In this document: positions 1 through 64,000 of the stretch, piece by piece | Layout of the letters: every line of letters starts with the position of its first letter | Numbering within the stretch: position 1 is the stretch's first letter | Source: Acidimicrobiia bacterium | GTDB taxonomy: Bacteria > Actinomycetota > Acidimicrobiia > Acidimicrobiales > Poriferisodalaceae | DNA length: 64,000 bases | Assembly (NCBI GenBank): GCA_022827265.1 | Contig: JAJDTF010000018.1 | Span: 1 to 64,000 of the forward strand | Direction of reading: 5' to 3' | Program-made: the position numbers and the translations under genes | The notes under the pieces: generated by a model | What the model was told of the DNA's origin: nothing | The model's database searches: none | Seen by the model: only the letters and a program-made list of their open reading frames with translations

Positions 1-787
1 CGTCGGTGTAGATGATGCCGGTGGGGTCTTCGAGCGGGGGTCCCTTGCCCTGCGATTCGATGATGTCAGCGAGCGTGACAGGACCCGGCTCGTACAGGTG
101 TGACTCGCCCGGCCGCGAGGTGGGCAGCCAAGCGATGATGATGGCCGATTCGTAGCTCACCGTTACGAGACGGCGCAGGTGGCGAATCAGGTTGAACGGC
201 TCGTCTGCCCAGTCGCGCCAGCCGTTGGGATCGTCGATGATGCCTGAAGCCTTGTCGTGCTTGACGCGGAGGCTGTCGATGGCCCATTGCAGCGGGGTGC
301 GCCCCGAGACGGTGTAGTGCGTTGTCTCGACTGGAATTCCGACGAGGCGGCAACGGCTATTCACCAAGAGCACAGTGCGGTCTTCGCTGCCGTCAGAGCG
401 CTTGCCCCAGCGCATCCGACCCTCGATCCGGTAGGCGCTGCCGTCGGCATCACCCTCGTCCGGCTCGCCATCCACGAGGCACTGCACCGGGTACTCGTCG
501 ACGGTTTCGTAGCCGATGTGGAGGTCCATCAGCTTGCGCCCAGCCGCCCGGAAGGGCTCGAAATCGTCGGCCAGCGGGATGCGCGGCAGGTTGCGCTGCA
601 GGTCGTGCTTGTAGTCCATCCGCCATTCCGGCGAGTGCATGACGCCGTAGAGGTACTCCCAGATGTCGTCTTTGGAGATGTCGGTGCCGTACTTGGCTTG
701 GAACTGCTCCAATGCCCAGTCGCTGACGTTGTCCGTTTCGGCCGCTTGTTCATCGCCGGGCATTCGCAGATTGAGCGTTTCAGTCAT
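1..787 (-). CDS. C-terminal target-recognition part of a type ISP restriction enzyme, separate ORF, cut by left edge
   Basis: The frame is open from an ATG at 787 to the window edge (262 codons visible). It matches what is expected for the last part of a type ISP specificity domain: a SDWALEQF segment, KDDIWEYLYGVMHSPEWR, a NLPRIPLADDF stretch and DLHIGYETVDEYP. In typical type ISP enzymes this is continuous with the helicase-methyltransferase polypeptide. Here it is a separate ORF whose ATG overlaps the TGA of the preceding mini-ORF (ATGA). The ribosome-binding sequence before the ATG is weak, so translation would most likely depend on coupling. It may instead be the tail of a frameshifted gene. 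Confidence 0.75.
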   Translation of the reverse strand, partial: MTETLNLRMPGDEQAAETDNVSDWALEQFQAKYGTDISKDDIWEYLYGVMHSPEWRMDYKHDLQRNLPRIPLADDFEPFRAAGRKLMDLHIGYETVDEYPVQCLVDGEPDEGDADGSAYRIEGRMRWGKRSDGSEDRTVLLVNSRCRLVGIPVETTHYTVSGRTPLQWAIDSLRVKHDKASGIIDDPNGWRDWADEPFNLIRHLRRLVTVSYESAIIIAWLPTSRPGESHLYEPGPVTLADIIESQGKGPPLEDPTGIIYTD

Positions 788-897
788 GGCTTTCGCTTGC
801 GTAGAGCGTCGCGTCCTGCCAGGTCCGAGGCACGCATAACCAGCAGTGTCCCAGGCGACAGAACGGCGAGTGTCGGTCGAGTCGTCTGCGTGGTCAT
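784..897 (-). CDS. 37-codon mini-ORF carrying the most diverged TRD module (module 4)
   Basis: This short ORF runs from the ATG at 897, which overlaps the stop of the preceding frame as ATGA, to the TGA at 784, which overlaps the next ATG in the same way. Read upstream of its ATG, the frame gives SPLEAIL, the same lead-in as the other modules (E-A/T-I-L/M). The rest (LAV...PGTLLVM...RKRKP) is only loosely like the other modules. It could be a fourth copy that has drifted, or non-coding sequence between two real segments. Confidence that it is translated is low. Confidence 0.35.
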   Translation of the reverse strand: MTTQTTRPTLAVLSPGTLLVMRASDLAGRDALRKRKP

Positions 898-1019
898 GAG
901 GATGGCTTCGAGCGGGGAAGTGCCCGGCTCTGCTGGCCAGGACCCAGCAGGTGCAGGTCGGGAAGCCAACTCGTCGCCAGCGTCCCGAACAACGCCATGT
1001 TGGAGGGCGCGCTCAGCAT
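894..1019 (-). CDS. 41-codon ORF carrying TRD module 3
   Basis: The ATG at 1019 has a good Shine-Dalgarno (GGAGG, 5 nt spacing) and lies 4 nt upstream of the stop of the main frame (ATGCTGA overlap). The product carries SNMALFGTLATSWLPDL, then GQQSRALPR, the conserved type ISP specificity motif (F-x2-LAT-x3-PDL-x4-G-x-QQ-x-RALPR). The same frame is also open upstream all the way into the CTCCG tract at 1256-1314. This module could therefore be reached by coupled reinitiation, or by a change of repeat number that puts the helicase-methyltransferase into this frame. Confidence 0.5.
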   Translation of the reverse strand: MLSAPSNMALFGTLATSWLPDLHLLGPGQQSRALPRSKPSS

Positions 1020-4000
1020 GATTGCCTCCATCGTGGCAGCGCCCGCGTCTGTTGCGATCCCTTGATCGAAGCGATGTCGGGCATCGTGTCGGTCGCCAGT
1101 GCCTGAAATGTCATGTTCGATGCGCCTGAAATCAAGATCGTCTCCGGGGAATGACTCGCGCGGGCTGGTTGGTTCCTGTCGCGCAGAGGTCGGCGAGGCA
1201 GTCGGTTGCCAATGTTCCGAATACTGCCCGATTGTTCGGCGATGCGATGCAGATGCTCCGCTCCGCTCCGCTCCGCTCCGCTCCGCTCCGCTCCGCTCCG
1301 CTCCGCTCCGCTCCCAGCGTCCATAGCAGAAACGTCAATAGCGGGCGCGGATTGCGCAAGCAGATCGCTTACGGCTTTCGCCTGGGAGACAATTCGGTGG
1401 TCCTCATACAGCCAGAGCTTGGTAAATGGCCGGTACAGCACTTCGCGGATTCGGCCATCTTCGAATTCGATTTCGATGTCGCGCTTGAGCGAGTTCTTCA
1501 GCGTGTGAGTCCACTTGATGCTCTCAAGCTCGTCGTTAGCGGTCACGTCCTCGAAGGATGCTCCCCGCTTAATCGCTCGACGTGCACGTTCGTAGGCACT
1601 TATGAGTGCCCGAGTCTTGGCGACCAGAGATTCACGACTGAATGCGTACATGTAGAAGTCGCAGTTCGTTTTTGCGCCGAGGGCATGCGCTTCTATGATC
1701 GACTGATTGCTCGAAACTCCTTTGCCGGTTTCACATACCGGCAACAGCTCGCTGAATGACCCGTCTGTGAGATTCACCCAGTCGTGGGCGTCATTGACTG
1801 GCACTACCTCGAACTGATCGCTAGTGACATCGCCGAGTTCGGTCAGCCATGCGAGTTTCGCGTCGCGACCCGAGTTCAATGGAGTAGTTGCGTAGTGGAG
1901 CACCGCTGGCCGAGCTAGGTCTTTGTCAGTGTTGCGGACAAGGACTGTGACTTGCACACCCTGGCGCGAACTCTGACCAAAAACTTTGTCGCCCTCCTGT
2001 TTCCACTCGTCCTTCGACTTCGTCGCATCGCCCAAGAGATTCACGACATATATGTCCGTGAATTCATCCCGCAGCGAAGACCGCATCCCCGTGAGCGATG
2101 GCGCATTCGAAAGCGAATTGGGATGCACGAAAGCGACGATGCCTGCGCGGCGTTGTTCGCGGGCAGGGGTGTCGAGTCGGTCACAGGCCCAGCGGAACGA
2201 TTCGACGTAGAGGTTGCCTGAAGACGGCCCTGCACCTCGGCCAGTGACCTCGCGGTGCCTGCGGCCGTAGGTATCGCGCACTCGCTGCTCGATTTCGGGA
2301 TACGAGGGCCGAGGGTTGTCGTCGCCTGACGATTTCTGACCAGCTGACCAAGGTGGATTGCCGATGATGACTTGGATAGGGAGTTCGTTCTGCTGTCGGG
2401 CGCGGGCCGAGTTGTAACCGATCGTTCCCGTTCCGGGCAGGCTTGCGGGGTCGTGGGAGAACGTGTCGGTGAGCACGATACCGCTGAATGGTTCGTAGCT
2501 ACCGGTGCGCTCCCGGTAGCCCTCTTCGATCTTGATGGCGGCCAAGTAGTAGGCGAGCAGCACGATCTCGTTGGCGTGGATCTCTTGGACGCTGCCGCCC
2601 GGTACCAACGGGTTGTGCGTGTTGACGAACTTGCGCTCCAAGTCTTCGTCTGCGATCAGTGGCTCGCCGTCGCTGTTCTTCTGGGTGAGCAGACGGTTGA
2701 TGAACGTGCCCGTGCCCGTGAAGGGGTCCAAGATGTGGACATCTTTCGAGGTCAATCCTCGTCCGAACTCTTGGCGCAGCACAGCGTCGACCGACCGCAG
2801 CATGAAGTCGACGAGTTCCACAGGCGTGTAGACGATCCCCAGCCGAGTGATCTCGGCGGGCATGGCCTCCTTGAAAAACGACTCGTACACCTCCAGCATG
2901 ATCTTGAGTCGGGCATCGGAGTCGGCCGCGCCAGAGAGGCGGTTGCGGACGCTGTCGTAGAACCGGTCCAATGCGACCGTCTCGTCGCGAAGCCGGATGT
3001 CGGCAGCCTTGAACTCGTCAAGCAATTCGTTCAAGGCGGCGGAGATCGGGTTGCGGTCGGCGAAACCGCTGCCTGCGAAGAGCGCATCGAAGACGGGCAT
3101 CGTGACCACATGCTGTGCGACGAGCACCGCAAGGTCGCCAGACGGCAAGCTTCCGCCGATGGTGGCTTCCATCTGGTCGCCGAAGCGCTCGAACTTGGCG
3201 GCCAAGTCAGGGTTGGTCCCGACAGCGGTCCGCACATGCTCAGTGATGGTGCCGGTGATCCGCGCCACCTCACGGCCCCAGCGGTCCCAGTACTGACGAT
3301 CGCCGCAGGCGGCCACCAGCCGTGACGCAATGGCGTGCTCGAAGGGCAGACGTTGCTGGGTCACCTTGCCGTCGATGTCGCCGCTGCCGTCCTGCTCGCA
3401 TTCGCACTCGGCGTCGGCCCGACCGCACGTGCTGCACACGCCGCTCGGCAGGATGCTGATGGGCAGCCGCCCTGTCAGATCGGCTGTGTTGATCGCGACG
3501 TCAAGGCGTTCGTCGTGTGAGCGCAGGGCTTTGAGGACCTTCCAAACGGCCTTGAAGTCGGAGCCCGACAAGACTTGGTCGTCGAGCAGGCTTGCGCCGG
3601 AGGGAACCACCACTGGCAGGATCACGTAGCCGACATCTTTGTGCTCGGCGCGCCGCATCACGCGGCCGACGGCCTGTATGACGTCGATCTGTGACTGCTT
3701 CGGTTCGAGGAAGATCACGGCGTCCAATGCCGGCACGTCGATGCCTTCGGTGAGACAGCGGGCGTTGGTCACGATGCGGCAGGCGCCGTCGGGATCGCCT
3801 TGTCGCAGCCATGCAATTGTGTCGGCCCGTTCGAGCGCGTTCTTCGAGCCGTCGACGTGGCGTACGTCGCAGTCGAGCAGTTCGGCCCTATCGCCTGCCG
3901 CCGTCCGACCATGCACCGCAGCAGCCACTGCCTCGACGACGGGGTTCCAGTACCTCTCCACCAGTTGGGAGTTGCGGATTCGGTTGGTGAAGGCGATGAC

Positions 4001-5503
4001 TCGCTGGGCAGCGTCCTGCGGGTTGACGGCGCCCGTGACACGGCCCTCAGCGGTGGTGGTAGTGGGATCGGCCAAGCCGTCCCAGCAGCCAGCGAAGCGG
4101 ACTGCTTCGTGGATGCTGAATGGCCGATCGTCGTCGATCACGATGCTGTCGTAGGCATCGAGCACCGGATTCTCGGCCACCGCGATGACCAGCACTTTGT
4201 AGTCGGTGAGGTGGCCGCCCTCGACAGCGTCGCCGAACGACATGCGGTACAGCTCCGGCCCGTAGATGCTCGGATCGTCCATGGAGAAGACGTCGAAGTC
4301 GCGCTCGTGCTCATCGGCTCGGCGCCTGGCTGCCTCGGTGTACACGCGAGGCGTCGCCGTCATATAGAGGCGCTTGTGGGCACGCACGCGCTCAGGGTTG
4401 TGAATGAAGGAGTACGGGGTGATCGTTCGACTGTCTGCCTTGCCCTTCTTCGGTGTCTTCGTGTCCTCGATGCCGGTGGTGCGGTGAGCCTCGTCGCAGA
4501 GCACGAGATTGAAGGGGGGAACTTGGGTGTCCGTGCCGTCTCCAGCCTGCGCGTCAGCGATGAGGCTGAGCGATTGGTAGGTGCAGAACACGACGGTCAT
4601 CGCGTCCGAATCGCTCATGGCTAGCTGCGCTGCGATGCGCTGCGGATCAGTGGTGACCGGCATAGCCAACTCGGCCAGCGGCGCATCCTCGGCTGCGTGT
4701 CCGGCGCGAGTATCGGAGCACACGCCGATGTAACGATGCGCAATGTCGGGATTTCGCTGGCGTGCCCATTCGCGCATCGTCTGGTTCATCAGGGCGATTG
4801 AGGGCACCAAGTACAGGACCCGCCCGCCGACGCCGGCCTGCTGTTCGGCAATCCACAGCGAGACGACCGACTTGCCTGTTCCGCAGGGCAGTACGAGTCG
4901 TCCGCGGTCTCCCGCGGCGAGCCCGTCAAGCACCTTCGCTGTCGCCTCAACCTGAAACGGCTTGGGCGTATGGCGCGGCTGGGGCGTGAAGCGCAACTCG
5001 GTCGGGTCGTCGAGGCACTCGTCCCAGTTGATCGGCCACGACTCGAGGTCGCTGCGGTGCAGCACCTCGCACCGCGGCGATGCCTGTTCGACCATCGTGC
5101 GCGCTTGAGCGGTCATCGGCGACGTCAGCACGAGCAGGCGTGCGGAGAACGCCGAGCCCGACGATGCCGAGATGAACGAGTCGACCTCGGCCTTGCTGAT
5201 TCGACCTTCGATGTGCGCTTTGGTCTGGATCGCGCACAGTCCTCCGCCTGCCTCGGGGGTCTGCTCGGCGACGAGGTCGATGCCGACATCGGCCCCATAG
5301 CCATGGGCCTCGCGGTCGGGCCATTCCATCCAGCGCCAAACGTGCTTGAAGCGCCGGGGACCATAGAGGTCCGGGTGCCGTGCCAGAGCAGCTTGCATCA
5401 GCCTCTCGAACGCGCTGCCGCGGGCCTGAGGCGTGTCATAACGCTCGCTGAGCATTGCCAAGAGATTGGCTTGCTCCGTCGTTGACGTTCGAGTCGATGC
5501 CAT
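1013..5503 (-). CDS. Type ISP restriction-modification enzyme: nuclease, helicase and N6-adenine methyltransferase, with frame-switched specificity end
   Basis: This is a single-chain ATP-dependent restriction-modification enzyme that translocates on DNA. An Mrr-like nuclease lies at about residues 30-150 (GID at 74-76, QTK at 93-95). A superfamily 2 helicase follows (Walker A GTGKS at 208-212, then DEAH). The methyltransferase has DPFTGTGTF near residue 920 and NPPW near 1047. The specificity region starts with LYRPFTKLWLYEDHR and then enters a CGGAG repeat. In the present repeat count the frame reaches module 2 (SNMTFQALATDTMPDI) and stops at 1013 with no further C-terminus. The ATG at 5503 was chosen because the conserved part begins there; the open frame extends to 5746 but runs through another ORF. 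The remaining C-terminal domain is in another frame downstream (1-787). Confidence 0.9.
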   Translation of the reverse strand: MASTRTSTTEQANLLAMLSERYDTPQARGSAFERLMQAALARHPDLYGPRRFKHVWRWMEWPDREAHGYGADVGIDLVAEQTPEAGGGLCAIQTKAHIEGRISKAEVDSFISASSGSAFSARLLVLTSPMTAQARTMVEQASPRCEVLHRSDLESWPINWDECLDDPTELRFTPQPRHTPKPFQVEATAKVLDGLAAGDRGRLVLPCGTGKSVVSLWIAEQQAGVGGRVLYLVPSIALMNQTMREWARQRNPDIAHRYIGVCSDTRAGHAAEDAPLAELAMPVTTDPQRIAAQLAMSDSDAMTVVFCTYQSLSLIADAQAGDGTDTQVPPFNLVLCDEAHRTTGIEDTKTPKKGKADSRTITPYSFIHNPERVRAHKRLYMTATPRVYTEAARRRADEHERDFDVFSMDDPSIYGPELYRMSFGDAVEGGHLTDYKVLVIAVAENPVLDAYDSIVIDDDRPFSIHEAVRFAGCWDGLADPTTTTAEGRVTGAVNPQDAAQRVIAFTNRIRNSQLVERYWNPVVEAVAAAVHGRTAAGDRAELLDCDVRHVDGSKNALERADTIAWLRQGDPDGACRIVTNARCLTEGIDVPALDAVIFLEPKQSQIDVIQAVGRVMRRAEHKDVGYVILPVVVPSGASLLDDQVLSGSDFKAVWKVLKALRSHDERLDVAINTADLTGRLPISILPSGVCSTCGRADAECECEQDGSGDIDGKVTQQRLPFEHAIASRLVAACGDRQYWDRWGREVARITGTITEHVRTAVGTNPDLAAKFERFGDQMEATIGGSLPSGDLAVLVAQHVVTMPVFDALFAGSGFADRNPISAALNELLDEFKAADIRLRDETVALDRFYDSVRNRLSGAADSDARLKIMLEVYESFFKEAMPAEITRLGIVYTPVELVDFMLRSVDAVLRQEFGRGLTSKDVHILDPFTGTGTFINRLLTQKNSDGEPLIADEDLERKFVNTHNPLVPGGSVQEIHANEIVLLAYYLAAIKIEEGYRERTGSYEPFSGIVLTDTFSHDPASLPGTGTIGYNSARARQQNELPIQVIIGNPPWSAGQKSSGDDNPRPSYPEIEQRVRDTYGRRHREVTGRGAGPSSGNLYVESFRWACDRLDTPAREQRRAGIVAFVHPNSLSNAPSLTGMRSSLRDEFTDIYVVNLLGDATKSKDEWKQEGDKVFGQSSRQGVQVTVLVRNTDKDLARPAVLHYATTPLNSGRDAKLAWLTELGDVTSDQFEVVPVNDAHDWVNLTDGSFSELLPVCETGKGVSSNQSIIEAHALGAKTNCDFYMYAFSRESLVAKTRALISAYERARRAIKRGASFEDVTANDELESIKWTHTLKNSLKRDIEIEFEDGRIREVLYRPFTKLWLYEDHRIVSQAKAVSDLLAQSAPAIDVSAMDAGSGAERSGAERSGAERSGAEHLHRIAEQSGSIRNIGNRLPRRPLRDRNQPARASHSPETILISGASNMTFQALATDTMPDIASIKGSQQTRALPRWRQSC
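1256..1314. repeat. Pentanucleotide tandem repeat (CTCCG)11 plus CTCC inside the type ISP gene
   Basis: Eleven perfect CTCCG units (CGGAG on the coding strand) are followed by a partial unit. They encode a repeating G-A-E-R-S pentapeptide. Because the unit is 5 bp, gain or loss of one copy shifts the downstream frame. All three frames are open on the downstream side, and each reaches a different specificity module before stopping (stops at 1132, 1013 and 894). This is the layout of a phase-variable simple-sequence repeat. The coding strand also presents GGAG repeatedly, which resembles ribosome-binding sequence. Confidence 0.9.
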
Positions 5504-5648
5504 CGACCGATTCACGCCACTCGCGATCCTGCACCCACGTGCCGCACAGTACCGGCCTGTCCGGCGAGCAGCCACGGCGAGCGGCCTCCGCGTCGCTGAC
5601 CAGTGTCTGGACGAGCGTTTCATCGTGGGGCAAGCCGGGGGCAGCATG

Positions 5649-5849
5649 TCACTGTTGCCTGCGGTCGGAATCGGCCTCCGGGGGACTTGTGCGGGATTCC
5701 TGCCGGTAGGTGGCGGCGCCACCGGCCGAGAGTGCGGCAAACGCAATGTCTGCCGTCACGTCGTCTTCGACGAGTCGGTCGAGCGCTTCCTGCTCCTCGG
5801 CCTCGTCCCCCGACAGCAGCACGGCCCAGAGATCGTCGACAAATCCCAC
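5649..5849 (-). CDS. Small hypothetical protein upstream of the type ISP gene, with an in-frame TGA
   Basis: The GTG-start ORF of 66 codons gives an acidic, soluble-looking product (GFVDDLWAVLLSGDEAEEQE). The same frame continues beyond the TGA at 5649 down to 5436 with protein-like sequence (LVQTLVSDAEAARRG, GTWVQDREWRESVDG) and overlaps the start of the type ISP gene. It may be one gene interrupted by a nonsense codon, or two small ORFs. No family is recognised. An AT-rich promoter-like stretch lies directly upstream, so this is probably the first gene of the type ISP operon. Confidence 0.35.
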   Translation of the reverse strand: MGFVDDLWAVLLSGDEAEEQEALDRLVEDDVTADIAFAALSAGGAATYRQESRTSPPEADSDRRQQ

Positions 5850-5857
5850 GAGAAGAC

Positions 5858-5886
5858 ATCATTCAAATAAAATTCATGATGTTCAA
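5858..5886 (-). promoter_or_regulatory. Probable promoter of the type ISP operon
   Basis: An AT-rich island in GC-rich DNA holds a minus-strand -35-like TTGAAC (5886-5881) and a -10-like AATGAT (5863-5858) with a 17-bp spacer. The GTG at 5849 lies about 8 nt after the -10, so a transcript would have almost no leader. ATTTGAA occurs twice in the element, about two helical turns apart, which could be an operator. Both hexamers match consensus only partly. Confidence 0.4.
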
Positions 5887-5974
5887 ATGGTTTTCAGATA
5901 CAAGTGAGTTCATCGAGTTCGTGTGAGCTGATGCGGAGGCGACTTGGAATCCACCGTCGTCCTACGCTCGGTGC

Positions 5975-6724
5975 ATGTGCGGGAGGTTCGTCTCCGCGGC
6001 CAGTCTCGAGCAGGTGGCGGCATACTTCGACACGCCATTGCCGGGCTTCGACGCACCCCGCAGCTACAACGTGGCACCCACTGCCGACATCGTGGCCGTG
6101 GTCGGCAACGACGATGCCCGCCGGATCGAGACGTTCCGGTGGGGTCTCGTGCCAGCCTGGTCCAACGAACCCACGAAGGGCCCGCCGCTGTTCAATGCCC
6201 GGTCTGAGACAGCGGCAACGAAGAACTCGTTCCGTGGCGCGTTCAAGCGGCGCCGCTGCATTATTCCTGCCGACGGGTTCTACGAATGGCCCAAAGCCCC
6301 GAAAAGGACGAGCCGCGACGACCGACCGCTGCCGCACTACATCACCCGCGCCGACGGCGCCATGCTCGCCATGGCGGGCCTGTGGGAACGCTGGACGCCG
6401 CGGCCAGCCGACGATGCAGCGGAGGGAGCGGACGCAGATGTCCCCGTCGGCCCGCCCGAGGCCCTTCATTCAGCCACGGTGCTGACCACCGCAGCGAACA
6501 GCTTCATGACGCCGATTCATGACCGCATGCCGGTGCTGCTGGAACGCTCGCAGTGGGAAGCCTGGCTCGACCCCGTCAACGACGACACCGGCGGGCTGTC
6601 GGCCATGTGCGTGCCCGCCGACGAGGGCATGCTGCGCTCGCACCGGGTGGGCCGAGAGGTGGGCAACGTCCGCAATCGCGACGCGAGCCTCATCGAGCCG
6701 GTTGAATCGGATCAGCTCTTCTAG
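5975..6724 (+). CDS. SRAP-domain protein (HMCES/YedK family), abasic-site crosslinking
   Basis: The family covalently caps abasic sites in single-stranded DNA through the N-terminal cysteine left after removal of Met1. The protein starts MCGRF, giving Cys2, and has the other conserved parts: SYNVAPT, FRWGLVPAW, NARSETA, the glutamate in GFYEW, and TTAANSFMTPIHDRMP with the active-site histidine. At 249 aa it has the usual length. It stands alone between the type ISP operon and a convergent HIT gene. Confidence 0.93.
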   Translation: MCGRFVSAASLEQVAAYFDTPLPGFDAPRSYNVAPTADIVAVVGNDDARRIETFRWGLVPAWSNEPTKGPPLFNARSETAATKNSFRGAFKRRRCIIPADGFYEWPKAPKRTSRDDRPLPHYITRADGAMLAMAGLWERWTPRPADDAAEGADADVPVGPPEALHSATVLTTAANSFMTPIHDRMPVLLERSQWEAWLDPVNDDTGGLSAMCVPADEGMLRSHRVGREVGNVRNRDASLIEPVESDQLF

Positions 6725-6747
6725 TGCCGCGCTGCGGGAGAGATGGC

Positions 6748-7146
6748 TCAGTCGCCCAGCGCGGCGCGGATGGCTTCGGCGGGCCCGCTCAGCTCCTCGG
6801 CCGAGGCCATCGGCAGCGGCCGGGCAAAGTTCATGTCGGCCATCGAGTTCACCGGGCACACATGAATGTGGCAGTGAGGCACCTCGAAGCCGGCGACCAC
6901 CAGCCCGATGCGTTCGGGTCTCAAAGCCTTCATCTGCGCCTGGCCGATGCGTCTGGACACATCGAACAGGTGCGCCTGCAAGTCCGCCGGGACGTCCAGC
7001 CAGTGGTCGATCTCAGCGATCGGCACCACCAGCGTGTGACCCGGCGACAGCGGGTTGATGGACAGGAACGCAACGCACCGGTCGTCGCGCCACACGAACG
7101 TCCCGGGCAGCTCGCCCTCGATGATCCGCGTGAAGATCGTGCTCAT
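6748..7146 (-). CDS. HIT-family nucleotide hydrolase/transferase
   Basis: The small protein of 132 aa has the histidine-triad signature H91-C-H93-I-H95-V near the C-terminus. It also has the family's N-terminal pattern (IFTRIIEGELP, VAFLSINPLSPGHTLVVP). HIT proteins of this branch act on nucleoside phosphoramidates or dinucleoside polyphosphates; the substrate here cannot be told. It converges on the SRAP gene and diverges from the phosphatidyltransferase gene. Confidence 0.92.
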   Translation of the reverse strand: MSTIFTRIIEGELPGTFVWRDDRCVAFLSINPLSPGHTLVVPIAEIDHWLDVPADLQAHLFDVSRRIGQAQMKALRPERIGLVVAGFEVPHCHIHVCPVNSMADMNFARPLPMASAEELSGPAEAIRAALGD

Positions 7147-7188
7147 GCGCGCAGCCTAAGCCGACGGCATCTCGGTACTGTGAGCCGC

Positions 7189-7803
7189 GTGAGCGAGGCA
7201 TCCGATGCGCCGTCGGTCCCCGACCAAGGGTGGCGGCCGTTCACCGTGCCGAACCTGATCAGTCTGGCTCGTCTGTGCTGCCTGCCGTGGTTCGTGTGGC
7301 TGGTATTCGGTGCCGAAGACCGCTGGGCCGCCGCACTGCTGCTCGGTGCCCTCGGGGCTACCGACTGGTTCGACGGCTGGGTGGCGCGGCGGTTCAACCA
7401 AGTCTCCGAGCTCGGCAAGATCCTGGACCCCACTGCCGATCGGCTGCTGCTGCTGGTCGCGCTCGTCGTGATGATCGTCGACGGCTCGCTGCCGCTCCCG
7501 ATCGCAATGCTGGCACTGTTCCGGGAGGGAGTGGTCGCCGTGGCGGCGCTGGTGCTGGGGGCACTCGGCGCTCGCAAGATCGACGTGACCTGGTGGGGCA
7601 AGACCGGAACGTTTCTCATGATGTTCGCGGTGCCGATGTTCCTCGCTGGAGACAGTCACATCGGCGCAGCGGATGCCTTCCGCATCGCGGCATGGATCTT
7701 CGTGGTGGTAGGCCTGCCGATCCACTACTGGTCGGCGGTGGGCTATATCCCCCAAGCCTTCGATGCGGTGCGTGAGGGGCGCGCAGGGCGCACCGCTGGC
7801 TGA
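7189..7803 (+). CDS. CDP-alcohol phosphatidyltransferase (PgsA-like membrane protein)
   Basis: The enzyme transfers a phosphatidyl group from CDP-diacylglycerol to an alcohol, probably glycerol-3-phosphate or phosphatidylglycerol, in membrane phospholipid synthesis. The signature D-x2-D-G-x2-A-R-x8-G-x3-D-x3-D is complete (DWFDGWVARRF ... GKILDPTADR). Several hydrophobic segments follow (LLLLVALVVMIV, MMFAVPMFLA, WIFVVVGLPI). A GTG at 7189 is taken as start; the GTG at 7180 in the same frame is equally possible. It begins a plus-strand series that resembles the mycobacterial pgsA2-gcvH-garA neighbourhood. Confidence 0.88.
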   Translation: MSEASDAPSVPDQGWRPFTVPNLISLARLCCLPWFVWLVFGAEDRWAAALLLGALGATDWFDGWVARRFNQVSELGKILDPTADRLLLLVALVVMIVDGSLPLPIAMLALFREGVVAVAALVLGALGARKIDVTWWGKTGTFLMMFAVPMFLAGDSHIGAADAFRIAAWIFVVVGLPIHYWSAVGYIPQAFDAVREGRAGRTAG

Positions 7804-7890
7804 ACTCAGCGCCGCGGCAGCTTACGAGCGGCACATCCCTACAGCGAAGCCGGGTCTGCCGTGTGACAGCTATCCGGTAGGTTCGCGAGC

Positions 7891-8292
7891 ATGGAGATTC
7901 CCGCCGAGCTTCGCTACTCGAGCGATCACGAATGGGTGCGCCCTGCCGATGGCGGGGTGCAGGTCGGCATCACCGATTTCGCACAGGATGCGCTCGGTGA
8001 TGTCGTGTACGTGGACCTAGCTGAAGTCGGCACGGTGCTGACTGCCACCGATCCGATGGGTGAGATCGAGTCCACTAAAACCGTGCAGGATCTCTACGCG
8101 CCAGTTTCAGGCGTGGTGGTCGAAGTGAACGTGGCATTGGAGGACGAGCCGCAGCTCGTTAACGAATCGCCCTATGGCGATGGGTGGATGTGCGTGATCG
8201 CCCCTGTGGACGACGCGGCGCAGGCGTCTGCCGAGATGGAGGCGCTGCTTGATGCCGATGGCTATGCCGCGCTCATCGCCGAGGACGTCTGA
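7891..8292 (+). CDS. gcvH: Glycine cleavage system H protein
   Basis: This is the lipoyl carrier that shuttles the aminomethyl group between the P, T and L proteins. The lipoylation site is Lys63 in GEIESTKTVQDLYAP, and SSDHEWV and FAQDALGDVVYVDLP-type segments are present. At 133 aa it has the normal length. gcvT and gcvP are more than 30 kb away on the other strand (39963-44146). gcvH sits instead in the garA cluster, an arrangement also known in mycobacteria, where GarA regulates glutamate metabolism. Confidence 0.96.
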   Translation: MEIPAELRYSSDHEWVRPADGGVQVGITDFAQDALGDVVYVDLAEVGTVLTATDPMGEIESTKTVQDLYAPVSGVVVEVNVALEDEPQLVNESPYGDGWMCVIAPVDDAAQASAEMEALLDADGYAALIAEDV

Positions 8293-8297
8293 TCGTC

Positions 8298-8750
8298 ATG
8301 GCCATCATCTGCGCCGTGTGTGGGAAGTCGAGCGCCGATGACGCCCGGTTCTGTTCCAGCTGCGGGGCGCGCTTGGACGCTACGGCTGATGCACCCACCG
8401 AAGTGCTCTCGCCTGTCGGCGTCACCGAGGTCCCGCCGTACAGCGGCCAAGCGGAACTCGTGGTCACTTCCGGGCACCGGTCGGGAACTCGGTTCGAATT
8501 GGCCGGCGACCGCGTCACCGTGGGTCGGCATCCCGACAGCGATGTGTTCCTCGACGACATCACCGTGTCTCGCCGCCATGTGGTGCTCGAGCTCGGACAC
8601 GGGGGCCACATCCTGTACGACGTGGGTTCGCTGAACGGCACCTATGTCAATGGCGTTCGCACCGACGGCGAGGTCATCTTGCACAGCGGCGACGAGTTGC
8701 AGGTGGGCAAGTTCAAACTGCTCTACCTGGTTGCCTCGGTCGGGCTGTGA
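8298..8750 (+). CDS. garA: GarA/OdhI-like FHA-domain protein with N-terminal zinc ribbon
   Basis: Residues 5-22 form a zinc ribbon (C5-x2-C8 ... C19-x2-C22). An FHA domain lies at about 52-148 with VGRHPDSDVFLDD, SRRHVVLE and GSLNGTYVNG, the phosphothreonine-binding loops. In actinobacteria such proteins switch 2-oxoglutarate dehydrogenase and glutamate enzymes under Ser/Thr-kinase control. Threonines in the linker (PTEVL, VTEVP) are candidate phospho-sites, though the classical ETTS motif is not present. Its stop overlaps the start of the next gene (GTGA). Confidence 0.88.
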   Translation: MAIICAVCGKSSADDARFCSSCGARLDATADAPTEVLSPVGVTEVPPYSGQAELVVTSGHRSGTRFELAGDRVTVGRHPDSDVFLDDITVSRRHVVLELGHGGHILYDVGSLNGTYVNGVRTDGEVILHSGDELQVGKFKLLYLVASVGL

Positions 8751-9772
8751 GCGCCGGGGTCGAGCCTTCCTCACCTGGAGCACGACTGTCAATCGGCGAG
8801 GTCGTTGCGTTGCTGCGGCCCGAGTTCAGTGATCTGACCGATTCCAAGATCCGGTTCCTCGAAGATCGCAAGCTCATCTCGCCGGCCCGCACGCCGGGGG
8901 GATACCGCAGCTTCGGGCCCCACGACATCGAAGTGCTGCGCTGGATCCTCACCCGTCAACGCGATCAGTACCTGCCGCTCAGCATCATCGGCGAACGCAT
9001 CGATCGGGGCGAGCATCTGGCGGACATCTGGGGCATCGGCGTTGACGAGCTGGGCGAATCCGCACACGCCGGCACGGCTGCGCCCCGGCTCGCCACACCC
9101 GACGCCGGCGCTGATGATGCCGACCGGGAGCGGCTGCCGGCCGACACCGCCTTGGACGGCGATGCCGCCCATCGGGCCGCTGGCGACCTGGACGCGGCCG
9201 ACGACGACACTGCCGACCGCGGTACGGCTGGCCGAGACCCAACCGTGGGCGAAGACAGGCATGCATCGACGGCGACCATCGGCAGCACGCCGCCGCCGTG
9301 GTTTGCAGAGGACGACGGTCGCACCTACAGCGCTGCCGACCTGAGTGCCGAGAGCGGGCTCACCGTCGCCGAAATCGCTGAGCTGACCGACTTCGGGCTG
9401 CTCGTGCCGCTCGCCGAGGGCGACGCGACCCGGCTACGGCCGCCACAGCCCGGCGCGACACAACCCGACCCAGTTCAGGCCTCGTTGGGGCTGGAACCGC
9501 CTGAGCCGCGCTACGGCAGCAGTGCGCTGCTCATCGCCCGCATCTCGCGCGAGTTCGCCACCTACGGTTTGCAAGCCCGCCACCTGCGTGTCATCCGCAA
9601 TGCCGCGGCGCGGGACGCCTCCATGTTCGAGCAAGGCATCCAGCCGATTCTCCACGCCGGTGGCGCATCGGCAGACCTTGACGCGCAGCGATCGCTGGGC
9701 CGTCTGGTCGCGCTCTGCGAGCGTTTGCGGTCGGTCGTGATGGGGGAGGCGTTGCGCCGCCATTGGCCCTAG
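8747..9772 (+). CDS. MerR-family regulator, FtsR-like (first MerR of the garA cluster)
   Basis: A winged helix-turn-helix of MerR type lies at about residues 14-75 (SIGEVVALLRPEF, SKIRFLEDRKLISPARTPGGYRSF). An unusually long acidic, low-complexity linker follows (about 100-180, rich in Asp/Ala). The C-terminal half begins around YSAADLSAESGLTVAEI and probably forms a second helical or HTH-like domain. Position directly after garA matches the mycobacterial regulator linked to ftsZ control, which is the basis for the FtsR-like name. Translation is coupled to garA by a 4-nt overlap. Confidence 0.82.
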   Translation: MSAGVEPSSPGARLSIGEVVALLRPEFSDLTDSKIRFLEDRKLISPARTPGGYRSFGPHDIEVLRWILTRQRDQYLPLSIIGERIDRGEHLADIWGIGVDELGESAHAGTAAPRLATPDAGADDADRERLPADTALDGDAAHRAAGDLDAADDDTADRGTAGRDPTVGEDRHASTATIGSTPPPWFAEDDGRTYSAADLSAESGLTVAEIAELTDFGLLVPLAEGDATRLRPPQPGATQPDPVQASLGLEPPEPRYGSSALLIARISREFATYGLQARHLRVIRNAAARDASMFEQGIQPILHAGGASADLDAQRSLGRLVALCERLRSVVMGEALRRHWP

Positions 9773-9825
9773 TCGCGGGGCCTTTCCCGGCTCACTGCTT
9801 GCAGGGGCCGAAGTAGTGTGCGGGC

Positions 9826-10350
9826 ATGGTCGAGATGGAGCTCCTTGGCGTGCAGGTGGAGATGCCTTCGCAGAGCCCCCTCTTGCTGCTGCGTGAGACT
9901 GGCGGTTCTCAGCGTGTGCTGCCGGTGGTGATCGACACGCCTGAGGCCCAGGCGATTTACCGCGGCATCGAGCAGATTCGCGTGCCGAGGCCGCTGACGC
10001 ACGACCTGATGGCCGCCATGTTGGATGTGCTCGGAGCGACGCTGGTCAAGGTGACGGTCACCGATCTGCGAGATCGCACGTTCTTCGCCGAGATGGAGGT
10101 CACCATCGGCTCGGACACCCACACGATCTCCGCCCGGCCGAGCGACGCCGTCGCGCTGGCCGTGCGGGCCGACACACCCATCTTCGCCAGCGAGTCGGTG
10201 CTGGACGAAGCGGGGCAGATCATCGAGCTCCCCGCGGATCCCCCCGACGACGTCGATCCCGACGAGCTCCTCGACGAGTTCAAGCAGTTCTTGGACGACG
10301 TGCAGCCCGACGATTTCGGGCCCGCAGCGGAGGCCGGCGACAAGGAGTGA
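9826..10350 (+). CDS. Bifunctional nuclease family protein (DUF151)
   Basis: The protein of 174 aa has the DUF151 pattern: PLLLLRE, RVLPVVIDTPEAQAI, RPLTHDLMAAML, and TISARPSDAVALAVR, followed by an acidic C-terminal tail. Family members are described as nucleases acting on RNA and DNA. In actinobacteria the gene sits between the two MerR genes near gcvH. The next gene overlaps its stop (GTGA). Confidence 0.9.
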   Translation: MVEMELLGVQVEMPSQSPLLLLRETGGSQRVLPVVIDTPEAQAIYRGIEQIRVPRPLTHDLMAAMLDVLGATLVKVTVTDLRDRTFFAEMEVTIGSDTHTISARPSDAVALAVRADTPIFASESVLDEAGQIIELPADPPDDVDPDELLDEFKQFLDDVQPDDFGPAAEAGDKE

Positions 10351-11765
10351 GGCGGGGCGGCCTGCTCGCCACTGCGGCGCGATGCGGGCGCGGGCACCGC
10401 ACCGGACGGCGCACGACCGGGCGGGTCGGTTCGATCGGCCAGATCCTCGTGACTGGCATTGCGCTGACATTGCTGGCCGGCTGCAGCGGCGCGGAGCCTG
10501 CTCTCCACGCTGTCAGCGTTCCGACCAGCGCCGCGGTGCCAGGACAGATCGATGCCGGCCCGGCCACGCCTGCGGAGGCCACGCCTGCGACCGCAGCTGC
10601 CGCTGTGTCTTCGGCTCCTGCCACCACGGTGACGGAGGTGGCCACACGTGTGCCGCCGCCGCAGCCGGTCACTCGGCGGGCCCGGCTCGTGTTCACCGGC
10701 GATGTGCTGTCGCACGGCCCGGTGACGAGGCGTGCCCGTGCGAACGGGTCAGCAGATCTCCGCTACGACTACCGGCCCATGTTCTCCCAGGTGCGCGAGA
10801 GCATCGCCAGCGCGGACCTCGCGATCTGCCACCTTGAATCCCCCCTGTCGGCCGCCAATACGAACTTGAGCGGGTACCCCCTCTTCAATGCGCCAGGCGA
10901 TCTGGCCGCTGCGCTGGCTGATGCCGGTTTTGACGGGTGCTCGGTCGCCTCGAACCATTCCTTCGATCAGGGCGTCGAGGGCATCGCGTCGACGCTTGAA
11001 TCGCTGGAGCGACACGGGCTCGGCCATGCCGGCATGGCACGGACCGTCTCCGAATCCGCCGTCCCGACCATCTACGTCGTCAACGGCATTGTCATCGGCC
11101 ACCTGTCCTACGCCTACGGGCTCAACGGCCTGCGACTGCCGCCAGACCGGACGTGGGCAGTCGACGTCACGGTGCCCGGTGCGATCGAGGCCGAGGCCCG
11201 CGCAGCCCGGGAAGCGGGTGCCGAGTTCGTCGTGCTCAGCATCCAGTGGGGATGGGAGTACACGAGTGTGCCGAGCGCTTCCCAACGCGCGCTCGCGTCG
11301 GAGTTGCTTGCCAGCCCTGATATCGACCTGATCGTCGGCTCCCACGCCCATGTGCCCCAGCCGATCGACCGTGTCGGTGACAAGTACGTGATCTACAGCG
11401 TGGGGAATTTCCTGACGAACCAGTCTCCGCAGTCATGCCGTTCGTGCCCGGCGGCGACAGTTGACGGAGTCATCGTGGAGGTCGAGCTCACCGAGACACC
11501 CGCGGGGCGCGTCCGCGTGGCCTCCTTGGGTGCCATTCCGACGTGGGTGGAACGCCCGACGTTCACGATTGTCGACGTCGCGGATGAACTTGCCGGGCGC
11601 TTGGGCCCCAACCGGCGCGGTGTGCTGGAGCGATCATGGCGACGCACCGCTGGCGTGCTGCGTGCTGGAGGTGTCGATCTGCTGATCAAGGGTGACTCGG
11701 CTCGCGCCGGAGCTGCTTCCGGGGTACCGGATCTGCCGTCGACGTGGCCCCTTGCGCTGCAATAG
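10347..11765 (+). CDS. CapA-family (poly-gamma-glutamate synthesis type) metallophosphatase-fold lipoprotein
   Basis: An N-terminal lipoprotein signal ends in the lipobox LLAGC with Cys46. A Thr/Ala/Pro-rich spacer follows, then the CapA domain at about 110-420 with FTGDVLSHG, HLESPLS, SNHSFDQG, SHAHVPQPI and YSVGNFL. The family supports export or anchoring of polyglutamate-like polymers or acts as an outer-surface phosphatase; the role here is not known. It overlaps the DUF151 gene by 4 nt and separates the two MerR regulators, so it looks like an insertion in an otherwise conserved gene order. Confidence 0.85.
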   Translation: MRRGGLLATAARCGRGHRTGRRTTGRVGSIGQILVTGIALTLLAGCSGAEPALHAVSVPTSAAVPGQIDAGPATPAEATPATAAAAVSSAPATTVTEVATRVPPPQPVTRRARLVFTGDVLSHGPVTRRARANGSADLRYDYRPMFSQVRESIASADLAICHLESPLSAANTNLSGYPLFNAPGDLAAALADAGFDGCSVASNHSFDQGVEGIASTLESLERHGLGHAGMARTVSESAVPTIYVVNGIVIGHLSYAYGLNGLRLPPDRTWAVDVTVPGAIEAEARAAREAGAEFVVLSIQWGWEYTSVPSASQRALASELLASPDIDLIVGSHAHVPQPIDRVGDKYVIYSVGNFLTNQSPQSCRSCPAATVDGVIVEVELTETPAGRVRVASLGAIPTWVERPTFTIVDVADELAGRLGPNRRGVLERSWRRTAGVLRAGGVDLLIKGDSARAGAASGVPDLPSTWPLALQ

Positions 11766-11860
11766 CAGGTCCTCGTACCCTGAATGGGGCACAGATCACA
11801 GCTCGGTAGTTCGCAGGGTGTGATTTGCCGCGTGTGACCCACGCAGGAGAGGAGACGCCG

Positions 11861-12475
11861 ATGGCCGGCCAGCAACCAGCTTCCGACCCTGTGCCGACGA
11901 CGTCGCAAGAAGCCGACGTGCCGTCACAGCCTGCCGCCACCTCGGCGAGTGCCGACGTGTCTGCCGAGGCCGCGCCCGGGATGGCAGGCGCGATTGTCGA
12001 GGGGTTCTCCAGCAAGCAGGCCGAGAAGATTGTCGGGATCAGCTATCGCCAACTCGACCACTGGGCCCGTAAGGGCTTGGTGCAGCCATCGCTCGCACAG
12101 GCCGAGGGCAGCGGTTCTCGGCGCCGTTATTCCTACAACGACCTCGTCGAGTTCAAGATCGCGAAGAAGATGCGCGACCAAGGCATCGACCTGCGCTCGA
12201 TTGCCCGAGCGTTCGACTATCTGCGCAACCAGCTCGGCGGAGAGGTTGCCTCGGCAAACATCGTCATCAGCGGCAGCGACGTCTTGTGGGCTGACGACGA
12301 CCGGGTGCTCAGCCTGCTGCGCCAAGGCCAGGCGGCGATGCTGACCGTGCTGCCGGTGGCGGGCGTGCGTCGCGAGCTCGATGCCGATGTGGTGAAGCTG
12401 CTCCCTGACGAGCCCATCGCAGTGCAGCTGAGCCTGGATATCGGCGATGCCTCCGGCAACGACGGGAGCGGCTGA
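11861..12475 (+). CDS. MerR-family transcriptional regulator (second MerR of the garA cluster)
   Basis: The ATG at 11861 has a strong double Shine-Dalgarno (AGGAGAGGAG) and was preferred to an upstream in-frame start. Residues 1-45 are Ala/Ser/Pro-rich. The MerR helix-turn-helix follows (QAEKIVGISYRQLDHWARKGLV, RRYSYNDLVEFKIAKKM) with a helical C-terminal part. The FDYLRNQLGGEVASANIVISG segment resembles the regulator next to the DUF151 gene in mycobacteria. It is a single-copy gene with its own leader. Confidence 0.85.
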   Translation: MAGQQPASDPVPTTSQEADVPSQPAATSASADVSAEAAPGMAGAIVEGFSSKQAEKIVGISYRQLDHWARKGLVQPSLAQAEGSGSRRRYSYNDLVEFKIAKKMRDQGIDLRSIARAFDYLRNQLGGEVASANIVISGSDVLWADDDRVLSLLRQGQAAMLTVLPVAGVRRELDADVVKLLPDEPIAVQLSLDIGDASGNDGSG

Positions 12476-12551
12476 TACTGGGCCTGCTGAGGGAACACCG
12501 TGCGCGCCCGGTCTCGGCCAGGCTGGGCCCGACCCGGTCAGCCGGACTCGG

Positions 12552-12977
12552 TCACGTTGGCTCTTCGGACGGCGCGAACTGCAGCGACGCCGAGTTCATG
12601 CAGAAGCGGTCGCCGGTCGGTCGGGGACCGTCGGGGAAGACGTGTCCCAGGTGCGCTCCGCAGGACTTGCACATGACCTCGGTGCGGATCATGCCGTAGG
12701 AGCGGTCGACCTCGGTGTCCACTGCCTCGTCGGAGACCGGCTGGGTGAAGCTGGGCCAGCCGGAGCCGCTCTCGAACTTCGTCTCTGAGTCGAACAGTTC
12801 GGCGCCGCACACGACGCAGTGGTACGCGCCGTTGTCGTGGTTGTCCCAGGTTTCGCCGGTGAACGGGCGCTCGGTCCCTGCCTCCTGAGTGACGTGGTAC
12901 TGCATCGGCGTGAGTCGCTCCCGCAGTTCCGATTCGGAGAACGTGACGGCACGTCCAGTGTCAGATTGCCCAGTCAT
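12552..12977 (-). CDS. msrB: Peptide-methionine (R)-S-oxide reductase
   Basis: MsrB reduces methionine-R-sulfoxide in proteins. The zinc cysteines are present as CVVCGAELF and [12 protein letters not shown]. The catalytic cysteine is in RFCMNSASL. This residue is Cys and not selenocysteine, although the organism reads UGA as Sec elsewhere in the window. The ATG at 12977 is preferred over one 9 nt upstream. The length of 141 aa is normal for a free-standing MsrB. Confidence 0.95.
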
Positions 12978-13041
12978 GGGCACCACGGTAGTGACATGGC
13001 CGACCCCGAACAGGTCGCTTGCTGCTGGGTGGACGGAGCAG

Positions 13042-14112
13042 CTAGGACGATCCGTTGGCGGCTTCGGCGTTGACGGCTCGGACGATGTCGATCATCTCCG
13101 CCAGCGTGTCCAGCCGGTCGGTCGCGGTGGGCCCTTCGGGCTGCAGGCGCAGAACGTCCACGCCGGCGTCTCGATACGCCCGCACCTGGTCGGTGACCTG
13201 TTCGTGGGTGCCCAAGAAGTTGGTCTCGGTGACGAGACGGTCCGGCACCGCGGCCGCTGCGCCGGCCCGGTCGCCGTCGAGCCACAGGCGCTGAACGTGG
13301 CGGCATTCTTCGGTGAAGCCCGCTCGGCGGTAGGCGTCGTTGTAGAAGTTGGTGGTGGCCGATCCCATGGCGCCCAGCGTGAACGCCAAGCCCGATCGCC
13401 GCGGCTCGATCAGAGCGTCGAGATCGTCCCCGAACTCGACGGCACCGCCGGCTTGGCAGGCCACCGCTCCGGCAGGACGTCCGGCTGCGTCGGCTCCTTC
13501 AAGCACCTGGCCCCAGGTGACCTCGGGGTGGCTCGGCACGAAGCAGGTGCCCACCCAGCCGTCGGCAGCCTCGCCGGTGTAGCGCAGCGAGCGGGGGCCG
13601 AGGGTCGCGAGCCAGATCTCGATGGCATCGTTCGCGGGCTGAGCCAGCCGCAGCGACTTGCCCTGCCCGCCGGGCAGGGGGAGCACATGGTGGCGCCCCT
13701 CATAGCTGATCTTCTCGCCGGCGAAGGCTTGGCGGCAGATGTCGACGGTCTCGCGCAGCCGCCCCAGCGGGTCGCCGAAGCGCACGCCGTGCAGCCCCTC
13801 GACCACTTGAGGGCCGCTGACGCCGAGCCCCAGGATGAACCGGTCGCCGGTCATGGCGGCCATCGAGAGCGCAGTCATTGCCGTCATCACCGGTGCGCGT
13901 GCGGAAACCTGCAGGATTCCCGTGCCGAGCTGTACGCGCTCGGTAACAGCAGCGACATAGGCCAGCGTGCTGACGCCGTCCATTCCCCAGGCCTCTGCTG
14001 ACCAGACGATGTCCACTCCGAGGCGTTCCGCTTCCCGCAAGAAGTCGACTTGGGAATCCCAGTCACGCCGCTTGCCTGATGCGGGTCCCCCGAACTGAAT
14101 CGCTGTGCGCAC
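13042..14112 (-). CDS. LLM-class flavin or F420-dependent oxidoreductase
   Basis: The 356-aa protein has a luciferase-like TIM barrel: [20 protein letters not shown] near the N-terminus, [20 protein letters not shown], and [17 protein letters not shown]-type sequence. F420-dependent members are common in actinobacteria. Sequence alone does not separate F420 from FMN use, nor show the substrate. It is followed on the same strand by no close gene; a dispersed repeat lies just upstream of its start. Confidence 0.85.
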
Positions 14113-14128
14113 GCCCGGAACCCTAGGG

Positions 14129-14178
14129 GCTGAGCCCCGGGCCCGAGCGGCCCGTGAGCGGCGCGAACAAGAGCGGGG
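14129..14178. repeat. Dispersed intergenic GC-rich repeat, copy 1
   Basis: This copy carries the core GCCCGAGCGGCCCGTGAGCG followed by GCGCGAACAAGAGCGGG. The same core is at 15541-15590 (partial) and in tandem at 59519-59652. It lies between two minus-strand genes. The core contains GGCC-centred inverted repeats and could form a hairpin. Confidence 0.7.
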
Positions 14179-14196
14179 GAATAGGCGGGCGGGTGT

Positions 14197-14637
14197 TCAG
14201 GCGGGGTGCAGGGTGACCAGCCCGCCGAGCTGGGCGAGGTCCTGCAAGGCCTGGTCGTAGAAGAAGCGTGCCGAGCACGCGTCACGCGCCCACACCTCCT
14301 CCTCCGATGTCGGGGGGCGCCCGACAGCACCGACGCTCAGCTCGCCGGTAGAGGCGGAGCTGATCTTGGTGCGATTGCCCATGAGCAGTTCTTCGAGCGC
14401 GTCGCTCCGATCTCCCGGCTCGTCGAAGACGAACAGCCGGTCGCCATCGGTGACGAATGGTGTGACGTAGTAGGTGCGGTCGCCCGCAGGCGTCTCGGTG
14501 TCGAGCCGCAGCATGAGCACGCCGTCAAACGGGCCAAAGGGCGCCGAGGGCGGTTCACCTGCTTCGCTGGTCTCGGGAGCCACGGCGGGCAGCGTACCGA
14601 GCAGCGGAGTATTCACTAGGTTCAGCATGCGATCCAC
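14197..14637 (-). CDS. Small protein resembling deazaflavin-dependent nitroreductases (DDN/DUF385-like)
   Basis: The 146-aa product has the pattern LMLRLDTETPAGDRTYYVTPFVTDGDRLFVFDE, like the split-barrel core of deazaflavin-dependent nitroreductases. An EEEVWARDA... segment follows, similar to the family's C-terminal helix. The match is by general pattern and not by a decisive motif, so it may be another flavin-binding split barrel or an unknown protein. It lies upstream of the LLM oxidoreductase on the same strand. Confidence 0.5.
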   Translation of the reverse strand: MDRMLNLVNTPLLGTLPAVAPETSEAGEPPSAPFGPFDGVLMLRLDTETPAGDRTYYVTPFVTDGDRLFVFDEPGDRSDALEELLMGNRTKISSASTGELSVGAVGRPPTSEEEVWARDACSARFFYDQALQDLAQLGGLVTLHPA

Positions 14638-14674
14638 CTAGGAGCGGATCGACTCACGCAGGGGGTAAGGAGCC

Positions 14675-15538
14675 ATGTCAAGCGAGCAAACCGGCTACTT
14701 GGGCACCGAGTATTTCGGATTCGACCAGGCGCTGGGGTCAGACGGCGTGCTGACCGTGACGTTCAACCGCCCCGAGTCGATGAACGCTTCGAACCATTCG
14801 ATGAAACGGGACCTGATCGAGCTGATCACCCAAGCCCAGATGGACGACGCTGTGCGGGTCGTGGTGTTCACCGGACAGGGCCGCGCGTTCTGGGCAGGCG
14901 ACGACCTCGGCGGCTACGAGGCCGACCGTCCTTCATCGATGCCGGAGATCTTCGGAGGGCATCACAACGCTGCGGGCACGTACAACAGCCTGCGGACGAT
15001 CTCCCAGGCCGTCAACACCGCTGTACGCCGTCTCGACAAGCTGACAATTGCGGCCATCAACGGATTTGCCATCCAGACGGGCTTCAGCTTCGCGCTGGCA
15101 TGCGACTTCCGGATCGCAGCGCGATCGGCTCGCATGGGATCGGCAACGCTTCGCTTCGGCCTGCTGCCCGACGAGGGCGGCCAGTGGCTGCTGGTGCAGC
15201 ACCTCGGCGTCGCCAGGGCGACCGATTTCATGATGCGCAAGCGGATCGTGGATGCCGACACCGCGCACGAGCTCGGGCTGGTGCACGAGGTGGTCGACGA
15301 CGAGCAGCTTCCGGCTGCGGCCGCCGATCTCGCAGCAGAACTGGCCGACGGTCCGCAGGTGGCCATGCGCATGCTCAAGCGGTCGATCCTGCTGGCTGCG
15401 GAAATGACGTGGGAGCAGTCTCTTGACGAGATCGCCTCCAAGACGGCGATCACCGATCACCTGCCCGACGCTGCCGAGGGCGTCTCGGCCTTCCTGTCCA
15501 AGCGGCAGCCCGAGTTCAACGACTGGCTCAGAGGCTGA
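14675..15538 (+). CDS. Enoyl-CoA hydratase/isomerase family protein
   Basis: The protein of 287 aa has the crotonase fold: TVTFNRPESMNAS, VVVFTGQGRAFWAGDDLGGY (first oxyanion-hole loop), KLTIAAINGFAIQTGFSFALACDFRIA (second), and GLLPDEGGQWLLVQHLG. A Glu normally used by hydratases is not clearly placed; DEGG may supply it. It is the first gene of a plus-strand set with a DUF1330 protein and a Rieske oxygenase, which suggests degradation of an aromatic or acyl-CoA substrate. Confidence 0.9.
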   Translation: MSSEQTGYLGTEYFGFDQALGSDGVLTVTFNRPESMNASNHSMKRDLIELITQAQMDDAVRVVVFTGQGRAFWAGDDLGGYEADRPSSMPEIFGGHHNAAGTYNSLRTISQAVNTAVRRLDKLTIAAINGFAIQTGFSFALACDFRIAARSARMGSATLRFGLLPDEGGQWLLVQHLGVARATDFMMRKRIVDADTAHELGLVHEVVDDEQLPAAAADLAAELADGPQVAMRMLKRSILLAAEMTWEQSLDEIASKTAITDHLPDAAEGVSAFLSKRQPEFNDWLRG

Positions 15539-15540
15539 GC

Positions 15541-15590
15541 CGGCAGGCGAAGCCGAGGCCCGAGCGGCCCGTGAGCGACAGCGAGCGAAT
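15541..15590. repeat. Dispersed intergenic repeat, copy 2 (partial)
   Basis: The sequence GAAGCCGAGGCCCGAGCGG followed by CCCGTGAGCG matches the core of the copies at 14129 and 59519. The last part (ACAGCGAGCGAATGG) is diverged. It occupies almost the whole gap between the enoyl-CoA hydratase and DUF1330 genes. Confidence 0.6.
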
Positions 15591-15604
15591 GGCATACTGC
15601 CGCC

Positions 15605-15901
15605 ATGGCTGCATACTTCATTGCTCAGTACACCGTCAACGATGCCGATGGATACCGGCGCTACCAGAAGGGTGCGGTGCCGACCATCGCTGCATCGGGT
15701 GCAAAGGTGATCGCTTTCGATGCCGCGGCCGAGACCATCGAAGGCACCCCGCCCGGCCCGCAAACGGTGGTATTGGAGTTCGAAGACACCGCAGCCGCCA
15801 AAGCCTGGTACGACTCCGCCGAGTATCAAGAGATCGTCGGCCTGCGCCTCGAGAGCACTGACGGCTACGCCATCCTGGCGCAGTCGATGAACCAGGGCTG
15901 A
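15605..15901 (+). CDS. DUF1330-domain protein
   Basis: The 98-aa protein is a ferredoxin-like alpha+beta barrel of the DUF1330/dimeric-barrel type: YFIAQYTVNDADGYRRYQK at the N-terminus, VVLEFEDTAAAKAWYDSAEYQ in the middle, then RLESTDGYAILAQ. The biochemical role of the family is not established. It sits 4 nt upstream of the Rieske oxygenase start, so the two are very likely co-translated. Confidence 0.9.
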   Translation: MAAYFIAQYTVNDADGYRRYQKGAVPTIAASGAKVIAFDAAAETIEGTPPGPQTVVLEFEDTAAAKAWYDSAEYQEIVGLRLESTDGYAILAQSMNQG

Positions 15902-15905
15902 CACC

Positions 15906-17084
15906 GTGGAGCACGCCGAACAGGTCAGCCACGTCAAGACGCTGCTGGCACGGCTCGACTCCGGCACCAACGTGGATGCCGGCGGTGTGCGCTACAACCC
16001 CACGTCCTCCTATACCGACCGCGAGCTCGCACGGATCGAGCGGCGGGAGTTCTTCGACACTCACCCCCAGATGGTGGGGCTCTCGGGCGATCTGCCCGAA
16101 CCCGGCTCGTTCATGACCCAGGACGACCTGGGCACGCCGATGCTGCTGGTGCGGTCGCCCAGCGGCCGGTTCCGGGCGTTCGTGAACGCTTGCCGTCACC
16201 GCGGCGTGGTGATCGAGACCGAGCCGCGCGGGCGCAAGCGCCGGTTTGCGTGCCCATTCCACAACTGGACCTACGACGCCGACGGCGCGCTTGTCGGTTT
16301 GCCCAAGTCTGATCACTTCGGCGAGCTCGACCACGACGACCTGGGACTGGTGGAGCTGCCGGCGGTCGAGCGTCACGGCCTGCTGTGGGTGCACCCGCAT
16401 CCCGGCGGCACGCTCGACCCCGATGCGCTGCTGGGCGACGAGCTCACCGCCGACATCGCCGGATGGGACTTCGGCAGCTTGGGTTGGCTGGGCAGTGACA
16501 CCTACGAAGTGGGCTGCAACTGGAAGCTCGCCATGGACACGTTCGGCGAGACCTACCACTTCCCTGTGCTGCATTCGGACACGCTGTCGAACGACTTCTA
16601 CGGCAATGTGCAGTGCTACGACGAGTTCGGGCGCCATCACCGGCTGATCCTGTGCCGCCGCTCCATCGAGGACGCGCGCGAGCGGCCGCTGTCGGAGTGG
16701 GACATCACCCGCTACGGACTGCCGGTGTACTGGCTGTTTCCGAACGTGCAGCTGATCCCGTCGCGTGAGGTGCTGTTCCTGGTGCGGGCCTACCCCCACC
16801 CGACCGAGCCGGGCCGTCACACCAGCCAGATCTCGTTCTACCTGCGGCCCGGCGTCGCACGCGACGACGCCGAGTTCGACTTCATGGCCGAGGCGTCGCG
16901 GGCATTCGGCAACGTCATCCGCGACGAGGACTACGTGATGAGCGCCAGCCAGCAGCGTTCAGCCAACAGCGGCGCGCTCGAACACGTGGTGTTCGGCCGC
17001 AACGAGCCGGCGCTGCATCACTTCCACAACACCTACCGGGCTGCGCTGGGCCAGGAACTGCTGCCGTTGCACCCGACGCCCTGA
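15906..17084 (+). CDS. Rieske-type aromatic-ring-hydroxylating oxygenase, alpha subunit
   Basis: The Rieske 2Fe-2S site is CRHRG ... CPFHNW at about residues 95-120. The mononuclear iron site is in the C-terminal catalytic domain (DTFGETYHFPVLH, giving two His and a candidate Asp). At 392 aa it is the usual alpha-subunit length. No beta subunit, ferredoxin or reductase is adjacent, so electron transfer partners must be elsewhere; a ferredoxin is at 59747 but distant. The start is GTG at 15906. Confidence 0.92.
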   Translation: MEHAEQVSHVKTLLARLDSGTNVDAGGVRYNPTSSYTDRELARIERREFFDTHPQMVGLSGDLPEPGSFMTQDDLGTPMLLVRSPSGRFRAFVNACRHRGVVIETEPRGRKRRFACPFHNWTYDADGALVGLPKSDHFGELDHDDLGLVELPAVERHGLLWVHPHPGGTLDPDALLGDELTADIAGWDFGSLGWLGSDTYEVGCNWKLAMDTFGETYHFPVLHSDTLSNDFYGNVQCYDEFGRHHRLILCRRSIEDARERPLSEWDITRYGLPVYWLFPNVQLIPSREVLFLVRAYPHPTEPGRHTSQISFYLRPGVARDDAEFDFMAEASRAFGNVIRDEDYVMSASQQRSANSGALEHVVFGRNEPALHHFHNTYRAALGQELLPLHPTP

Positions 17085-17086
17085 GC

Positions 17087-17100
17087 GGGCCTCGCGGCCC
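17087..17100. terminator. Possible bidirectional terminator hairpin between convergent genes
   Basis: A perfect GGGCC-TCGC-GGCCC hairpin starts 2 nt after the Rieske stop and lies before the stop of the convergent aminotransferase. There is no clear T tract, so it is only a candidate. Confidence 0.35.
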
Positions 17101-17117
17101 ATCTCGCTGCCGGGCGC

Positions 17118-18200
17118 TCAGCCGCCCACGAGTTCTTCGAGCGCTCCCAGCAGCATCCTGACGTTGCGCATCCGGGCCGTGTGCCCCATGCAGCCGATGC
17201 GCCACACCTTGCCGGCGACGGGCCCGAGCCCGCCGCCCACCTCGATGCCGTAGCGCTCCAGCAGCCCACGGCGCCCCGCAGCGTCGTCGAGGCCGTCGGG
17301 CAGCGTGACGGTGGTGAGCTCGGGCAGGCGGTGGCCCTCCTGGGCCCACAGCTCGAAGCCGAGCTCGGGCAGGCGTGCATGCAGTTCGTCGCCGCAGGCT
17401 TGATGGCGGGCCCAGGCGTTCTGGAGCCCCTCATCCAGCACGGTGCCGAGGCCGGCGTGCAGCGCATAGAGCATCGAGATCGGCGCGGTGTGGTGATAGG
17501 CGCGGGCGCCCTCGCCCACGACGTACGCCCGGATCATGTTCAGGTCCAGGTACCAGCTCTGGGGCCGCTCGACGAGCGATTCCAGTGCGCGTTCGCTGAC
17601 CGTGAGCGGCGCGAGGCCTGGGGGCACGCCGAGGCATTTCTGCGTGCCGCTGTAGGCGATGTCGACGGCCCAGCCGTCGATGTCGACTTCGATGCCCCCC
17701 AGCGACGTGACACAGTCGACGAGCAGCAGCGCATCCCCCTTGCCTTGGCCGAGCGGCGCGATGTCGTTGCGGACGCCGGTGGATGTCTCCGCGTGCACGA
17801 CAGCGATGAGCTTCGGCGACGGGTGGGCGTCGATCAGTCGCTGCGGGTCGATGGCGCGGCCCCATTCCTCGTTCACTGCCACGACGTCGGCACCGCACCG
17901 TGCAGCCACATCGCACATGCGAGTGCCGAACACTCCGTTGATGCCGATGACCACCGTGTCGCCGGGTTCGACGAAGTTGCAGAAGGCCGCCTCCATGCCC
18001 GCTGAGCCGGTGGCGCTGACGGGGAAGGTCAGCAGGTTCTGGGTCTGCCAGACAGCGCGCAGGCGTTCATTGATCTCGTCCAGCAGGGCGATGAACTCGG
18101 GATCGAGGTGGCCCAGCACGGGCCGGGCGAAGGCTTCGATGACTTCGGGGTAGGGATTGGATGGTCCCGGCCCCATCAGGATGCGGTCGCTGTGGGTCAC
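17118..18200 (-). CDS. Class V PLP aminotransferase (alanine/serine-glyoxylate type)
   Basis: The PLP lysine is Lys188 in YSGTQKCLGVPPG. The N-terminal MGPGPSNPYPEV and PVSATGSAGMEAAF segments are typical of serine/alanine-glyoxylate aminotransferases, as is VVHAETSTGV. The GTG at 18200 gives 360 aa, the normal family length; the open frame extends further upstream but over the next gene. It is on the same strand as the dehydrogenase and acyl-CoA ligase genes that precede it (47 nt gap). Confidence 0.92.
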   Translation of the reverse strand: MTHSDRILMGPGPSNPYPEVIEAFARPVLGHLDPEFIALLDEINERLRAVWQTQNLLTFPVSATGSAGMEAAFCNFVEPGDTVVIGINGVFGTRMCDVAARCGADVVAVNEEWGRAIDPQRLIDAHPSPKLIAVVHAETSTGVRNDIAPLGQGKGDALLLVDCVTSLGGIEVDIDGWAVDIAYSGTQKCLGVPPGLAPLTVSERALESLVERPQSWYLDLNMIRAYVVGEGARAYHHTAPISMLYALHAGLGTVLDEGLQNAWARHQACGDELHARLPELGFELWAQEGHRLPELTTVTLPDGLDDAAGRRGLLERYGIEVGGGLGPVAGKVWRIGCMGHTARMRNVRMLLGALEELVGG

Positions 18201-18247
18201 GGGCCCGCACGGTACCGGCCCCGTGTTCGCTTGGAGGCTGAGCCGAA

Positions 18248-19183
18248 TCAGTGCGATTCGAGGGGGCGCAGCAGGGCGATGAGGCTGGAAGTGTCCCAGC
18301 GGCTGCCGCCGAGCTCCTGAATGCGCTTGTAGAACTGGTCCACGAGGGACGTGACCGGCAGGGGAGCGCCGTTGCGTTGCGCCTCTGACAGCACGATGCC
18401 GAGATCCTTGCGCATCCAGTCGACGGCAAAACCGAAGTCGAACTTGTCGGCGGCCATCGTTGTGCCGCGGTTGGACATCTGCCATGACCCGGCAGCGCCT
18501 TGGGCGATGGTGTCCAGCACGGCGTCGAGGTCGAGGCCGGCACGACGACCGAACTCGAGCCCTTCCGACAGTGCCTGGACGAGACCGGCAATGCAGATCT
18601 GGTTGACCATCTTGGTGAGCTGTCCCGAGCCGGCGGGACCGATCAGGGTGACCGCCCGTGCGTAGGAATCCATCACTGGTCGCGCCCGTTCGAAGTGCTC
18701 GGCAGCGCCGCCGCACATGACGGTCAGCACGCCATTCTGCGCACCCGCCTCACCGCCCGACACGGGTGCGTCAACGAAGCCGATCCCCCGCTCGGCACAG
18801 GCTGCGTCCAGCTCGCGCGCCAGATCGGCCGAGGCGGTGGTGTGGTCGACGAGGACCGAGCCTTCGCTCATCGCGCCGAGTGCCCCATCGTCGCCATAGG
18901 TCACTGCGCGCACGTCGTCGTCGGCGCCGACGCACATGAACACGATGGCAGCGCCGCCGGCCGCGTCTGTCGGCGTTGCCGCCACCCGACCCTGATGCTC
19001 GCATGACCACCGCTGCGCGACGCTCGCGGTCCGGTTGAAAACGGCCACGCGGTGGCCCGCCGCCGCCAGGTGGCCCGCCATCGGGAAGCCCATCACGCCG
19101 AGCCCGATGAAGGCGACATCGGCCGGCCCGCTGTCGGGCCCAGCGGCCCCCTCCGTGGATCGGCTGTCGGAGTCGTGGCTCAT
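18248..19183 (-). CDS. NAD(P)-dependent 3-hydroxyisobutyrate dehydrogenase-like protein
   Basis: The Rossmann motif is GLGVMG in VAFIGLGVMGFPMAGHLAAAG. The substrate loop DAPVSGG and the catalytic-lysine segment GSGQLTKMVNQ are intact. At 311 aa it is the usual length for beta-hydroxyacid dehydrogenases; the exact substrate (hydroxyisobutyrate, tartronate semialdehyde or other) is not decidable. Its ATG overlaps the stop of the acyl-CoA ligase (4 nt). Confidence 0.9.
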   Translation of the reverse strand: MSHDSDSRSTEGAAGPDSGPADVAFIGLGVMGFPMAGHLAAAGHRVAVFNRTASVAQRWSCEHQGRVAATPTDAAGGAAIVFMCVGADDDVRAVTYGDDGALGAMSEGSVLVDHTTASADLARELDAACAERGIGFVDAPVSGGEAGAQNGVLTVMCGGAAEHFERARPVMDSYARAVTLIGPAGSGQLTKMVNQICIAGLVQALSEGLEFGRRAGLDLDAVLDTIAQGAAGSWQMSNRGTTMAADKFDFGFAVDWMRKDLGIVLSEAQRNGAPLPVTSLVDQFYKRIQELGGSRWDTSSLIALLRPLESH

Positions 19184-20751
19184 CGTTCGGTCCCCCCATC
19201 GTCCGGCACAGCCGAGCGCCGCTGCTCCAGCAGAGCCTTCACTTCGTGCTTGCGCACCTTGCCCAGGGCAGTGCGCGGCATCTCGTCGAGCCAGATGACG
19301 GCCTTGGGATGCTTGAAGCGTGCGAGCTGCCCGTCGAACAGCCGGAGCAGGTCGGCAGCGGTGTCATCGTCGGCTCGGGAATCGGGGGTGCCAGTGCTCG
19401 GTGACGCACGCACGGCGACGATGACGGGCACCTCGCCCCATCGCTCGTCGGGCACGCCCACGACGGTTGCTTCGGCCACCAGGTCGCTGCGGGCCACTAC
19501 TTCCTCGAGCTCCGCGGGATAGATGTTCTCGCCCCCGGAGATGATCATGTCCTTGCGCCGGTCGTCGATGAAGATCCAGCCCTCGTCGTCGGCGTGGCCG
19601 ACATCGCCGGTGCGGAACCATCCGTCGCCGAGGGCATCAGCAGTGGCTTCAGGGTCACGCCAGTACTCCCGCAGCACGCTCGGCCCGCGTACCCACAGTT
19701 CGCCTCGCTCGCCCGGCGCCGCGTCCCCGCCGTCATCGGTGACGATGCGCACCTCGCACATCGTCGAGGGCTTGCCGCACGAGCCCGGATGGAAGGCCGC
19801 CTCATCGCACCGCAGGTGCACTGCGATCGGGGCGGTCTCGGTGGACCCGTAAATCTGCCCGACCGGCACACCCCGGTCGAAGAAGGGCTGGGTAGCGGCT
19901 GCCGGCACGGGTGATGACCCGGTCATTATCCCGTGCAGCGAGCCGAGATCGGCGGCGGCGAAACGCGGGTGGGCGGCGACGGCGGTCAAGGCGGCGGGCA
20001 CCAGCACGGTCCACGTCGGCTGCCACTGCTCCACGTCGTCGAGGAACTGCCCGGCGTCGAAGGCCCGCTCGATGAGCGCCGCCGCACCTCCCAGCACAGC
20101 AGGGAGCGTCTGGATGTTCAGCCCGCCGACGTGGAACAGCGGGATCGTGGTGAGCACCCGATCGCGACTCGTGAGGTCATGGGCATGAGTGGAGTTGACG
20201 GCATTCGCGGCCATCGCCGCCTGGTCCAGCAGAGCTCCCTTGGGATGCCCCGTGGTGCCCGAGGTGTAGGCCAGCAGCACCGGATGCGCGGGGGTGCCCC
20301 GACGAGGCGGGGGAGCGCTTGGGGGAGCGGGGCATTCGGGCTCGTCAGGCAGCACCTGGATCTCGCAACCTGCACCGATCGATTCGCCATGCCGCTCGAA
20401 CGCCGCATCGACCACCAGCAGGCTGGGCGCCGCGTGGGCGAGGATCCACCGGTGCTCGGGTGGTGCCAGGCGCGAATTCAGGGGCAGGTAGATGGCGCCC
20501 AGCCACGAGCATCCGAGCATCAGCCGCAGCGCGGCCGGCCGATTCGGGCCGAGCCATGCCACACGGTCGCCCTCGCCCACGCCGGCACCGGCCAGCCAGC
20601 CGGCCGTCGCAGCGATCTGGTCTGCGAACGCGCGGTACGTGTGCTCGACGCCTTCGAACGCGACGGCGGTCGCAGTCGGCTGCCGATCGGCCCACCGCTC
20701 GACACGCGCGGCAAGATCGGCCCCGCCCGAGAGGGGCCCGGGAACGCTCAT
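19180..20751 (-). CDS. AMP-forming acyl-CoA ligase
   Basis: The ANL-family adenylating enzyme of 523 aa has the P-loop YTSGTTGHPKGA, IYGSTETAP, GELWVRGPSVL, FRTGDVGH and the C-terminal hinge DRRKDMIISGGENIYPAELEE. A final conserved Lys is in MPRTALGKVRKHE. The overall pattern is like long-chain or o-succinylbenzoate-type ligases; the substrate is unknown. It is the first gene of a three-gene minus-strand unit with the dehydrogenase and aminotransferase. Confidence 0.93.
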   Translation of the reverse strand: MSVPGPLSGGADLAARVERWADRQPTATAVAFEGVEHTYRAFADQIAATAGWLAGAGVGEGDRVAWLGPNRPAALRLMLGCSWLGAIYLPLNSRLAPPEHRWILAHAAPSLLVVDAAFERHGESIGAGCEIQVLPDEPECPAPPSAPPPRRGTPAHPVLLAYTSGTTGHPKGALLDQAAMAANAVNSTHAHDLTSRDRVLTTIPLFHVGGLNIQTLPAVLGGAAALIERAFDAGQFLDDVEQWQPTWTVLVPAALTAVAAHPRFAAADLGSLHGIMTGSSPVPAAATQPFFDRGVPVGQIYGSTETAPIAVHLRCDEAAFHPGSCGKPSTMCEVRIVTDDGGDAAPGERGELWVRGPSVLREYWRDPEATADALGDGWFRTGDVGHADDEGWIFIDDRRKDMIISGGENIYPAELEEVVARSDLVAEATVVGVPDERWGEVPVIVAVRASPSTGTPDSRADDDTAADLLRLFDGQLARFKHPKAVIWLDEMPRTALGKVRKHEVKALLEQRRSAVPDDGGTER

Positions 20752-20866
20752 GGTGCGAGCCTCACATCGGCGGGCGCCCGCTGCGAGCAGGCGGCGTCGG
20801 CTCTCTGGCTCTCAGTCATATGCCGACAGGAGCGGGAGCGGGAGCGCAGGCTGCGGGCTAGCCGTC

Positions 20867-21913
20867 TCAGGCCAAGTCGCCCTGCAGGGCGCCTTCGATC
20901 ACTACTGCTTCCCCGTCGAGGGACACGCTGTGATTCCGCATGGGCAGGTCGAAGTGCCCCAGCGTGTGGCGCCCGGCGTGCTCGTTGGCGCCCGTCGAGT
21001 AGAGGAAGTTGCCGGCGAAGGCCCGCTGCTCGGTGCCGTTGGTCTGGCTCCGGTCGTACATCGACAGGGTGTCCCACCGCGCTCCGGGGTTCATGCCCCA
21101 GCCCACGTGGCTGGTTGCGTACGCCTCGCGGTCGCCCCACGCATCGGTGTAGCTGCGGAACAGCGCCGCATCGGTGCCGACGCCCTCGACGTCGACGACA
21201 TAGTCGTTCTCGATTCTCAGCGTGACAGGCGACTCGATGTACCGCTTGAAGGTGAGGTTCATGTCGCCACGGTCCATCACGATCGTGCCGTTCACGGTGT
21301 TGGCCTTGGGGAAGGCGAGGCAGAGCCCGCCGGGCCAGTGGCTGATCGTGCCCGGCCGGGCGGTGTAGCCCCAGCCGCCGCCGCACGGCGCCTCGCTGAC
21401 GTCGACGAGCAGATCGGTGCCTGCGGCCGAGGTGACATGCATCTGCGAAGCTGCAATCAGCTTCTTGATGCCGACCTTGACTTTCGGCTCGAGGTCCGGC
21501 TCCGGCGAGAGACGCTCGAGGGCTTCGGGGTGCTCATTGGACACCATCAGGATCCGGGTGCCCTCGCCCAGGATCTTGGGAAGCTCCGGAGCGTGCAGAA
21601 GCCCTTCCACCGTGCAGTCGACGACGAAGTCCACCGCTCCGAGCGCTGCGAGTACTGCCGCCGAGCCGGCGATGGCATCGGATGCTCCTGTCGACCGCAC
21701 CGGCACCGGCGCCGACTGGCGAGGCGTAGGCACCACGACGTGGACCGGCGGCGTGCCGAGCCGGTCCAGTGCCAACTCGGCCAGGTTCACGTTCACGGCT
21801 CTGCTCTGGCTCTCGGACAAGATCGCTGCAGTCTGGGGCGGTTCGACACCGCACATCTCGAAGACCGACGAGAACGCGTCGATCCACTTCGCCTCGATTC
21901 GCTCGACCAGCAT
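20867..21913 (-). CDS. NicX-like dioxygenase / M29-type metalloenzyme
   Basis: The 348-aa protein resembles 2,5-dihydroxypyridine 5,6-dioxygenase, an enzyme related to M29 aminopeptidases. Candidate iron ligands are the His in SHVGWGMNP and H-x-D in TLGHFDLP. An N-terminal alpha/beta part (SRAVNVNLAELALDRLG) fits the family. The same fold includes peptidases, so substrate assignment is uncertain. It lies 115 nt upstream of the acyl-CoA ligase. Confidence 0.75.
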   Translation of the reverse strand: MLVERIEAKWIDAFSSVFEMCGVEPPQTAAILSESQSRAVNVNLAELALDRLGTPPVHVVVPTPRQSAPVPVRSTGASDAIAGSAAVLAALGAVDFVVDCTVEGLLHAPELPKILGEGTRILMVSNEHPEALERLSPEPDLEPKVKVGIKKLIAASQMHVTSAAGTDLLVDVSEAPCGGGWGYTARPGTISHWPGGLCLAFPKANTVNGTIVMDRGDMNLTFKRYIESPVTLRIENDYVVDVEGVGTDAALFRSYTDAWGDREAYATSHVGWGMNPGARWDTLSMYDRSQTNGTEQRAFAGNFLYSTGANEHAGRHTLGHFDLPMRNHSVSLDGEAVVIEGALQGDLA

Positions 21914-21990
21914 CTGGTCCTCCAGATTCCCGCAACCTGCTGACTATGCGCCAAGTTAGAGGCTGTGCAGAGCGCCGCGACTGCTGGGCG

Positions 21991-22671
21991 TCAGGCTGCT
22001 TCGACGGCGGCGAGATGGGCGGCGTCGTTGAACCGTCGTACCTGCCAGAGGCGCCGCCCATTGAACTCGAGCAGTTCCAGCTCGGTGATGGCGGTCACCG
22101 AAGTGACCACACCGACACCCCGATGATTGGGTGGGATACCGAACGCCATCGCCATGGCCGCAGAGGCGATACCGCCATGGCACCCCACGAATACGGTCTT
22201 GCCCGCATGGGCTGCCGCGATGTCGTCGAGTGCCTGTGCCACCCGGTGACGGAAGCCTGCACGGCTCTCGCCGCCCTCCACCACCGGCGTGTACGGCTGG
22301 TCCATCGGCTGGATGAAGCCGAAGTGTTCGCGCGCCGCCTCCCACGTCATGCCGTCGGCAGGACCGAGCCGCATCTCCTCGAGATCGTCGTGGAGATGGA
22401 CGTCGAGACTGCCGCGCTCGGGCTCGCTGCCGAGTGCGGGCAGCACGATGTCGGTGGTCTCGCGGGCCCGAGGCAGCGGTGAGGAGTAGACGACGTGCAC
22501 TTCGGGCTCGCGGCCGGCAGCGAACCTGTCGCGCAGTGCCGCTGCCTGGGCGCGGCCCCGGTCGGTGAGGCCCCGACACCCTTGGGGTCCGCCGACGATT
22601 CCTTCGGCCATCGCGACGGACTCGCCGTGCCGGACGATCAGCAGCCGCGAGAGCAGTTGCTCGTCAGCCAT
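21991..22671 (-). CDS. Histidine phosphatase family protein (phosphoglycerate-mutase-like)
   Basis: The catalytic RHG motif is in LLIVRHGESVAMAEG. A GLTDRGRAQAAAL segment, the VVYSSPLPRARETTDI second Arg region and the FVGCHGGIASAAM His follow in the expected order. The ATG at 22671 is preferred to the one at 22695 because the conserved strand begins just after it. Substrate not predictable. Confidence 0.9.
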   Translation of the reverse strand: MADEQLLSRLLIVRHGESVAMAEGIVGGPQGCRGLTDRGRAQAAALRDRFAAGREPEVHVVYSSPLPRARETTDIVLPALGSEPERGSLDVHLHDDLEEMRLGPADGMTWEAAREHFGFIQPMDQPYTPVVEGGESRAGFRHRVAQALDDIAAAHAGKTVFVGCHGGIASAAMAMAFGIPPNHRGVGVVTSVTAITELELLEFNGRRLWQVRRFNDAAHLAAVEAA

Positions 22672-22750
22672 CTCGCCTGCTGCCGACATCCACACCGCAG
22701 GACTCTAGAGGCTGAGCCCTGAGCCCGACCGGCCTGCGAGCGCCGATGCT

Positions 22751-23134
22751 CTAGCTTGCCGCAGCGGTCGAACGCCGGTGCAGCGAGTGACCCGCCTCGC
22801 GCGGCGCGTGCGTGCGCAGGGCATCGGCGGGACCGGCGGGTGCGGCGACGTCGTGTGCGGCCGTGAACTCCAGCGAGTGCGGATCGAACACCGCCACCGC
22901 TCCGCTGCGCACATCGCGAGCGATGTACACCGCCGGAATGCACTCCGTCTCCGCCGCCACGGCGGCGACCGCGTCTGCGAGGCATTCCGCTCGACATGAG
23001 AAGACGAGTCCTTGAACACCCGAATCCGCAGCGGCGGCGGGACGTGTGTAGCCGGCGCGCTTCAGCCGCTCGACCGTCGACGCAGCGCTGAGGTCGGCGC
23101 CGTCGACAAACAAACAGAACTCATGTGTGGTCAT
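22751..23134 (-). CDS. Conserved-looking hypothetical protein
   Basis: Start taken at ATG 23134: a promoter-like element lies between this ATG and the longer ORF start at 23260. The product of 127 aa begins MTTHEFCLFVDGADL and contains STVERLKRAGYTRPAAA and AECLADAVAAVAAETECIPAVYIARD. It is a small alpha/beta protein with no membrane segment and no family recognised. Confidence 0.55.
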   Translation of the reverse strand: MTTHEFCLFVDGADLSAASTVERLKRAGYTRPAAAADSGVQGLVFSCRAECLADAVAAVAAETECIPAVYIARDVRSGAVAVFDPHSLEFTAAHDVAAPAGPADALRTHAPREAGHSLHRRSTAAAS

Positions 23135-23214
23135 CACAGGTGCTTCACCTCTCGCTGCATCGTTTGATGCCGGAAGCCCTGATGGCGTGGCCAAGCATCC
23201 GACAGGTCTGCGGC

Positions 23215-23245
23215 ACTCTAGTCGTGGGCACTCAGTACCTGTCAA
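23215..23245 (-). promoter_or_regulatory. Possible sigma-70-type promoter for the 22751-23134 gene
   Basis: On the minus strand a perfect TTGACA (23245-23240) is followed after 19 nt by TAGAGT (23220-23215). The spacer is longer than ideal. The wider gap (23135-23466) also holds an AT-rich patch at about 23245-23300, which could serve the divergent beta-lactamase-fold gene. Nothing else is seen in the gap. Confidence 0.4.
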
Positions 23246-23466
23246 GAGCATTAGTTTCAATTTATTTCCATAGTTTTTGTGTAGTTTAGGAATCTGTCTC
23301 TGGCTGCCATTTCGGGTGAGGCCAGTTGAGGTGCTGTCGCAGGCCTGCGGCCGCCTTCGGGAATGCGCGTGACTGCGGGACGGTCTGGCACGCTGCGCCG
23401 ACGTAACCGGCAGGCGCCTGCGCCGTAGCCTGCGTGACCGCGGCGAGCGAGCATCGGAGGGCAGCG

Positions 23467-24771
23467 ATGGGATCGACCCGGCCAGACATCGAACCGGACG
23501 TAGAGCCGGCGGAGGTGGGCTTCGACGCCCATCGGCTGGAGCGCGTTGCTGCCCATCTGGACCGCTACGTCGACGACGGGCGCCTCCCGGGTGTGTCGGT
23601 GCTGTTGACGCGTGGCGGCCAGATCGCGTACACCCACCGCTACGGCCAGCGTGACTGCGAGCGGTCGCTGCCGGTCACCGCAGACACCATCTATCGCATC
23701 TATTCGATGACCAAGCCCGTCGTGTCGATCGCCGCGATGCAGCTGTACGAGCAAGGGTTCTTCCAGCTCAAGGACCCGGTCTCGCGCTGGATCCCGGAGT
23801 TTGCGAACGCACGCGTATTCGCCGGCGGCAACGTGATGCAGTACCAGACACGAGAACCGGCGAGCGAAGTGTCCGTCCACAGCCTGCTGACGCACACCTC
23901 GGGCCTCACTTACGACTTTCACTTCGCCAACGAAGTCGACGCTCTGTACCGGGCCAACGGCTTCAACTGGGGTGCCCCCGGCAACCTCGAGGAAACCTGC
24001 GAAGCCCTCGCATCGCTCCCGCTGCTGTTCGATCCGGGCACGGAGTGGAACTACAGCTACTCCACCGACGTCTTGGGCCGTGTCGTCGAGGTCGTCTCGG
24101 GCCAATCGCTCGACGAGTACCTCGTCGACCACGTGACCGGGCCGCTCGGCATGACCGACACGGGTTTCCAGGTGCCTCCCGCCGATGTCGAGCGCTTTGC
24201 GGCCAACTACACGACAGCCACGCTGGCGGCCCGCGAGGCAGCGGGCAACACAGGGCCGACGCCCCCGGCATACCGGCCCGACGACCCGGGCTTGGCGCGC
24301 ACGCTGATGGATGACCCGCGCACCTCGGCCTACCTAGGGCCGCCCAAGATCCTCTCCGGCGGCGGTGGCCTGGTATCGACCATGGGCGACTATCACCGCT
24401 TCACCCAGATGCTGCGCAACGGGGGCGAGCTGGACGGCGCCCGCGTCATCGGCCGGCGCACCCTCGAGTTCATGGCCAGCAATCACCTGCCGGGCGGCAC
24501 CGACCTCACCGAGTGCGGCCGGGCATTGTTCTCCGAGGCGGCCTTCGACGGTGTCGGCTTCGGCCTGGGCTTCTCAGTCGTGCTCGATCCCGCCAAGGCG
24601 AAAGTTGTGTCCAGCAAGGGCGAGTTCGCCTGGGGAGGGGCTGCGTCGACGGCGTTCTGGGTGGATCCGGTCGAGGACATCACCCTCGTCTTCCTGACGC
24701 AGTTGCTGCCGTCCAGCGTCCACCCGATCCGCCCGGAGCTCAAGGCTCTCGTCTACCAGGCGCTGGTGTGA
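23467..24771 (+). CDS. Serine beta-lactamase-fold hydrolase (class C / esterase family)
   Basis: The catalytic S-x2-K tetrad is Ser80-Met-Thr-Lys83 in YRIYSMTKPVVS. A YSYS motif in WNYSYSTDVLG stands at the usual Y-x-N position, and the HTSGLTYDF and GGGGLVSTMGDYHRF segments are typical of this family of esterases and D-amino peptidases. The ATG at 23467 has a strong GGAGG Shine-Dalgarno. There is no signal peptide, so it is likely cytoplasmic and unlikely to be a resistance enzyme. Confidence 0.9.
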   Translation: MGSTRPDIEPDVEPAEVGFDAHRLERVAAHLDRYVDDGRLPGVSVLLTRGGQIAYTHRYGQRDCERSLPVTADTIYRIYSMTKPVVSIAAMQLYEQGFFQLKDPVSRWIPEFANARVFAGGNVMQYQTREPASEVSVHSLLTHTSGLTYDFHFANEVDALYRANGFNWGAPGNLEETCEALASLPLLFDPGTEWNYSYSTDVLGRVVEVVSGQSLDEYLVDHVTGPLGMTDTGFQVPPADVERFAANYTTATLAAREAAGNTGPTPPAYRPDDPGLARTLMDDPRTSAYLGPPKILSGGGGLVSTMGDYHRFTQMLRNGGELDGARVIGRRTLEFMASNHLPGGTDLTECGRALFSEAAFDGVGFGLGFSVVLDPAKAKVVSSKGEFAWGGAASTAFWVDPVEDITLVFLTQLLPSSVHPIRPELKALVYQALV

Positions 24772-24815
24772 GGCGGTTCGCTGCTCTTCGCGAGAAGCGC
24801 TGATTGACTGCGCAC

Positions 24816-26282
24816 ATGGCAGATTTCGACTTGGTCATCGTCGGCACCGGTTCGGCCAATTCCATTCCCGGCCCCGAATTCGACGACTGGTCGATTGCGA
24901 TCGTCGAGCGCGGCACGTTCGGAGGCACCTGCCTGAACGTGGGCTGCATTCCCTCCAAGATGTTCGTGTATGCGGCCGATGTGGCCGACACCATTGCGAC
25001 GGCGGGCGACTACGGCATCGCCGCGAGTCTTGACAGTGCCGACTGGCCTGCCATCCGGGATCGCGTCTTCGGTCGCATCGACCCCATCGCCAGCGGGGGG
25101 CGCGACTACCGCTCCGGCGCCGAATGCCCCAACATCACCGTCTTCGAGGGTGACGCCCGCTTCGTGAGCGACCGACGCCTAGCGGTGCGGATGGGTGACG
25201 GCAGCACCGAATCGGTATCCGGGCGGCATGTGGTGCTCGGCGCCGGCGCTCGGGCATTCCTGCCGCCGTACCGCGGCCTGGGCACGGTGCCGTTCCACAC
25301 CTCCGACACGGTGATGCGGCTGGATTCGCTGCCCGAATCGATGATTGTGCTCGGCGGCGGGTATATCGCCTGCGAGCTGGGTTACGTGTTCTCGGCGCTG
25401 GGAACCGACGTCACGGTCATCAACCGGGGAGAGCGGTTGCTGCGGGCCGAGGACGACGATGTGTCTGCGGCCTTCACGACGGCAGCGCAGCGCCACTTCG
25501 ACCTGCGCCTCGGCGCGACGGTGAGTTCCGTGCGCGGCGCAGCCGCGACCGGTGATGCAGTGCGCGGCGCAGCCGCGGATTTTGTTTATGCGGCCGACGG
25601 CTCGCCCAGTGCCCATGGCAACAGCTACACGGTCGAGTTCGACCGTGGCGGGCGTGCAGAGTCGGTGAGTGCCGATGTGCTGCTGGTGGCCACCGGGCGA
25701 GTGCCCAACGGCGATCAGCTCGCCCTCGACCTCGCGGGGGTGGACGACGACGACGGCCGGGTGCTGACCGATGAGTTCTTCCGTACGTCGGCGCCGGGCG
25801 TGTGGGCCTTCGGCGACCTGTCGAGCGAAACTCAGCTCAAGCACCTCGCCAATGCGCAGGTGCGGGCGCTGCGGCACAACCTGCTGGTGGCCGAGGGCCA
25901 GGCCGACGGCCCCATGCACACCGTCCGGGAGGACTTGGTTCCCCATGCGGTGTTCTCGCACCCGCAGGTCGCCTCGGTCGGTCTCACCGAGCGAGCTGCC
26001 CGGGCGCAGGGCTTGCCGATCTCGGTGGCCAACAAGCCCTTCGGCCACACGGCGTACGGCTGGGCGATGGAGGACACCGCCAGCTTCGCCAAGCTCGTCG
26101 CGCACGCCGAGACCCGCGAGCTGCTCGGCGCCCACATCATCGGCCCCCAGGCGTCCACGCTGATCCAGCAGCTCATCCAGGGCATGACCTTTGGCCAGAC
26201 GGTCGACCAGATGGCCCGCGAGCAGTTCTATATCCACCCAGCGCTGACCGAGGTCATCGAGAACGCCCTGCTCGAGCTCTAG
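24816..26282 (+). CDS. mtr: Mycothione reductase
   Basis: A flavoprotein disulfide reductase: FAD motif near the start, redox cysteines C39-x4-C44 in GGTCLNVGCIPSK, NAD(P)H motif in VLGGGYIACELGYVFSALG, and C-terminal HPALTEVIENAL with the catalytic His. The Mtr subfamily uses mycothiol disulfide, a thiol system limited to actinobacteria. An 18-bp direct repeat (starts 25532 and 25559) makes a small local duplication between the NAD and central domains. Start at ATG 24816 rather than an in-frame TTG at 24804. Confidence 0.88.
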   Translation: MADFDLVIVGTGSANSIPGPEFDDWSIAIVERGTFGGTCLNVGCIPSKMFVYAADVADTIATAGDYGIAASLDSADWPAIRDRVFGRIDPIASGGRDYRSGAECPNITVFEGDARFVSDRRLAVRMGDGSTESVSGRHVVLGAGARAFLPPYRGLGTVPFHTSDTVMRLDSLPESMIVLGGGYIACELGYVFSALGTDVTVINRGERLLRAEDDDVSAAFTTAAQRHFDLRLGATVSSVRGAAATGDAVRGAAADFVYAADGSPSAHGNSYTVEFDRGGRAESVSADVLLVATGRVPNGDQLALDLAGVDDDDGRVLTDEFFRTSAPGVWAFGDLSSETQLKHLANAQVRALRHNLLVAEGQADGPMHTVREDLVPHAVFSHPQVASVGLTERAARAQGLPISVANKPFGHTAYGWAMEDTASFAKLVAHAETRELLGAHIIGPQASTLIQQLIQGMTFGQTVDQMAREQFYIHPALTEVIENALLEL

Positions 26283-26326
26283 CCAGCCGAGCTATCGCCG
26301 GTCGATGAGTAGCCGGCTCAGGCGCG

Positions 26327-26366
26327 TTCAGTCCACGCGGCAGGCGTCGGGAATCTGGTTGATCTA
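26327..26366. repeat. Left boundary repeat of the defence island, duplicate of the 3' end of the dioxygenase gene
   Basis: The stretch starting TTCAGTCCACGCGGCAGG matches 35293-35332 with five mismatches in the first 39 positions. On the minus strand it reads INQIPDACRVD-stop, against INLIPDARRVD-stop at the end of the intact dioxygenase. The rest of a dioxygenase is absent here. This is the arrangement left when an element integrates in the 3' end of a gene. Confidence 0.75.
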
Positions 26367-26408
26367 TCGCCCCGGGAGAAATGTGCCTTTGACCTGTGGA
26401 AACGTCGA

Positions 26409-26873
26409 TTAGGGCAACGTGTGTATTGCCTCAACTGTTATCTCGGCCGTGTCCGGCCAGATCGCCCGCACTGCTTGAGTCACCTCGGCAGCAACGAGCA
26501 CGATTGCCCCGATGCCGAGCCAACGGTCTCGATGGATCGGCAGCCCAGCGTTGAGCCGCCGCACCAGATTCTCCGCTTCACGCTCGGAGACGATTCTCCA
26601 AGCCTCGCTGGGGTCTCTTGTCCAGTGTCCCCTGAGACATAGCACCTCTGGTCTCGGCTCAAAACTCGCCCCTCGATTATTGGGAAGGCGAGCCACTGTG
26701 AACGAACCTGTCCATTCCCGTCCGGCGCTACCGGACCTCTTGTCTGGCCTCGCCTTGTACACGTACTTCCGATGAGTGCGCCAGCGATGTCGTTCGCCCT
26801 CGGTGCAACAAGGGCGAGCTTTGCCCTTGGCTGTAGCGTCCTCTGTCTGTTCTTCATCGCTCTCATCGCTCAT
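26409..26873 (-). CDS. Hypothetical protein of the island's left end
   Basis: The 154-aa ORF has a charged N-terminus (acidic, then CCTEGERHRWRTHRKYVYKARPDKR) and a hydrophobic C-terminal stretch (WLGIGAIVLVAAEVTQAVRAIW) that may be a membrane helix. The N-terminal C-C ... H pattern could be a degenerate zinc site. No family is recognised and the gene has no close partner. Both strands are open over part of it, so coding is only probable. Confidence 0.45.
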   Translation of the reverse strand: MSDESDEEQTEDATAKGKARPCCTEGERHRWRTHRKYVYKARPDKRSGSAGREWTGSFTVARLPNNRGASFEPRPEVLCLRGHWTRDPSEAWRIVSEREAENLVRRLNAGLPIHRDRWLGIGAIVLVAAEVTQAVRAIWPDTAEITVEAIHTLP

Positions 26874-27042
26874 GCGTCGAGAAGCTAAGCGCTCTTGACA
26901 GGTTCCTGAGCGACCTCAGGGAAGAGTGTTGATAGTCCCGCATCGCCTTTGTGCAGCCGTCGCAGCAGCAGCCTCGCCTATATCTGGCGCGTGTCCCGCA
27001 CGGCGGAAGCGCCTTCGGCTTGAACCCTTGCGCTCTCCGGTG

Positions 27043-27464
27043 CTATTCGGCAGCCTCCCTGCCGATCTCACGATGAACGTGGACGTACTTCGGGCAAACC
27101 GTCTCGATTCTGCTCTTGTGGGCACAGAAGCCATCGAGTGTCCGGCAGGGCTCCTGCTTGACCGCTGGCCCCGTCTTGACGCGCTTGCGACTCTTCCCGC
27201 GACTCTGAGCCCTTTTGCGCTCCCGCTGCGATGTGCCTCCCCACACACCCGGCAGGTCGCTGGCACCCGGCTGCTTCGTCCATCGCTCGTGCGGCTCGCG
27301 GACTGGGCACTCGGCGCATATCCGCTCCGCCCTCTCGAATCCCTGCCAGCCTCACCCGCCGAGGGAAGTCACTACCTGACAGGCTCACTGCGGCACGCTG
27401 CCTGTGCCGCGACCTCGTCGGGGAGGGCAAGCCGCAGCGCCTCCACCACGTCGAGGACCGACAC
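27043..27464 (-). pseudogene. Degenerate WhiB-family regulator
   Basis: Two frames together give a WhiB-like protein. From GTG 27464: SVLDVVEALRLALPDE ... AACRSEPVR, then TAG. In another frame: GWQGFERAERICAECPVRE, then LPGVWGGTSQRERKRAQSR, the WhiB CxxCPV and G-V-W-G-G-T turn. WhiB needs four cysteines for its Fe-S cluster. The last one (expected at CPVREPC) is His here, and a frameshift and stops interrupt the N-terminal half. The frame ends at 27043 after a second Cys/His-rich tail. The gap 26874-27042 has no supported gene. Confidence 0.6.
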
Positions 27465-27691
27465 GCCTAGATTCTACTTTGTGAGCGCTATCAGCCTGAA
27501 GAAGCCCCGGTGTCAACCGTCGCGCGCCGTATGGCGGCGCTTCCAGGCCGACGGCCTTGGTGACTACCGCTGGGACATGCTCTCAGATTGCCCGAGAATT
27601 TGTTCGAGTGAAACGCGACGGCATACCTATTGCCGATCATCGCAGTTCGTCGGCTAGTGCTCGTACCACTCATTAGCGAAGAGGTGCAGCT

Positions 27692-28402
27692 ATGTCAGTA
27701 GATCCAACTCTAGATACAGAACGTCGCATCGTGCGCAATGGTCTTCCTTCAAATGATCTTGTTCACACTGCGTACGCCGATGGTAATGATCGGATCTTTC
27801 CTAGAATTCTCGATCTCTACCTAGCGCCAGGAAGCATCATTGCCGATGTAACGTATGGTAAAGGAGTCTTCTGGAGACGCATTCCACCCGAAAAATACGA
27901 ATTACGGGCCACTGACATACTCACTGGCATCGACTGTCGAAACTTGCCATACAGTGATAACGAGATAGACTGTGTTGTTCTGGACCCCCCGTACATGCAC
28001 TCGCCTGGTGGGACTACACATATGGCGCATGGTGCTTTCGAGGAGCACTATCGAAACAACAGTGCCAAGAACCTAACCGGAAAGAAATATCACGACGCGG
28101 TGGTAGAGCTGTACCGTCAAGCAGCTCAAGAAGCCTATCGAGTGCTGCGGCAACGGGGAATTCTCATTGTCAAGTGCCAAGATGAAGTATGTTCAAATCG
28201 TCAACGTTTCACCCATATTGAGATCATCCAGGGTCTCGACGAGATCGGCTTCATTCCCGAGGACCTGTTCGTAGCGGTAAGGAATAACAAGCCCGGAGTC
28301 AGTCGCGCGATTCGACAGGTTCATGCACGGAAGAACCACAGCTATTTCCTAGTCTTTTGGAAACCTGGCGAAGGTCGTCGCATCTGGGAGGCGCCAGAGT
28401 GA
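27692..28402 (+). CDS. DNA methyltransferase of a compact restriction-modification pair
   Basis: The 236-aa class I methyltransferase has a SAM-site segment [11 protein letters not shown] (51-61, in place of the usual FxGxG) followed by the catalytic DPPY at 98-101. Order motif I then IV suggests N6-adenine or N4-cytosine type. The gene is clearly AT-richer than its neighbours, with codon use unlike the chromosome, a sign of transfer. Its stop overlaps the next start (GTGA). Without a separate specificity domain it probably recognises a short site. Confidence 0.82.
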
Positions 28403-28911
28403 ATCCGATTGATTTACTCATCGAGATTATTCAGGATCACGATCCCGAGGACATCTGGCGAGACTCTCCGCTTATTGGCTATCGGCTCCTCGGCAATACC
28501 AACCGCGGGGAAATTGGCGAGGAGTTTGTCCGCACCTATCTTCGGCATGCAGGCCTTAGAGTGACTCATGGAAATCGCACGGACGAGATCGACATGGATG
28601 TCGAAGGCTCGCAAGTAGAGGTCAAAACAGCTTCACTGGGCGCAAACGGGACATTCCAGTTCAACCATGTCCGGCTTGACCGTGCTTATGACTATCTCAT
28701 CTGTCTTGGAATCTGTCCTCACGAAATCGTCTTCAACCTGTGGGATAAGCGCGAAGTCAACGAAGGACTGGCAGGTCACTTGGTTGAGATGGCACAGAAT
28801 CAGGGTGTGACCTATAAGCTTACGAAAAAGCTCGGTGACATGCAGCCGATAGGCATCTTTCTTGAATCTGTACGTGAACGCTTACACTTGCAATTGCCGA
28901 ACGGAATGTGA
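28399..28911 (+). CDS. Putative restriction endonuclease partner (PD-(D/E)xK fold)
   Basis: Start GTG at 28399, coupled to the methyltransferase by a 4-nt overlap, gives 170 aa. The core [12 protein letters not shown] (38-49), TDEID (61-65) and VEVKTA (73-78) looks like the E ... D ... E-x-K active site of PD-(D/E)xK nucleases. [19 protein letters not shown] follows as in several type II enzymes. Specificity is unknown. The AT-rich composition matches the methyltransferase, so the pair moved together. Confidence 0.7.
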
Positions 28912-29014
28912 GTCGCACTGCTGCCTTGCGTCCTGGCTCGACTTAGTGCCGGACGTAGACGTTACGAGCATTGTGCTTCGGTTTTCTGGGCCAGTTTTGC
29001 TGACGCTAATCGAC

Positions 29015-29073
29015 TGACAGAGGATCATGATGTGAGCACTGATGGCGTGTACCAACTAACTGATCCTCTGTCA
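29015..29073. repeat. Perfect 13-bp inverted repeat with a 33-nt loop
   Basis: TGACAGAGGATCA at 29015-29027 and TGATCCTCTGTCA at 29061-29073 are exact complements. They lie in the 239-bp gap between the restriction pair and the convergent SIR2 operon. The element may be a transcription terminator, a binding site or a trace of a small mobile element; nothing else is seen in the gap. Confidence 0.7.
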
Positions 29074-29134
29074 AACACACGCCTTTACCACTGCTGGTTC
29101 ACCTCGATGGCGCCGTTCAGTGATCTCGAGCTCC

Positions 29135-29154
29135 GTGATCATAGAGACGATCAC
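29135..29154 (-). terminator. Possible terminator at the end of the SIR2 operon
   Basis: GTGATC (29135-29140) and GATCAC (29149-29154) flank an 8-nt loop and overlap the SIR2 stop codon. The stem is short and lacks a clear U tract, so this is weak. Confidence 0.3.
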
Positions 29155-30722
29155 AGGGACGCCGCGAGTGCCGCAAAGAAAGCGTCTGCCGTTTCAGTGA
29201 CGAGACGATCCTCCATCGTCGGATGCCCGGAGCCAGTCCAGAACGCATCCCTCGCTTCCCCGAAGCGCCGGATGTCTTCGGTCAGATGAGGCACCACCCA
29301 TCTCTCATCCAAACCGCGCGCGAAGTCCTCACTCCCTAGGACCCGCAGCAGGTCTTGGTCTCGCATGCTTGACCCTACGTAGATCCACAGCCGCTGGTTC
29401 CCGGCATCGAGCAGAGCCCGAAGAGCGGCGAGTTTTCCGTTGCCGACGCCGGTGTCGGTCTGTTCTGCGCTAACAACGCAGCTCTCCGGCCGGTCGATTG
29501 TGCCGTGTACTTTCAGGTAGGGCACCGCCGATACTTGGCCTGCGAGATACTGGGTGACGTAGTCGGCTGCGCCCTCGAACTCTGCGGCGTCAGCGAAGAC
29601 TCTGAGAGGCACCGCAGCGTGCGATTCGATGAGGGTGTCGAAGTTGACCGTCACTAGAACGACTCGCCCTACACGCTCGTCGAGATACCGGCAAAGGCTC
29701 CTGACCGCTGGTCCAGCGTTGGGAACGAGTTGGTCGTGGAGGTCCTTGAAGTCCTCGAGGGTCGGGAGGGACCCGCTGAAGTGCCGTTCTTCAGCGCGGA
29801 TCACCTGCTCTAGCGTGAGTTGTTGGATGAAGTCCTCAGCGTCCAAGGACATCTCACGAGGCGTCAACCACCCATCCTTTGCACCGGCCCACTCGTAATA
29901 CCTCCGAGCTAGCTCGGAGGATCCGTGGCGGGAAGCATGGAGGCCAAGTAGCCGTGCAATGGCAGAGTCTCGCATTCGGTTGCCGAGCGGGAACCCGGAC
30001 GATGCGGAGAAACCGGCTGCGAGGAAGACAACCACGGCCTGGTTTTCCTTCGATATCCGCGCCGCCACAGCAGGAAGCTCGTCTGGCCCATGCCTGGAGA
30101 GCAGGTGTTCGCCCTCGACTGCGAGCCGAAATCCTGCCTTGGGTTGACAGTGAGCCGTGACATCGATCTCACTCTCCACAATGACGAATAGGGTCCTGAG
30201 CGTTTGGCTCGGGAGGTTCATCAGGTACAGGGTGAAGAGTTCCCAGATCGCAGACCTGAAATCGAGGTCTACTTGACTGACCCTGTAAGCGACGATCGCA
30301 GCCTGTGACTCGGCCTCATCCAGCTCGCGGCTCGTAACTGCGCAGCAGACATCGATGACCGTCTGCTCGCCTGGACTGAGTTCCCCTCCGGCGGGTGGAT
30401 CCACAAACTCCCAGGAATTTGCGCCTTGAGAATCCACTCGCGCGACCTTTCCGCGACCGCCGAACCTCGTGCCGTCCAGTGCTTGCTCGACAGTTGCGAT
30501 CCGCGCGGCATCAGCGCTCGGCGGGGTACGCCGCTGGCCCGCAGGTGCACCTGCGACGAACAGCGGAGCATCGAGAACAGCCGCGAGGGCCTCGATGCTC
30601 GGAAGGGCTGCATCAAGGTCGTCGACCAATACCGGTACCACGGTGATGGTATTGGCAAGGCTGCGCTCGTGATGCCGAGCGAGCTGCGGCGCAAGGTCAA
30701 GAAGCGCCGTTGCCCGGCTCAT
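29151..30722 (-). CDS. SIR2-domain protein, probable NAD-consuming effector of a defence operon
   Basis: Residues about 228-523 form a SIR2-like domain: AAGFSASSGFPLGNRM (236-250), VTVNFDTLIE, LKVHGTID with the catalytic His, and YVGSSMRDQDLL. In known anti-phage systems such domains degrade NAD+ on infection. Residues 1-225 are an uncharacterised N-terminal domain with no match recognised. It is the last gene of a minus-strand unit and overlaps its upstream neighbour by 26 nt. The NADase role is inferred from the family. Confidence 0.82.
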   Translation of the reverse strand: MSRATALLDLAPQLARHHERSLANTITVVPVLVDDLDAALPSIEALAAVLDAPLFVAGAPAGQRRTPPSADAARIATVEQALDGTRFGGRGKVARVDSQGANSWEFVDPPAGGELSPGEQTVIDVCCAVTSRELDEAESQAAIVAYRVSQVDLDFRSAIWELFTLYLMNLPSQTLRTLFVIVESEIDVTAHCQPKAGFRLAVEGEHLLSRHGPDELPAVAARISKENQAVVVFLAAGFSASSGFPLGNRMRDSAIARLLGLHASRHGSSELARRYYEWAGAKDGWLTPREMSLDAEDFIQQLTLEQVIRAEERHFSGSLPTLEDFKDLHDQLVPNAGPAVRSLCRYLDERVGRVVLVTVNFDTLIESHAAVPLRVFADAAEFEGAADYVTQYLAGQVSAVPYLKVHGTIDRPESCVVSAEQTDTGVGNGKLAALRALLDAGNQRLWIYVGSSMRDQDLLRVLGSEDFARGLDERWVVPHLTEDIRRFGEARDAFWTGSGHPTMEDRLVTETADAFFAALAASL

Positions 30723-31698
30723 TGTCTGACAGTTGTAGCTCGGTGAGATGTTCTAGCAACTGAGCGCGAAGGCGCGCGGTATCGCGGGGACGCTCGTGGA
30801 TCAGACCGAAGGCTGCAAGGCTCGGCAGCTGCACCCGTAGTTCCTCAACGAGGGCATCGAACGCTTCGGCGAAGAGATCGGGAGTTGCGTGCGCTCGGTG
30901 CCCCCTGCTCAGGTCCTGAGCGACGCGGTGAATGACATCGGTCACCGCGTCTGCGCGGACCCACACCTTGCCATCGTTTCCGCCGCGAGCGTCCTGCACT
31001 CTCAGCCCACTGCCGAGTCGACGTCGCGCCTCGTACAGCATCCAGCCACTGACGAGCGTCTGATTGGCCCGGTCGCGCCGGCCAGATGGAGATAGCACAT
31101 CAGCGAAGCGCTGAACCGGTGCGAAGAAGGCGCGGTCCACAAGGTCCTTGTTTGGCCCACCTGCGAACCTGGTCAATGCGCGCCTTTCGTCGGTGCATCG
31201 ATTCACGAGCAGTGCGATCACGACTCCAGCGGCGGGGATTTGCAGGGGCTTGTCTGTGCCTGCGAGCAGGCCTACAACCGACTCGATGCGGTGCCGAGAC
31301 CATTCTCGATAGAGCGAACCGAGCAATCGATCGTATGCATCAGCCATCAATGCCGTACGTCGCCCCGGATGGTCTGCGTTCTGGCTGGACAAGTAGTCGA
31401 TAAGACACCGGCCCTCAGGAGTAACCAAGTAGCGCGCCGGAGTGACCTCCATAGTCCAAGGAGGACCGGGAACCCCGTCCACAGTTGTCGCGTCCAGCGC
31501 CAATAACTCACGGCGTAAACGCTGCCCTTGGGCCACTGGATCGAACCAGCGTCGGGCCAAGACAAGGTCTCCTTCGAGATCAGCGGGTTCTGCGCCCATC
31601 GTCTCTGTCCAGATCGAGATGAGCGCATGGAGTGTGACGGCCGCGTCCAACCGCGCGAGATCCTTCGGGTCGCCCAGCAAGGGGCCAAGGCCCGTCAA
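30697..31698 (-). CDS. Unknown protein between the SMC-like ATPase and the SIR2 protein
   Basis: The 333-aa mainly helical, soluble protein shows no recognised domain. It overlaps the ATPase stop by 4 nt and the SIR2 start by 26 nt, so the three are translated together. In Lamassu-type systems a protein of unknown fold accompanies an SMC-like ATPase and a variable effector; this one holds that position, but no sequence similarity to LmuC can be claimed from reading alone. Confidence 0.7.
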   Translation of the reverse strand: MTGLGPLLGDPKDLARLDAAVTLHALISIWTETMGAEPADLEGDLVLARRWFDPVAQGQRLRRELLALDATTVDGVPGPPWTMEVTPARYLVTPEGRCLIDYLSSQNADHPGRRTALMADAYDRLLGSLYREWSRHRIESVVGLLAGTDKPLQIPAAGVVIALLVNRCTDERRALTRFAGGPNKDLVDRAFFAPVQRFADVLSPSGRRDRANQTLVSGWMLYEARRRLGSGLRVQDARGGNDGKVWVRADAVTDVIHRVAQDLSRGHRAHATPDLFAEAFDALVEELRVQLPSLAAFGLIHERPRDTARLRAQLLEHLTELQLSDNEPGNGAS

Positions 31699-34094
31699 CG
31701 GGCGAGTTCCCTCACGCCGTAGCCCTTAGAAGCGACCTGCTCGGCCATCTCTTGAAGGTCGCGTTGTTCGGTTTTGAGTGCGGTCCTCTCTAGTTGTTCA
31801 TAGTCGCGAGCGAGTGGCAGTATCACAACGACCTGGTCGGTGGGATGCTGTGGAATCCGATCCTCGAGGACGTCAAACAACTGCTGTAGCCGGTCGTGTG
31901 CGATGAAAGCACCGAATTCGTCCAAGACCACAAGACGATTCTGCGGTGGGTTGTCCTCGTCATCTAGGAGCCCCAAGCGGGCCCGGGTGTAGGCGAAAGC
32001 CTGTTCGCCTGACGAGAACGCCTCGAGGGGCCGGCTACGAATGATCTCACCCTCGGTCCAAAGCACTTCTCGCGCTTCGAGGTCAACAGCGATATCTCCC
32101 GCGGCCTCTGGTAACAGTTCTCGTCGGACGCGTTCGTTGTTGAACCAATCGCTGAAGCGTCGCCCTAACCAGGATTTCAGTTCCTTGACGTACATCTCGG
32201 CCTCGGGACTCTGACTCCGAATATGCCGCCCGACGCCAATCAAGGCACGCTCCACCGCTGCAAGTTGAGCCCGCACCGCTCCAAGTCGATCGAGGACAGC
32301 GTCGAGCCGTTCGCGAAGGCTCTCGATGTATCGAGCCTGCGCCTCGTTTGAGGTGTGCTGCGCTGGCTCAAGAGCGAGCGCATCGCGAAGCCACCCAAGA
32401 TCGTCACGGTTGGCCAGCATGTTCCACGCTCGCTGGACATCGGATTCCGTTCGCGCCAGTTCGGAGCGCCTCGCACTTAGTGACTCACGAGCGATCCGTT
32501 CCGCTTCTCGAGCCACTTCGAGCGCGTCGCCGTACTCTACGAGCGCGTCATCGAGAAGTTCCTGTGGCACACCAGCGCTCTCAAGGCTCTGTTCAAGACG
32601 CTGACGGAGATCGGCGGGATCGGACACTGACGATCCGCCCAAGCGTTCGACGAGGCTCGCCCTTCGACCTGCCAACTGGACAATCTCGTCGTCGAGCCGT
32701 GCCTTCTCCTCTTCCAATGATCGAACCCCGCCTGAGCCGGCGGCGGGCAAGGCTGCGACCGCCTTTCGCACGCGCTCTTCATTCGTCTGTACAAGCCGGT
32801 TGTACCTTTCAACCTCGTTGATGTGGGCCAGTAGCGCCGTCACCTGTGCCTGTCGCCGAACCTGAGCGTCCAGTTGTTCCTGCACAGCTTCGGCTGCGGG
32901 CGGAGGTGGGTGCCCTTCGAGCGCCCTCCTGCGGTTGAACATGCCGCAGCGAGTCTGTGCCACGGTCAGGCTTAGATCTGTCTCGAGCTCCTCGAATACA
33001 ATCTCGTCGGCGAGGCCAGTTTCCTCGCCTTGCGCCAGGCGATCCGTGATCTCGTCCAGAAGTTCGCGCATGACCGGTGCAGCATCGAGGGAACGCTGCT
33101 CAAGTTCAAGCGCTTCGATGGTTTCACCTACTAGAGCCGATTCCGCTTCCACCCCCGAGCGCTCGTCAACGATGCCGAGTTGAGTTGCGAGCGTGGAGGC
33201 CCTTCTGACGGAATCCGCCAGCTTGCGCCGGTTCTTAGAGGTCGTCTGTTGCGCATTCCTAAGTTCTTTCTGAACCGGGCCGGCCAAGGCTGAACTCTGC
33301 ACGATCTCGCGGAGCTCCGTATCGATGGCCCTGCGCCTTGCCTGGCGATCGGCGATGTCCCCTTCGACTTCCGTCAGTTCTGCCTGGAGCTGTGGCGCCT
33401 CCTCCGAATAACGGTCAAGCCGGCGTTGAAGATCCACGGCGTCGCTGACGAGTTTGTGCTGCGAGTAGGCCCGCTCTGCCTCGGCGGCCGCGCGCTCGTG
33501 TTCTTCTTCGGCATTGACCAACGACTGTCTAAGGAAAGGAATGGCGGCGTCCGTCCATCCACCGAACATGAGTCGGAGATCGTCAGCTTTGTGCTCAAGC
33601 ACAGCTAGCGGGGTGCCCTCCCCCCCGGTGTATCGGGCAGCCCACCGGTGAACCGCCTCGGCTTCCGCATCGGCCCGATTGGCAAGCGTCTCAACGATGC
33701 CCTCGTCGCCGGCAATCCGGTGGACTCGCATGAGGTTCCGGAGTTCGCTCATTGTCGTTGGAGCGCCGTCGACCTCAAGCGTCTCGAACCAAGCCTCGTC
33801 TGGTGCGCCGCTGGGTTCTCCAGGCCACTCGCGGCTGTCCGCTCTCCAGAGAACCAGATTTGCACCGCGGAGGTTCTCTGCGCGGACCTCGAAGCTGCCT
33901 AGTCCAGTACGGAGGCTCTCCCAAGCAGGAGACCTCAGACGATAAGGCATCTCGCCACAACAGATCTCCAGTACCCGCACCGCCAGCGACTTCCCAATGC
34001 CGTTGCGGCCCTCGATGACCGACAGCGGCACGTCTGACAATCCGTCAAGGACCCTGAGCGGCCCAATCGGATCGGTACTAATGCGAATCTGCAT
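31695..34094 (-). CDS. SMC/RecN-like ABC ATPase with long coiled coil
   Basis: The 799-aa protein has Walker A GRNGIGKS at 29-36. Long Glu/Arg/Ala-rich coiled coil spans about 190-640. The ABC signature is FSSGEQAF near 710 and Walker B is RLVVLDEFGAF near 735. The layout is that of SMC-like sensors in defence systems, which bind DNA ends or unusual DNA. Operon neighbours are a methyltransferase, a small protein, an unknown protein and a SIR2 effector, which points to phage or plasmid defence. Confidence 0.85.
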   Translation of the reverse strand: MQIRISTDPIGPLRVLDGLSDVPLSVIEGRNGIGKSLAVRVLEICCGEMPYRLRSPAWESLRTGLGSFEVRAENLRGANLVLWRADSREWPGEPSGAPDEAWFETLEVDGAPTTMSELRNLMRVHRIAGDEGIVETLANRADAEAEAVHRWAARYTGGEGTPLAVLEHKADDLRLMFGGWTDAAIPFLRQSLVNAEEEHERAAAEAERAYSQHKLVSDAVDLQRRLDRYSEEAPQLQAELTEVEGDIADRQARRRAIDTELREIVQSSALAGPVQKELRNAQQTTSKNRRKLADSVRRASTLATQLGIVDERSGVEAESALVGETIEALELEQRSLDAAPVMRELLDEITDRLAQGEETGLADEIVFEELETDLSLTVAQTRCGMFNRRRALEGHPPPPAAEAVQEQLDAQVRRQAQVTALLAHINEVERYNRLVQTNEERVRKAVAALPAAGSGGVRSLEEEKARLDDEIVQLAGRRASLVERLGGSSVSDPADLRQRLEQSLESAGVPQELLDDALVEYGDALEVAREAERIARESLSARRSELARTESDVQRAWNMLANRDDLGWLRDALALEPAQHTSNEAQARYIESLRERLDAVLDRLGAVRAQLAAVERALIGVGRHIRSQSPEAEMYVKELKSWLGRRFSDWFNNERVRRELLPEAAGDIAVDLEAREVLWTEGEIIRSRPLEAFSSGEQAFAYTRARLGLLDDEDNPPQNRLVVLDEFGAFIAHDRLQQLFDVLEDRIPQHPTDQVVVILPLARDYEQLERTALKTEQRDLQEMAEQVASKGYGVRELAR

Positions 34095-34272
34095 CGGCTA
34101 AGAGGGCGCGGAGAGAGCGCGTCACGCTGGCTTCTGTGTCGTCGAGCGCGGACAGCAACCTGACCAGCTGAACATCGGGGCCAGCGCCCTGACGCTGCGC
34201 ACCATCAAGGACGCCGATCACTCGGGTGGTGTCAGCCGGCAGTGCGGCATCTGGGCCCGTGCCGTCACTCAT
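34078..34272 (-). CDS. 64-aa small protein linking the methyltransferase and the ATPase
   Basis: Start at ATG 34272, overlapping the methyltransferase stop by 8 nt, and its own stop overlaps the ATPase start by 17 nt. The product (SDGTGPDAALPADTTRVIG ... TRSLRALLADADSH) is acidic and helical, with no family recognised. Tight overlap on both sides suggests it is a real subunit or regulator of the operon. Confidence 0.55.
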   Translation of the reverse strand: MSDGTGPDAALPADTTRVIGVLDGAQRQGAGPDVQLVRLLSALDDTEASVTRSLRALLADADSH

Positions 34273-35215
34273 CGGCCTTCTCCAGCACCTTTTTGAGCCT
34301 AGACCGAGCCGATCTTGTGTACTTGGCTGAAGCTTCGAATCCCAACGCTCTGCGGCCAAGTTCAGCAGCAGCAACTAGGGCAGTGCCGGAGCCGCTGAAG
34401 GGATCGAGAACGAGACCTCTGGGTGGTGTGGAGGTGAGGATTCTGCGCTTCACGAAATCGATCGGGAATGTCGCTGAGTGGCCGTTGGTTGTCGCAGGCG
34501 GATCGTGCACTACGACATCCAACGCGCCCGGCTCGGCGGCGTCGAGGTCGTAGTAGTAGCTCGGCCGGCGCCCGCCGGACTGTCGCTGTACGAAGTGGAA
34601 CCAGTGCTCGTGCGACATTCTCAACCGATCACGTTCCGGGCGAGGCATTGGGTTCGGCTTTGCCCAGATCAGATCGTTACGCAGGATCCACCCGTGATCC
34701 TGCATTGCGATCGCGAACCTTGCGGGCACAAGCAGAAGCTGCTTGTCGTGCAAATAGCCGCCCGACGGGGTCCGTCGCCGTGTACGCCCACCATTGAGCC
34801 CCTGTCGGCCGCCATCTCTGATGCTGCTCCAACGCGCGAAATAGGTGTCGCCTAGGTTTACCCAAAGGCTTGAGGTTGACCGCAAGGTGCGGCGTGCTTT
34901 TGAGAAGAACTCGACCAAGTGATCGACATACCAATGCGGGTACGGCTCAAGCCCAAGCACTCCGCCCGCTCGTGAGTACCAGTCGAACGGAGGCGTCCGT
35001 TCGTCGGTACAGCCGACAGACCGCCACTCGTCGAGGACCGACTCGTCGTGGGTCAGGCCGTACGTCCGCATACCCCAGTACGGCGGAGAGGTAATGAGGA
35101 GGTCAACCGAATCATCCTCAACCTCGTCAACGAGCCGATAAGCGTCTCCGGTTCTAATCGAGCCCAGTGGTTCGGTTTCGGGATTGTCTGCTGCGGCCGC
35201 ACTTCGACTTCGCAC
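34265..35215 (-). CDS. DNA methyltransferase, probable N4-cytosine type (beta order)
   Basis: The catalytic motif TSPPYWGMR comes first (about residues 41-49). The SAM-site motif VLDPFSGSGTAL lies near the C-terminus, the beta-class order typical of m4C enzymes. Length of 316 aa is normal. It is the first gene of the ATPase/SIR2 operon, so it may mark self DNA. The start is a GTG at 35215 and the first codons (RSRSAAAAD) are encoded by a palindromic repeat, so the true start may differ by a few codons. Confidence 0.85.
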   Translation of the reverse strand: MRSRSAAAADNPETEPLGSIRTGDAYRLVDEVEDDSVDLLITSPPYWGMRTYGLTHDESVLDEWRSVGCTDERTPPFDWYSRAGGVLGLEPYPHWYVDHLVEFFSKARRTLRSTSSLWVNLGDTYFARWSSIRDGGRQGLNGGRTRRRTPSGGYLHDKQLLLVPARFAIAMQDHGWILRNDLIWAKPNPMPRPERDRLRMSHEHWFHFVQRQSGGRRPSYYYDLDAAEPGALDVVVHDPPATTNGHSATFPIDFVKRRILTSTPPRGLVLDPFSGSGTALVAAAELGRRALGFEASAKYTRSARSRLKKVLEKADE

Positions 35216-35251
35216 ATTCTGAGCCTAACATCGAAGTGCGGCCGCACTTCG
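35193..35251. promoter_or_regulatory. Long palindromes over the start of the methyltransferase-SMC-SIR2 operon
   Basis: A 15-bp perfect inverted repeat has arms 35193-35207 and 35231-35245. The right arm sits in a 20-bp perfect palindrome CGAAGTGCGGCCGCACTTCG (35232-35251). The left arm is in a less perfect copy, 45 bp away. Between them on the minus strand lie the GTG start and a possible -10 (TAGGCT). The layout suggests an operator for autoregulation or methylation-sensitive control; a protein is not identified. Confidence 0.6.
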
Positions 35252-35292
35252 CAAGGGCAGATGCGATGCTCCGCCCAGCTCCAAGGGCCGTA

Positions 35293-35332
35293 TTCAGTCC
35301 ACCCGGCGGGCGTCGGGGATGAGGTTGATCTC
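35293..35332. repeat. Right boundary repeat of the defence island (3' end of the dioxygenase gene)
   Basis: This is the partner of 26327-26366. It coincides with the last codons and stop of the intact dioxygenase gene. The two copies are in direct orientation and enclose the restriction pair and the SIR2 operon. Confidence 0.75.
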
Positions 35333-36271
35333 CCAGATCACCTCTTCGAGCCGGTCCTCGGCCGAGACTGCCTCGTAGCGGCACGGCCGCTCGGGCGTGA
35401 CCGTCGACGGTGCCGGGGTGAGAATCGTTGACGGGCGGGGGTGGCAGAACTGCACCACGCTGAGCCGGCTGGTGTGCTGGCCTGGGTCGGCCTTGACGCG
35501 GTGCCAGCCGGCCCCGATCAGACCGTTGGTGACGTGCTCCAGCATGATCCCCGAGTTGATGATGACGTGATCGTCGGGCGGGGCGGCATCGACCCACCCG
35601 CCGTCGATGCGCACCTGCAGCCCTCGGTCGGTCGCCCGTGGCAGGGCGGTGATGAGGTTGATGTCGGCGTGCTCGTCGGCCCAGACGTGGCCCTCGCTGC
35701 CGCCGCCCGGGGCATCTGACATGGGCGGGTAGTGAATGGCCCGGCTCAGGTGCGTGCCGTAGGTGGTCATCCGGTCGAAGAAGGTCTCGTGGGCGCCGAT
35801 GCCCTGCGCGATCACACGCAGGAAGCGTCGCTGCAGCTCGACGAGCCGCCGGTGGAATTCGGTGAGGATTGAACCGGCGCCGTCGATGTCGCCATCGGGA
35901 AAGATCGAGGGCCGGTACCAGCGGCTGTGCTTGACCGTGAGCGGGTGCCCTGCTGGGGGGAGATCGCTCCAGTTGAACATCTCTTTCCAGTCGGGCAGGT
36001 CCGAGATGGCGGCCGTTTCGGTGAGGGCACCGGTGTAGCCCCGGGCGCCGAACGACTCCACGTCGACGCAGCGCATCTTGGCGTCGGGTTCGAGCGCAAA
36101 GAAGCGGCCCAGCACCTCGTATGCGTCATCCAGCAGGCCACCCGGCAGGTCGTGGGCGGTATAGACGAAGCCCGTTCGCAGGCTGGACATGACCCCATCG
36201 GTGACTGCCCTGCGCTGGGTCGGCGAACCGCTTTCGAAAGCCATCAGGTCGACGTCGAGGATTTCGTCCAT
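35294..36271 (-). CDS. Isopenicillin-N-synthase-like 2-oxoglutarate/Fe(II) dioxygenase
   Basis: The family fold is shown by GFVYTAHDLPGGLLDDAYEVLGRFF at the N-terminus. Iron ligands are H-x-D in ADEHADINLIT and the distal His in GIMLEHVTNGLI; R-x-S follows in TSRLSVVQF. Start at ATG 36271 is 9 nt after the NadD-like stop. At 325 aa it has normal length. Its 3' end is the probable integration site of the adjacent island; it looks intact there. Confidence 0.88.
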   Translation of the reverse strand: MDEILDVDLMAFESGSPTQRRAVTDGVMSSLRTGFVYTAHDLPGGLLDDAYEVLGRFFALEPDAKMRCVDVESFGARGYTGALTETAAISDLPDWKEMFNWSDLPPAGHPLTVKHSRWYRPSIFPDGDIDGAGSILTEFHRRLVELQRRFLRVIAQGIGAHETFFDRMTTYGTHLSRAIHYPPMSDAPGGGSEGHVWADEHADINLITALPRATDRGLQVRIDGGWVDAAPPDDHVIINSGIMLEHVTNGLIGAGWHRVKADPGQHTSRLSVVQFCHPRPSTILTPAPSTVTPERPCRYEAVSAEDRLEEVIWEINLIPDARRVD

Positions 36272-36279
36272 AGTGCTCT

Positions 36280-36936
36280 TCAGTCTTCCCGCTGGCGCGC
36301 CAGCCACGCCTCATAGCGCGCCGGATCGGTCCACGCGCCGGTCTGCGCGTCGAAGCGGGCCGCCTCGGGTGCCATCAGTGCCGGGTCGGTGGTGCGAGCC
36401 TGGGTGCTCGACACCGTGCCCACCCAGTCGGGCAGGTCGAGCACCATTTCGGCGGGGCAGTCGTGCGGCGGGCGGGCCGCGATGGCGACGGTCGGCAGTG
36501 CGGCGATGGAAGCGTCGCGGCGTGCCGGGTCGTTGCCGTAGAAGATGGGATCGTGGATCTGCTGCCACTTGTCCGCGCCCATGACGATGACATCGAAACC
36601 GGCAGCGATGTCCGACAGCAACTGCGCGTCGGTGACGTCGATCTCGAGCCACTCGATCGGCGCAGCAACCTCCTCGAGCACGGCGATCCGGTCGTTGAGC
36701 CGCGGGCGCTGCACGTCCTCCTTGGCGAGCGCTACCCGGCTGACCGACCACACGAGCAGGTCGAGGCTGCGCTGGGCCAACACGGCTTCGCTGATGGCGA
36801 GATGGGCCGTCGTCGGCGGATTGAACGAGCCGGGAAACACCCCCCGCCGCAGCGCTCGTGCTGGTGAGGAAGGTGATTCCGCTGCGGCGGTCACAGCGGC
36901 TCGAAGATCGCAGGTCGTGCTGGCTGACGCGACCAC
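36280..36936 (-). CDS. Nicotinate-nucleotide adenylyltransferase-like protein
   Basis: The nucleotidyltransferase motif is GVFPGSFNPPTTAHL (T-x-x-H in place of the full H-x-G-H) and the second motif is VSSTQAR, matching the SST-x-(I/A)-R motif of NadD. Start GTG 36936 has a GAGG Shine-Dalgarno at 6 nt and follows selD by 8 nt. NadD makes NaAD in NAD synthesis; this divergent member could act on another nucleotide. Co-transcription with selD is likely. Confidence 0.7.
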   Translation of the reverse strand: MVASASTTCDLRAAVTAAAESPSSPARALRRGVFPGSFNPPTTAHLAISEAVLAQRSLDLLVWSVSRVALAKEDVQRPRLNDRIAVLEEVAAPIEWLEIDVTDAQLLSDIAAGFDVIVMGADKWQQIHDPIFYGNDPARRDASIAALPTVAIAARPPHDCPAEMVLDLPDWVGTVSSTQARTTDPALMAPEAARFDAQTGAWTDPARYEAWLARQRED

Positions 36937-36944
36937 GGCGAACC

Positions 36945-38069
36945 TCAGTCTGACGAGGGTCCGGCGTCTCCGGCGACGGCACCGGCGATGGTGATGGTGC
37001 CGGAATGTCCGTCGGCGAGCTCGCCGATCACTGCGGCGCAATGGCCGTTGTCGCGCAGCTCACGGACAGCGTCATCGGCGCGTGCGGGATCGCAGCTGAA
37101 CAGCAGACCGCCCGAGGTCTGCGGGTCTCCGAGTACGGTGCGAGTGAGTTCGTCGCCGCCGTTGAGGCGCTCGGCGAGATGATCCAGGTTGCGCCCGGTG
37201 CCTCCGGGCACGAAGCCGCCAGTTGCGAGCCCGGTGACATCGGGCAGCAGTGGCACAGCGCCTGCATCCACCTCGGCACTCGCCCCGCTGGCCGCAGCGA
37301 GTTCTGCGAGGTGGCCCAGCAGGCCGAAGCCGGTCACATCGGTGGCCGCTGTGGCACCTGCCTCGACGGCCGCGGCGGCGGCCGCGTCGTTGAGCCGGCA
37401 CATCTCGGCTACGCCGGCCTCGTAGGCCGCATGCAATTTGCCGTCGGGCCCAGTGGCATCGGGTTCGGAACGCTTCAGCGCAGTCGCGAGCAGGCCGGTG
37501 CCGAGCGGCTTGGTGAGCACGAGGGCCTGGCCCGGCTGCCCGCCGGCATTGGTCAGCAGGCCCAATCCTCCGGCAGCAGCTGCGATGGTGCCGGTCACCG
37601 ACATTCCGTAGAGCGGCTCGGGTGCGTCAATGGTGTGACCGCCGGCTACCACCCAGCCGCCGTCGGCCGCGGCATCAGCGCCGCCGGCGAGCACCTCGCC
37701 CAGCAAGTCCAGCGGGAGCACATCGCGGGGCCAGGCCGCCAGGTTGAGGGCGAACAGCGGGCTGGCGCCCATGGCGTAGATGTCGCTCGCGGCGTTGGCG
37801 GCCGCAATGCGCCCCCACGTGCGGGCATCGTCCACGATCGGCGCGAAGAAATCAGTCGACGCCACCAGCAGCCGGTCGCCGTCGAGGCGCCACACGGCAG
37901 CATCGTCGCTGGTGTCGGTGCCCACCAGCAGATCCGGATGCGACGGGGGAGTCAGATGGCGCAGAACCTGCGCCAGCTCGGAAGGTCCGAGCTTGCACGC
38001 TCAGCCCGCACCGTGGCTGTACTGGCTCAGCCGGAACGCCGGGCTGTTCGCGGTGCTGTCGGTCGGCAC
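36945..38069 (-). CDS. selD: Selenide, water dikinase, itself a selenoprotein (Sec23)
   Basis: SelD makes selenophosphate, the Se donor for Sec-tRNA. The frame contains an in-frame TGA at 38001-38003. Before it is FRLSQYSHGAG and after it ACKLGPSELAQVLRHL, exactly the SelD active-site loop where Cys or Sec stands. The downstream frame has GTDTSDDAAVWRL, STDFFAPIVDD and TDVTGFGLLGHL. A SECIS-like hairpin follows at 37957-37975. A reading without Sec would start at 37925 and lose the active site. Start is uncertain; GTG 38069 is used. Confidence 0.93.
37957..37975 (-). promoter_or_regulatory. Bacterial SECIS-like hairpin of selD
   Basis: On the mRNA, TGGCGCA-GGTTC-TGCGCCA forms a perfect 7-bp stem with a GGU-starting loop about 32 nt after the UGA, the spacing and loop type of bacterial SECIS elements. 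A second 8-bp hairpin (37975-37993) lies between UGA and this stem. Confidence 0.75.
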
Positions 38070-38206
38070 AGCGGCAACGGTATCGACGTGGCCGCCCCGA
38101 GCGCCTGAGTCGATCGGCGAGGAGGTGCCGCCTCGCCGCCGCCCGAGATGTGCCTTCCGATTGGGTACTCGTTGGCGACAGGTGCGGGTTCGGCAACCGG
38201 GCGGCC

Positions 38207-39133
38207 TCAGTCGCGACTGCAAACGGCGTCGATAATGAGTTCGAGCGCCGCCGCGGCGTTGAGGCTGTAGGCGACTTCGCAGTTGGGCATGGTGCCGGCG
38301 CCGGGCCGCTCGTCGGCGACGGTCATGCCGCGGGTGAGTTCGCCGATTGTCTCCACGGCGACCTGTCGGGCGCCGAAGGTGAACAGCTCGGGGCGGGTTA
38401 CGGCAAGCACTGCGCAGGGGTCGTGCATGGGCGCGGCATCCAGCCCGGCGCGCTCTCGGTAACCGGCGAGGTAGAAGTCGAACAGGTCCGCCACGAAGCC
38501 GGCGACGTTCCCTCCGCTGGCGCGCAGGGTTGCGCTCTCGTTGGGCCCGACGCAGAGCTGGTGGGTGAGGTTGAGCCCGGCCATGCGCACCAGCGGCGCG
38601 CCGGCGCCGAACACGATCTGGGCCGCATGAGGATCTGCCCAGATGTTGAACTCGGCGGTCGGCGTGACATTGCCCGGCCCGACAGAGCCGCCCATGAGCG
38701 AGATGCCGGCCACCCGCTCGACTATGTCGGGCGCTTGGCGGATGGCCAGCGCGATGTTGGTAAGCGGCCCGACCGGCACCAGCCACACGTCGTCGTGGGC
38801 TCGCGCTGTCTCGATGATGCAGCCGACAGCGTCGTTGCTCGCCGGTTCGAGGTGCACATCGGGTCGCGGCGGTCCGTCGAGCCCGGTCGCCCCGTGGGCA
38901 CGAGGGGCGTGCGCAGCGGGTACGAGCAGCGGTCGGTCCGCGCCCGCATGCACCGGAATGTCCAGCCCGGCGAGCTGGCACATCAGCAGCGCGTTCGCCG
39001 TGGTCATCGCGAGCGGGGCGTTCCCCGAGACCGTCGTGATCGCCAGCACCTCGCACTGGCGGGCGGCCAGCAGGATCGCCACCGCGTCGTCGTGGCCTGG
39101 GTCGCAGTCGAGAATGATCTTCGGTTTCGCCAT
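38207..39133 (-). CDS. Inosine-uridine preferring nucleoside hydrolase family protein
   Basis: The calcium-binding DxDxGxDD motif is DCDPGHDDA near the start. VVPVGPLTNIA-type sequence and the SLMGG and EFNIWADPHAA segments follow as in nucleoside hydrolases. Length of 308 aa is normal. Start at ATG 39133 (MAKPKIILDCDPG). Nucleobase specificity is not predictable. It precedes selD on the same strand with a 137-nt gap that has no other gene. Confidence 0.92.
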   Translation of the reverse strand: MAKPKIILDCDPGHDDAVAILLAARQCEVLAITTVSGNAPLAMTTANALLMCQLAGLDIPVHAGADRPLLVPAAHAPRAHGATGLDGPPRPDVHLEPASNDAVGCIIETARAHDDVWLVPVGPLTNIALAIRQAPDIVERVAGISLMGGSVGPGNVTPTAEFNIWADPHAAQIVFGAGAPLVRMAGLNLTHQLCVGPNESATLRASGGNVAGFVADLFDFYLAGYRERAGLDAAPMHDPCAVLAVTRPELFTFGARQVAVETIGELTRGMTVADERPGAGTMPNCEVAYSLNAAAALELIIDAVCSRD

Positions 39134-39159
39134 GTCGAGTGAGCTGGGGTCTGCGCGGT

Positions 39160-39876
39160 CTACAGCTTCGTGATGCTGGGCGCGGGCGCGTCGGTCTCGC
39201 CCCAGTAGTGGGGGAGGCGCAGGTAGCCGAAGCGCGTCAGCTCCACGGCCGACGGCAGCCCCTGGATCTCCTTGATCCGCTGGATGGAGCGGATGTGGGA
39301 AGCCATCTCGTAGAACAGCATCCAGATCGCGCACTCGAGCGTGTTCACGATCAGCCGCTCGTCGTCGGGATCATGCCAAGCACCCCGGGGCAGCACGGTG
39401 ATGGCGTCATCCCAGAAATGCGTGCTGTGACGAGACTCGACCATCTCGCGGAACGTCTCGACCGGATGAGAGGCGACCACGTAGCGCATCCAGCTCAGGC
39501 CCAGATCGAGCTTGTCGAGCAGGTCGGGCACGTGCCAGAACAGCTCAGGATCCAGCCGCAGCTCGTGCTTGTTGTTGGGTCCCTGGTGATGCTCGGACCA
39601 CACGATGGGTTCGGGAACGTTGCCGTCGGGCCACAGCAGCGTGCCGCAGCGGCGCTTCGCGAAAATGAGCGACACCCAGGCGATGTGGCTGACCTGCCGC
39701 CGGATCGACCACCACATCAGCTCCCGCTCGGGAGACTGGTCGTCGAGGTCGAGCTGCGCATCACTCAGCCCGTCGATCTCGGCGCGCAGCCACCCCTCGA
39801 TGTGGGAGAAGTACGGCATCGTGCCGGCGGCAGCATCGGCCGGCATCTCCAGCACAGAAGGATCGACTCGCGCCAT
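39160..39876 (-). CDS. DinB-like helical-bundle protein, function unknown
   Basis: The 238-aa protein is predominantly helical with WSIRRQVSHIAWV and FYEMASHIRSIQRIKE, His-containing helices like those in DinB/mycothiol-dependent metalloenzymes. The metal triad is suggested but not certain. It lies between gcvP and the nucleoside hydrolase on the same strand. A role in thiol chemistry would fit a mycothiol-using cell, but this is inference. Confidence 0.5.
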   Translation of the reverse strand: MARVDPSVLEMPADAAAGTMPYFSHIEGWLRAEIDGLSDAQLDLDDQSPERELMWWSIRRQVSHIAWVSLIFAKRRCGTLLWPDGNVPEPIVWSEHHQGPNNKHELRLDPELFWHVPDLLDKLDLGLSWMRYVVASHPVETFREMVESRHSTHFWDDAITVLPRGAWHDPDDERLIVNTLECAIWMLFYEMASHIRSIQRIKEIQGLPSAVELTRFGYLRLPHYWGETDAPAPSITKL

Positions 39877-39962
39877 GCCCGAACGCTAGCGATCTGCCCG
39901 CCGTCGAGCCGGGGTGCTGGACCGCACTGGGTCGGCGGGGCTCGGCGCCAGCCAGTCTGCGG

Positions 39963-42917
39963 TCAGTCGGTTTCGAAAGCGCGAGGGTCGGGGCAGGCGC
40001 ACATGAGGTTGCGGTCGCCGTAGGCGCCGTCGATGCGGCTCACCGGCGGCCAGTACTTGTCGGCCACGAGCGTCGCCACGGCGGTGCCTGCCGGGTAGGC
40101 GGCCTCGGTGCGCGAGTAGGGGTGCTCCCACTCGTCGGCCAGTACGTCGATGGCTGTGTGGGGCGCGTTGGCGAGCGGGTTGTCGTCGGCCGGCCACTCG
40201 CCCCCCGCAACCTTGTCGATCTCGGACCGGATCGTCGCCATCGCATCGCAGAACCGGTCGATCTCCGCCAGTGACTCGCTCTCGGTGGGCTCGATCATCA
40301 GCGTCCCCGCCACCGGGAACGACATGGTCGGAGCGTGGAATCCGAAGTCGATGAGGCGCTTGGCCACGTCGTCCACGCTGGCCCACTCCGAGAACGGCCG
40401 CAGGTCCACGATGCACTCGTGCGCGACCAGCCCGTAGCGGCCCTGGTACAGGATCGGGAAGTGCTCGCCGAGCCGCGAGGCCAGGTAGTTGGCCGACAGG
40501 ATCGCCGTCTGGGTGGCTCGGGTGAGGCCCTCGACGCCCATCATGGCGATGTACATCCAGGGGATCGGCAGGATGCCCGCCGAGCCCCACGGCGCCGATG
40601 AGATCGCTCCCGGGCCGGTCGCGGGGCCGGCGTCGGGTGCCAGCGGGTGGTTGGGCAGGTACTTGGCCAGGTGCAGGCCGCACGCCACCGGTCCGATGCC
40701 CGGCCCGCCGCCGCCGTGGGGAATGCAGAACGTCTTGTGCAGGTTGAGGTGGCTGACGTCGGCGCCGAACGTGCCCGGTGCAGCGAGGCCGACGAGGGCG
40801 TTGAGGTTGGCGCCGTCCACGTAGACCTGCCCGCCCGCTTCGTGCACCTTGAGACAGACCTGCCGGATGCCGTCTTCATAGACACCATGTGTCGAGGGAT
40901 AGGTGGCCATGAACGCGGCGAGTTGATTGCCGTGCTCGGCGATCTTGGCGTCGAGGTCGTCGAGGTCAACATCGCCGTCGTCGGTGCAGCCCACCACCAC
41001 GACCCGCATGCCGGCCATCACCGCAGACGCCGCGTTGGTGCCGTGCGCGGAGGAGGGGATGAGGCACACGGTGCGGTGGGTGTCGCCGCGGTCGTCGTGG
41101 TAGCCACGGATGGCGAGCAACCCGGCCAGCTCGCCCTGCGAACCCGCATTGGGCTGCAACGACACGGCGTCGTAGCCGGTGACCGCCGCCAGCCACCGTT
41201 CGAGGTCGGCGATGATCTGGCGGTAGCCCTCCCATTGGTCCTGCGGCGCGAACGGGTGGATGTCGGCGAACTGCGGCCAGGTCACCGGGGTCATCTCCGC
41301 TGCGGCGTTGAGCTTCATCGTGCAGCTGCCCAGCGGGATCATCGACCGGTCCAGTGCCACGTCGTACGAGGCCAGACGGCGCAGGTAGCGCATCATCTCG
41401 GTTTCGGTGCGGTAGGAGTGGAACGTGGGGTGCGTGAGGTACTCGCTGGTGCGCCGCAGCTCGCTTGCGATGCCCGACGGCGCCGAAGCCGCCAGCTCTG
41501 CCACCGTGTCGACATCGGTTGACCTGCCGCCTCCGGCCATTCCGAGTGCATCCAGGAGGTGCGCGACCGTTGCCTCGTCGCAGGTCTCATCCAGCGAGAT
41601 GCTGAACGTGTCTGCGTCGACACGGCGCAGGTTGAAACCCGCTGCGAGCGCAGCGTCCACGACGAGGTCGGCACCGCCGGCGACCTCCACCGTCAGCGTG
41701 TCGAAGAAGGTGCTGTTGCGCACCGACAGTCGGCCTGACGTGTCGTCGGGGGCGCCGCGTGGCGTGCCGCTCGACCCGATGGTCCGCAGGCCAGCGGCGA
41801 GCGCCGCCGTCAGCCGATGCACGCGCTCAGCGATGCCCGCCAAACCTTCGGGGCCGTGCCACACCGCATACATCGAGGCCACGACGGCGAGCAGCACCTG
41901 CGCGGTGCAGATGTTGCTGGTGGCGCGCTCGCGCCGGATGTGCTGCTCACGGGTCTGCAGCGCCAGCCGGTACGCGGTCCTGCCGGCCGCGTCCACCGAG
42001 ACGCCCACGAGCCGTCCCGGCATCGAGCGGCGGTGCTTCTCGCTGGTCGCGAGGAATGCTGCATGCGGGCCGCCGAAGCCGAGCGGCACGCCGAAGCGCT
42101 GCGAGCTGCCCACCACGATGTCGGCGCCCTGCTCGCCGGGCGGCTGCAGCACGCAGCACGCCAGCAGGTCGGCCGTGACGGCCGCAACCGCACCCGTGTC
42201 GTGCAGGGCTTCGATCACTGGCTGAAGGTTGCGGACAGCGCCGCTGCTGCCGGGATACGCCAGCAACGCTCCGTACACCTCCGCAGGTTCCAGATCGGTC
42301 GCCGGGTCGCCCGCCACGATGTCGATGCCGAGCGGCTGGGCACGTGTGCGAACCACATCGATGACTTGGGGATGGCAGTCGGCATCGACGAAGAAGCAGT
42401 CCGGCCCGCTGCGTGTGATGCGCCGCGCCATGGCCATCGCCTCGGCGGCCGCGGTGCCCTCGCACAGCAGCGATGAGTTGGCGATCTCCATTCCCACCAG
42501 GTCGCACACCATCGTCTGGTAGTTGAGCAAGGCCTCGAGTCGCCCCTGGGAGATCTCGGGCTGGTACGGCGTGTATGCCGTGTACCACGACGGGTCTTCC
42601 AGCACGCCGCGCCGGATGACTGCAGGTGTGAGGGTGCCGTAGTAGCCTAGCCCGATCAACGAGTGCGCAGCCGTGTTGGCGTTCGCCAGCCAGCGCATCG
42701 CTGCGGTGGCTTCCGTCTCGGTGAGAGGCCGGTCGATGCCGTCGAGCACGATCGGCTCGTCGATGCGGATCTCGGCGGGCACGGCGGCATCGACGAGGTC
42801 GGTCAGCGAGCTGAACCCGAGCCGCTTGAGCATGACAGCAACGTCGTCCGGCCCCAGGCCGATGTGACGTGCTGCGAATGCCCCTTCTGCGCTCGTCGGT
42901 ACCGGGGGTTCACTCAT
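39963..42917 (-). CDS. gcvP: Glycine dehydrogenase (decarboxylating), P protein
   Basis: Homodimeric-type P protein of 984 aa. It decarboxylates glycine with PLP and loads aminomethyl onto GcvH. The PLP lysine is in [21 protein letters not shown]-terminal [18 protein letters not shown] and [19 protein letters not shown], and C-terminal [18 protein letters not shown] are as expected for full length. It is 86 nt downstream of gcvT. No glycine riboswitch was seen in the short leaders here. Confidence 0.97.
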
Positions 42918-43003
42918 TCCATGCCTCCGTGCAGGGGCTTCGTGCGGTCTCGTTCATGGCCACGGCTTCGCCTTTCGGCCCGGCCTCTTGCTCACGGCGA
43001 TCA

Positions 43004-44146
43004 TCACGACGGCCGCCAGTAGCGGTGTTCCACGAACGGCAGCGGGGCGACCCGGCATGGCTCGGTGCCCTTGCGACCCTCGGCAAACAGCTCCGTGCCG
43101 TCAGCCGAATGCTCGGACGCCACATAGGCCATGGCGATCGGCGTTTCGACGGTCGGGCCGTAGCCGCCGCTGGTCACTATCCCGACGCTGGCACCGGCGG
43201 CGTCGGTCAGCGCGGCGCCGTCGCGAATCGGCCGGCGGCCCTCGGCTGCGATGCCAACGCGCTGGCGCGGCGACCCGTCGCGCAGCTGCGCCGTGATGAT
43301 CTCCGCGCCGGGAAATCCGGCCTCAGCGCGCCGTCGCTTCGGGATCGACCAACCCAGCCCGGCCTCGGCGGGGGTCGTCGCCTCGGTGAGTTCGTGGCCG
43401 ACCAGCGGCAGGCCCGCTTCGAGGCGCAGCGTGTCGCGGGCGCCGAGCCCTGCGGGGGCAACTTCGTCAGCGTCCAGCAGCAGCCGTGCAATATGCATCG
43501 CCTCACTCGCCGGGATGGCGACTTCGAATCCGTCCTCGCCGGTGTACCCGCAGCGCGACACCTCGCACTCGACGCCGTCGATCGGCAGCGTGGATGTCGA
43601 CATGAACGCCAGATCGGCGGCTGCGGGCGTCAACTGGGCCAGCACGTCGACCGCTGCGGGACCTTGCAGTGCAATAAGCGCCAGGTCGGTTCGCACCTCG
43701 ATGCGTACATCGCCATCGTCGCCGCCGCCGTTGGCTTCCCGCAGCATCGACAGATCGGCCTCGGTGCGCACCGCATTGACCACGATGCGCAGCCGGTCGG
43801 CATGACACGACACGATCAGGTCGTCGAGCACGCCGCCCGCAGCCGTTGTGAACAGCGTGTACCTCATCCGTCCCGGGGCAAGGCTGGTGATAGCGCCCGG
43901 CACGCAGCGTTCCAGCCAAGCCGCCACATCGTGCACTTCGTCTCCGGCGGCGGGATGCAGCTCGACAATGCCCATGTGGCTGACATCGAACAGTCCGGCC
44001 GCCGCGCGGGTGGCGCGGTGCTCGGCAACGGTGCCGTCGCCGTAGCGCATCGGCAGCGCGTGGCCGCCGAAGTTGACCATCCGGCCGCCGAGTTCGGTGT
44101 GCAGGTCGAACAGCGGGGTGCGTACGCCGCCGTTGGCGTCAGTCAT
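43004..44146 (-). CDS. gcvT: Aminomethyltransferase, T protein of glycine cleavage
   Basis: The folate-dependent T protein of 380 aa shows LFDLHTELGGRMVNFGGHALPM, FDVSHMGIVEL, SRCGYTGEDGFEVAIP and GLGARDTLRLEAGLPL in order. Its start is 19 nt after the stop of the Sec-ArsC gene, so the reductase and glycine cleavage genes are probably one transcript. gcvH is elsewhere (7891). Confidence 0.96.
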   Translation of the reverse strand: MTDANGGVRTPLFDLHTELGGRMVNFGGHALPMRYGDGTVAEHRATRAAAGLFDVSHMGIVELHPAAGDEVHDVAAWLERCVPGAITSLAPGRMRYTLFTTAAGGVLDDLIVSCHADRLRIVVNAVRTEADLSMLREANGGGDDGDVRIEVRTDLALIALQGPAAVDVLAQLTPAAADLAFMSTSTLPIDGVECEVSRCGYTGEDGFEVAIPASEAMHIARLLLDADEVAPAGLGARDTLRLEAGLPLVGHELTEATTPAEAGLGWSIPKRRRAEAGFPGAEIITAQLRDGSPRQRVGIAAEGRRPIRDGAALTDAAGASVGIVTSGGYGPTVETPIAMAYVASEHSADGTELFAEGRKGTEPCRVAPLPFVEHRYWRPS

Positions 44147-44165
44147 CAGTCGGTCCGGCTCAGCC

Positions 44166-44525
44166 TCAGTCGGCCAGCAGCTCGGCGATGCGACCCTTCG
44201 GACGACCGACGATGGCCCGGTTGCCGCGCACCACGACGGGACGCTGCATGAGCGCCTTGCGTCGGCTCAGCAGCTCCACCACTGCGTCGGCGTTGCCGAC
44301 GTAGTCATCGGCGTTCAGGTTCAGCTTCTTGAACTGCGAGTCCTTGCGCACCAGGTCTTCGACGGGGTCCTCGAGTATCGACACCAAGTGTTCGAGCGTC
44401 TCCCGGTCGGGCGGCGTCTTCATGTAGAGGACGACATCGGCCTCCACTCCAGCTTCCTCGGCGACCGCCAAGGCACTCCGGGAAGAGTTTCAATGCGGGT
44501 TGTGGTAGATCGTCACTTCGGACAT
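44166..44525 (-). CDS. ArsC/Spx-family reductase with selenocysteine at the active site (Sec12)
   Basis: From ATG 44525 the product reads MSEVTIYHNPH, an in-frame TGA at 44490-44492, then NSSRSALAVAEEAG. The standard ArsC site is YHNP-x-C-x-x-S-R-x-AL; the catalytic Cys is replaced by the UGA. The rest is canonical (KKLNLNADDYVGNADAVVELL; MQRPVVVRGNRAIVGRP). A SECIS-like hairpin follows. ArsC reduces arsenate with a thiol; Sec would make the site more reactive. The substrate may differ from arsenate. Length of 119 aa is normal. Confidence 0.88.
44456..44473 (-). promoter_or_regulatory. Bacterial SECIS-like hairpin of the Sec-ArsC gene
   Basis: CCTTGGC-GGTC-GCCGAGG forms a 7-bp stem (one G-U) with the loop GGUC, the loop type of known bacterial SECIS elements, beginning 16 nt after the UGA (loop at about 24 nt). 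Confidence 0.75.
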
Positions 44526-44579
44526 GAGGCCGAAGTTACCTGCGTGAGCCGCCCAGTTATGGACATGCAGGCATGAATG

Positions 44580-45875
44580 TCACGGCAGCAACGCCGAAAG
44601 CGGTCGCTCCGTGCTCAGCGGTGTCGCCGAGGCGTCGGCGGCTTCGACTTCCTCACGCGTGACGCCCAGCATGAACAGGATCGCGTCCAGGTACGGCACG
44701 TTCACGGTGGTGTCGGCCGCATCGGCAACCACCGGCTTGGCGTTGAAGGCGATGCCGAGCCCGGCTGCCGTCAGCATGGGGAGATCGTTGGCCCCGTCGC
44801 CCACCGCCACGATCTGCTCCAGCGGCACACCCTCGATGTAGGCAAGCTGGCGCAGCAGCCGCGCCTTGGCCTCGGCGTCGATCACCTCGCCGACCACCTC
44901 GCCGGTCAGCCTGCCGTCGCGGATCTCGAGCTCGTTCGCGTAGGCGTGATCGAACTTGAACCGCTTCGCGAGGTGATCGGTGAAGTGCGTGAAGCCGCCC
45001 GAGATGATCGCCACCTTGTAGCCCAGCCGCTTCAGGGTGCGGGCGAAGGTGCGGGCGCCCCGCGTGAGATTCATGTGCACAATGGCCGTGTCGATGATCG
45101 CGACGGGCTGGCCGGTCAGCAGCCTCACCCGCTGGCGCAGCGCCGTCTCGAAGTCGATCTCGCCGGCCATGGCCGCGGCGGTCAGCTCCGCCGAGCGAGC
45201 TTCGTGCCCGGCCTCGGCGGCCAGCAGGTCGATCACCTCGTTGCGGATCAGGGTGGAATCCACGTCCATCACGATCATGCGGGTCGAGCGCCGTGACAGG
45301 CCGTGGGGCTGAACCGCGATGTCGATCCGGCGGTCTGCGGCCACCTCGATCAGGTCGGTTCGCAGCTTGTCGCTCTCCGCTCCTTCGACCAGGAACTCGT
45401 AGCTCCACACCGGGAAGCGGGAGAGGCGGTGGATGCGGTCGATGTTCCCGCCGCTGGCGGCGATGGCCCCGGTCACGACCGACAGGTCGGCGGGCTTGAG
45501 CTCGGGCGCCAAGGCGGTCACCACGAGACGCTCCGCATGCTTGGTCGGCGTGGCGTCGACGACCTCGAAGTTCATCTCCAGGCCCCGCTCGTAGCCGAAC
45601 AGCAGAACCTCTTTGACGAGGTCTCGGCCTGCAGGAACCGTGATCGCGAGCCCGAGCGTGAGCTGGCGGCGGACGACGACCTGCTCCATGTCCTGCACGT
45701 CCGCGCCGGCACCCGAGAGCAGTGCCAGCAGGTCGGTGGTGATGCCTGGGCCGTCGGGGCCGGTCACCCGGATGAGGATCGTGTCCCTGGGCGCACTGTC
45801 GTCCGCTGAATCGCCGGCAGCATCGTCGGCGCCGCCGCCGGCAGCGTCGTCGGCTGCATTGTCGTCAGGGGCCAT
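44580..45875 (-). CDS. serB: Phosphoserine phosphatase with N-terminal ACT domains
   Basis: The 431-aa protein starts with an acidic Ala/Asp-rich stretch, then ACT-type regulatory domains (RVTGPDGPGITTDLLALL ... LVVTALAPEL). The HAD catalytic domain has MDVDSTLIRNEVIDLLA as motif I and VGDGANDLPML as the last motif. It makes serine from phosphoserine; the ACT domains likely sense serine or glycine. It lies 54 nt upstream of the Sec-ArsC gene, close to glycine cleavage genes. Confidence 0.94.
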   Translation of the reverse strand: MAPDDNAADDAAGGGADDAAGDSADDSAPRDTILIRVTGPDGPGITTDLLALLSGAGADVQDMEQVVVRRQLTLGLAITVPAGRDLVKEVLLFGYERGLEMNFEVVDATPTKHAERLVVTALAPELKPADLSVVTGAIAASGGNIDRIHRLSRFPVWSYEFLVEGAESDKLRTDLIEVAADRRIDIAVQPHGLSRRSTRMIVMDVDSTLIRNEVIDLLAAEAGHEARSAELTAAAMAGEIDFETALRQRVRLLTGQPVAIIDTAIVHMNLTRGARTFARTLKRLGYKVAIISGGFTHFTDHLAKRFKFDHAYANELEIRDGRLTGEVVGEVIDAEAKARLLRQLAYIEGVPLEQIVAVGDGANDLPMLTAAGLGIAFNAKPVVADAADTTVNVPYLDAILFMLGVTREEVEAADASATPLSTERPLSALLP

Positions 45876-45940
45876 TGGGTCGCGCAGGCTACCGCCCGGT
45901 CGGGCTATGAGAATCTGGCATCGCCGCGTAGGCTCAAGCC

Positions 45941-47776
45941 ATGCCGAGCTACCGATCTGTCACCTCTACAGCAGGCCGAAATCAGGCCGGGGCTCGAGCG
46001 TTGTGGCGTGCCACCGGCATGACCGACGAGGACTTCGGCAAGCCGATCATCGCCATCTCCAACTCGTTCACCCAGTTCGTTCCGGGCCATGTCCATCTGA
46101 AGGACCTGGGCCAGCTCGTCGCCCGCGAGATCGAGGCCGCTGGGGGCGTGGCGAAGGAGTTCAACACCATCGCCGTCGACGACGGCATCGCCATGGGCCA
46201 CGACGGGATGCTCTACAGCCTGCCGTCGCGAGACCTCATCGCCGATGCGGTCGAGTACATGGTGAATGCCCACTGTGCCGATGCGCTCGTGTGCATCAGC
46301 AATTGCGACAAGATCACCCCCGGGATGCTCAACGCCGCGATGCGGCTGAACATTCCGACCGTGTTCGTCTCCGGCGGTCCCATGGAAGCCGGCAAGACGA
46401 AGCTGGCCACCCAGAAGGTCGACCTCATCAACGTGATGGTGGTGGCCGCCGACGACTCCGTCAGCGACGAGGACGTCGCCGAGATGGAGCGATCGGGCTG
46501 TCCCACCTGCGGTTCGTGCTCGGGCATGTTCACGGCCAATTCCATGAACTGCCTCACCGAGGCGCTGGGCCTGTCGCTGCCGGGCAACGGGACGGTGGTG
46601 GCGACCCATTCGGACCGCCGTGAGCTGTTCCTGGAGGCAGGGCGATTGGTAGTCGAGCTGTGCCGCCGTTACTACCAGGAAGACGACGCATCGGTGCTGC
46701 CGCGCTCGATCGGCAGCTTCGAGGCATTCGAGAACGCCATGACGCTCGACATCGCCATGGGCGGGTCCACCAACACGATCCTGCACCTGCTGGCCGCCGC
46801 CCAGGAGGCCGAGCTCGACTTCACGATGGCCGACATCGACCGGCTGTCGCGCAAGGTGCCCAACATCTGCAAGGTGGCGCCGGCGTCGGAGTTCTTCCAC
46901 GTCGAGGACGTGCACCGTGCCGGCGGGGTCATGGGCATCATGGCCGAGCTGAACCGGGCGGGCCTCATCGCCAACCAGGTGCCGACGGTGCATTCGCCGA
47001 CCATGTTCGACGCCATCTCCCGCTGGGACGTGGCCACCAACGACGATGCGTCGCTGGCCGAATTCTTCCGGGCCGGTCCGGCGGGCATCCCGACGCAGGT
47101 GGCGTTCAGCCAGTCAGAGCGCTACCGCACGCTGGACGTCGACCGCGAGCGGGGCTGCATCCGCTCGGTCGACTGCGCGTACTCCGCCGATGGCGGGCTG
47201 GCGATCCTGTACGGCAACCTCGCCCCCGACGGCTGCGTGGTGAAGACCGCCGGGGTGGACGAGTCGATCTGGGTGTTCTCCGGCCCGGCTCACGTGGTCG
47301 AGAGCCAGGACGAAGCGGTCGAGCACATTCTCGACGGCGAGGTCGTGGCCGGCGATGTGGTGGTGGTTCGATACGAGGGGCCGCGTGGCGGCCCGGGCAT
47401 GCAGGAGATGCTGTACCCCACCTCGTACCTGAAGTCGAAGGGACTCGGCAAGGCGTGTGCGCTCGTCACCGACGGTCGGTTCTCGGGCGGCACATCAGGC
47501 CTGTCGATCGGCCATGTCTCGCCGGAGGCTGCCTCGGGCGGTCTCATCGGGCTCGTGCGCAATGGCGACATCATCGAGATCGACATCCCGAACCGCACGA
47601 TCAACCTCGCCGTCGACGACGCCGAGTTGGACCGGCGCCGCGCCGAGCAGGACGAGGCGGGCTGGCAGCCAGCCGAGCCCCGCCCACGCCAGGTCAGCAC
47701 CGCCTTGCGTGCCTACGCGGCAATGGCCACCAGCGCCGACAGGGGCGCGGTGCGCGACCTGTCGATGCTGGGCTGA
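45941..47776 (+). CDS. ilvD: Dihydroxy-acid dehydratase
   Basis: IlvD, of 611 aa, forms 2-oxoacids in branched-chain amino acid synthesis and carries an Fe-S cluster. Conserved segments [33 protein letters not shown] and [20 protein letters not shown] are all present, with NDDAS. Full-length and intact. It diverges from serB with a 65-nt gap. Confidence 0.97.
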
Positions 47777-47926
47777 GCAGCTCACCCTGACAGCCGCTTC
47801 GGACCAGATTGCTCGCGTCAACCCGCGTGCCCTGCTCGCTCTGCCTCGCGCCTTCCGCGGAACCGCGGCGGCACAGTGAAGGGGTTCCCCTGACTCCGTC
47901 CGAGGCTGCGCCGTAACCTCACTGCG

Positions 47927-49603
47927 GTGACGGCGACGGACAGCGCCCTCGAGACTCCGGCCCAGCCGGACCACAGCCATCTCGACTCGGCGCGCGGCTG
48001 GGTGACCGCATGCGGCGCGGCGATCGTCGTCATGGCCGGCTTCGGCACCATCTACAGCTTCACCGCCTTCGCCAACGACATGGCCGAAGAGTTCGACACC
48101 GGCCTGGGCCCGATCTCGATCGTGTTCGGGGTCACCGTGTTCCTGTACTTCGGAAGCGCCGTGGTGTCGGGCCGTCTCTATGACCGCTTCGGCATCGTGC
48201 CCCTGCTGATCGTCGGCGGCGCCCTGTTCGTCGGCGGGCTGGTTGCCACCTCGCAGGTATCGGTGCTGTGGCATGGCTACCTGCTGTTCGGCTTCGGTCT
48301 CGGCTTCGGCGGCGGCCTGTTCAACGCTCCGCTCTTCGCGCTCACCGCGATGTGGTTCGCGAAGCATCGGGCGATGGCCCAAGGAATCGTGGCGACGGGT
48401 TCTGGGCTCGGGACGATGATCTATATCCCGCTCGCCCAGTGGCTCCTGCGCGAATACGGCTGGCGCGCCGGCATGCGTTGGCTGGCCGTGATCGCCGCAG
48501 TGATCCTCGTGTTCGGACTGCTCGTCATTCGCCAGCCCCCGAGAGTCGAGATGGGCGACCCCCGCAGGCATCTGTCGCTGGTGGTGCGGACATCCGCGTT
48601 CTGGCAGATGGGACTCGCCGGCATCATGTTCACCATTGCCGTCATCGGCACGATCGGACTGCTCATACCGTTTGCTGTCGACGACGGCGTGCCTGAGATC
48701 GCGGCGGGGTTGCTCGGCTTCACGGTCGGGTTGTCGAGCATCGTGGGCCGGCTCGCTCTGACGAGCCTGGCGAGGCCCTTGGGTTCGGTTCGGCTGTTGA
48801 AGATCGCTTTCATGGGGCTGCCGGTTGCCTACGCCGTATGGTTCGTCAGCACGCGGGTGAGCGTGCTCGAGACCAAGTACGTCTTGCTGGTCGTATTCGT
48901 CTCTGTGCTTGGCGTCTCCTATGGCGGATTCGTGGCACTGCTGGGCGATGTCACCGCCCATCTGTTCGGTTTGGCCGGCATCGGCGCGGTGGTCGGCATC
49001 TTCTTCTTCTTTTCCGGCACGGGTGCACTCATCGGCCCGCCGCTGCTGGGCTTCACCCGAGATGCGAGCGGTGGCATCACGACACCGATCGCGATGGTCG
49101 GGTTCATCGCCTTGGTGGGTGTCTTCGTGCTCCTGCCGATGACCCGCCATCCGCTGGCACTGCCGACCTACATCGGGCCAGGCGGAGTGCCATCGCGGGT
49201 CACCGCATCGCCGCGCCAAGTACCGATGACCGAGGCATCACCAGCGCCAGCGGCGCAGCGACCGCTTGCACCGGTGCGGCTGCGTGGCACAGTGCCCGCC
49301 CCGGCTACGGCCGGAGTCGCCGCCAGCGCTGCGGCCAGAACAGTGCAGCGACCGCTGGAGACTGTGGGCGCAACAACGCCATCGCCGACTCCCGCAGCGA
49401 TTCCCATGGTCCCGACAGTCCCGGCAGTCCCGAGCGTTCGTCCGCTGGACGACGGTCTCGTGGCTGCGATGTCGCAGCCGCGTTCCGCCGCCCTGCAAGA
49501 TGCGCCACCCGAGGTGTTCTGGCCAGTTCTGCTCGATGATGCGCAGAGTTACAACGGCGTCGATGAGCCTGCGAGCGCCAGTGACATGGCCCGCAGCAAT
49601 TGA
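47927..49603 (+). CDS. MFS transporter of the oxalate/formate antiporter type, with long C-terminal tail
   Basis: Twelve hydrophobic segments are expected (AAIVVMAGFGTIYSFTAF, FGLGFGGGLFNAPLFAL, TIAVIGTIGLLIPFAV, VGIFFFFSGTGALIGPPLL). RLYDRFGIVPLL is the loop 2-3 region. After about residue 410 a tail of roughly 150 residues rich in Ala/Pro/Val follows, which is not part of the transporter fold. Start GTG 47927. Substrate (a small carboxylate) is by family only. Confidence 0.85.
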   Translation: MTATDSALETPAQPDHSHLDSARGWVTACGAAIVVMAGFGTIYSFTAFANDMAEEFDTGLGPISIVFGVTVFLYFGSAVVSGRLYDRFGIVPLLIVGGALFVGGLVATSQVSVLWHGYLLFGFGLGFGGGLFNAPLFALTAMWFAKHRAMAQGIVATGSGLGTMIYIPLAQWLLREYGWRAGMRWLAVIAAVILVFGLLVIRQPPRVEMGDPRRHLSLVVRTSAFWQMGLAGIMFTIAVIGTIGLLIPFAVDDGVPEIAAGLLGFTVGLSSIVGRLALTSLARPLGSVRLLKIAFMGLPVAYAVWFVSTRVSVLETKYVLLVVFVSVLGVSYGGFVALLGDVTAHLFGLAGIGAVVGIFFFFSGTGALIGPPLLGFTRDASGGITTPIAMVGFIALVGVFVLLPMTRHPLALPTYIGPGGVPSRVTASPRQVPMTEASPAPAAQRPLAPVRLRGTVPAPATAGVAASAAARTVQRPLETVGATTPSPTPAAIPMVPTVPAVPSVRPLDDGLVAAMSQPRSAALQDAPPEVFWPVLLDDAQSYNGVDEPASASDMARSN

Positions 49604-49695
49604 ACCTGATCGCTGGTTCACTTGCCTCGCACGAGTTCGCAGATGCAGCCGATACAGCCGATACAGCCAACGCAGTTCCTCGGGAGGCAAGCGGG

Positions 49696-50253
49696 GTGAG
49701 CGACCAGCCACAGGAACCACTGGAGCCGCAGCCGACCGACGCCGTGCCCCGGGCTCCCGTGCCGGTGCTGAGCGGCACGGTGCAGGAGGGGTGGATCGAC
49801 TACAACGGCCACCTCAACGCCGGCTACTACCTGGTGGCCTTCGACGACGCCATCGCGCCGTGGATGGACTTCATCGGCATGGGTACCGCCCATCGTGAGG
49901 TGCGCGACATCACGACGTTCTCGGCGGAGAACCACATCACCTATGTGCGCGAGATCGGGCCCGATGAGCCATATGTCATATCGGTCCAGCTGCTGGGATT
50001 CGACCGCAAACGGGTGCATGCCTTCCAGACGATGTTCCAGACCCGCGATGACTACCTCGTCGCCACCTGCGAAGTCATGTCGTTGCACATCGACGGCCCG
50101 ACTCGGCGTGTGGGGTTGATGGCCGACGAGCCCTACCGGCGGCTCGGCGAGATCTGGGAGGCACACCAGCACTTGCCGGTGCCGCCCCAGGTCGGCCATG
50201 TGATCAGCATCCGGCCCTCGGAGGAGGCCTCGCTGCACCCCGACCTCGCCTGA
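49696..50253 (+). CDS. Hotdog-fold thioesterase family protein
   Basis: Start GTG 49696 has a GGAGG at 8 nt; a TTG at 49600 overlapping the MFS stop is an alternative. The product has VQEGWIDYNGHLNAGYYLVAFDDAI (hotdog helix; N-G-H-x-N) and EIGPDEPYVISVQLLG. This pattern fits the thioesterases linked to carnitine or betaine catabolism; a carnitine-type dehydrogenase and BKACE gene are at 60031-61961. The substrate is inferred. Confidence 0.75.
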   Translation: MSDQPQEPLEPQPTDAVPRAPVPVLSGTVQEGWIDYNGHLNAGYYLVAFDDAIAPWMDFIGMGTAHREVRDITTFSAENHITYVREIGPDEPYVISVQLLGFDRKRVHAFQTMFQTRDDYLVATCEVMSLHIDGPTRRVGLMADEPYRRLGEIWEAHQHLPVPPQVGHVISIRPSEEASLHPDLA

Positions 50254-50371
50254 GGTTCGGGCCTAGCGCGGCCGTCGCTGTCGCGAGTCGTCTGCGGGCG
50301 TACCTGCACAAGCCCCGCCCGACGATTCGGCAACCCGGTCGAAGTCGCGGCATGCTGACTAACTTGCGGCC

Positions 50372-51124
50372 GTGGAGATCTTCGGCGTGGTCAACGCCTC
50401 TCCGGACTCGAAGGCCGACTTCTCGGTGGTTGAGGGTTGCGCCGAAGCTGCCGCACGAGGAGCCGAGCTGCTGGCCGAGGGCGCCGACCATTTCGACCTC
50501 GGCGGCGAAGGCTCCACGCCGGGAAGCGACGAGGTCAGCGCCGACGACGAGTGGCGCCGAGTCGAAGGGCCGCTGCGCGGGCTGCTGTCGCTGGGTGCTG
50601 AGGTGGCGATCGACACCCGCAAGCCCGACGTAGCGCGCCGAGCCCTCGACGCCGGCGCAACGGTGCTGAATGCGGGCGACGCTTTGCAGTCACTCGAGAT
50701 GATCAAGCTTGCTGCGGAGCGCGAGGTCACCGTGGTGCTCCCGTTCATGCTGGGCCGTGACTTCCGCAGCGTCCGCGATGTGCGAGGTGACCCGGTGACG
50801 GTCATGGTCGAATGGTTCGCCTCGCGGATCGAGCGACTGCGCGAGGCGGGGGTGAAACAGCAGCTGCTGCTCGACTGTGGTGTCGGCTTCGGCCCGCACG
50901 ACATGGACTGGCCCGAACGAGCGGCCTACCAGCGAGCCATCTACAGCGGCCTCGGCGAGCTGCGCCGCTTCGACCTGCCGCTGTACGTGCCAGTGCCCTG
51001 GCTGCAGACACCCGACCGCCTCGAACTGCTCGATCTGGCGCTCACCCAGCAGCCCGACTACGTGCGAGCCCACCGCCCCGCCCAGGTCCGCGAACACCAC
51101 GCCGCCCTCACCGCAGCCAGCTAG
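50372..51124 (+). CDS. Dihydropteroate synthase-like protein
   Basis: Start GTG 50372. The TIM barrel shows IFGVVNASPDSKADFS (DHPS has NxTPDSF), HFDLGGEGSTPGSDEVSADDEWRR, AIDTRKPDVARRALDAGATVLNAG and LLDCGVGFGP. The later KxxSR-type signature seen in bona fide FolP (motif with Lys and Arg near the C-terminus) is weak: RAHRPAQVREHH. It may be a second DHPS-like enzyme and not the main FolP. Confidence 0.75.
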   Translation: MEIFGVVNASPDSKADFSVVEGCAEAAARGAELLAEGADHFDLGGEGSTPGSDEVSADDEWRRVEGPLRGLLSLGAEVAIDTRKPDVARRALDAGATVLNAGDALQSLEMIKLAAEREVTVVLPFMLGRDFRSVRDVRGDPVTVMVEWFASRIERLREAGVKQQLLLDCGVGFGPHDMDWPERAAYQRAIYSGLGELRRFDLPLYVPVPWLQTPDRLELLDLALTQQPDYVRAHRPAQVREHHAALTAAS

Positions 51125-51248
51125 ATCGGGTCCCCTACGGCGGCGTCGAAAATGACTACGCACCAGAACCCATCGGCGGATACGGTCGCCGGTAGCGGCC
51201 GACCCCGTGGCGAAGGGGCCGAGGACCATGTGAGCGCAGGTGCAACCG

Positions 51249-51461
51249 ATGGGCGAGTGGATCGATGCAGGGCTGTCGCTGGTGAGCCGCCGTCGCCGCC
51301 GGCTTCGCGGCATGAGGAGGCTGGTTGCCGAGTATGAGGCTGAGCACGGCTCGTTCACGGATGACGAATTGGAGGCGCTGAGGACCCGGAACCTCGTTGC
51401 GGCAGAGGCCGTCCGGGCAGAGGTACACGAACGGGCGGCGTCTCGTGAGCCTGGTACTTGA
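51249..51461 (+). CDS. Antitoxin of a type II toxin-antitoxin pair
   Basis: The 70-aa product (start ATG 51249, AGGTG upstream) has a basic N-terminus (SRRRRRLRGMRRLVAEYE) and the AEYEAEHGSFTDDELEALR pattern usual in antitoxins paired with PIN toxins. Its end overlaps the toxin start by 17 nt. It is expected to bind and repress its own promoter with the toxin. Confidence 0.75.
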   Translation: MGEWIDAGLSLVSRRRRRLRGMRRLVAEYEAEHGSFTDDELEALRTRNLVAAEAVRAEVHERAASREPGT

Positions 51462-51825
51462 TGCTGGCGCGTTTGTGGCGCTCGAGCGTCGCGACCGTGA
51501 CATGTGGGCCATCCTCGGGCTGAGCGAGCGCAGCGGGAGCACCGCCAGGACCCACGGCGGTGTCATTGCGCAGGTGTGGCGGTCAGGCGGCGGGCGACAG
51601 GCCGTGCTGGCTCGCGCCGTTCGGAGCATTGAGACGTTGCCGCTCGACCTGCGTCTTGGACAACAGGCGGGCAGGTTGATGGCTCGCGCGGGGTTGCATG
51701 ACGCCATAGACGCAGCCTTGGTCGCAATGTGCAAGGACGGCGATCAGATTGCGACGTCCGACCCGAGCGATCTTGGACGCCTCGTCGCGGCCGCGGGCAT
51801 CCGAATCGACGTCATCCCGGTCTGA
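51445..51825 (+). CDS. PIN-domain toxin (VapC-type ribonuclease)
   Basis: Start GTG 51445 (VSLVLDAGAFVALERRD) gives 126 aa. PIN acidic residues are in LVLDAGAFVALE (Asp and Glu), GLHDAIDAALVA and ATSDPSDLGRLVAA. VapC toxins cut tRNA or rRNA when the antitoxin is lost. It is coupled to the antitoxin gene by overlap. Confidence 0.82.
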   Translation: MSLVLDAGAFVALERRDRDMWAILGLSERSGSTARTHGGVIAQVWRSGGGRQAVLARAVRSIETLPLDLRLGQQAGRLMARAGLHDAIDAALVAMCKDGDQIATSDPSDLGRLVAAAGIRIDVIPV

Positions 51826-51887
51826 TCGCCCCCGACCGTCCCACGCGCGCTGGCGTCGACGGGCGAGCAACCGGCCCCCCGGGAGCT

Positions 51888-53396
51888 TCAGTGTGGGGGT
51901 GCTCGGGGCCCGTTGCGTCCGCTGACGTCGTTGGTTGGCCGGTCTGCTGGCGGGCCTGCGGGTCGGTCTGTTGGTCGGCCGGCGGGTTGGTGTGCCGATG
52001 GGCCTTCGGGCTGGTCCGTGGGCCGGTGTGTCGGTTGGTTTGGTGGTTGAAGCCCGAAACCGGGGACATCGGGGTTCCACTCGACGGTGAAGCCTTGTCG
52101 GTGGATCTTGTCGTTGTGGCAGTCCGGGCAGACCGTGACGAGGTTGTCGTAGTCGGTGCGTCCGTCGTGTCGCCAGAAGTCGATGTGGTGGTGCTGGCAG
52201 CGCTCGGGCGGAATGCCGCACCCGACGCAGCCTTTGTCTCTGAATGCGAGCGCGGCACGCTGCATATCGGTGGCGGTGCGGCTGGTGCGTCCCATGCGAA
52301 GGTCGCCGGTAGCGGCCTCGAAGATCGTCGGCAGCACCTGGGCGTCGACCGCGATCTTGGCGATCTCATCGATGGGGATCGGCGTGCTGTCTGCGAGGCG
52401 GCCGTTGGCGAGTTGGTGGTTGACCATGTCGTAGTCGGCCACGACGATCAGCGACGCGCCCGAGGGACGCTTGGCGTCGGGGTCAAGCATGAGCTGGGTG
52501 ATGGCGTCGGCAGTGCGCTGTGGGGGAGTGCGCTGCGCTGCGGCGTCTTCGTTCTTGAACAACCGCCGTTCGGTGGCGGCGATCACTGTGCCGAGGCGAG
52601 CGCCGGTAAGCGGGTCGACCTCGAGATGCACGACGGTCATGCCGTCGCAGTGACGGGTAACGATCTTGCCCGAGCGTGCCTGGCGCTGCCGCTCCAGTAC
52701 CGATACGCCGTCATCCGCGCTGACCTCGGCGACATGGCGAGCAACGGTGCGGCGGAATTCGTCATAGCCCTCATGGGGTGCCCGGCCGGCCAGGAATCCC
52801 TCGTCTATTGGGGCATCGCCGGCGGCGCGAGCGATCAGCTGCGCATGGCCCACCGGAACCGATCCCTCGGCGAGTCCCTCCCGTGTCGCGTTCAGTTCTC
52901 CGAGCCGTACAGCGTCGCGGACCTCGCCACGTGCTTTGCGGCCCGAGACCGCCATGACGTTCGTGGCGGCGTGCGCGGCAGCACCGTCGCCGCTGCGGCG
53001 GGCGATCTCGCCCAGCGTGTCGGCTTTCATTGCCGCCAGCCGCGACTCGGCCCGAGCGATCTCACCCAACCGCGCACGCAGACCGGCCCCGCACAATCCG
53101 ACTACATCGACCGCATCCACACGCACGCCGCCCGCCGAGCCCTCAGCCTCCGAACCGGTCCCGGCGCTGTCCCCTGGCATGGCGGTGGGGAGCGTGGTTC
53201 CGACCGATGCACTCTCGCGCCCCAGGTCGGTTTCGGCGTCGCGGGGCGGTCCGGCAGACGGGGGTGTGGAAACGCCCGGCGCGTTCTCGCGCCCTGAGTC
53301 GGGCTCGGCGCCGCCAGACGGAATCGCAATCGCTAAGGCATCTGCGGAGAGCGCTCCGTTGTGCCCTGAAGCGGGTTCCGCGCCGTTCCTCAACAT
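51888..53396 (-). CDS. DUF222/HNH endonuclease domain protein (mycobacterial 13E12-repeat type)
   Basis: The 502-aa protein has a long N-terminal Pro/Gly/Glu stretch, a DUF222 helical region (DVVGLCGAGLRARLGEIARAES), and a C-terminal HNH domain CVGCGIPPERCQHHHIDFW ... CPDCHNDKIH with two Cys pairs. A Pro/Asp/Arg-rich tail follows, encoded by repetitive DNA. Such proteins are multi-copy in actinobacteria and often linked to mobile elements. Start at ATG 53396. Confidence 0.88.
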   Translation of the reverse strand: MLRNGAEPASGHNGALSADALAIAIPSGGAEPDSGRENAPGVSTPPSAGPPRDAETDLGRESASVGTTLPTAMPGDSAGTGSEAEGSAGGVRVDAVDVVGLCGAGLRARLGEIARAESRLAAMKADTLGEIARRSGDGAAAHAATNVMAVSGRKARGEVRDAVRLGELNATREGLAEGSVPVGHAQLIARAAGDAPIDEGFLAGRAPHEGYDEFRRTVARHVAEVSADDGVSVLERQRQARSGKIVTRHCDGMTVVHLEVDPLTGARLGTVIAATERRLFKNEDAAAQRTPPQRTADAITQLMLDPDAKRPSGASLIVVADYDMVNHQLANGRLADSTPIPIDEIAKIAVDAQVLPTIFEAATGDLRMGRTSRTATDMQRAALAFRDKGCVGCGIPPERCQHHHIDFWRHDGRTDYDNLVTVCPDCHNDKIHRQGFTVEWNPDVPGFGLQPPNQPTHRPTDQPEGPSAHQPAGRPTDRPAGPPADRPTNDVSGRNGPRAPPH

Positions 53397-53478
53397 GAGA
53401 ACAACCGTACGGAGGGGGTGTTACAAGGTCACGATGCTTGTTTCCACCAGGCACGGCAGAACCAGACGCGGCTTGATC

Positions 53479-53526
53479 TACGATCCTCCGACGTGCCGCG
53501 TGGTCGGCGGAACTGCGGGAGGATCA
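53479..53526 (+). promoter_or_regulatory. Conserved leader with possible Shine-Dalgarno-sequestering hairpin, first copy
   Basis: GATCCTCC (53482-53489) is an exact complement of GGAGGATC (53518-53525), the latter holding the Shine-Dalgarno just before GTG 53527. TACGAT (53479-53484) within the same block resembles a -10. The block TGATCTACGATCCTCC is repeated before the paralogue at 55855. Either the mRNA leader folds over the ribosome site or the block is an operator or promoter. Confidence 0.55.
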
Positions 53527-54648
53527 GTGGGGTTGGAAGACGTACTTGCCAAGGCGCGCACGGAACTATCGCCCGGAAATCTGGGGCTCGAGACGAATGT
53601 GCAAGTCAAAGTTGTGCGCCCCATCTTGCGCGGCTTGGGATGGGATGATGCTGATTCTTCGCATCTGCGAGCCGAGTTCAAGACTGATTACGGACGGGTC
53701 GACGAAGCGCTCCTCGACGAGTTTGGCAACCCGTTGGTCTTCGTCGAGGCCAAGAAGCAAGGTCATCTGAAGGACGCGACTCGCCACTACAAGGCGCTGA
53801 GGCAGATCTTTCGCTACGCCAAGTACCGAGAAGTGCCGATCCTGCTGCTCATCGACGGCGAGACGTGGCACTTCTACCTGCGCCGGGCTCCAGGGCCGCC
53901 GGCAGAGCGTCGCTTCCTGCGGCTGACCCTGACCGAGCCCGCCGATATCGAGCAAGCGGCTTCCGATCTCCGCACGTATCTCAGCCGGGACGCCATGCTC
54001 CAAGGCGACTCCCTACGTGCCGCCCGCGCGCGGTTGAAGCGAGAGACGGCACGCAGCAAGAGGCGACGCGACATGGCAGCCGCGTGGCAGGCGTTGCTGG
54101 AAGCCGGCGACAAGTCTCTGCGGTCGCTGATAGCCGACAAGGTCGAACGAGACGTCGGTAAACGGCCCCCGGCAGCCGAACTCACCGACTTTCTTCGCGA
54201 ACAGGGCGCACTCGCGCCCCTCGACGGCGAGCCGGCACCATCCTCACTGCGGCCATACACCTACGACGAATTGTTCCCAGACGACCTGCCCCGAACGGAC
54301 TACACCCAGGACGAACTTGAACACCTATCGCCGGAAGAGATGTCCGACGTCGTCGAATGGTGGGCCGAGTGGGGGCTGGACGAGCCCGCAGAATCCGACC
54401 CGGCGTCGGATGACTCGAGCCAGATCGTTGAATTCGTGCTGGCTGCACAGCGCACCTACGAGGGTTGGGCGACTGCTGCCAATGAGATCCGTGAAGCGGC
54501 CGAAGAACACGACGATGAGCAGACGTATCTCGAAGCCACGCGCATGGCCGATCTTCGACAACTCGCGAGGCGCCTGCCTGTCCAGCCAAGCGGTCGAAGC
54601 AAGCAGGACCTCGTAGAAGCACTGGTCGAGTGCCTCGACTGGTTCTGA
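53527..54648 (+). CDS. HsdR-N-type nuclease-domain protein with C-terminal SAP-like region (paralogue 1)
   Basis: GTG 53527 with GGAGG gives 373 aa. Residues 1-140 match the N-terminal endonuclease domain of type I restriction subunits: GRVDEALL (Asp59), then PLVFVEAKKQG with Glu74 and Lys76. A helical middle follows. The C-terminus (MADLRQLARRLPVQPSGRSKQDLVEAL) looks like a SAP DNA-binding motif. No helicase or specificity gene is adjacent, so it is a stand-alone nuclease. Its relative is at 55855. Confidence 0.75.
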   Translation: MGLEDVLAKARTELSPGNLGLETNVQVKVVRPILRGLGWDDADSSHLRAEFKTDYGRVDEALLDEFGNPLVFVEAKKQGHLKDATRHYKALRQIFRYAKYREVPILLLIDGETWHFYLRRAPGPPAERRFLRLTLTEPADIEQAASDLRTYLSRDAMLQGDSLRAARARLKRETARSKRRRDMAAAWQALLEAGDKSLRSLIADKVERDVGKRPPAAELTDFLREQGALAPLDGEPAPSSLRPYTYDELFPDDLPRTDYTQDELEHLSPEEMSDVVEWWAEWGLDEPAESDPASDDSSQIVEFVLAAQRTYEGWATAANEIREAAEEHDDEQTYLEATRMADLRQLARRLPVQPSGRSKQDLVEALVECLDWF

Positions 54649-55182
54649 CGGGCGCAGGCACCGGTTCCGCTGAATGTCGCCGGCACGCAACGCCCCGTCG
54701 AAGGCGCCATCGGCGAGCACTGCCTGCGAGAAGGCGTAACCCCGGCCGTTTGCCGTAGCAGGGACGGTTCCGGGGTCTTCACAGACGACTATACGGTCGG
54801 CGGCGCCGCGGCCAGCGTCCAGGCGTAATGCCGACTGGTTGCAAGCCGGTTCACTGCCTCTCACCGGGCCGTGAGACGCCAACTGCCTGCGCACAAAGGG
54901 GTAGTCGGCTCGACGGGTACACATCGTCACGACCGGCCTGTCGTGCAAGACGGCATGGTGCCTGAGGCCCGGCAGCGGCCGGTTTGTGCCTGCCGCTGCA
55001 CAGCAGCGTCGTCCCGTACAAGCCGTTGGCTGCGCTCGCAGGCTCGGCTACGGTCGCGGCTGTCACGCACATAGCCCCATGTTTTGGGGCGGTTCATCAC
55101 CAGTGGAGAGGCCCAGCCGGGTCCCTTCGGGCGTGATGAGCCCGTGCGTGACACACAGACTTCTCCACCGAAGGGACCCACC
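54649..55182 (+). other. 534-bp stretch without a supported gene
   Basis: Between the first nuclease-domain gene and the lipoprotein gene. A minus-strand ORF covers about 54650-54948 (GRGAADRIVVCEDPGTVPA) and is protein-like in composition, but has no recognisable family, no good start signal, and runs into the opposite-strand nuclease gene. No repeat or RNA gene is seen. Confidence 0.4.
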
Positions 55183-55728
55183 ATGCCGAGAATCATCGCC
55201 GTCGCGGTCGCCATGACGCTGCTCGTCAGTTGTGCCAATACCGACCGCGAGGCAGATGCCTCGGGCACTGAGCCGGACACGACCGAGGCTCCCACCACAA
55301 CGACAATGCCGACCACCACGATGGCTCCGACCACGACCGTGCCGCCGACGACCACCTACGCGTTGACTGTCACCCTGTTCGACGAAGAGCGCTTCCGTCC
55401 TCTCAGCGACCGTCAGTGCAGTCGGGCGACTGATCCCGGCAAGAGCTTCGACAACGTGCCGAGCGCTACCTATTCACTGGTCGATCGAACGAACAACATC
55501 ATTGGCATTCTGTTCCCGGTGGCCGAGCAACAGCCAGATTGCACGTTTGCCTACACGGGCGAGTTCGAAGTGCTGCCCGACCTATTGTTGATACGAGGTC
55601 CGCGGATGCAGCAGAACGGATTCCCAGTGCGCCGCAGCGACTGGGCCGAGAATCGAGCAGTGGCAGGCCAGATTGTCACGCTGCTTGTCGATCTGTCGCT
55701 CAGCGTGAACACCGAATGGCTCGACTGA
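55183..55728 (+). CDS. Small lipoprotein with Thr/Pro-rich linker
   Basis: Start ATG 55183: MPRIIAVAVAMTLLVSC, a lipoprotein signal with Cys17. A Thr/Pro-rich stretch (TTTTMPTTTMAPTTTVPPTTT) acts as spacer, then a domain with YALTVTLFDEERF and two Cys (QCSRATDPG, DCTFAY). This spacer type is common in secreted Acidimicrobiia proteins. Function unknown. It lies between the two nuclease-domain paralogues. Confidence 0.75.
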   Translation: MPRIIAVAVAMTLLVSCANTDREADASGTEPDTTEAPTTTTMPTTTMAPTTTVPPTTTYALTVTLFDEERFRPLSDRQCSRATDPGKSFDNVPSATYSLVDRTNNIIGILFPVAEQQPDCTFAYTGEFEVLPDLLLIRGPRMQQNGFPVRRSDWAENRAVAGQIVTLLVDLSLSVNTEWLD

Positions 55729-55806
55729 GGCACTGCGTCACGTTCGCCCGCTGCCACCAACGCCAGCAAATCAGCTCGACATGGTCGAGCCCTAGCGGCC
55801 CTGATC

Positions 55807-55854
55807 TACGATCCTCCCAACCGTCGTGCGGTCGTCGGCAACCGGGGAGGATTC
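55807..55854 (+). promoter_or_regulatory. Conserved leader with possible Shine-Dalgarno-sequestering hairpin, second copy
   Basis: TGATCTACGATCCTCC is identical to the first copy. GATCCTCC (55810-55817) pairs with GGAGGATT (55846-55853), one position as G-U, so the pairing is kept despite a changed base. The GTG start follows directly at 55855. The loop sequence differs but also contains a small inner stem. Confidence 0.55.
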
Positions 55855-57063
55855 GTGGGACTCGAGGAAGCGCTCGTCAAGGCGCGGGCCACACTCGAAT
55901 CGGGTGATCTTCACAGCGAAGCTGCGGTCCGGCTCGCGGTGATCGTGCCAGTGCTGACGGCGCTCGGGTGGGACCCTGCCGATCCAAAGCAGTGGGTTCC
56001 GGAAATGCCGGTGCCGAGCGGTCGGGTCGATGACGCGCTCAAGAGCGATACGGGAACGCCGCTGGTCTTCGTAGAAGCCAAGAAGCATGGCAATTTGAGC
56101 GCGAAGGCTGAAGAGCAGCTCTTCGACTACGCGGCGAAGCAAGGCGTCCCGATGCTGGTGTTGACCGATGGAGACACCTGGGATCTGTACCTAGCTATGG
56201 CGGCTGGCGAACCCCATGAGCGGCGCTTCGCGCACGTTGAATTGACTCAGAGCAGCAACATGGCCAACATCGCCGCGGACCTCTCAAGATTCCTGCAGCG
56301 CGCCGCCGTGGTGAATCAGCAGGCGAATTTTGCAGCGCAACAACGGCTTGCAGAGGTGAACGACCGCCTCAAGGGCAAACGGGGATTGGCGTCGGGCTGG
56401 TTGTCGCTCTTGCAGGAAGGCGATGATCTTCTGCCGGAGCTGTTGATCGATCGGGTCGAGGAACGCACCGGCTCGCGTCCATGGGCTGAGGATGTAGATG
56501 CGTTTCTCGCAGGGCTAGCCGACCGGCTCAGCGCATCAGCGTTACCACCGAAGCAATTCGCGGATATTGCCGCCTGGCTGCAGGCCGCACCTGCGAACTT
56601 GACCTCAGAGATGAAGGCCACAGTGACGAAGTGGCGCAAGCAGCTCAGCGACCCCTCGTCGGAACCGGCGCCGAAGCCAACGAAGAAGCGCCGACCAACC
56701 TCGGTGCAGGGCAACCTACGCGGCTTTCGCCACGGCGGCGAGATGCTGCCCGCAAAGAACGGCTGGGAGACGCTGACACTGCTGGCGTCCGTCCTCGAGC
56801 AACACAAGCCTGGGTTCTTGGCAGATCTTGCAGCACTCGGGTCACCCGATCTCAAGTGGCCGCGCGCCTTGCGTTCCGATGATGCGCGACTCGAGGAACC
56901 GACGGCGCCCAGCTACCGTCCGGTCAATGACCACGGCAACTGGTTGCTCTTGGTGCATGGTTCAACCTCGACCAAGCTCAAGTGGATGAAGCGAATGGTC
57001 GAGCTGGCCGATCTTGTGTGGACGACCGACGTCGAGCCGATCTTTGAGAACCCGAGCAAGTAG
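55855..57063 (+). CDS. HsdR-N-type nuclease-domain protein (paralogue 2)
   Basis: GTG 55855 gives 402 aa. The N-terminus parallels the copy at 53527 with the same positions: GRVDDALK (Asp59) and PLVFVEAKKHG (Glu74, Lys76). The middle is helical (RLAEVNDRLKGKRGLASGWLSLLQEGDDLL), but the C-terminal half differs: a basic linker (KPTKKRRPTSVQGNLRGF) and a domain ending GNWLLLVHGSTSTKLKWM. It has no adjacent helicase or methyltransferase. The divergent C-termini suggest two specificities or partners. Confidence 0.72.
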   Translation: MGLEEALVKARATLESGDLHSEAAVRLAVIVPVLTALGWDPADPKQWVPEMPVPSGRVDDALKSDTGTPLVFVEAKKHGNLSAKAEEQLFDYAAKQGVPMLVLTDGDTWDLYLAMAAGEPHERRFAHVELTQSSNMANIAADLSRFLQRAAVVNQQANFAAQQRLAEVNDRLKGKRGLASGWLSLLQEGDDLLPELLIDRVEERTGSRPWAEDVDAFLAGLADRLSASALPPKQFADIAAWLQAAPANLTSEMKATVTKWRKQLSDPSSEPAPKPTKKRRPTSVQGNLRGFRHGGEMLPAKNGWETLTLLASVLEQHKPGFLADLAALGSPDLKWPRALRSDDARLEEPTAPSYRPVNDHGNWLLLVHGSTSTKLKWMKRMVELADLVWTTDVEPIFENPSK

Positions 57064-57079
57064 CAACCACCCGGGTCGG

Positions 57080-57107
57080 TAGTTCCTCGCCGCGAAAGCG
57101 GGAACTA
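57080..57107. terminator. Bidirectional terminator hairpin between convergent genes
   Basis: TAGTTCC-T-CGC-loop-GCG-GGAACTA forms a 10-bp stem with one bulge, between the nuclease-domain stop (57063) and the molybdopterin oxidoreductase stop (57105). The stem includes the latter stop codon. T-rich flank is weak. Confidence 0.55.
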
Positions 57108-59450
57108 GCCGGCGGCGGGTTCTAGGGCTACCCGGACGTGCTTGTGGTGGGGGGTGAGTGACAGCCAGTCGCGGTCTTCGATGTCGGTGAGCTCGTTGAC
57201 GGCCACGCCGTGGATCTTGTGCTCGCCGTCTTCGTCGGGATACTCGGTGCCGAACCCGTGGGGGAGCGTCACGTGGCCGGCCATGACCGTGTCGGTGACC
57301 TCCGCCGGTGCTTCTGCCTCGCCGCGCTTGGACACGATTCGCACCCGGTCGCCGTCCACCACGCCGAGCGTGGTGGCGTCGTCGGGATTGATGCGCAGCG
57401 AGCCGGCCTTGTCCTTCTTGCGCCACTCGGGATCACGGATCACGTCGTTGGCGTTGGATGACCGGCGCTCGCCCGCCGAGAGCACGAACGGGAAGCGATC
57501 CTGCCCGATGGCGGGTTCCTCGTCGGCCAGCGACCGGAACTCCTCCTCCAGCTCCTCGATGTACAGGTGGATCTTGCCGTCGGGGTGCGCGATGCGGTCC
57601 CACGTCTGGGAGTACTCGCTGACGCTGTAGATCATCCCCGACGGCGAGTCGACGAGCTTGTCGAACAGGTTGCTGGCCAGCTCCAGCCCCTCGCCCTCGA
57701 CGCCAGCGGCCCGCACCTCGTCGGGATAGCGCATGGAGGCCTGCATGGCCGAGCCGAACATGATCGCCGCGGGCGCCATGTTGCCCAGCGTCGGCCCGAG
57801 CGAGTCGTACAGGACAACCGGCAGCTTGGCGCCCACGTCAGGATCAGATGTCGACGCCTGCCCCAGCGCGTCGATGAAGGCACCACGACCCTGCTGCGCC
57901 GCATCGGCCAGCCCGTCGGTGCCCGCGGGGCGCCCGCCCATCGCGGCCACGAGCCGGCTGTGGATCTCGGCCTCTGGCAGCGACTCGCCCAGCGGCTCGA
58001 GGATCGGGTGGCGCACCTGGAAGTAGTTCGCAGGCATCTCGCCGGCGAAGAACGTGGCCTCGGGCTTTTCGTACTGCGAGCAGGCCGGCAGCACATAGTC
58101 GGCAGCGCGAGCCGTCTCGGTCATCGCCACGTCGATCACCACCAGGCATTCCAGCTTGGCGAACGCCTCGCGGAACCGCTTCGAGTCGGGCAGCGTGTGC
58201 AGCGGGTTTGCCGATTCCACGATCATTCCCCGGAAACGGTTCGGGTGATCGGTGTCAATGCAGTCGGGAATGGCCGCGCAGGCAACGAGGCCCGAGAGCA
58301 TGGCGTTGCCGGTGACCGGGTCGACCTCGCCCTCGCCCGAGTGGCCGCAGATCGGGGCCAGCCGCAGCGGCAGGTTCATGCCGCCCGGCTTGGCGAAGTT
58401 GCCGGTCACCAGGTACAGCAGCCGTTGCAGCCACGAATTCAGCGTGGAGTGCGGCGCCATCTCGATGCCGAGGTCCTCCTCGGTGGACAGTGACTTCGCC
58501 GTGCCCATCGTGCGCGCCGCGGCACGAAGCTCGGCCTCGTCGATGCCGCACTTGCGAGCGCAGTCGGCGATATCGGCGCCCGAGATCAGGTCGCGCAGCT
58601 CATCCCAGCCGGTGCACTGCTCCGCGAGGAACTGCTCGTCGGTCAGCCCCTCCTCGACCATGATCGCCAGCAGCGCCGCCAACGCCCACGCATCGGTGCC
58701 GGGGCGAACACGCAGGTGATGATCGGCCATCGCTGCGGTCTCGGACACCCGCGGGTCCATCACCACGAGCTTGCGCTCGTCGTCGTTGCGGATCTTGTTG
58801 AGCTCGTTGCGCGACTCGGGGAAACCATGGCTCTGCCAGGGGTTCTTGCCGATGAACACAGCGCAGTCGGTGTGCTCGAAATCCCCCATAGCGCCCAGGT
58901 TCTGCCGGCCGAACATCTTGCCCTGCGCCCAGAACATGCCGGTCTTCTCCTGGGCCAGCGCATTGGAGCGGTACTTGACGCCCAGCGTCTGCAGCACGCC
59001 ACGCGCATACGCACCGGGGAAGTGGTTGCCCTGACCGCCGCCGCCGTAGTACAGGATCTTGTCGCCGCCGACCGAGTCGCGGATGCCCCCCAGGCGCTCG
59101 GCGACCTCGGCGATCGCAACGTCCCACGAAACCTCTTCGAAGGTGCCGTCGTCGTTGCGGCGCAGCGGGGTGGTGAGACGGTCGCGCCCGTTCTGGTAGT
59201 AGTCGATCCGCAGCGCCTTCTCGCAGGTGTAGCCCTTCGATGCAGGGTGCGCCTTGTCGCCGCGCACCCGGGTGATCTTGCGGCCGTCGAGCCGCACTTC
59301 GATACCGCAGTTGTTGGAACAGAGCACGCAGGCGGTTTTGTGCCAGACCTTGGTGGGGTCTTCCTCGGCGCCGTTGGGCGCTGCCGTGGCGGCTGTCGTG
59401 CCTGTGCGCTGAGCTCGAAGCGCTGCGAGTCGGGCGTTGGCGTCGGACAT
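57105..59450 (-). CDS. Molybdopterin oxidoreductase (formate dehydrogenase/nitrate reductase family), catalytic subunit
   Basis: The 781-aa protein starts with a 4Fe-4S site (CVLCSNNCGIEV ... YTCEKALR), followed by the Mo-bis-MGD domains (FIGKNPWQSHGFPESR, VVMDPRVSETAAMADHHLRV) and the C-terminal molydopterin-binding domain (SAGERRSSNANDVIRDPEW, TLPHGFGTEYP). The usual Sec/Cys position of formate dehydrogenases has no clear Cys or Sec here, so the substrate is open. No signal peptide and no partner subunits adjacent. Confidence 0.85.
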   Translation of the reverse strand: MSDANARLAALRAQRTGTTAATAAPNGAEEDPTKVWHKTACVLCSNNCGIEVRLDGRKITRVRGDKAHPASKGYTCEKALRIDYYQNGRDRLTTPLRRNDDGTFEEVSWDVAIAEVAERLGGIRDSVGGDKILYYGGGGQGNHFPGAYARGVLQTLGVKYRSNALAQEKTGMFWAQGKMFGRQNLGAMGDFEHTDCAVFIGKNPWQSHGFPESRNELNKIRNDDERKLVVMDPRVSETAAMADHHLRVRPGTDAWALAALLAIMVEEGLTDEQFLAEQCTGWDELRDLISGADIADCARKCGIDEAELRAAARTMGTAKSLSTEEDLGIEMAPHSTLNSWLQRLLYLVTGNFAKPGGMNLPLRLAPICGHSGEGEVDPVTGNAMLSGLVACAAIPDCIDTDHPNRFRGMIVESANPLHTLPDSKRFREAFAKLECLVVIDVAMTETARAADYVLPACSQYEKPEATFFAGEMPANYFQVRHPILEPLGESLPEAEIHSRLVAAMGGRPAGTDGLADAAQQGRGAFIDALGQASTSDPDVGAKLPVVLYDSLGPTLGNMAPAAIMFGSAMQASMRYPDEVRAAGVEGEGLELASNLFDKLVDSPSGMIYSVSEYSQTWDRIAHPDGKIHLYIEELEEEFRSLADEEPAIGQDRFPFVLSAGERRSSNANDVIRDPEWRKKDKAGSLRINPDDATTLGVVDGDRVRIVSKRGEAEAPAEVTDTVMAGHVTLPHGFGTEYPDEDGEHKIHGVAVNELTDIEDRDWLSLTPHHKHVRVALEPAAG

Positions 59451-59518
59451 GGCATCCCCTTGGCGTATGAGTGCACAGACACCGCAAGGCTATGGCTGCG
59501 CCGGGCGCGCTGCCGGAA

Positions 59519-59652
59519 CCTGAGGCGGAGCCGTGGCCCGAGCGGCCCGTGAGCGGAGCGAACAAGAGCGGGTTGCCTGAGGCGGAGCCGTGGCCCGAGC
59601 GGCCCGTGAGCGGAGCGAACAAGAGCGGGTTGCCTGAGGCGGAGCCGTGGCC
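59519..59652. repeat. Dispersed intergenic repeat, tandem 57-bp copies
   Basis: Two full copies and a partial third copy of a 57-bp unit whose core is GCCCGAGCGGCCCGTGAGCG, ending GAGCGAACAAGAGCGGG; the same core is at 14129 and 15541. It fills the gap between the divergent oxidoreductase and ferredoxin genes. Being 19 codons long it is open in one frame, but no gene is supported. Confidence 0.85.
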
Positions 59653-59746
59653 GGCGCGGCGTTCAGCCGCGCTAGCTTCGGGCCATCGGGCGCCCCGCGG
59701 CGCCCCGCCGATACTCGGCCCCAGCGGCCTGCAGGGAGGAATGCAC

Positions 59747-59941
59747 GTGCGGATCAGTGTGGATGCCGACAAGTGTCAGGGTCACAACCGCTGCTACTCG
59801 CTCGCGCCGGAGCTGTTCGACGTGGACGACTACGGCTACGCCACCGCGGCCGGCGATGGCGAGGTGCCCGCAGGCATGGAAGACAAGGCGCGCCTTGCGG
59901 CTGCGAACTGCCCCGAGTACGCAGTTCTGATCGAGGAATAG
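59747..59941 (+). CDS. [3Fe-4S] ferredoxin
   Basis: The 64-aa product has Cys10-x2-His13-x2-Cys16 (DKCQGHNRC) and a Cys near the C-terminus (ANCPEYAVLI), the pattern of 3Fe-4S ferredoxins that serve P450 and Rieske enzymes. GTG 59747 is preferred since the GGAGG ends 7 nt before it; the ATG at 59741 is only 1 nt from the Shine-Dalgarno. It may supply electrons to the Rieske oxygenase at 15906, though distant. Confidence 0.82.
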   Translation: MRISVDADKCQGHNRCYSLAPELFDVDDYGYATAAGDGEVPAGMEDKARLAAANCPEYAVLIEE

Positions 59942-60030
59942 CCCCGCGCATTCGCCTGACACGAGCAGGACTGGGCGGGCTGCGTCTATCTGGCACGCGT
60001 CCTGGGAAGCAACCTCAGTGCCGGTCGCGG

Positions 60031-61077
60031 TTATGGCCGCAGTGCCGTCCGGTTGCCTGCTGACATTCGCCGGCGCAGGGCGGCCAGGCTGCGGCCGGCG
60101 CCCCAGTCGTTGGCCTCCAGCGCCAGCAGCAGGTCGGCGAGGTTGCGGTCGCGTGCCGCGCAGAGTTCGGCGATCGGTTGATCGCCTGACTGCTCGTCGG
60201 ACTGGGCGATCAGCGTGGCGATGAACTCTGGGGTGAGTGCCGGCACGTCGGTGAGCTTTGTCCAGGGCAGGTCGAGCGTCGGGGCGAAGTGCTCGATGAA
60301 ATGCCGGAAACCGCCCTCGCCGCCAGCCGTGGCGTAGGTCTGGAAGACACCCATCTGCGCCCAGCGCAGCCCGAAGCCGAGACGCATGGCGTCGTCGATC
60401 TCGGCGACAGTGGCGACGCCGTCGTGGACCAGCCAGAGCGCTTCGCGCCATAGTGCCTCCATCAGACGGTCCGCCACGAAACCGTCGATCTCGGAGCGCA
60501 CCCGCAGCGGTGCCATACCCGCAGCCGCGAACCAGTCCATCGCCCGCTCGATGGTGTGCTCGGAGGTTCGATCGCCGCCGACGACCTCGACGAGCGGCAG
60601 CAGGTACACAGGATTGAACGGGTGGCCGACCACGAGCCGTTCCGGGTGCATCATCGTCGACTGCAGCTCGCTGGGGCGAATCCCCGACGTGGACGACGCG
60701 ATGACGGCCTCCGGCGCAGCAGCAGCCTCGATCTCGGCGTAGACGGCCTGCTTGATCTCGGGGCGTTCGGGCACGCACTCGTGGACCAGAACAGCGTCAC
60801 CCACAGCGTCGCCGATCCCGCCGGCGACCGTGACATCGCCGAGCGGCACAATCGGAAGCAGGCCCAAGCGTTCCCAAGCGACTGTCGCTGCGTGCAGCGT
60901 TGCCTCCACGCGCTCGGCGGTAGTCGGTGAGAGGTCGTGGACCGCCACGTTTACGCCGCACAGCGCCCAGCGTGCAGCCCACGCCGCGCCGATCACCCCG
61001 GCACCGACTACGCACACGCGAGCAGGCAGTTCGCGTTCGTCCTCGCCCGCCTGGCCGATGGTGGACGGGCCGGTCAA
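60031..61077 (-). CDS. Carnitine 3-dehydrogenase-like / 3-hydroxyacyl-CoA dehydrogenase family protein
   Basis: NAD motif VVGAGVIGAAWAARWALCG begins at about residue 20. HECVPERPEIKQAVYAEIE, SSTSGIRPSEL and GHPFNPVYLLPLVEVV are characteristic of the family, with the longer C-terminus of carnitine dehydrogenases. A TTG at 61077 overlaps the BKACE stop (TTGA). Pairing with a BKACE gene supports carnitine to dehydrocarnitine chemistry; a second 3-hydroxyacid is possible. Confidence 0.8.
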   Translation of the reverse strand: MTGPSTIGQAGEDERELPARVCVVGAGVIGAAWAARWALCGVNVAVHDLSPTTAERVEATLHAATVAWERLGLLPIVPLGDVTVAGGIGDAVGDAVLVHECVPERPEIKQAVYAEIEAAAAPEAVIASSTSGIRPSELQSTMMHPERLVVGHPFNPVYLLPLVEVVGGDRTSEHTIERAMDWFAAAGMAPLRVRSEIDGFVADRLMEALWREALWLVHDGVATVAEIDDAMRLGFGLRWAQMGVFQTYATAGGEGGFRHFIEHFAPTLDLPWTKLTDVPALTPEFIATLIAQSDEQSGDQPIAELCAARDRNLADLLLALEANDWGAGRSLAALRRRMSAGNRTALRP

Positions 61078-61961
61078 TGGCGCTTCAGTTCGAGCTTGTC
61101 GCGGACTTCCTCGGGGCCGATGACCCGGTAGTTCATGGCCTCTAGGATCTGCTTGGCTCGTGCCGTCAGATCGGCGTTGGTCGCCAGGCGCCCGCGTTCG
61201 AGATACAGGTTGTCTTCGAGCCCGACCCGGGCATTGCCGCCGGCTACTGCTGCGAGCGCCACATACGGCAGCTGGTCGCGCCCCAGCGCGAACGCTGAGA
61301 ACGTCCAGTCGTCGGGCACGTTGTTGACCATGGCCATGAACGTGTTCAGGTCTGGCGGGGCGCCCCAGCGGATGCCCATACAGAGCTGCACCATCACCGG
61401 CGCTTCGATCACCCCGGCCTCCACCAGCGACCTGGCCTCCCACAGCTGGCCGGTGTCGAAGGCCTCGATCTCGGGACGAACGCCGAGCGCGGTGATCTGG
61501 CGGGCCATCTCCATGAGGGTGTCGTGGGTGTTGGTGGCCACGTAGTTGCCCTCGCCGAAGTTCATCGTGCCGCAGTCGAGCGTGCAGATCTCCGGCAGCA
61601 GCTCGCGCACGTGGGCGAGGCGTTCGGTGGCGCCGGCCATGTCGGATCGCACCGGGTCGGGCGGCAGCGGCTGCTCCACCGAGCCGATCACAAAGTCGCC
61701 GCCCATGCCGGCAGTGAGGTTCAGCACGACATCTGTGCTCGATGCCCGCACGCGCTCGGTCACCTCGTGGTAACAGTCGACGTCGCGGCCTGCGTCGCCG
61801 GTGATCGGATCACGCACGTGCACATGGCAGATCGCAGCGCCTGCGTCGGCGGCGTCGATCACGTTCTGGGCGATGTCGGCGGGGGTGTAGGGCACCTTGT
61901 CGGACTTGCCGACCGTGTCACCGGCACCGGTGACGGCACAGGTGATGAAGACGTCAGGCAT
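61074..61961 (-). CDS. BKACE family beta-keto acid cleavage enzyme
   Basis: The 295-aa TIM-barrel enzyme has MPDVFITCAVTGAGDT, HVHVRDPITGDAGRD, LTAGMGGDF and CMGIRWGAPPD. BKACE enzymes split beta-keto acids with acetyl-CoA; with the overlapping carnitine-type dehydrogenase the likely substrate is 3-dehydrocarnitine. Start ATG 61961. The substrate is inferred from the neighbour. Confidence 0.88.
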   Translation of the reverse strand: MPDVFITCAVTGAGDTVGKSDKVPYTPADIAQNVIDAADAGAAICHVHVRDPITGDAGRDVDCYHEVTERVRASSTDVVLNLTAGMGGDFVIGSVEQPLPPDPVRSDMAGATERLAHVRELLPEICTLDCGTMNFGEGNYVATNTHDTLMEMARQITALGVRPEIEAFDTGQLWEARSLVEAGVIEAPVMVQLCMGIRWGAPPDLNTFMAMVNNVPDDWTFSAFALGRDQLPYVALAAVAGGNARVGLEDNLYLERGRLATNADLTARAKQILEAMNYRVIGPEEVRDKLELKRH

Positions 61962-61999
61962 CGCAAATGGTCTCACAGCCCGCCCGGCCACCTGCCCGC

Positions 62000-64000
62000 T
62001 CAGATGCTCTCGGCTGCCGCAAGGCTGTCGGGATCGACGTCCTGACCGGCCGCCATGGCGGCAAAGATCTCGGGCGGTTCCTGCCACGGATCGACCGGGC
62101 TGCCGGCTCTCGCCGCCTCGATTGCCTCCCACACGCGCTGGGGGCTCATTGGCATGTCGATATGGCGGATGCCGAGATGCGCCACGGCATCGATGACGGC
62201 ATTCTGCAGCGCCGGTGTCGACCCGATAGTGCTGGCCTCGCCGATGCCTTTCGCTCCCAGCGGGTTGAGCGGCGAGGGCGTCTGGGTGCTGTGCACCTCG
62301 AAGCTGGGGAACTCGGCGGCCGACGGGAACAGGTAGGTCATCAGCGTGCCCGTCTGGGGGTTGCCGTCGGCGTCGAAGACCACTTCCTCGTACAGCGTCT
62401 GCGCAGCACCCTGGGCGATGCCGCCGTGCTGCTGGCCGGCAAGCAGCAGCGGGTTGATCACCGTGCCCGCGTCGTCGACCGCGATGTGGCGCAGGTAGTG
62501 GACTTCGCCCGTGTCGGTGTCGACCTCCACGACCGCGATGTGCGCGCCGAAGGGGAAGCTGGCCTCGCCCTGGTCGAAGTCGAGCTGCGCTGCGAGGCCC
62601 GGGTCGATGGGCTCGCCTCGTTCGGCCGCAGTGGTCTCGGCTTCGGTCGGGTCGTCGAGCAGCCCGTCCGGGGCATCGTCGACCGCCGTGGCCAACTGTG
62701 CCCAGTCGACGGATCGGGCCGGCACGCCGGCCACGCTGAACGTGCCCACCGCGGCATCGAGCACGATGTCGTCGACGCTGGCCTCGAGCAGGTGCGCTGC
62801 CAGCCGCTGAGCCCGATCGATGAGCACGTCGGTGGCGTTGGCAACTGCCGAGCCGCCCACCTGAACCGAGCGGGAGCCGCCGGTGCCGCCACCGCGGGGC
62901 ACGAGGTCGGTGTCGGACTGGATGAATCCGATGCGCTCCACGTCGATACCGGTGCGCGCCGAGACGATCTGGGCGAACGTCGTGTGATGACCCTGCCCGT
63001 GTGCGCTGGTGCCGACGCGGATGGTGGCACCGCCGTCGGCTTCTACGCGCACCGCGGCGAACTCGCTGGTCAGACCGCCGGCAGTGATCTCCACGAAGCT
63101 GGCGATGCCGATGCCGAGCTGGCGCACGTCGCCGCGCTCGCGCCGGGCGCGCTGTTCGGCCCGCAGATCGTCGTAGCCGGCGAGCTCAACGGCACGCCGC
63201 AGGGGCAGGGCGTAATCGCCGCTGTCGTAGGTGACGCCGGTGAGCGTGTCGAAGGGGAAGGCGTCGGGCGAGATGAAGTTGCGCAGCCGGATCTCGATGG
63301 GATCGATGCCGGTCTCGATGGCTGCTTGATCGACAAGCCGTTCCAGCAAGGCAGCTGCCTCGGGTCGCCCAGCACCCCGGTAGGCGCCGGTGGGCGTCGT
63401 ATTGGTGACTGCCGTGGCCACGTCGAACCGGATCGACGGGAAGGCATACGTGCCATTGGACATGCGCTTGGTGCCCGCCGGCAGCATGGTGCCGATGTTG
63501 GGGTAGGCGCCGGTGTCGCCCACCAAGCGCACCCGCAGCCCGGTGAACGTGCCGTCGTCTCGCACGCCGAGCTCGGCGTACTGCACTTGCGCACGGCTGT
63601 GGGCCAGCGTGGTCATGTCCTCGCTGCGTCCCGGCGTCCAGGTGACCGGCCGGCCCAGCCGGTCCGCCAGCGCCGCCACCACGGTGTGCTCGTGATACAG
63701 GCCGGCCTTGGCGCCGAAGCCGCCGCCGACGTGGGGGGCGATGACGCGCAGCCGCCCGACGTCCCAGCTGAGCGCGCCGGCGAGCTGCATCTTCGTGAGG
63801 TGCGGCATCTGCGTGGCGCAGTACACGGTCATCCGGCCGTCGTCGCCGGGCACGGCGGCGCACGAATTCGGCTCGAGCGGCACCGCTGCGATCTTCTGGT
63901 TCACGTAGCGGCCCCGCACGACGCGAGCGGCGCCGTCGAGCGGATCGATGCCGGGCGGGTCGGTGATCTCGGTGGCCACGTTGTTGGGCCGTTCGTCGAA
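62000..64000 (-). CDS. Molybdenum hydroxylase large subunit (CoxL/aldehyde oxidase type), 5' end outside the window
   Basis: The frame is open to the right edge (667 codons visible). It has HVGGGFGAKAGLYHEHTVVAAL, AYRGAGRPEAAALLERLVDQ, HGQGHHTTFAQI, PLGAKGIGEASTIGS and the C-terminal domain. AYRGAGR is the form II-type active-site loop; form I CO dehydrogenase would have AYRCSFR. It is therefore more likely an aldehyde or other hydroxylase than a CO dehydrogenase. Medium and small subunits are not in the window. It lies 38 nt upstream of BKACE on the same strand. Confidence 0.88.
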   Translation of the reverse strand, partial: FDERPNNVATEITDPPGIDPLDGAARVVRGRYVNQKIAAVPLEPNSCAAVPGDDGRMTVYCATQMPHLTKMQLAGALSWDVGRLRVIAPHVGGGFGAKAGLYHEHTVVAALADRLGRPVTWTPGRSEDMTTLAHSRAQVQYAELGVRDDGTFTGLRVRLVGDTGAYPNIGTMLPAGTKRMSNGTYAFPSIRFDVATAVTNTTPTGAYRGAGRPEAAALLERLVDQAAIETGIDPIEIRLRNFISPDAFPFDTLTGVTYDSGDYALPLRRAVELAGYDDLRAEQRARRERGDVRQLGIGIASFVEITAGGLTSEFAAVRVEADGGATIRVGTSAHGQGHHTTFAQIVSARTGIDVERIGFIQSDTDLVPRGGGTGGSRSVQVGGSAVANATDVLIDRAQRLAAHLLEASVDDIVLDAAVGTFSVAGVPARSVDWAQLATAVDDAPDGLLDDPTEAETTAAERGEPIDPGLAAQLDFDQGEASFPFGAHIAVVEVDTDTGEVHYLRHIAVDDAGTVINPLLLAGQQHGGIAQGAAQTLYEEVVFDADGNPQTGTLMTYLFPSAAEFPSFEVHSTQTPSPLNPLGAKGIGEASTIGSTPALQNAVIDAVAHLGIRHIDMPMSPQRVWEAIEAARAGSPVDPWQEPPEIFAAMAAGQDVDPDSLAAAESI

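Follow-up and report, generated by a model that had tools for sequence, protein, structure and literature searches.

The window, by which we mean the whole 64,000-nucleotide stretch analysed here, forms the start of contig C39 in a 3.8-Mb genome of 163 contigs, and the close relatives identified by sequence are Acidimicrobiia metagenome assemblies. At its beginning, a type ISP restriction-methylation gene runs into a pentanucleotide repeat that is followed by homologous modules in successive reading frames, which raises the question of whether the repeat selects among specificity elements or the gene is a broken one. With a probability of roughly 85%, we consider the locus to be a phase-variable type ISP system, in which the frame leaving the repeat is the address of a specificity element. 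The features are summarized in Table 1.

The ORF encodes, in order, an Mrr nuclease, an SF2 helicase, an ISP coupler, an N6-adenine methylase (NPPW) and the first part of the TRD, after which come the tract, an off-frame read of module 1 and module 2. Although the ORF mechanically begins with the TTG at 5746, an ATG near 5503 is more likely to be the start of the gene. The gene matched Mrr_cat_2, ResIII, Helicase_C and ISP_coupler in Pfam and aligned with LlaBIII (E = 3.4e-212, NPPW conserved); an NCBIfam search gave nothing beyond weak helicase matches. The nuclease, the SF2 helicase, the coupler and the gamma N6-adenine methylase are thus in one chain, as in type ISP enzymes. The entire specificity domain is not in one polypeptide: the Type_ISP_C profile is split, with positions 2-101 in this ORF and positions 165-341 in a separate one, which makes the window enzyme a split derivative of type ISP and not a strict single-polypeptide enzyme. 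Beside the restriction gene is an ORF beginning MCGRF (5975-6724), which may encode an SRAP/YedK-type protein, and far from it (59519-59660) the window has a 57-nt G+C-rich repeat in two and a half copies that are 97% alike.

Table 1. Features of the window, layouts of the related same-genus loci and stand-alone C-terminal genes
Locus	Feature	Position	Strand	Remarks
Window	Separate ORF, rest of TRD (core helices and guide; Type_ISP_C 165-341)	2..787	(-)	Starts in ATGA overlap; contig end cuts ORF
Window	Module 4, diverged type D relative (MTTQTTRPTLAVLSPGTLLVMRASDLAGRDALRKRKP*)	784..897	(-)	PDL lost
Window	Module 3, type C (AIMLSAPSNMALFGTLATSWLPDLHLLGPGQQSRALPRSKPSS*)	894..1025	(-)	Read when n = 2 mod 3
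Window	Module 2, type B (TILISGASNMTFQALATDTMPDIASIKGSQQTRALPRWRQSC*)	1013..1141	(-)	Read when n = 0 mod 3, assembled state
Window	Module 1, type A (SICIASPNNRAVFGTLATDCLADLCATGTNQPARVIPRRRS*)	1132..1257	(-)	Read when n = 1 mod 3
Window	Tract (GGAGC)x12, unit 5 nt	1255..1314	(-)	60 nt, perfect copies; forward strand GCTCC
Window	LlaGI Loop V equivalent (HRIVSQAKA...)	1372..1399 (approximate limits)	(-)	Constant part just 5' of tract
Window	Type ISP restriction-methylation ORF as assembled	1013..5746	(-)	Carries module 2
L003	Array			ACCG x19, three modules
L106 (same place as L005)	Array			GA tract, three modules
L006	Array			Poly-C, three modules
L007	Array			Poly-C, two modules, poly-C, three modules
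L008	Array			AG tract, three modules
L100	Array			Several poly-C tracts, three modules
L004	Array			Sequence ends within AG tract
G417	Stand-alone C-terminal (guide) gene	C144:14309-14959	Opposite to array-bearing gene	
G286	Stand-alone C-terminal (guide) gene	C10:20422-21063	Opposite to array-bearing gene	
G184	Stand-alone C-terminal (guide) gene	C32:10041-10688	Opposite to array-bearing gene	

On the coding strand the tract follows the motif YRPFTKLWLYEDHRIVSQ, and genome-wide there is no second such tract. The initial annotation had counted 11 copies of CTCCG; the tract itself was confirmed, but the perfect copies number 12. As in repeat-driven phase-variable restriction systems, it is a long perfect repeat inside a gene with a unit not divisible by three, and each GGAGC unit gained or lost shifts the frame downstream. 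The three minus-strand frames leaving the tract, which had been described as open to the end of module 1, 2 or 3, are indeed open over 120, 237 and 357 nt; their stops (1134, 1015 and 896) fall just past modules 1, 2 and 3, respectively. When repeat counts from 9 to 16 were translated, modules 2, 1 and 3 came up in strict rotation for n = 0, 1 and 2 (mod 3), and with the 12 assembled copies the gene carries module 2. The anatomy thus predicts the choice of module by repeat number that had been proposed.

The starts of modules 1, 2 and 3 are separated by 116 and 116 nt, in agreement with the annotated spacing, and the step of 2 mod 3 was found in all 43 tract-free junctions of the 18 arrays of two to seven modules scored here (L018 and L137 being the same contig). 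NTGA is used in 39 of these 43 junctions, with the stop lying inside the codons with which the next module begins (A-I-L/M-I), and the N is most often C (CTGA, 17/43). The overlap therefore serves primarily to place a stop within the opening codons of the next module, and is not generally a start: the overlaps annotated in the window (TTGA, ATGCTGA, ATGA and ATGA) are present, but their role as starts did not hold in general. Because of the CTGA junctions and of the C-terminal gene, which is often elsewhere, we rejected the idea that the overlaps serve mainly to couple the translation of all modules. The fourth module, which is related to the third one of L003 but has diverged, sits before the C-terminal ORF, cannot be reached from the tract without re-initiation and gets no score from the module HMM; it is probably a decayed module or a short linker ORF.

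The modules match the region of LlaGI and LlaBIII with the TRD beta-hairpin and Loop VI. In a composite of the window pieces aligned to the solved structures, a module corresponds to the hairpin (1347-1358) and Loop VI (1365-1374) of LlaGI, and the equivalents of helix H and Loop V are upstream of the tract. The LlaGI numbering was taken as the 5ffj chain index plus 164, with which R1286, N1327, R1329, H1368, G1372 and Q1373 land on the correct letters. In LlaGI the base pair at +3 is read by H1368, G1372 and Q1373, and a different base at +3 is recognised by the equivalent residue of LlaBIII, N1360 (PMC4872093). The residue at the position of H1368 is C in module 1, A in module 2 and H in module 3; therefore, the switch is predicted to alter the target base at +3, perhaps together with a neighbouring position. 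A predicted structure of the assembled form with module 2 (pLDDT 73.6) matched LlaBIII and LlaGI. In this model of the single chain, the tract and the off-frame read were disordered (pLDDT 28-45), and module 2 formed three strands with moderate confidence (pLDDT 60-72).

The rest of the TRD, including the guide, which in LlaGI contacts only the DNA backbone, is encoded by the separate C-terminal gene. The initial annotation had proposed that coupling supplies this last domain, and a C-terminal gene adjoining the array in five loci (the window, L003, L106, L008 and L142) is consistent with this. Elsewhere, however, the gene is 0.3-0.9 kb downstream of the array (L019, L139 and L146), upstream of it (L006, L007, L100, L138 and L140), on the opposite strand (three genomes, Table 1) or on a different contig (G436); in G234 it was looked for and not found. 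Wherever it is located it is separate, and in the scored arrays it is never fused to a module. This variable position suggests that the product acts as a separate subunit and that coupling would be at most a local convenience.

Taken together, the switch may work as follows. Replication slippage in living populations would change the number of 5-nt units, and the ribosome would enter the array in one of its three frames, reading the earlier modules off-frame as an inert linker. One 40-residue module would then be decoded in register, up to the stop at NTGA where the codons of the following module begin. This module would supply the TRD beta-hairpin and Loop VI, i.e. the +3 readers in LlaGI and LlaBIII, and would assemble with the separately encoded C-terminal subunit, which would complete the TRD. 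The targets of restriction and methylation would thus change together, at the position or positions read by Loop VI. Larger arrays, in which one frame runs on to a second or third tract, would form a decision tree with up to seven modules, in some cases with an OFF branch.

The same layout was found in eight further loci from six same-genus genomes and in eleven other genomes of the class. When 395 genomes of the class were searched with the module profile, the window and ten others matched, all with at least two tandem modules; L019 is the eleventh array-bearing genome, beyond these ten. The class relatives therefore have arrays with tracts, and not the single in-frame module without a repeat that had been named as counter-evidence. 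In a phylum-wide sample of 396 genomes, the profile had no match outside the window's own genome; the profile is therefore specific to the class, and arrays that are more distant would escape it. Assembly errors at the junctions, the other objection raised at annotation, were rejected, because the layout is common to many independent assemblies, in one of which (L138) the array is inside a 3.0-Mb contig. Among related arrays the modules are kept and the tract is changed (GGAGC x12, ACCG x19, GA, CA/AC, poly-C, poly-G), with units of 1, 2, 4 or 5 nt and never 3. The repeat length also differs between close relatives (GA 7.5 in L018 vs GA 20 in L019, in closely similar arrays), and the assembled states among genomes include M1, M2, M3, M5 and OFF. 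A terminal tract always gives access to three modules, one per frame. In earlier tracts, one frame continues without a stop as far as the next tract, and one or two modules are reached in the others; in the first tracts of L138, L141 and L143, one frame stops within 24-30 nt. In larger arrays two or three tracts are linked in series, most clearly in L139, which has AC14, two modules, G11, two modules, G13 and three modules (seven modules of seven types).

Some of the observations could also be expected from decay, the alternative given in the initial annotation, in which a once-normal type ISP gene was broken by tandem duplication and frameshift and residual homology persists in other frames. 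Module 4 has diverged and lost its PDL, and some array copies do decay, as in the same-genus L102, from which most of the methylase is gone. However, the modules are conserved in their own frames across families: orthologous modules (module 4 left out) differed at 21, 11 and 67 sites at codon positions 1, 2 and 3 of the module's own frame, so that the purifying selection to be looked for was found in each module frame, and all same-type module pairs had an identity of 54% in their own frame vs 33% and 30% in the other frames. The off-frames are also open, with no stop in the 1845 codons required to be open and 62 stops in 1813 matched codons free of this requirement. With a null that keeps the amino acids and redraws the synonymous codons, both off-frames of the window alone were open in 4.5% of trials; at high G+C content, an individual array is fairly likely to have open off-frames. 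The product over 16 arrays was 3.8e-19, although some of these arrays are not independent, L006 being closely related to L007 and L018 to L019. Moreover, nearly all modules within an array are of different types. Eight module types recur, differing in Loop VI, and same-type duplicates within an array were seen once vs 15.7 expected (minimum 7 in 20,000 permutations); the identity between same-type modules of different arrays (62%) exceeded that between different types within an array (41%). As the methylase and helicase motifs are intact in nearly all copies and the layout recurs in the class, we regard decay as extremely improbable.

A tract that is a mere on/off switch, beside silent cassettes that recombine or convert into an expressed position, would account for the occurrence of the same module types in different order among genomes and for the resemblance of L006 to L007 minus the stretch between its two poly-C tracts. 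Recombination does therefore reshape the arrays over evolution. Yet no expressed copy exists apart from the array, all frames leaving the last tract lead to a module, and the off-frames are kept open, for which cassettes have no need; such a system is thus very unlikely. Slippage of the RNA polymerase or the ribosome at the tract, by which a single DNA sequence would yield several forms simultaneously, could occur in the many arrays that have homopolymers of 9-19 C or G. Tracts with 4- and 5-nt units are poor slippage sites for either, however, and these are the units in the window, L003, L142 and the proteobacterial arrays; the trait common to all units is a frame change by DNA slippage. We consider this explanation unlikely, and retain the reading of a phase-variable system addressed by frame.

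Simpler versions are present in cultured Acinetobacter, Sphingomonas, Gluconacetobacter and Komagataeibacter (Acinetobacter tjernbergiae DSM 14971, Sphingomonas sp. Leaf32, Gluconacetobacter johannae LMG 21312 and Komagataeibacter oboediens NCIB 8034). In 64 of 69 complete comparators the frame continues unbroken through the C-terminal half, and five have no C-terminal half in frame (three without a tract and two with one). A tract at the array position was found in five loci of the comparator set, one of which, L047, ends in its tract. In L075, L089, L048 and L088, the first module comes before the tract and one or two follow it in other frames, the remaining frame being open straight into the C-terminal ORF; the Komagataeibacter plasmid pKOB1 (L167, AGGAC x49) has the same layout. 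In the non-fusion states of these five loci, both modules would share one chain. The null probability of the open off-frame was 0.0002 for L088, a gene of 38% G+C, and 0.04 to 0.20 for the other proteobacterial loci. In a model of the L088 fusion form (pLDDT 74.6), the first module was folded, the C-terminal half was well folded (mostly above 90), and the off-frame read of the later modules (residues 611-721) was disordered (pLDDT mostly 20-35), as expected if off-frame reads serve as a linker. Seven plasmid-borne type ISP genes (L163-L166 and L168-L170) are ordinary single-module genes without a tract, and eight other Acinetobacter ISP genes have no array-type tract, with modules scored in seven of them.

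Repeats were also noticed at other places. The same-genus helicase-type paralogues L097-L099, L101 and L103-L105 have no modules; near two of these restriction genes are homopolymers (poly-C 12 at L101 819-831 and poly-G 13 at L105 1450-1463), suggesting repeat-driven variation of other defence genes. In L106 (G004:C5, plus-strand 4365-4410), poly-C runs of 20 and 19 lie in an insertion inside the methylase domain, beside a short N gap, and are possibly an extra on/off tract.

If the proposed switch is true, three to seven restriction specificities are held in a few hundred bases and are switched by slippage, without recombinases or whole gene copies. Annotation may label such genes as frameshifted or split. 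The natural sets of Loop VI modules on one scaffold would provide a test bed for the type ISP reading of base +3 and for specificity engineering, which was called unaccomplished in the LlaGI structural paper (PMC4872093), and the cultured carriers of the simpler form make the switch testable now.

The window enzyme resembles LlaGI and LlaBIII in its order of nuclease, helicase, coupler, methylase and TRD and in the alignment of its module with the TRD hairpin and Loop VI (PMC4872093), but the known ISP enzymes have one chain, one Loop VI and no repeat. Two-state specificity switches driven by repeats are already known. In the type IIG enzymes Hpy99XIV (JHP1272) and HpyAXVI (HP1353-HP1354) of H. 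pylori, a homopolymer close to the 3' end controls the presence of a C-terminal piece that resembles part of the TRD, and two recognised base pairs change, as determined by SMRT sequencing (PMC3936762). The modules likewise are alternative C-terminal pieces homologous to part of the TRD, and Hpy99XIV is like the proteobacterial form in that both pieces are in one chain, where part of its TRD appears to give way to the added piece. These enzymes, however, have two states with one extra domain on an existing TRD, without three frames, nested specificity tracts or a split TRD. In the type I NgoAV, the length of a poly-G in hsdS alters specificity via truncation or fusion of hsdS1 and hsdS2 (PMC9577141), whereas the arrays would choose by frame among homologous modules. 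In Helicobacter canadensis and gonococcus, a 3' repeat with three frames leads to three C-termini (PMC2823697, PMC5320596), but these are short tails or fusions and were not reported as homologous functional modules. The addressing of three or more homologous modules by reading frame appears to be new. We think it probable that it represents a new kind of switch, which in chained arrays such as L139 (three tracts, seven modules) would become a many-valued specificity dial based on slippage only, and of which the proteobacterial form (L088, L075, L089, L048 and L167) arose separately or spread. SpnD39III and other shuffling type I hsdS systems (PMC4190663) also obtain several methylation specificities from one locus; they do so by DNA rearrangement, whereas the arrays would use repeat slippage and frame.

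Follow-up and report, generated by a model that had tools for sequence, protein, structure and literature searches.

An ArsC-family gene with a predicted selenocysteine codon at its catalytic position in Acidimicrobiia

The arsC locus, its neighbours and the selenocysteine machinery

The window, meaning the whole 64,000-nucleotide stretch of DNA analysed here, carries a gene of the ArsC family on its minus strand (44166..44525), beginning with an ATG at 44525 and comprising 119 codons and a stop. The original prediction had placed the gene at exactly these coordinates, leaving its strand unstated. Codon 12 is an in-frame TGA (44490..44492, minus strand), which we read as selenocysteine (Sec), and the terminal stop is itself a TGA (44168-44166, minus strand). 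The residues that precede codon 12 (MSEVTIYHNPH) and those that follow it (NSSRSALAV... / NSSRSALAVAEEAG...) are canonical for ArsC and lie in one frame, as had been predicted, and the TGA sits within the ArsC motif HNP-x-U-x-x-S, here HNPH-U-NSS. With a residue placed at the TGA, the protein matches the ArsC profile PF03960 over residues 7-115 with 55.1 bits, against a gathering cut-off of 24. The nearest solved relative is 3rdw, a putative arsenate reductase (E 5.5e-20), and R773 arsenate reductases are also among the nearest; in the alignment with these structures, the TGA falls exactly over the catalytic Cys12 of R773 ArsC. The sequence alone gives a firm fold assignment. Gene callers that treat TGA as a stop would report only a 101-residue ORF from a TTG at 44471, which lacks the active site, confirming the loss that had been foreseen for a downstream TTG start.

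Upstream of arsC lies serB (44580..45875, minus strand), and downstream lie gcvT (43004..44146, minus strand), whose start is 19 nt past the arsC stop, and gcvP (39963..42917, minus strand). The order ilvD (divergent), serB, arsC(Sec), gcvT, gcvP holds across the window’s genus, and none of these neighbours is an ars gene. In two fully read loci from other genera, an enoyl-CoA hydratase-like ORF, named from its sequence, lies between serB and arsC. The gene had been described as running directly into gcvT and gcvP. This is true of the window’s genus, with its 19-nt spacing, but in other genera of the family arsC and gcvT are set apart by a glycine riboswitch (RF00504, 60-66 bits), as found in 10 of 10 such loci tested (L089, L092, L093, L098, L099, L104, L107, L111, L116 and L129, at about 3434-3543). 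The same riboswitch was sought before gcvT in the window and was not found. Its position in the other genera indicates that their gcv operon begins downstream of arsC, so the direct arsC-gcvT run is a local arrangement, and the loci do not support a functional tie to glycine cleavage.

The genome, which is 93% complete and spans 3.8 Mb over 163 contigs, was searched for the Sec machinery, the check that had been proposed for this gene, and tRNA-Sec, selA, selB and selD were all found. There is one strong tRNA-Sec match (67 bits, anticodon TCA), and selA (380 bits) adjoins selB (273 bits) on contig C65. The single copy of selD in the genome, encoding selenide, water dikinase, lies inside the window (36945..38069, minus strand), 6.5 kb from arsC, with a putative GTG start at 38069 and its end taken from the read-through frame. 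It matches TIGR00476 with 355 bits with one TGA inside, and with 361.6 bits when read through. This in-frame TGA (38001..38003, minus strand) falls in the motif GAG-U-ACK, the known Sec/Cys site of SelD, and is followed by a SECIS-type hairpin (37957..37975, minus strand; UGGCGCAG-GUU-CUGCGCCA; z -2.5 for a 59-nt stretch). By these features selD appears to be a selenoprotein gene too, which a standard caller would likewise truncate.

Frames that read through TGA would appear identical at the gene level if the codon were decoded as Cys, Trp or another residue, through a genome-wide code change or a suppressor tRNA. Against this, TGA also serves as a stop in this genome, the arsC terminator being one; the full Sec set is present; and TGA recurs both at the ArsC Cys position, with a conserved hairpin, and at the known Sec/Cys site of SelD. 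We consider decoding as a residue other than Sec very improbable.

Conservation of the TGA codon and its downstream hairpin

Folding predicts a SECIS-type hairpin at 44456..44473 (minus strand), with a 7-bp stem (CCUUGGC/GCCGAGG) and a GGUC loop at 44466-44463 (minus strand). It begins 16 nt past the TGA and is conserved in relatives, in agreement with the earlier claim of a GGUC-loop hairpin at the right distance. The single-sequence fold is weak (z -1.5 for the 48 nt from the TGA and -0.6 for 113 nt), and for this reason we did not rely on folding to prove the point. When the whole window was searched naively for TGA followed by a GU-loop hairpin, 11 matches came up. Only two of these, in arsC and selD, are in frame with identified genes; the other places, outside such frames, were set aside as chance.

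Comparison across relatives, by contrast, is decisive. In an alignment of 68 distinct sequences, 95.8% of stem cells were paired, versus 29-69% when one arm was slid, and both sides of a pair had changed in 15 cells, versus 0-4 with the partner slid. The compensatory changes seen include G-C to A-U and U-A to G-C. At L117 and L126, G-C replaces a U-A pair and the amino acids encoded by both arms are altered, so the fold of the RNA has been preserved at the expense of the protein sequence. Synonymous sites, compared across 59 TGA genes whose lengths are similar, tell of the same constraint: codons +6 to +11, the very codons that form the hairpin, are almost frozen (GCC TTG/TTA GCG GTC GCC/GCT GAG), and flanking positions are free to vary. 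At Leu +7 all 55 sequences have TTG or TTA and none has CTN, although at the gene's other Leu codons TTG/TTA account for about 16% and CTN for about 84%. All 55 likewise use GTC for Val +9.

The GGUC loop, which contains the GU typical of a bacterial SECIS apical loop, is kept in 64 of the 68 distinct sequences, the four exceptions being L051, L053, L054 and L055. L053 and L054 have a CGUGC loop on a stem of 6-7 bp, and L055 belongs to a second Sec-ArsC subfamily described below; the hairpin search found no simple 5-bp stem in L051. More broadly, four TGA forms (L053, L054, L138 and L145) are followed by hairpins that differ from the common type in both sequence and position, for example CGUGC on GCAAUGC, suggesting that the SECIS was rebuilt while Sec was retained. 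Neither the arsC stem nor the GGUC loop is present in the aligned Cys homologues. Weak by itself, the predicted hairpin is raised above chance, together with its TGA, by this comparative evidence.

The codon is conserved along with the hairpin. The first set of related loci, assembled from 61 relatives and a scan of species genomes that reached some genomes twice, gave 109 aligned codons at position 12: 100 TGA, 8 TGC and 1 TGT. This bears out the placement of the in-frame TGA at the catalytic Cys of ArsC, where 9 of the homologues have a Cys codon. A single TGA in this protein was seen in 40 of the 61 relatives, and the distinct homologous sequences with TGA number 73, drawn from many genera and two phyla. 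Within the window’s genus, the proteins are 90-96% identical along their full length. A genome lacking the Sec machinery, or homologues with a stop in place and no conservation after it, had been named as possible refutations; instead, the machinery is present, and the relatives keep the TGA and conserve the frame beyond it.

These data bear directly on whether the TGA could be a real stop, arising by nonsense mutation or sequencing error in a pseudogene whose remainder is decaying or yields a truncated protein from the TTG. The 101-residue ORF from TTG 44471 is compatible with such a history, as this is what a standard gene caller would report. Yet the identical TGA is found in all 73 of those distinct homologues, protein-level constraint extends to both sides of it, the synonymous freeze is restricted to the hairpin codons, and selA was found in 74 of 74 genomes that carry the TGA form. 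Conservation across homologues refutes a pseudogene or error, and we assign that explanation a negligible probability. The gene instead almost certainly encodes a genuine ArsC-family (PF03960) selenoprotein with Sec predicted at UGA codon 12. UGA-coded Sec at the ArsC catalytic position, the central claim of the original prediction, is thus supported by the Sec machinery and by homologues that keep the TGA.

Distribution of the Sec and Cys forms

The TGA form is present in 35 of 37 genomes of the window’s bacterial family; the other two, both about 85% complete, gave no ArsC match. Across the class, a homologue was found in 101 of 296 genomes and the TGA form in 37 of 296. Sec is the usual form of ArsC in this family of Acidimicrobiia. 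The suggestion that Sec is uncommon may hold for ArsC proteins in general, but it does not hold here. The TGA form also tracks the Sec machinery, since all 74 of its genomes have selA, versus 34 of 65 genomes with only Cys forms (Fisher p 4e-13, uncorrected for kinship). On a tree of 103 proteins, rough because it was built from few columns, the Sec/Cys label changes 7 times, and at least 3 of these changes are forced by strongly supported branches.

Three matches with two TGA codons (G291, G301 and G083) were examined as possible double-Sec proteins and rejected, the second TGA being the terminal stop. A second, distant Sec-ArsC subfamily has the motif NPGUG (L055, L130-L132, L134, L136, L137 and L141-L144). 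Some of its members have Ala for the Ser of UxxS, their hairpins are unlike the GGUC type, and the gene is at times a second copy beside the first Sec-ArsC in the same genome. On three contigs named as Verrucomicrobiota (L118, L124 and L125), we found a Sec-ArsC of the Acidimicrobiia type, its hairpin sequence unchanged. The three proteins nest among those of Acidimicrobiia and their genomes have selA, which suggests a likely horizontal transfer of the gene and its SECIS together; these contigs may also have been mis-binned.

Catalytic site, candidate substrates and known relatives

The roles of His8, Asn9, Pro10, Ser15, Arg60, Arg94 and Arg107 are established for R773 ArsC, and the window protein keeps all seven. 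Arg60, Arg94 and Arg107 show no variation among the homologues compared, 90 of them Sec and 13 of them Cys forms. The same positions (H8, N9, P10, S15, R60, R94 and R107), together with position 12, are what the window protein shares with R773 ArsC (1i9d/1jzw) and 3rdw. R773 ArsC differs in having Cys12 and about 140 residues, whereas the window protein has Sec at 12 and ends at residue 119.

A mechanism can be proposed. During translation, SelB with Sec-tRNA(Sec) would bind the GGUC-loop hairpin, and Sec would be inserted at UGA codon 12 to give the active site HNPH-U-NSS. By analogy with R773 ArsC, His8 would lie near the selenolate and Arg60, Arg94 and Arg107 would surround the oxyanion site. 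The selenolate would attack an oxyanion or an oxidised substrate, and a low-molecular-weight thiol or a thioredoxin-fold partner would resolve the Se-adduct. An external resolving agent is proposed because UxxS, with no second Cys, offers a single redox residue. The protein is likely a reductase, and its chemistry is most likely of the ArsC type, with a selenolate replacing the thiolate and an external thiol resolving the adduct. A search for MshC, with mycothiol in mind as the reductant, gave two matches of nearly equal score, 425 and 416 bits, both short of the 485-bit cut-off.

By analogy with the family, the substrate is probably, though not certainly, arsenate. It is also quite possible, if short of probable, that the selenoprotein is a selenol-dependent reductase acting on something else, as could be the case for many ArsC/YfgD/Spx-like proteins. 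Several observations fit such a role. With Cys in place of Sec, the protein scores 92.5 bits on the TIGR00014 arsC equivalog, under its cut-off of 106.05; the closest solved relative, 3rdw, has no firmer annotation than ‘putative arsenate reductase’; and the surrounding genes are serB, gcvT and gcvP rather than ars genes. Neither of the arsenite exporters Acr3 and ArsB was found in the 93%-complete genome, so that arsenate detoxification is unsupported by context. Against a different substrate, the protein retains His8, position 12, Arg60, Arg94 and Arg107 of R773 ArsC, and arsenite may exit by routes besides ArsB and Acr3, in a genome that is incomplete. More tentatively, the Sec-ArsC proteins of Acidimicrobiia might be housekeeping Se-dependent reductases of another oxyanion or an oxidised thiol rather than arsenate-resistance enzymes. 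If true, this would explain why 35 of 37 genomes of the family carry Sec-ArsC while the genome examined here shows neither common exporter.

Sec-ArsC is not new as a kind, having been in the literature, from ocean metagenomes, since 2005. The Sargasso Sea selenoproteome included a Sec-containing arsenate reductase with UxxS, represented by 14 sequences (PMC1088965), and the GOS survey listed ‘Arsenate reductase (ArsC) 1, pfam03960, UxxS’ with 77 sequences (PMC2398784). ArsC-like selenoproteins are also known in sequenced bacteria (PMC1794560), and Sec-containing ArsC appears in the table of a 2026 review (PMC13188914). Our literature search found no paper that ties selenoproteins to Acidimicrobiia by name, a silence that is a reporting gap and does not point to a new kind of protein. 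The window protein and the Sec-ArsC 1 of the Sargasso Sea and GOS data belong to one family, and both have UxxS, Sec at the site of the catalytic Cys, and a bacterial SECIS shortly after it. The earlier sequences are metagenomic, whereas the present data join an Acidimicrobiia host and its full Sec machinery to SECIS covariation and to the distribution of Sec and Cys forms. The main practical value of the finding lies in correct annotation, as the locus is a clean, well-supported case of a gene truncated by standard annotation, from an actinobacterial lineage that is large and for the most part uncultured. In addition, the natural Sec/Cys pairs within one class would permit a direct test of the benefit of Sec to ArsC.

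Two other groups share features with the window protein. Sec arsenate reductase 2, or arsenate reductase-like (cd03032 or NF041106, UxxC; PMC2398784, PMC13188914), has an ArsC-related thioredoxin-like fold with Sec, as does the window protein, but its motif is UxxC rather than UxxS, and the NF041106 profile gave no match in the window protein. Spx/MgsR (TIGR01617) belongs to the same fold superfamily; its site is CxxC in contrast to UxxS here, and the window protein matches its profile weakly, with 51.4 bits against a cut-off of 75.05.
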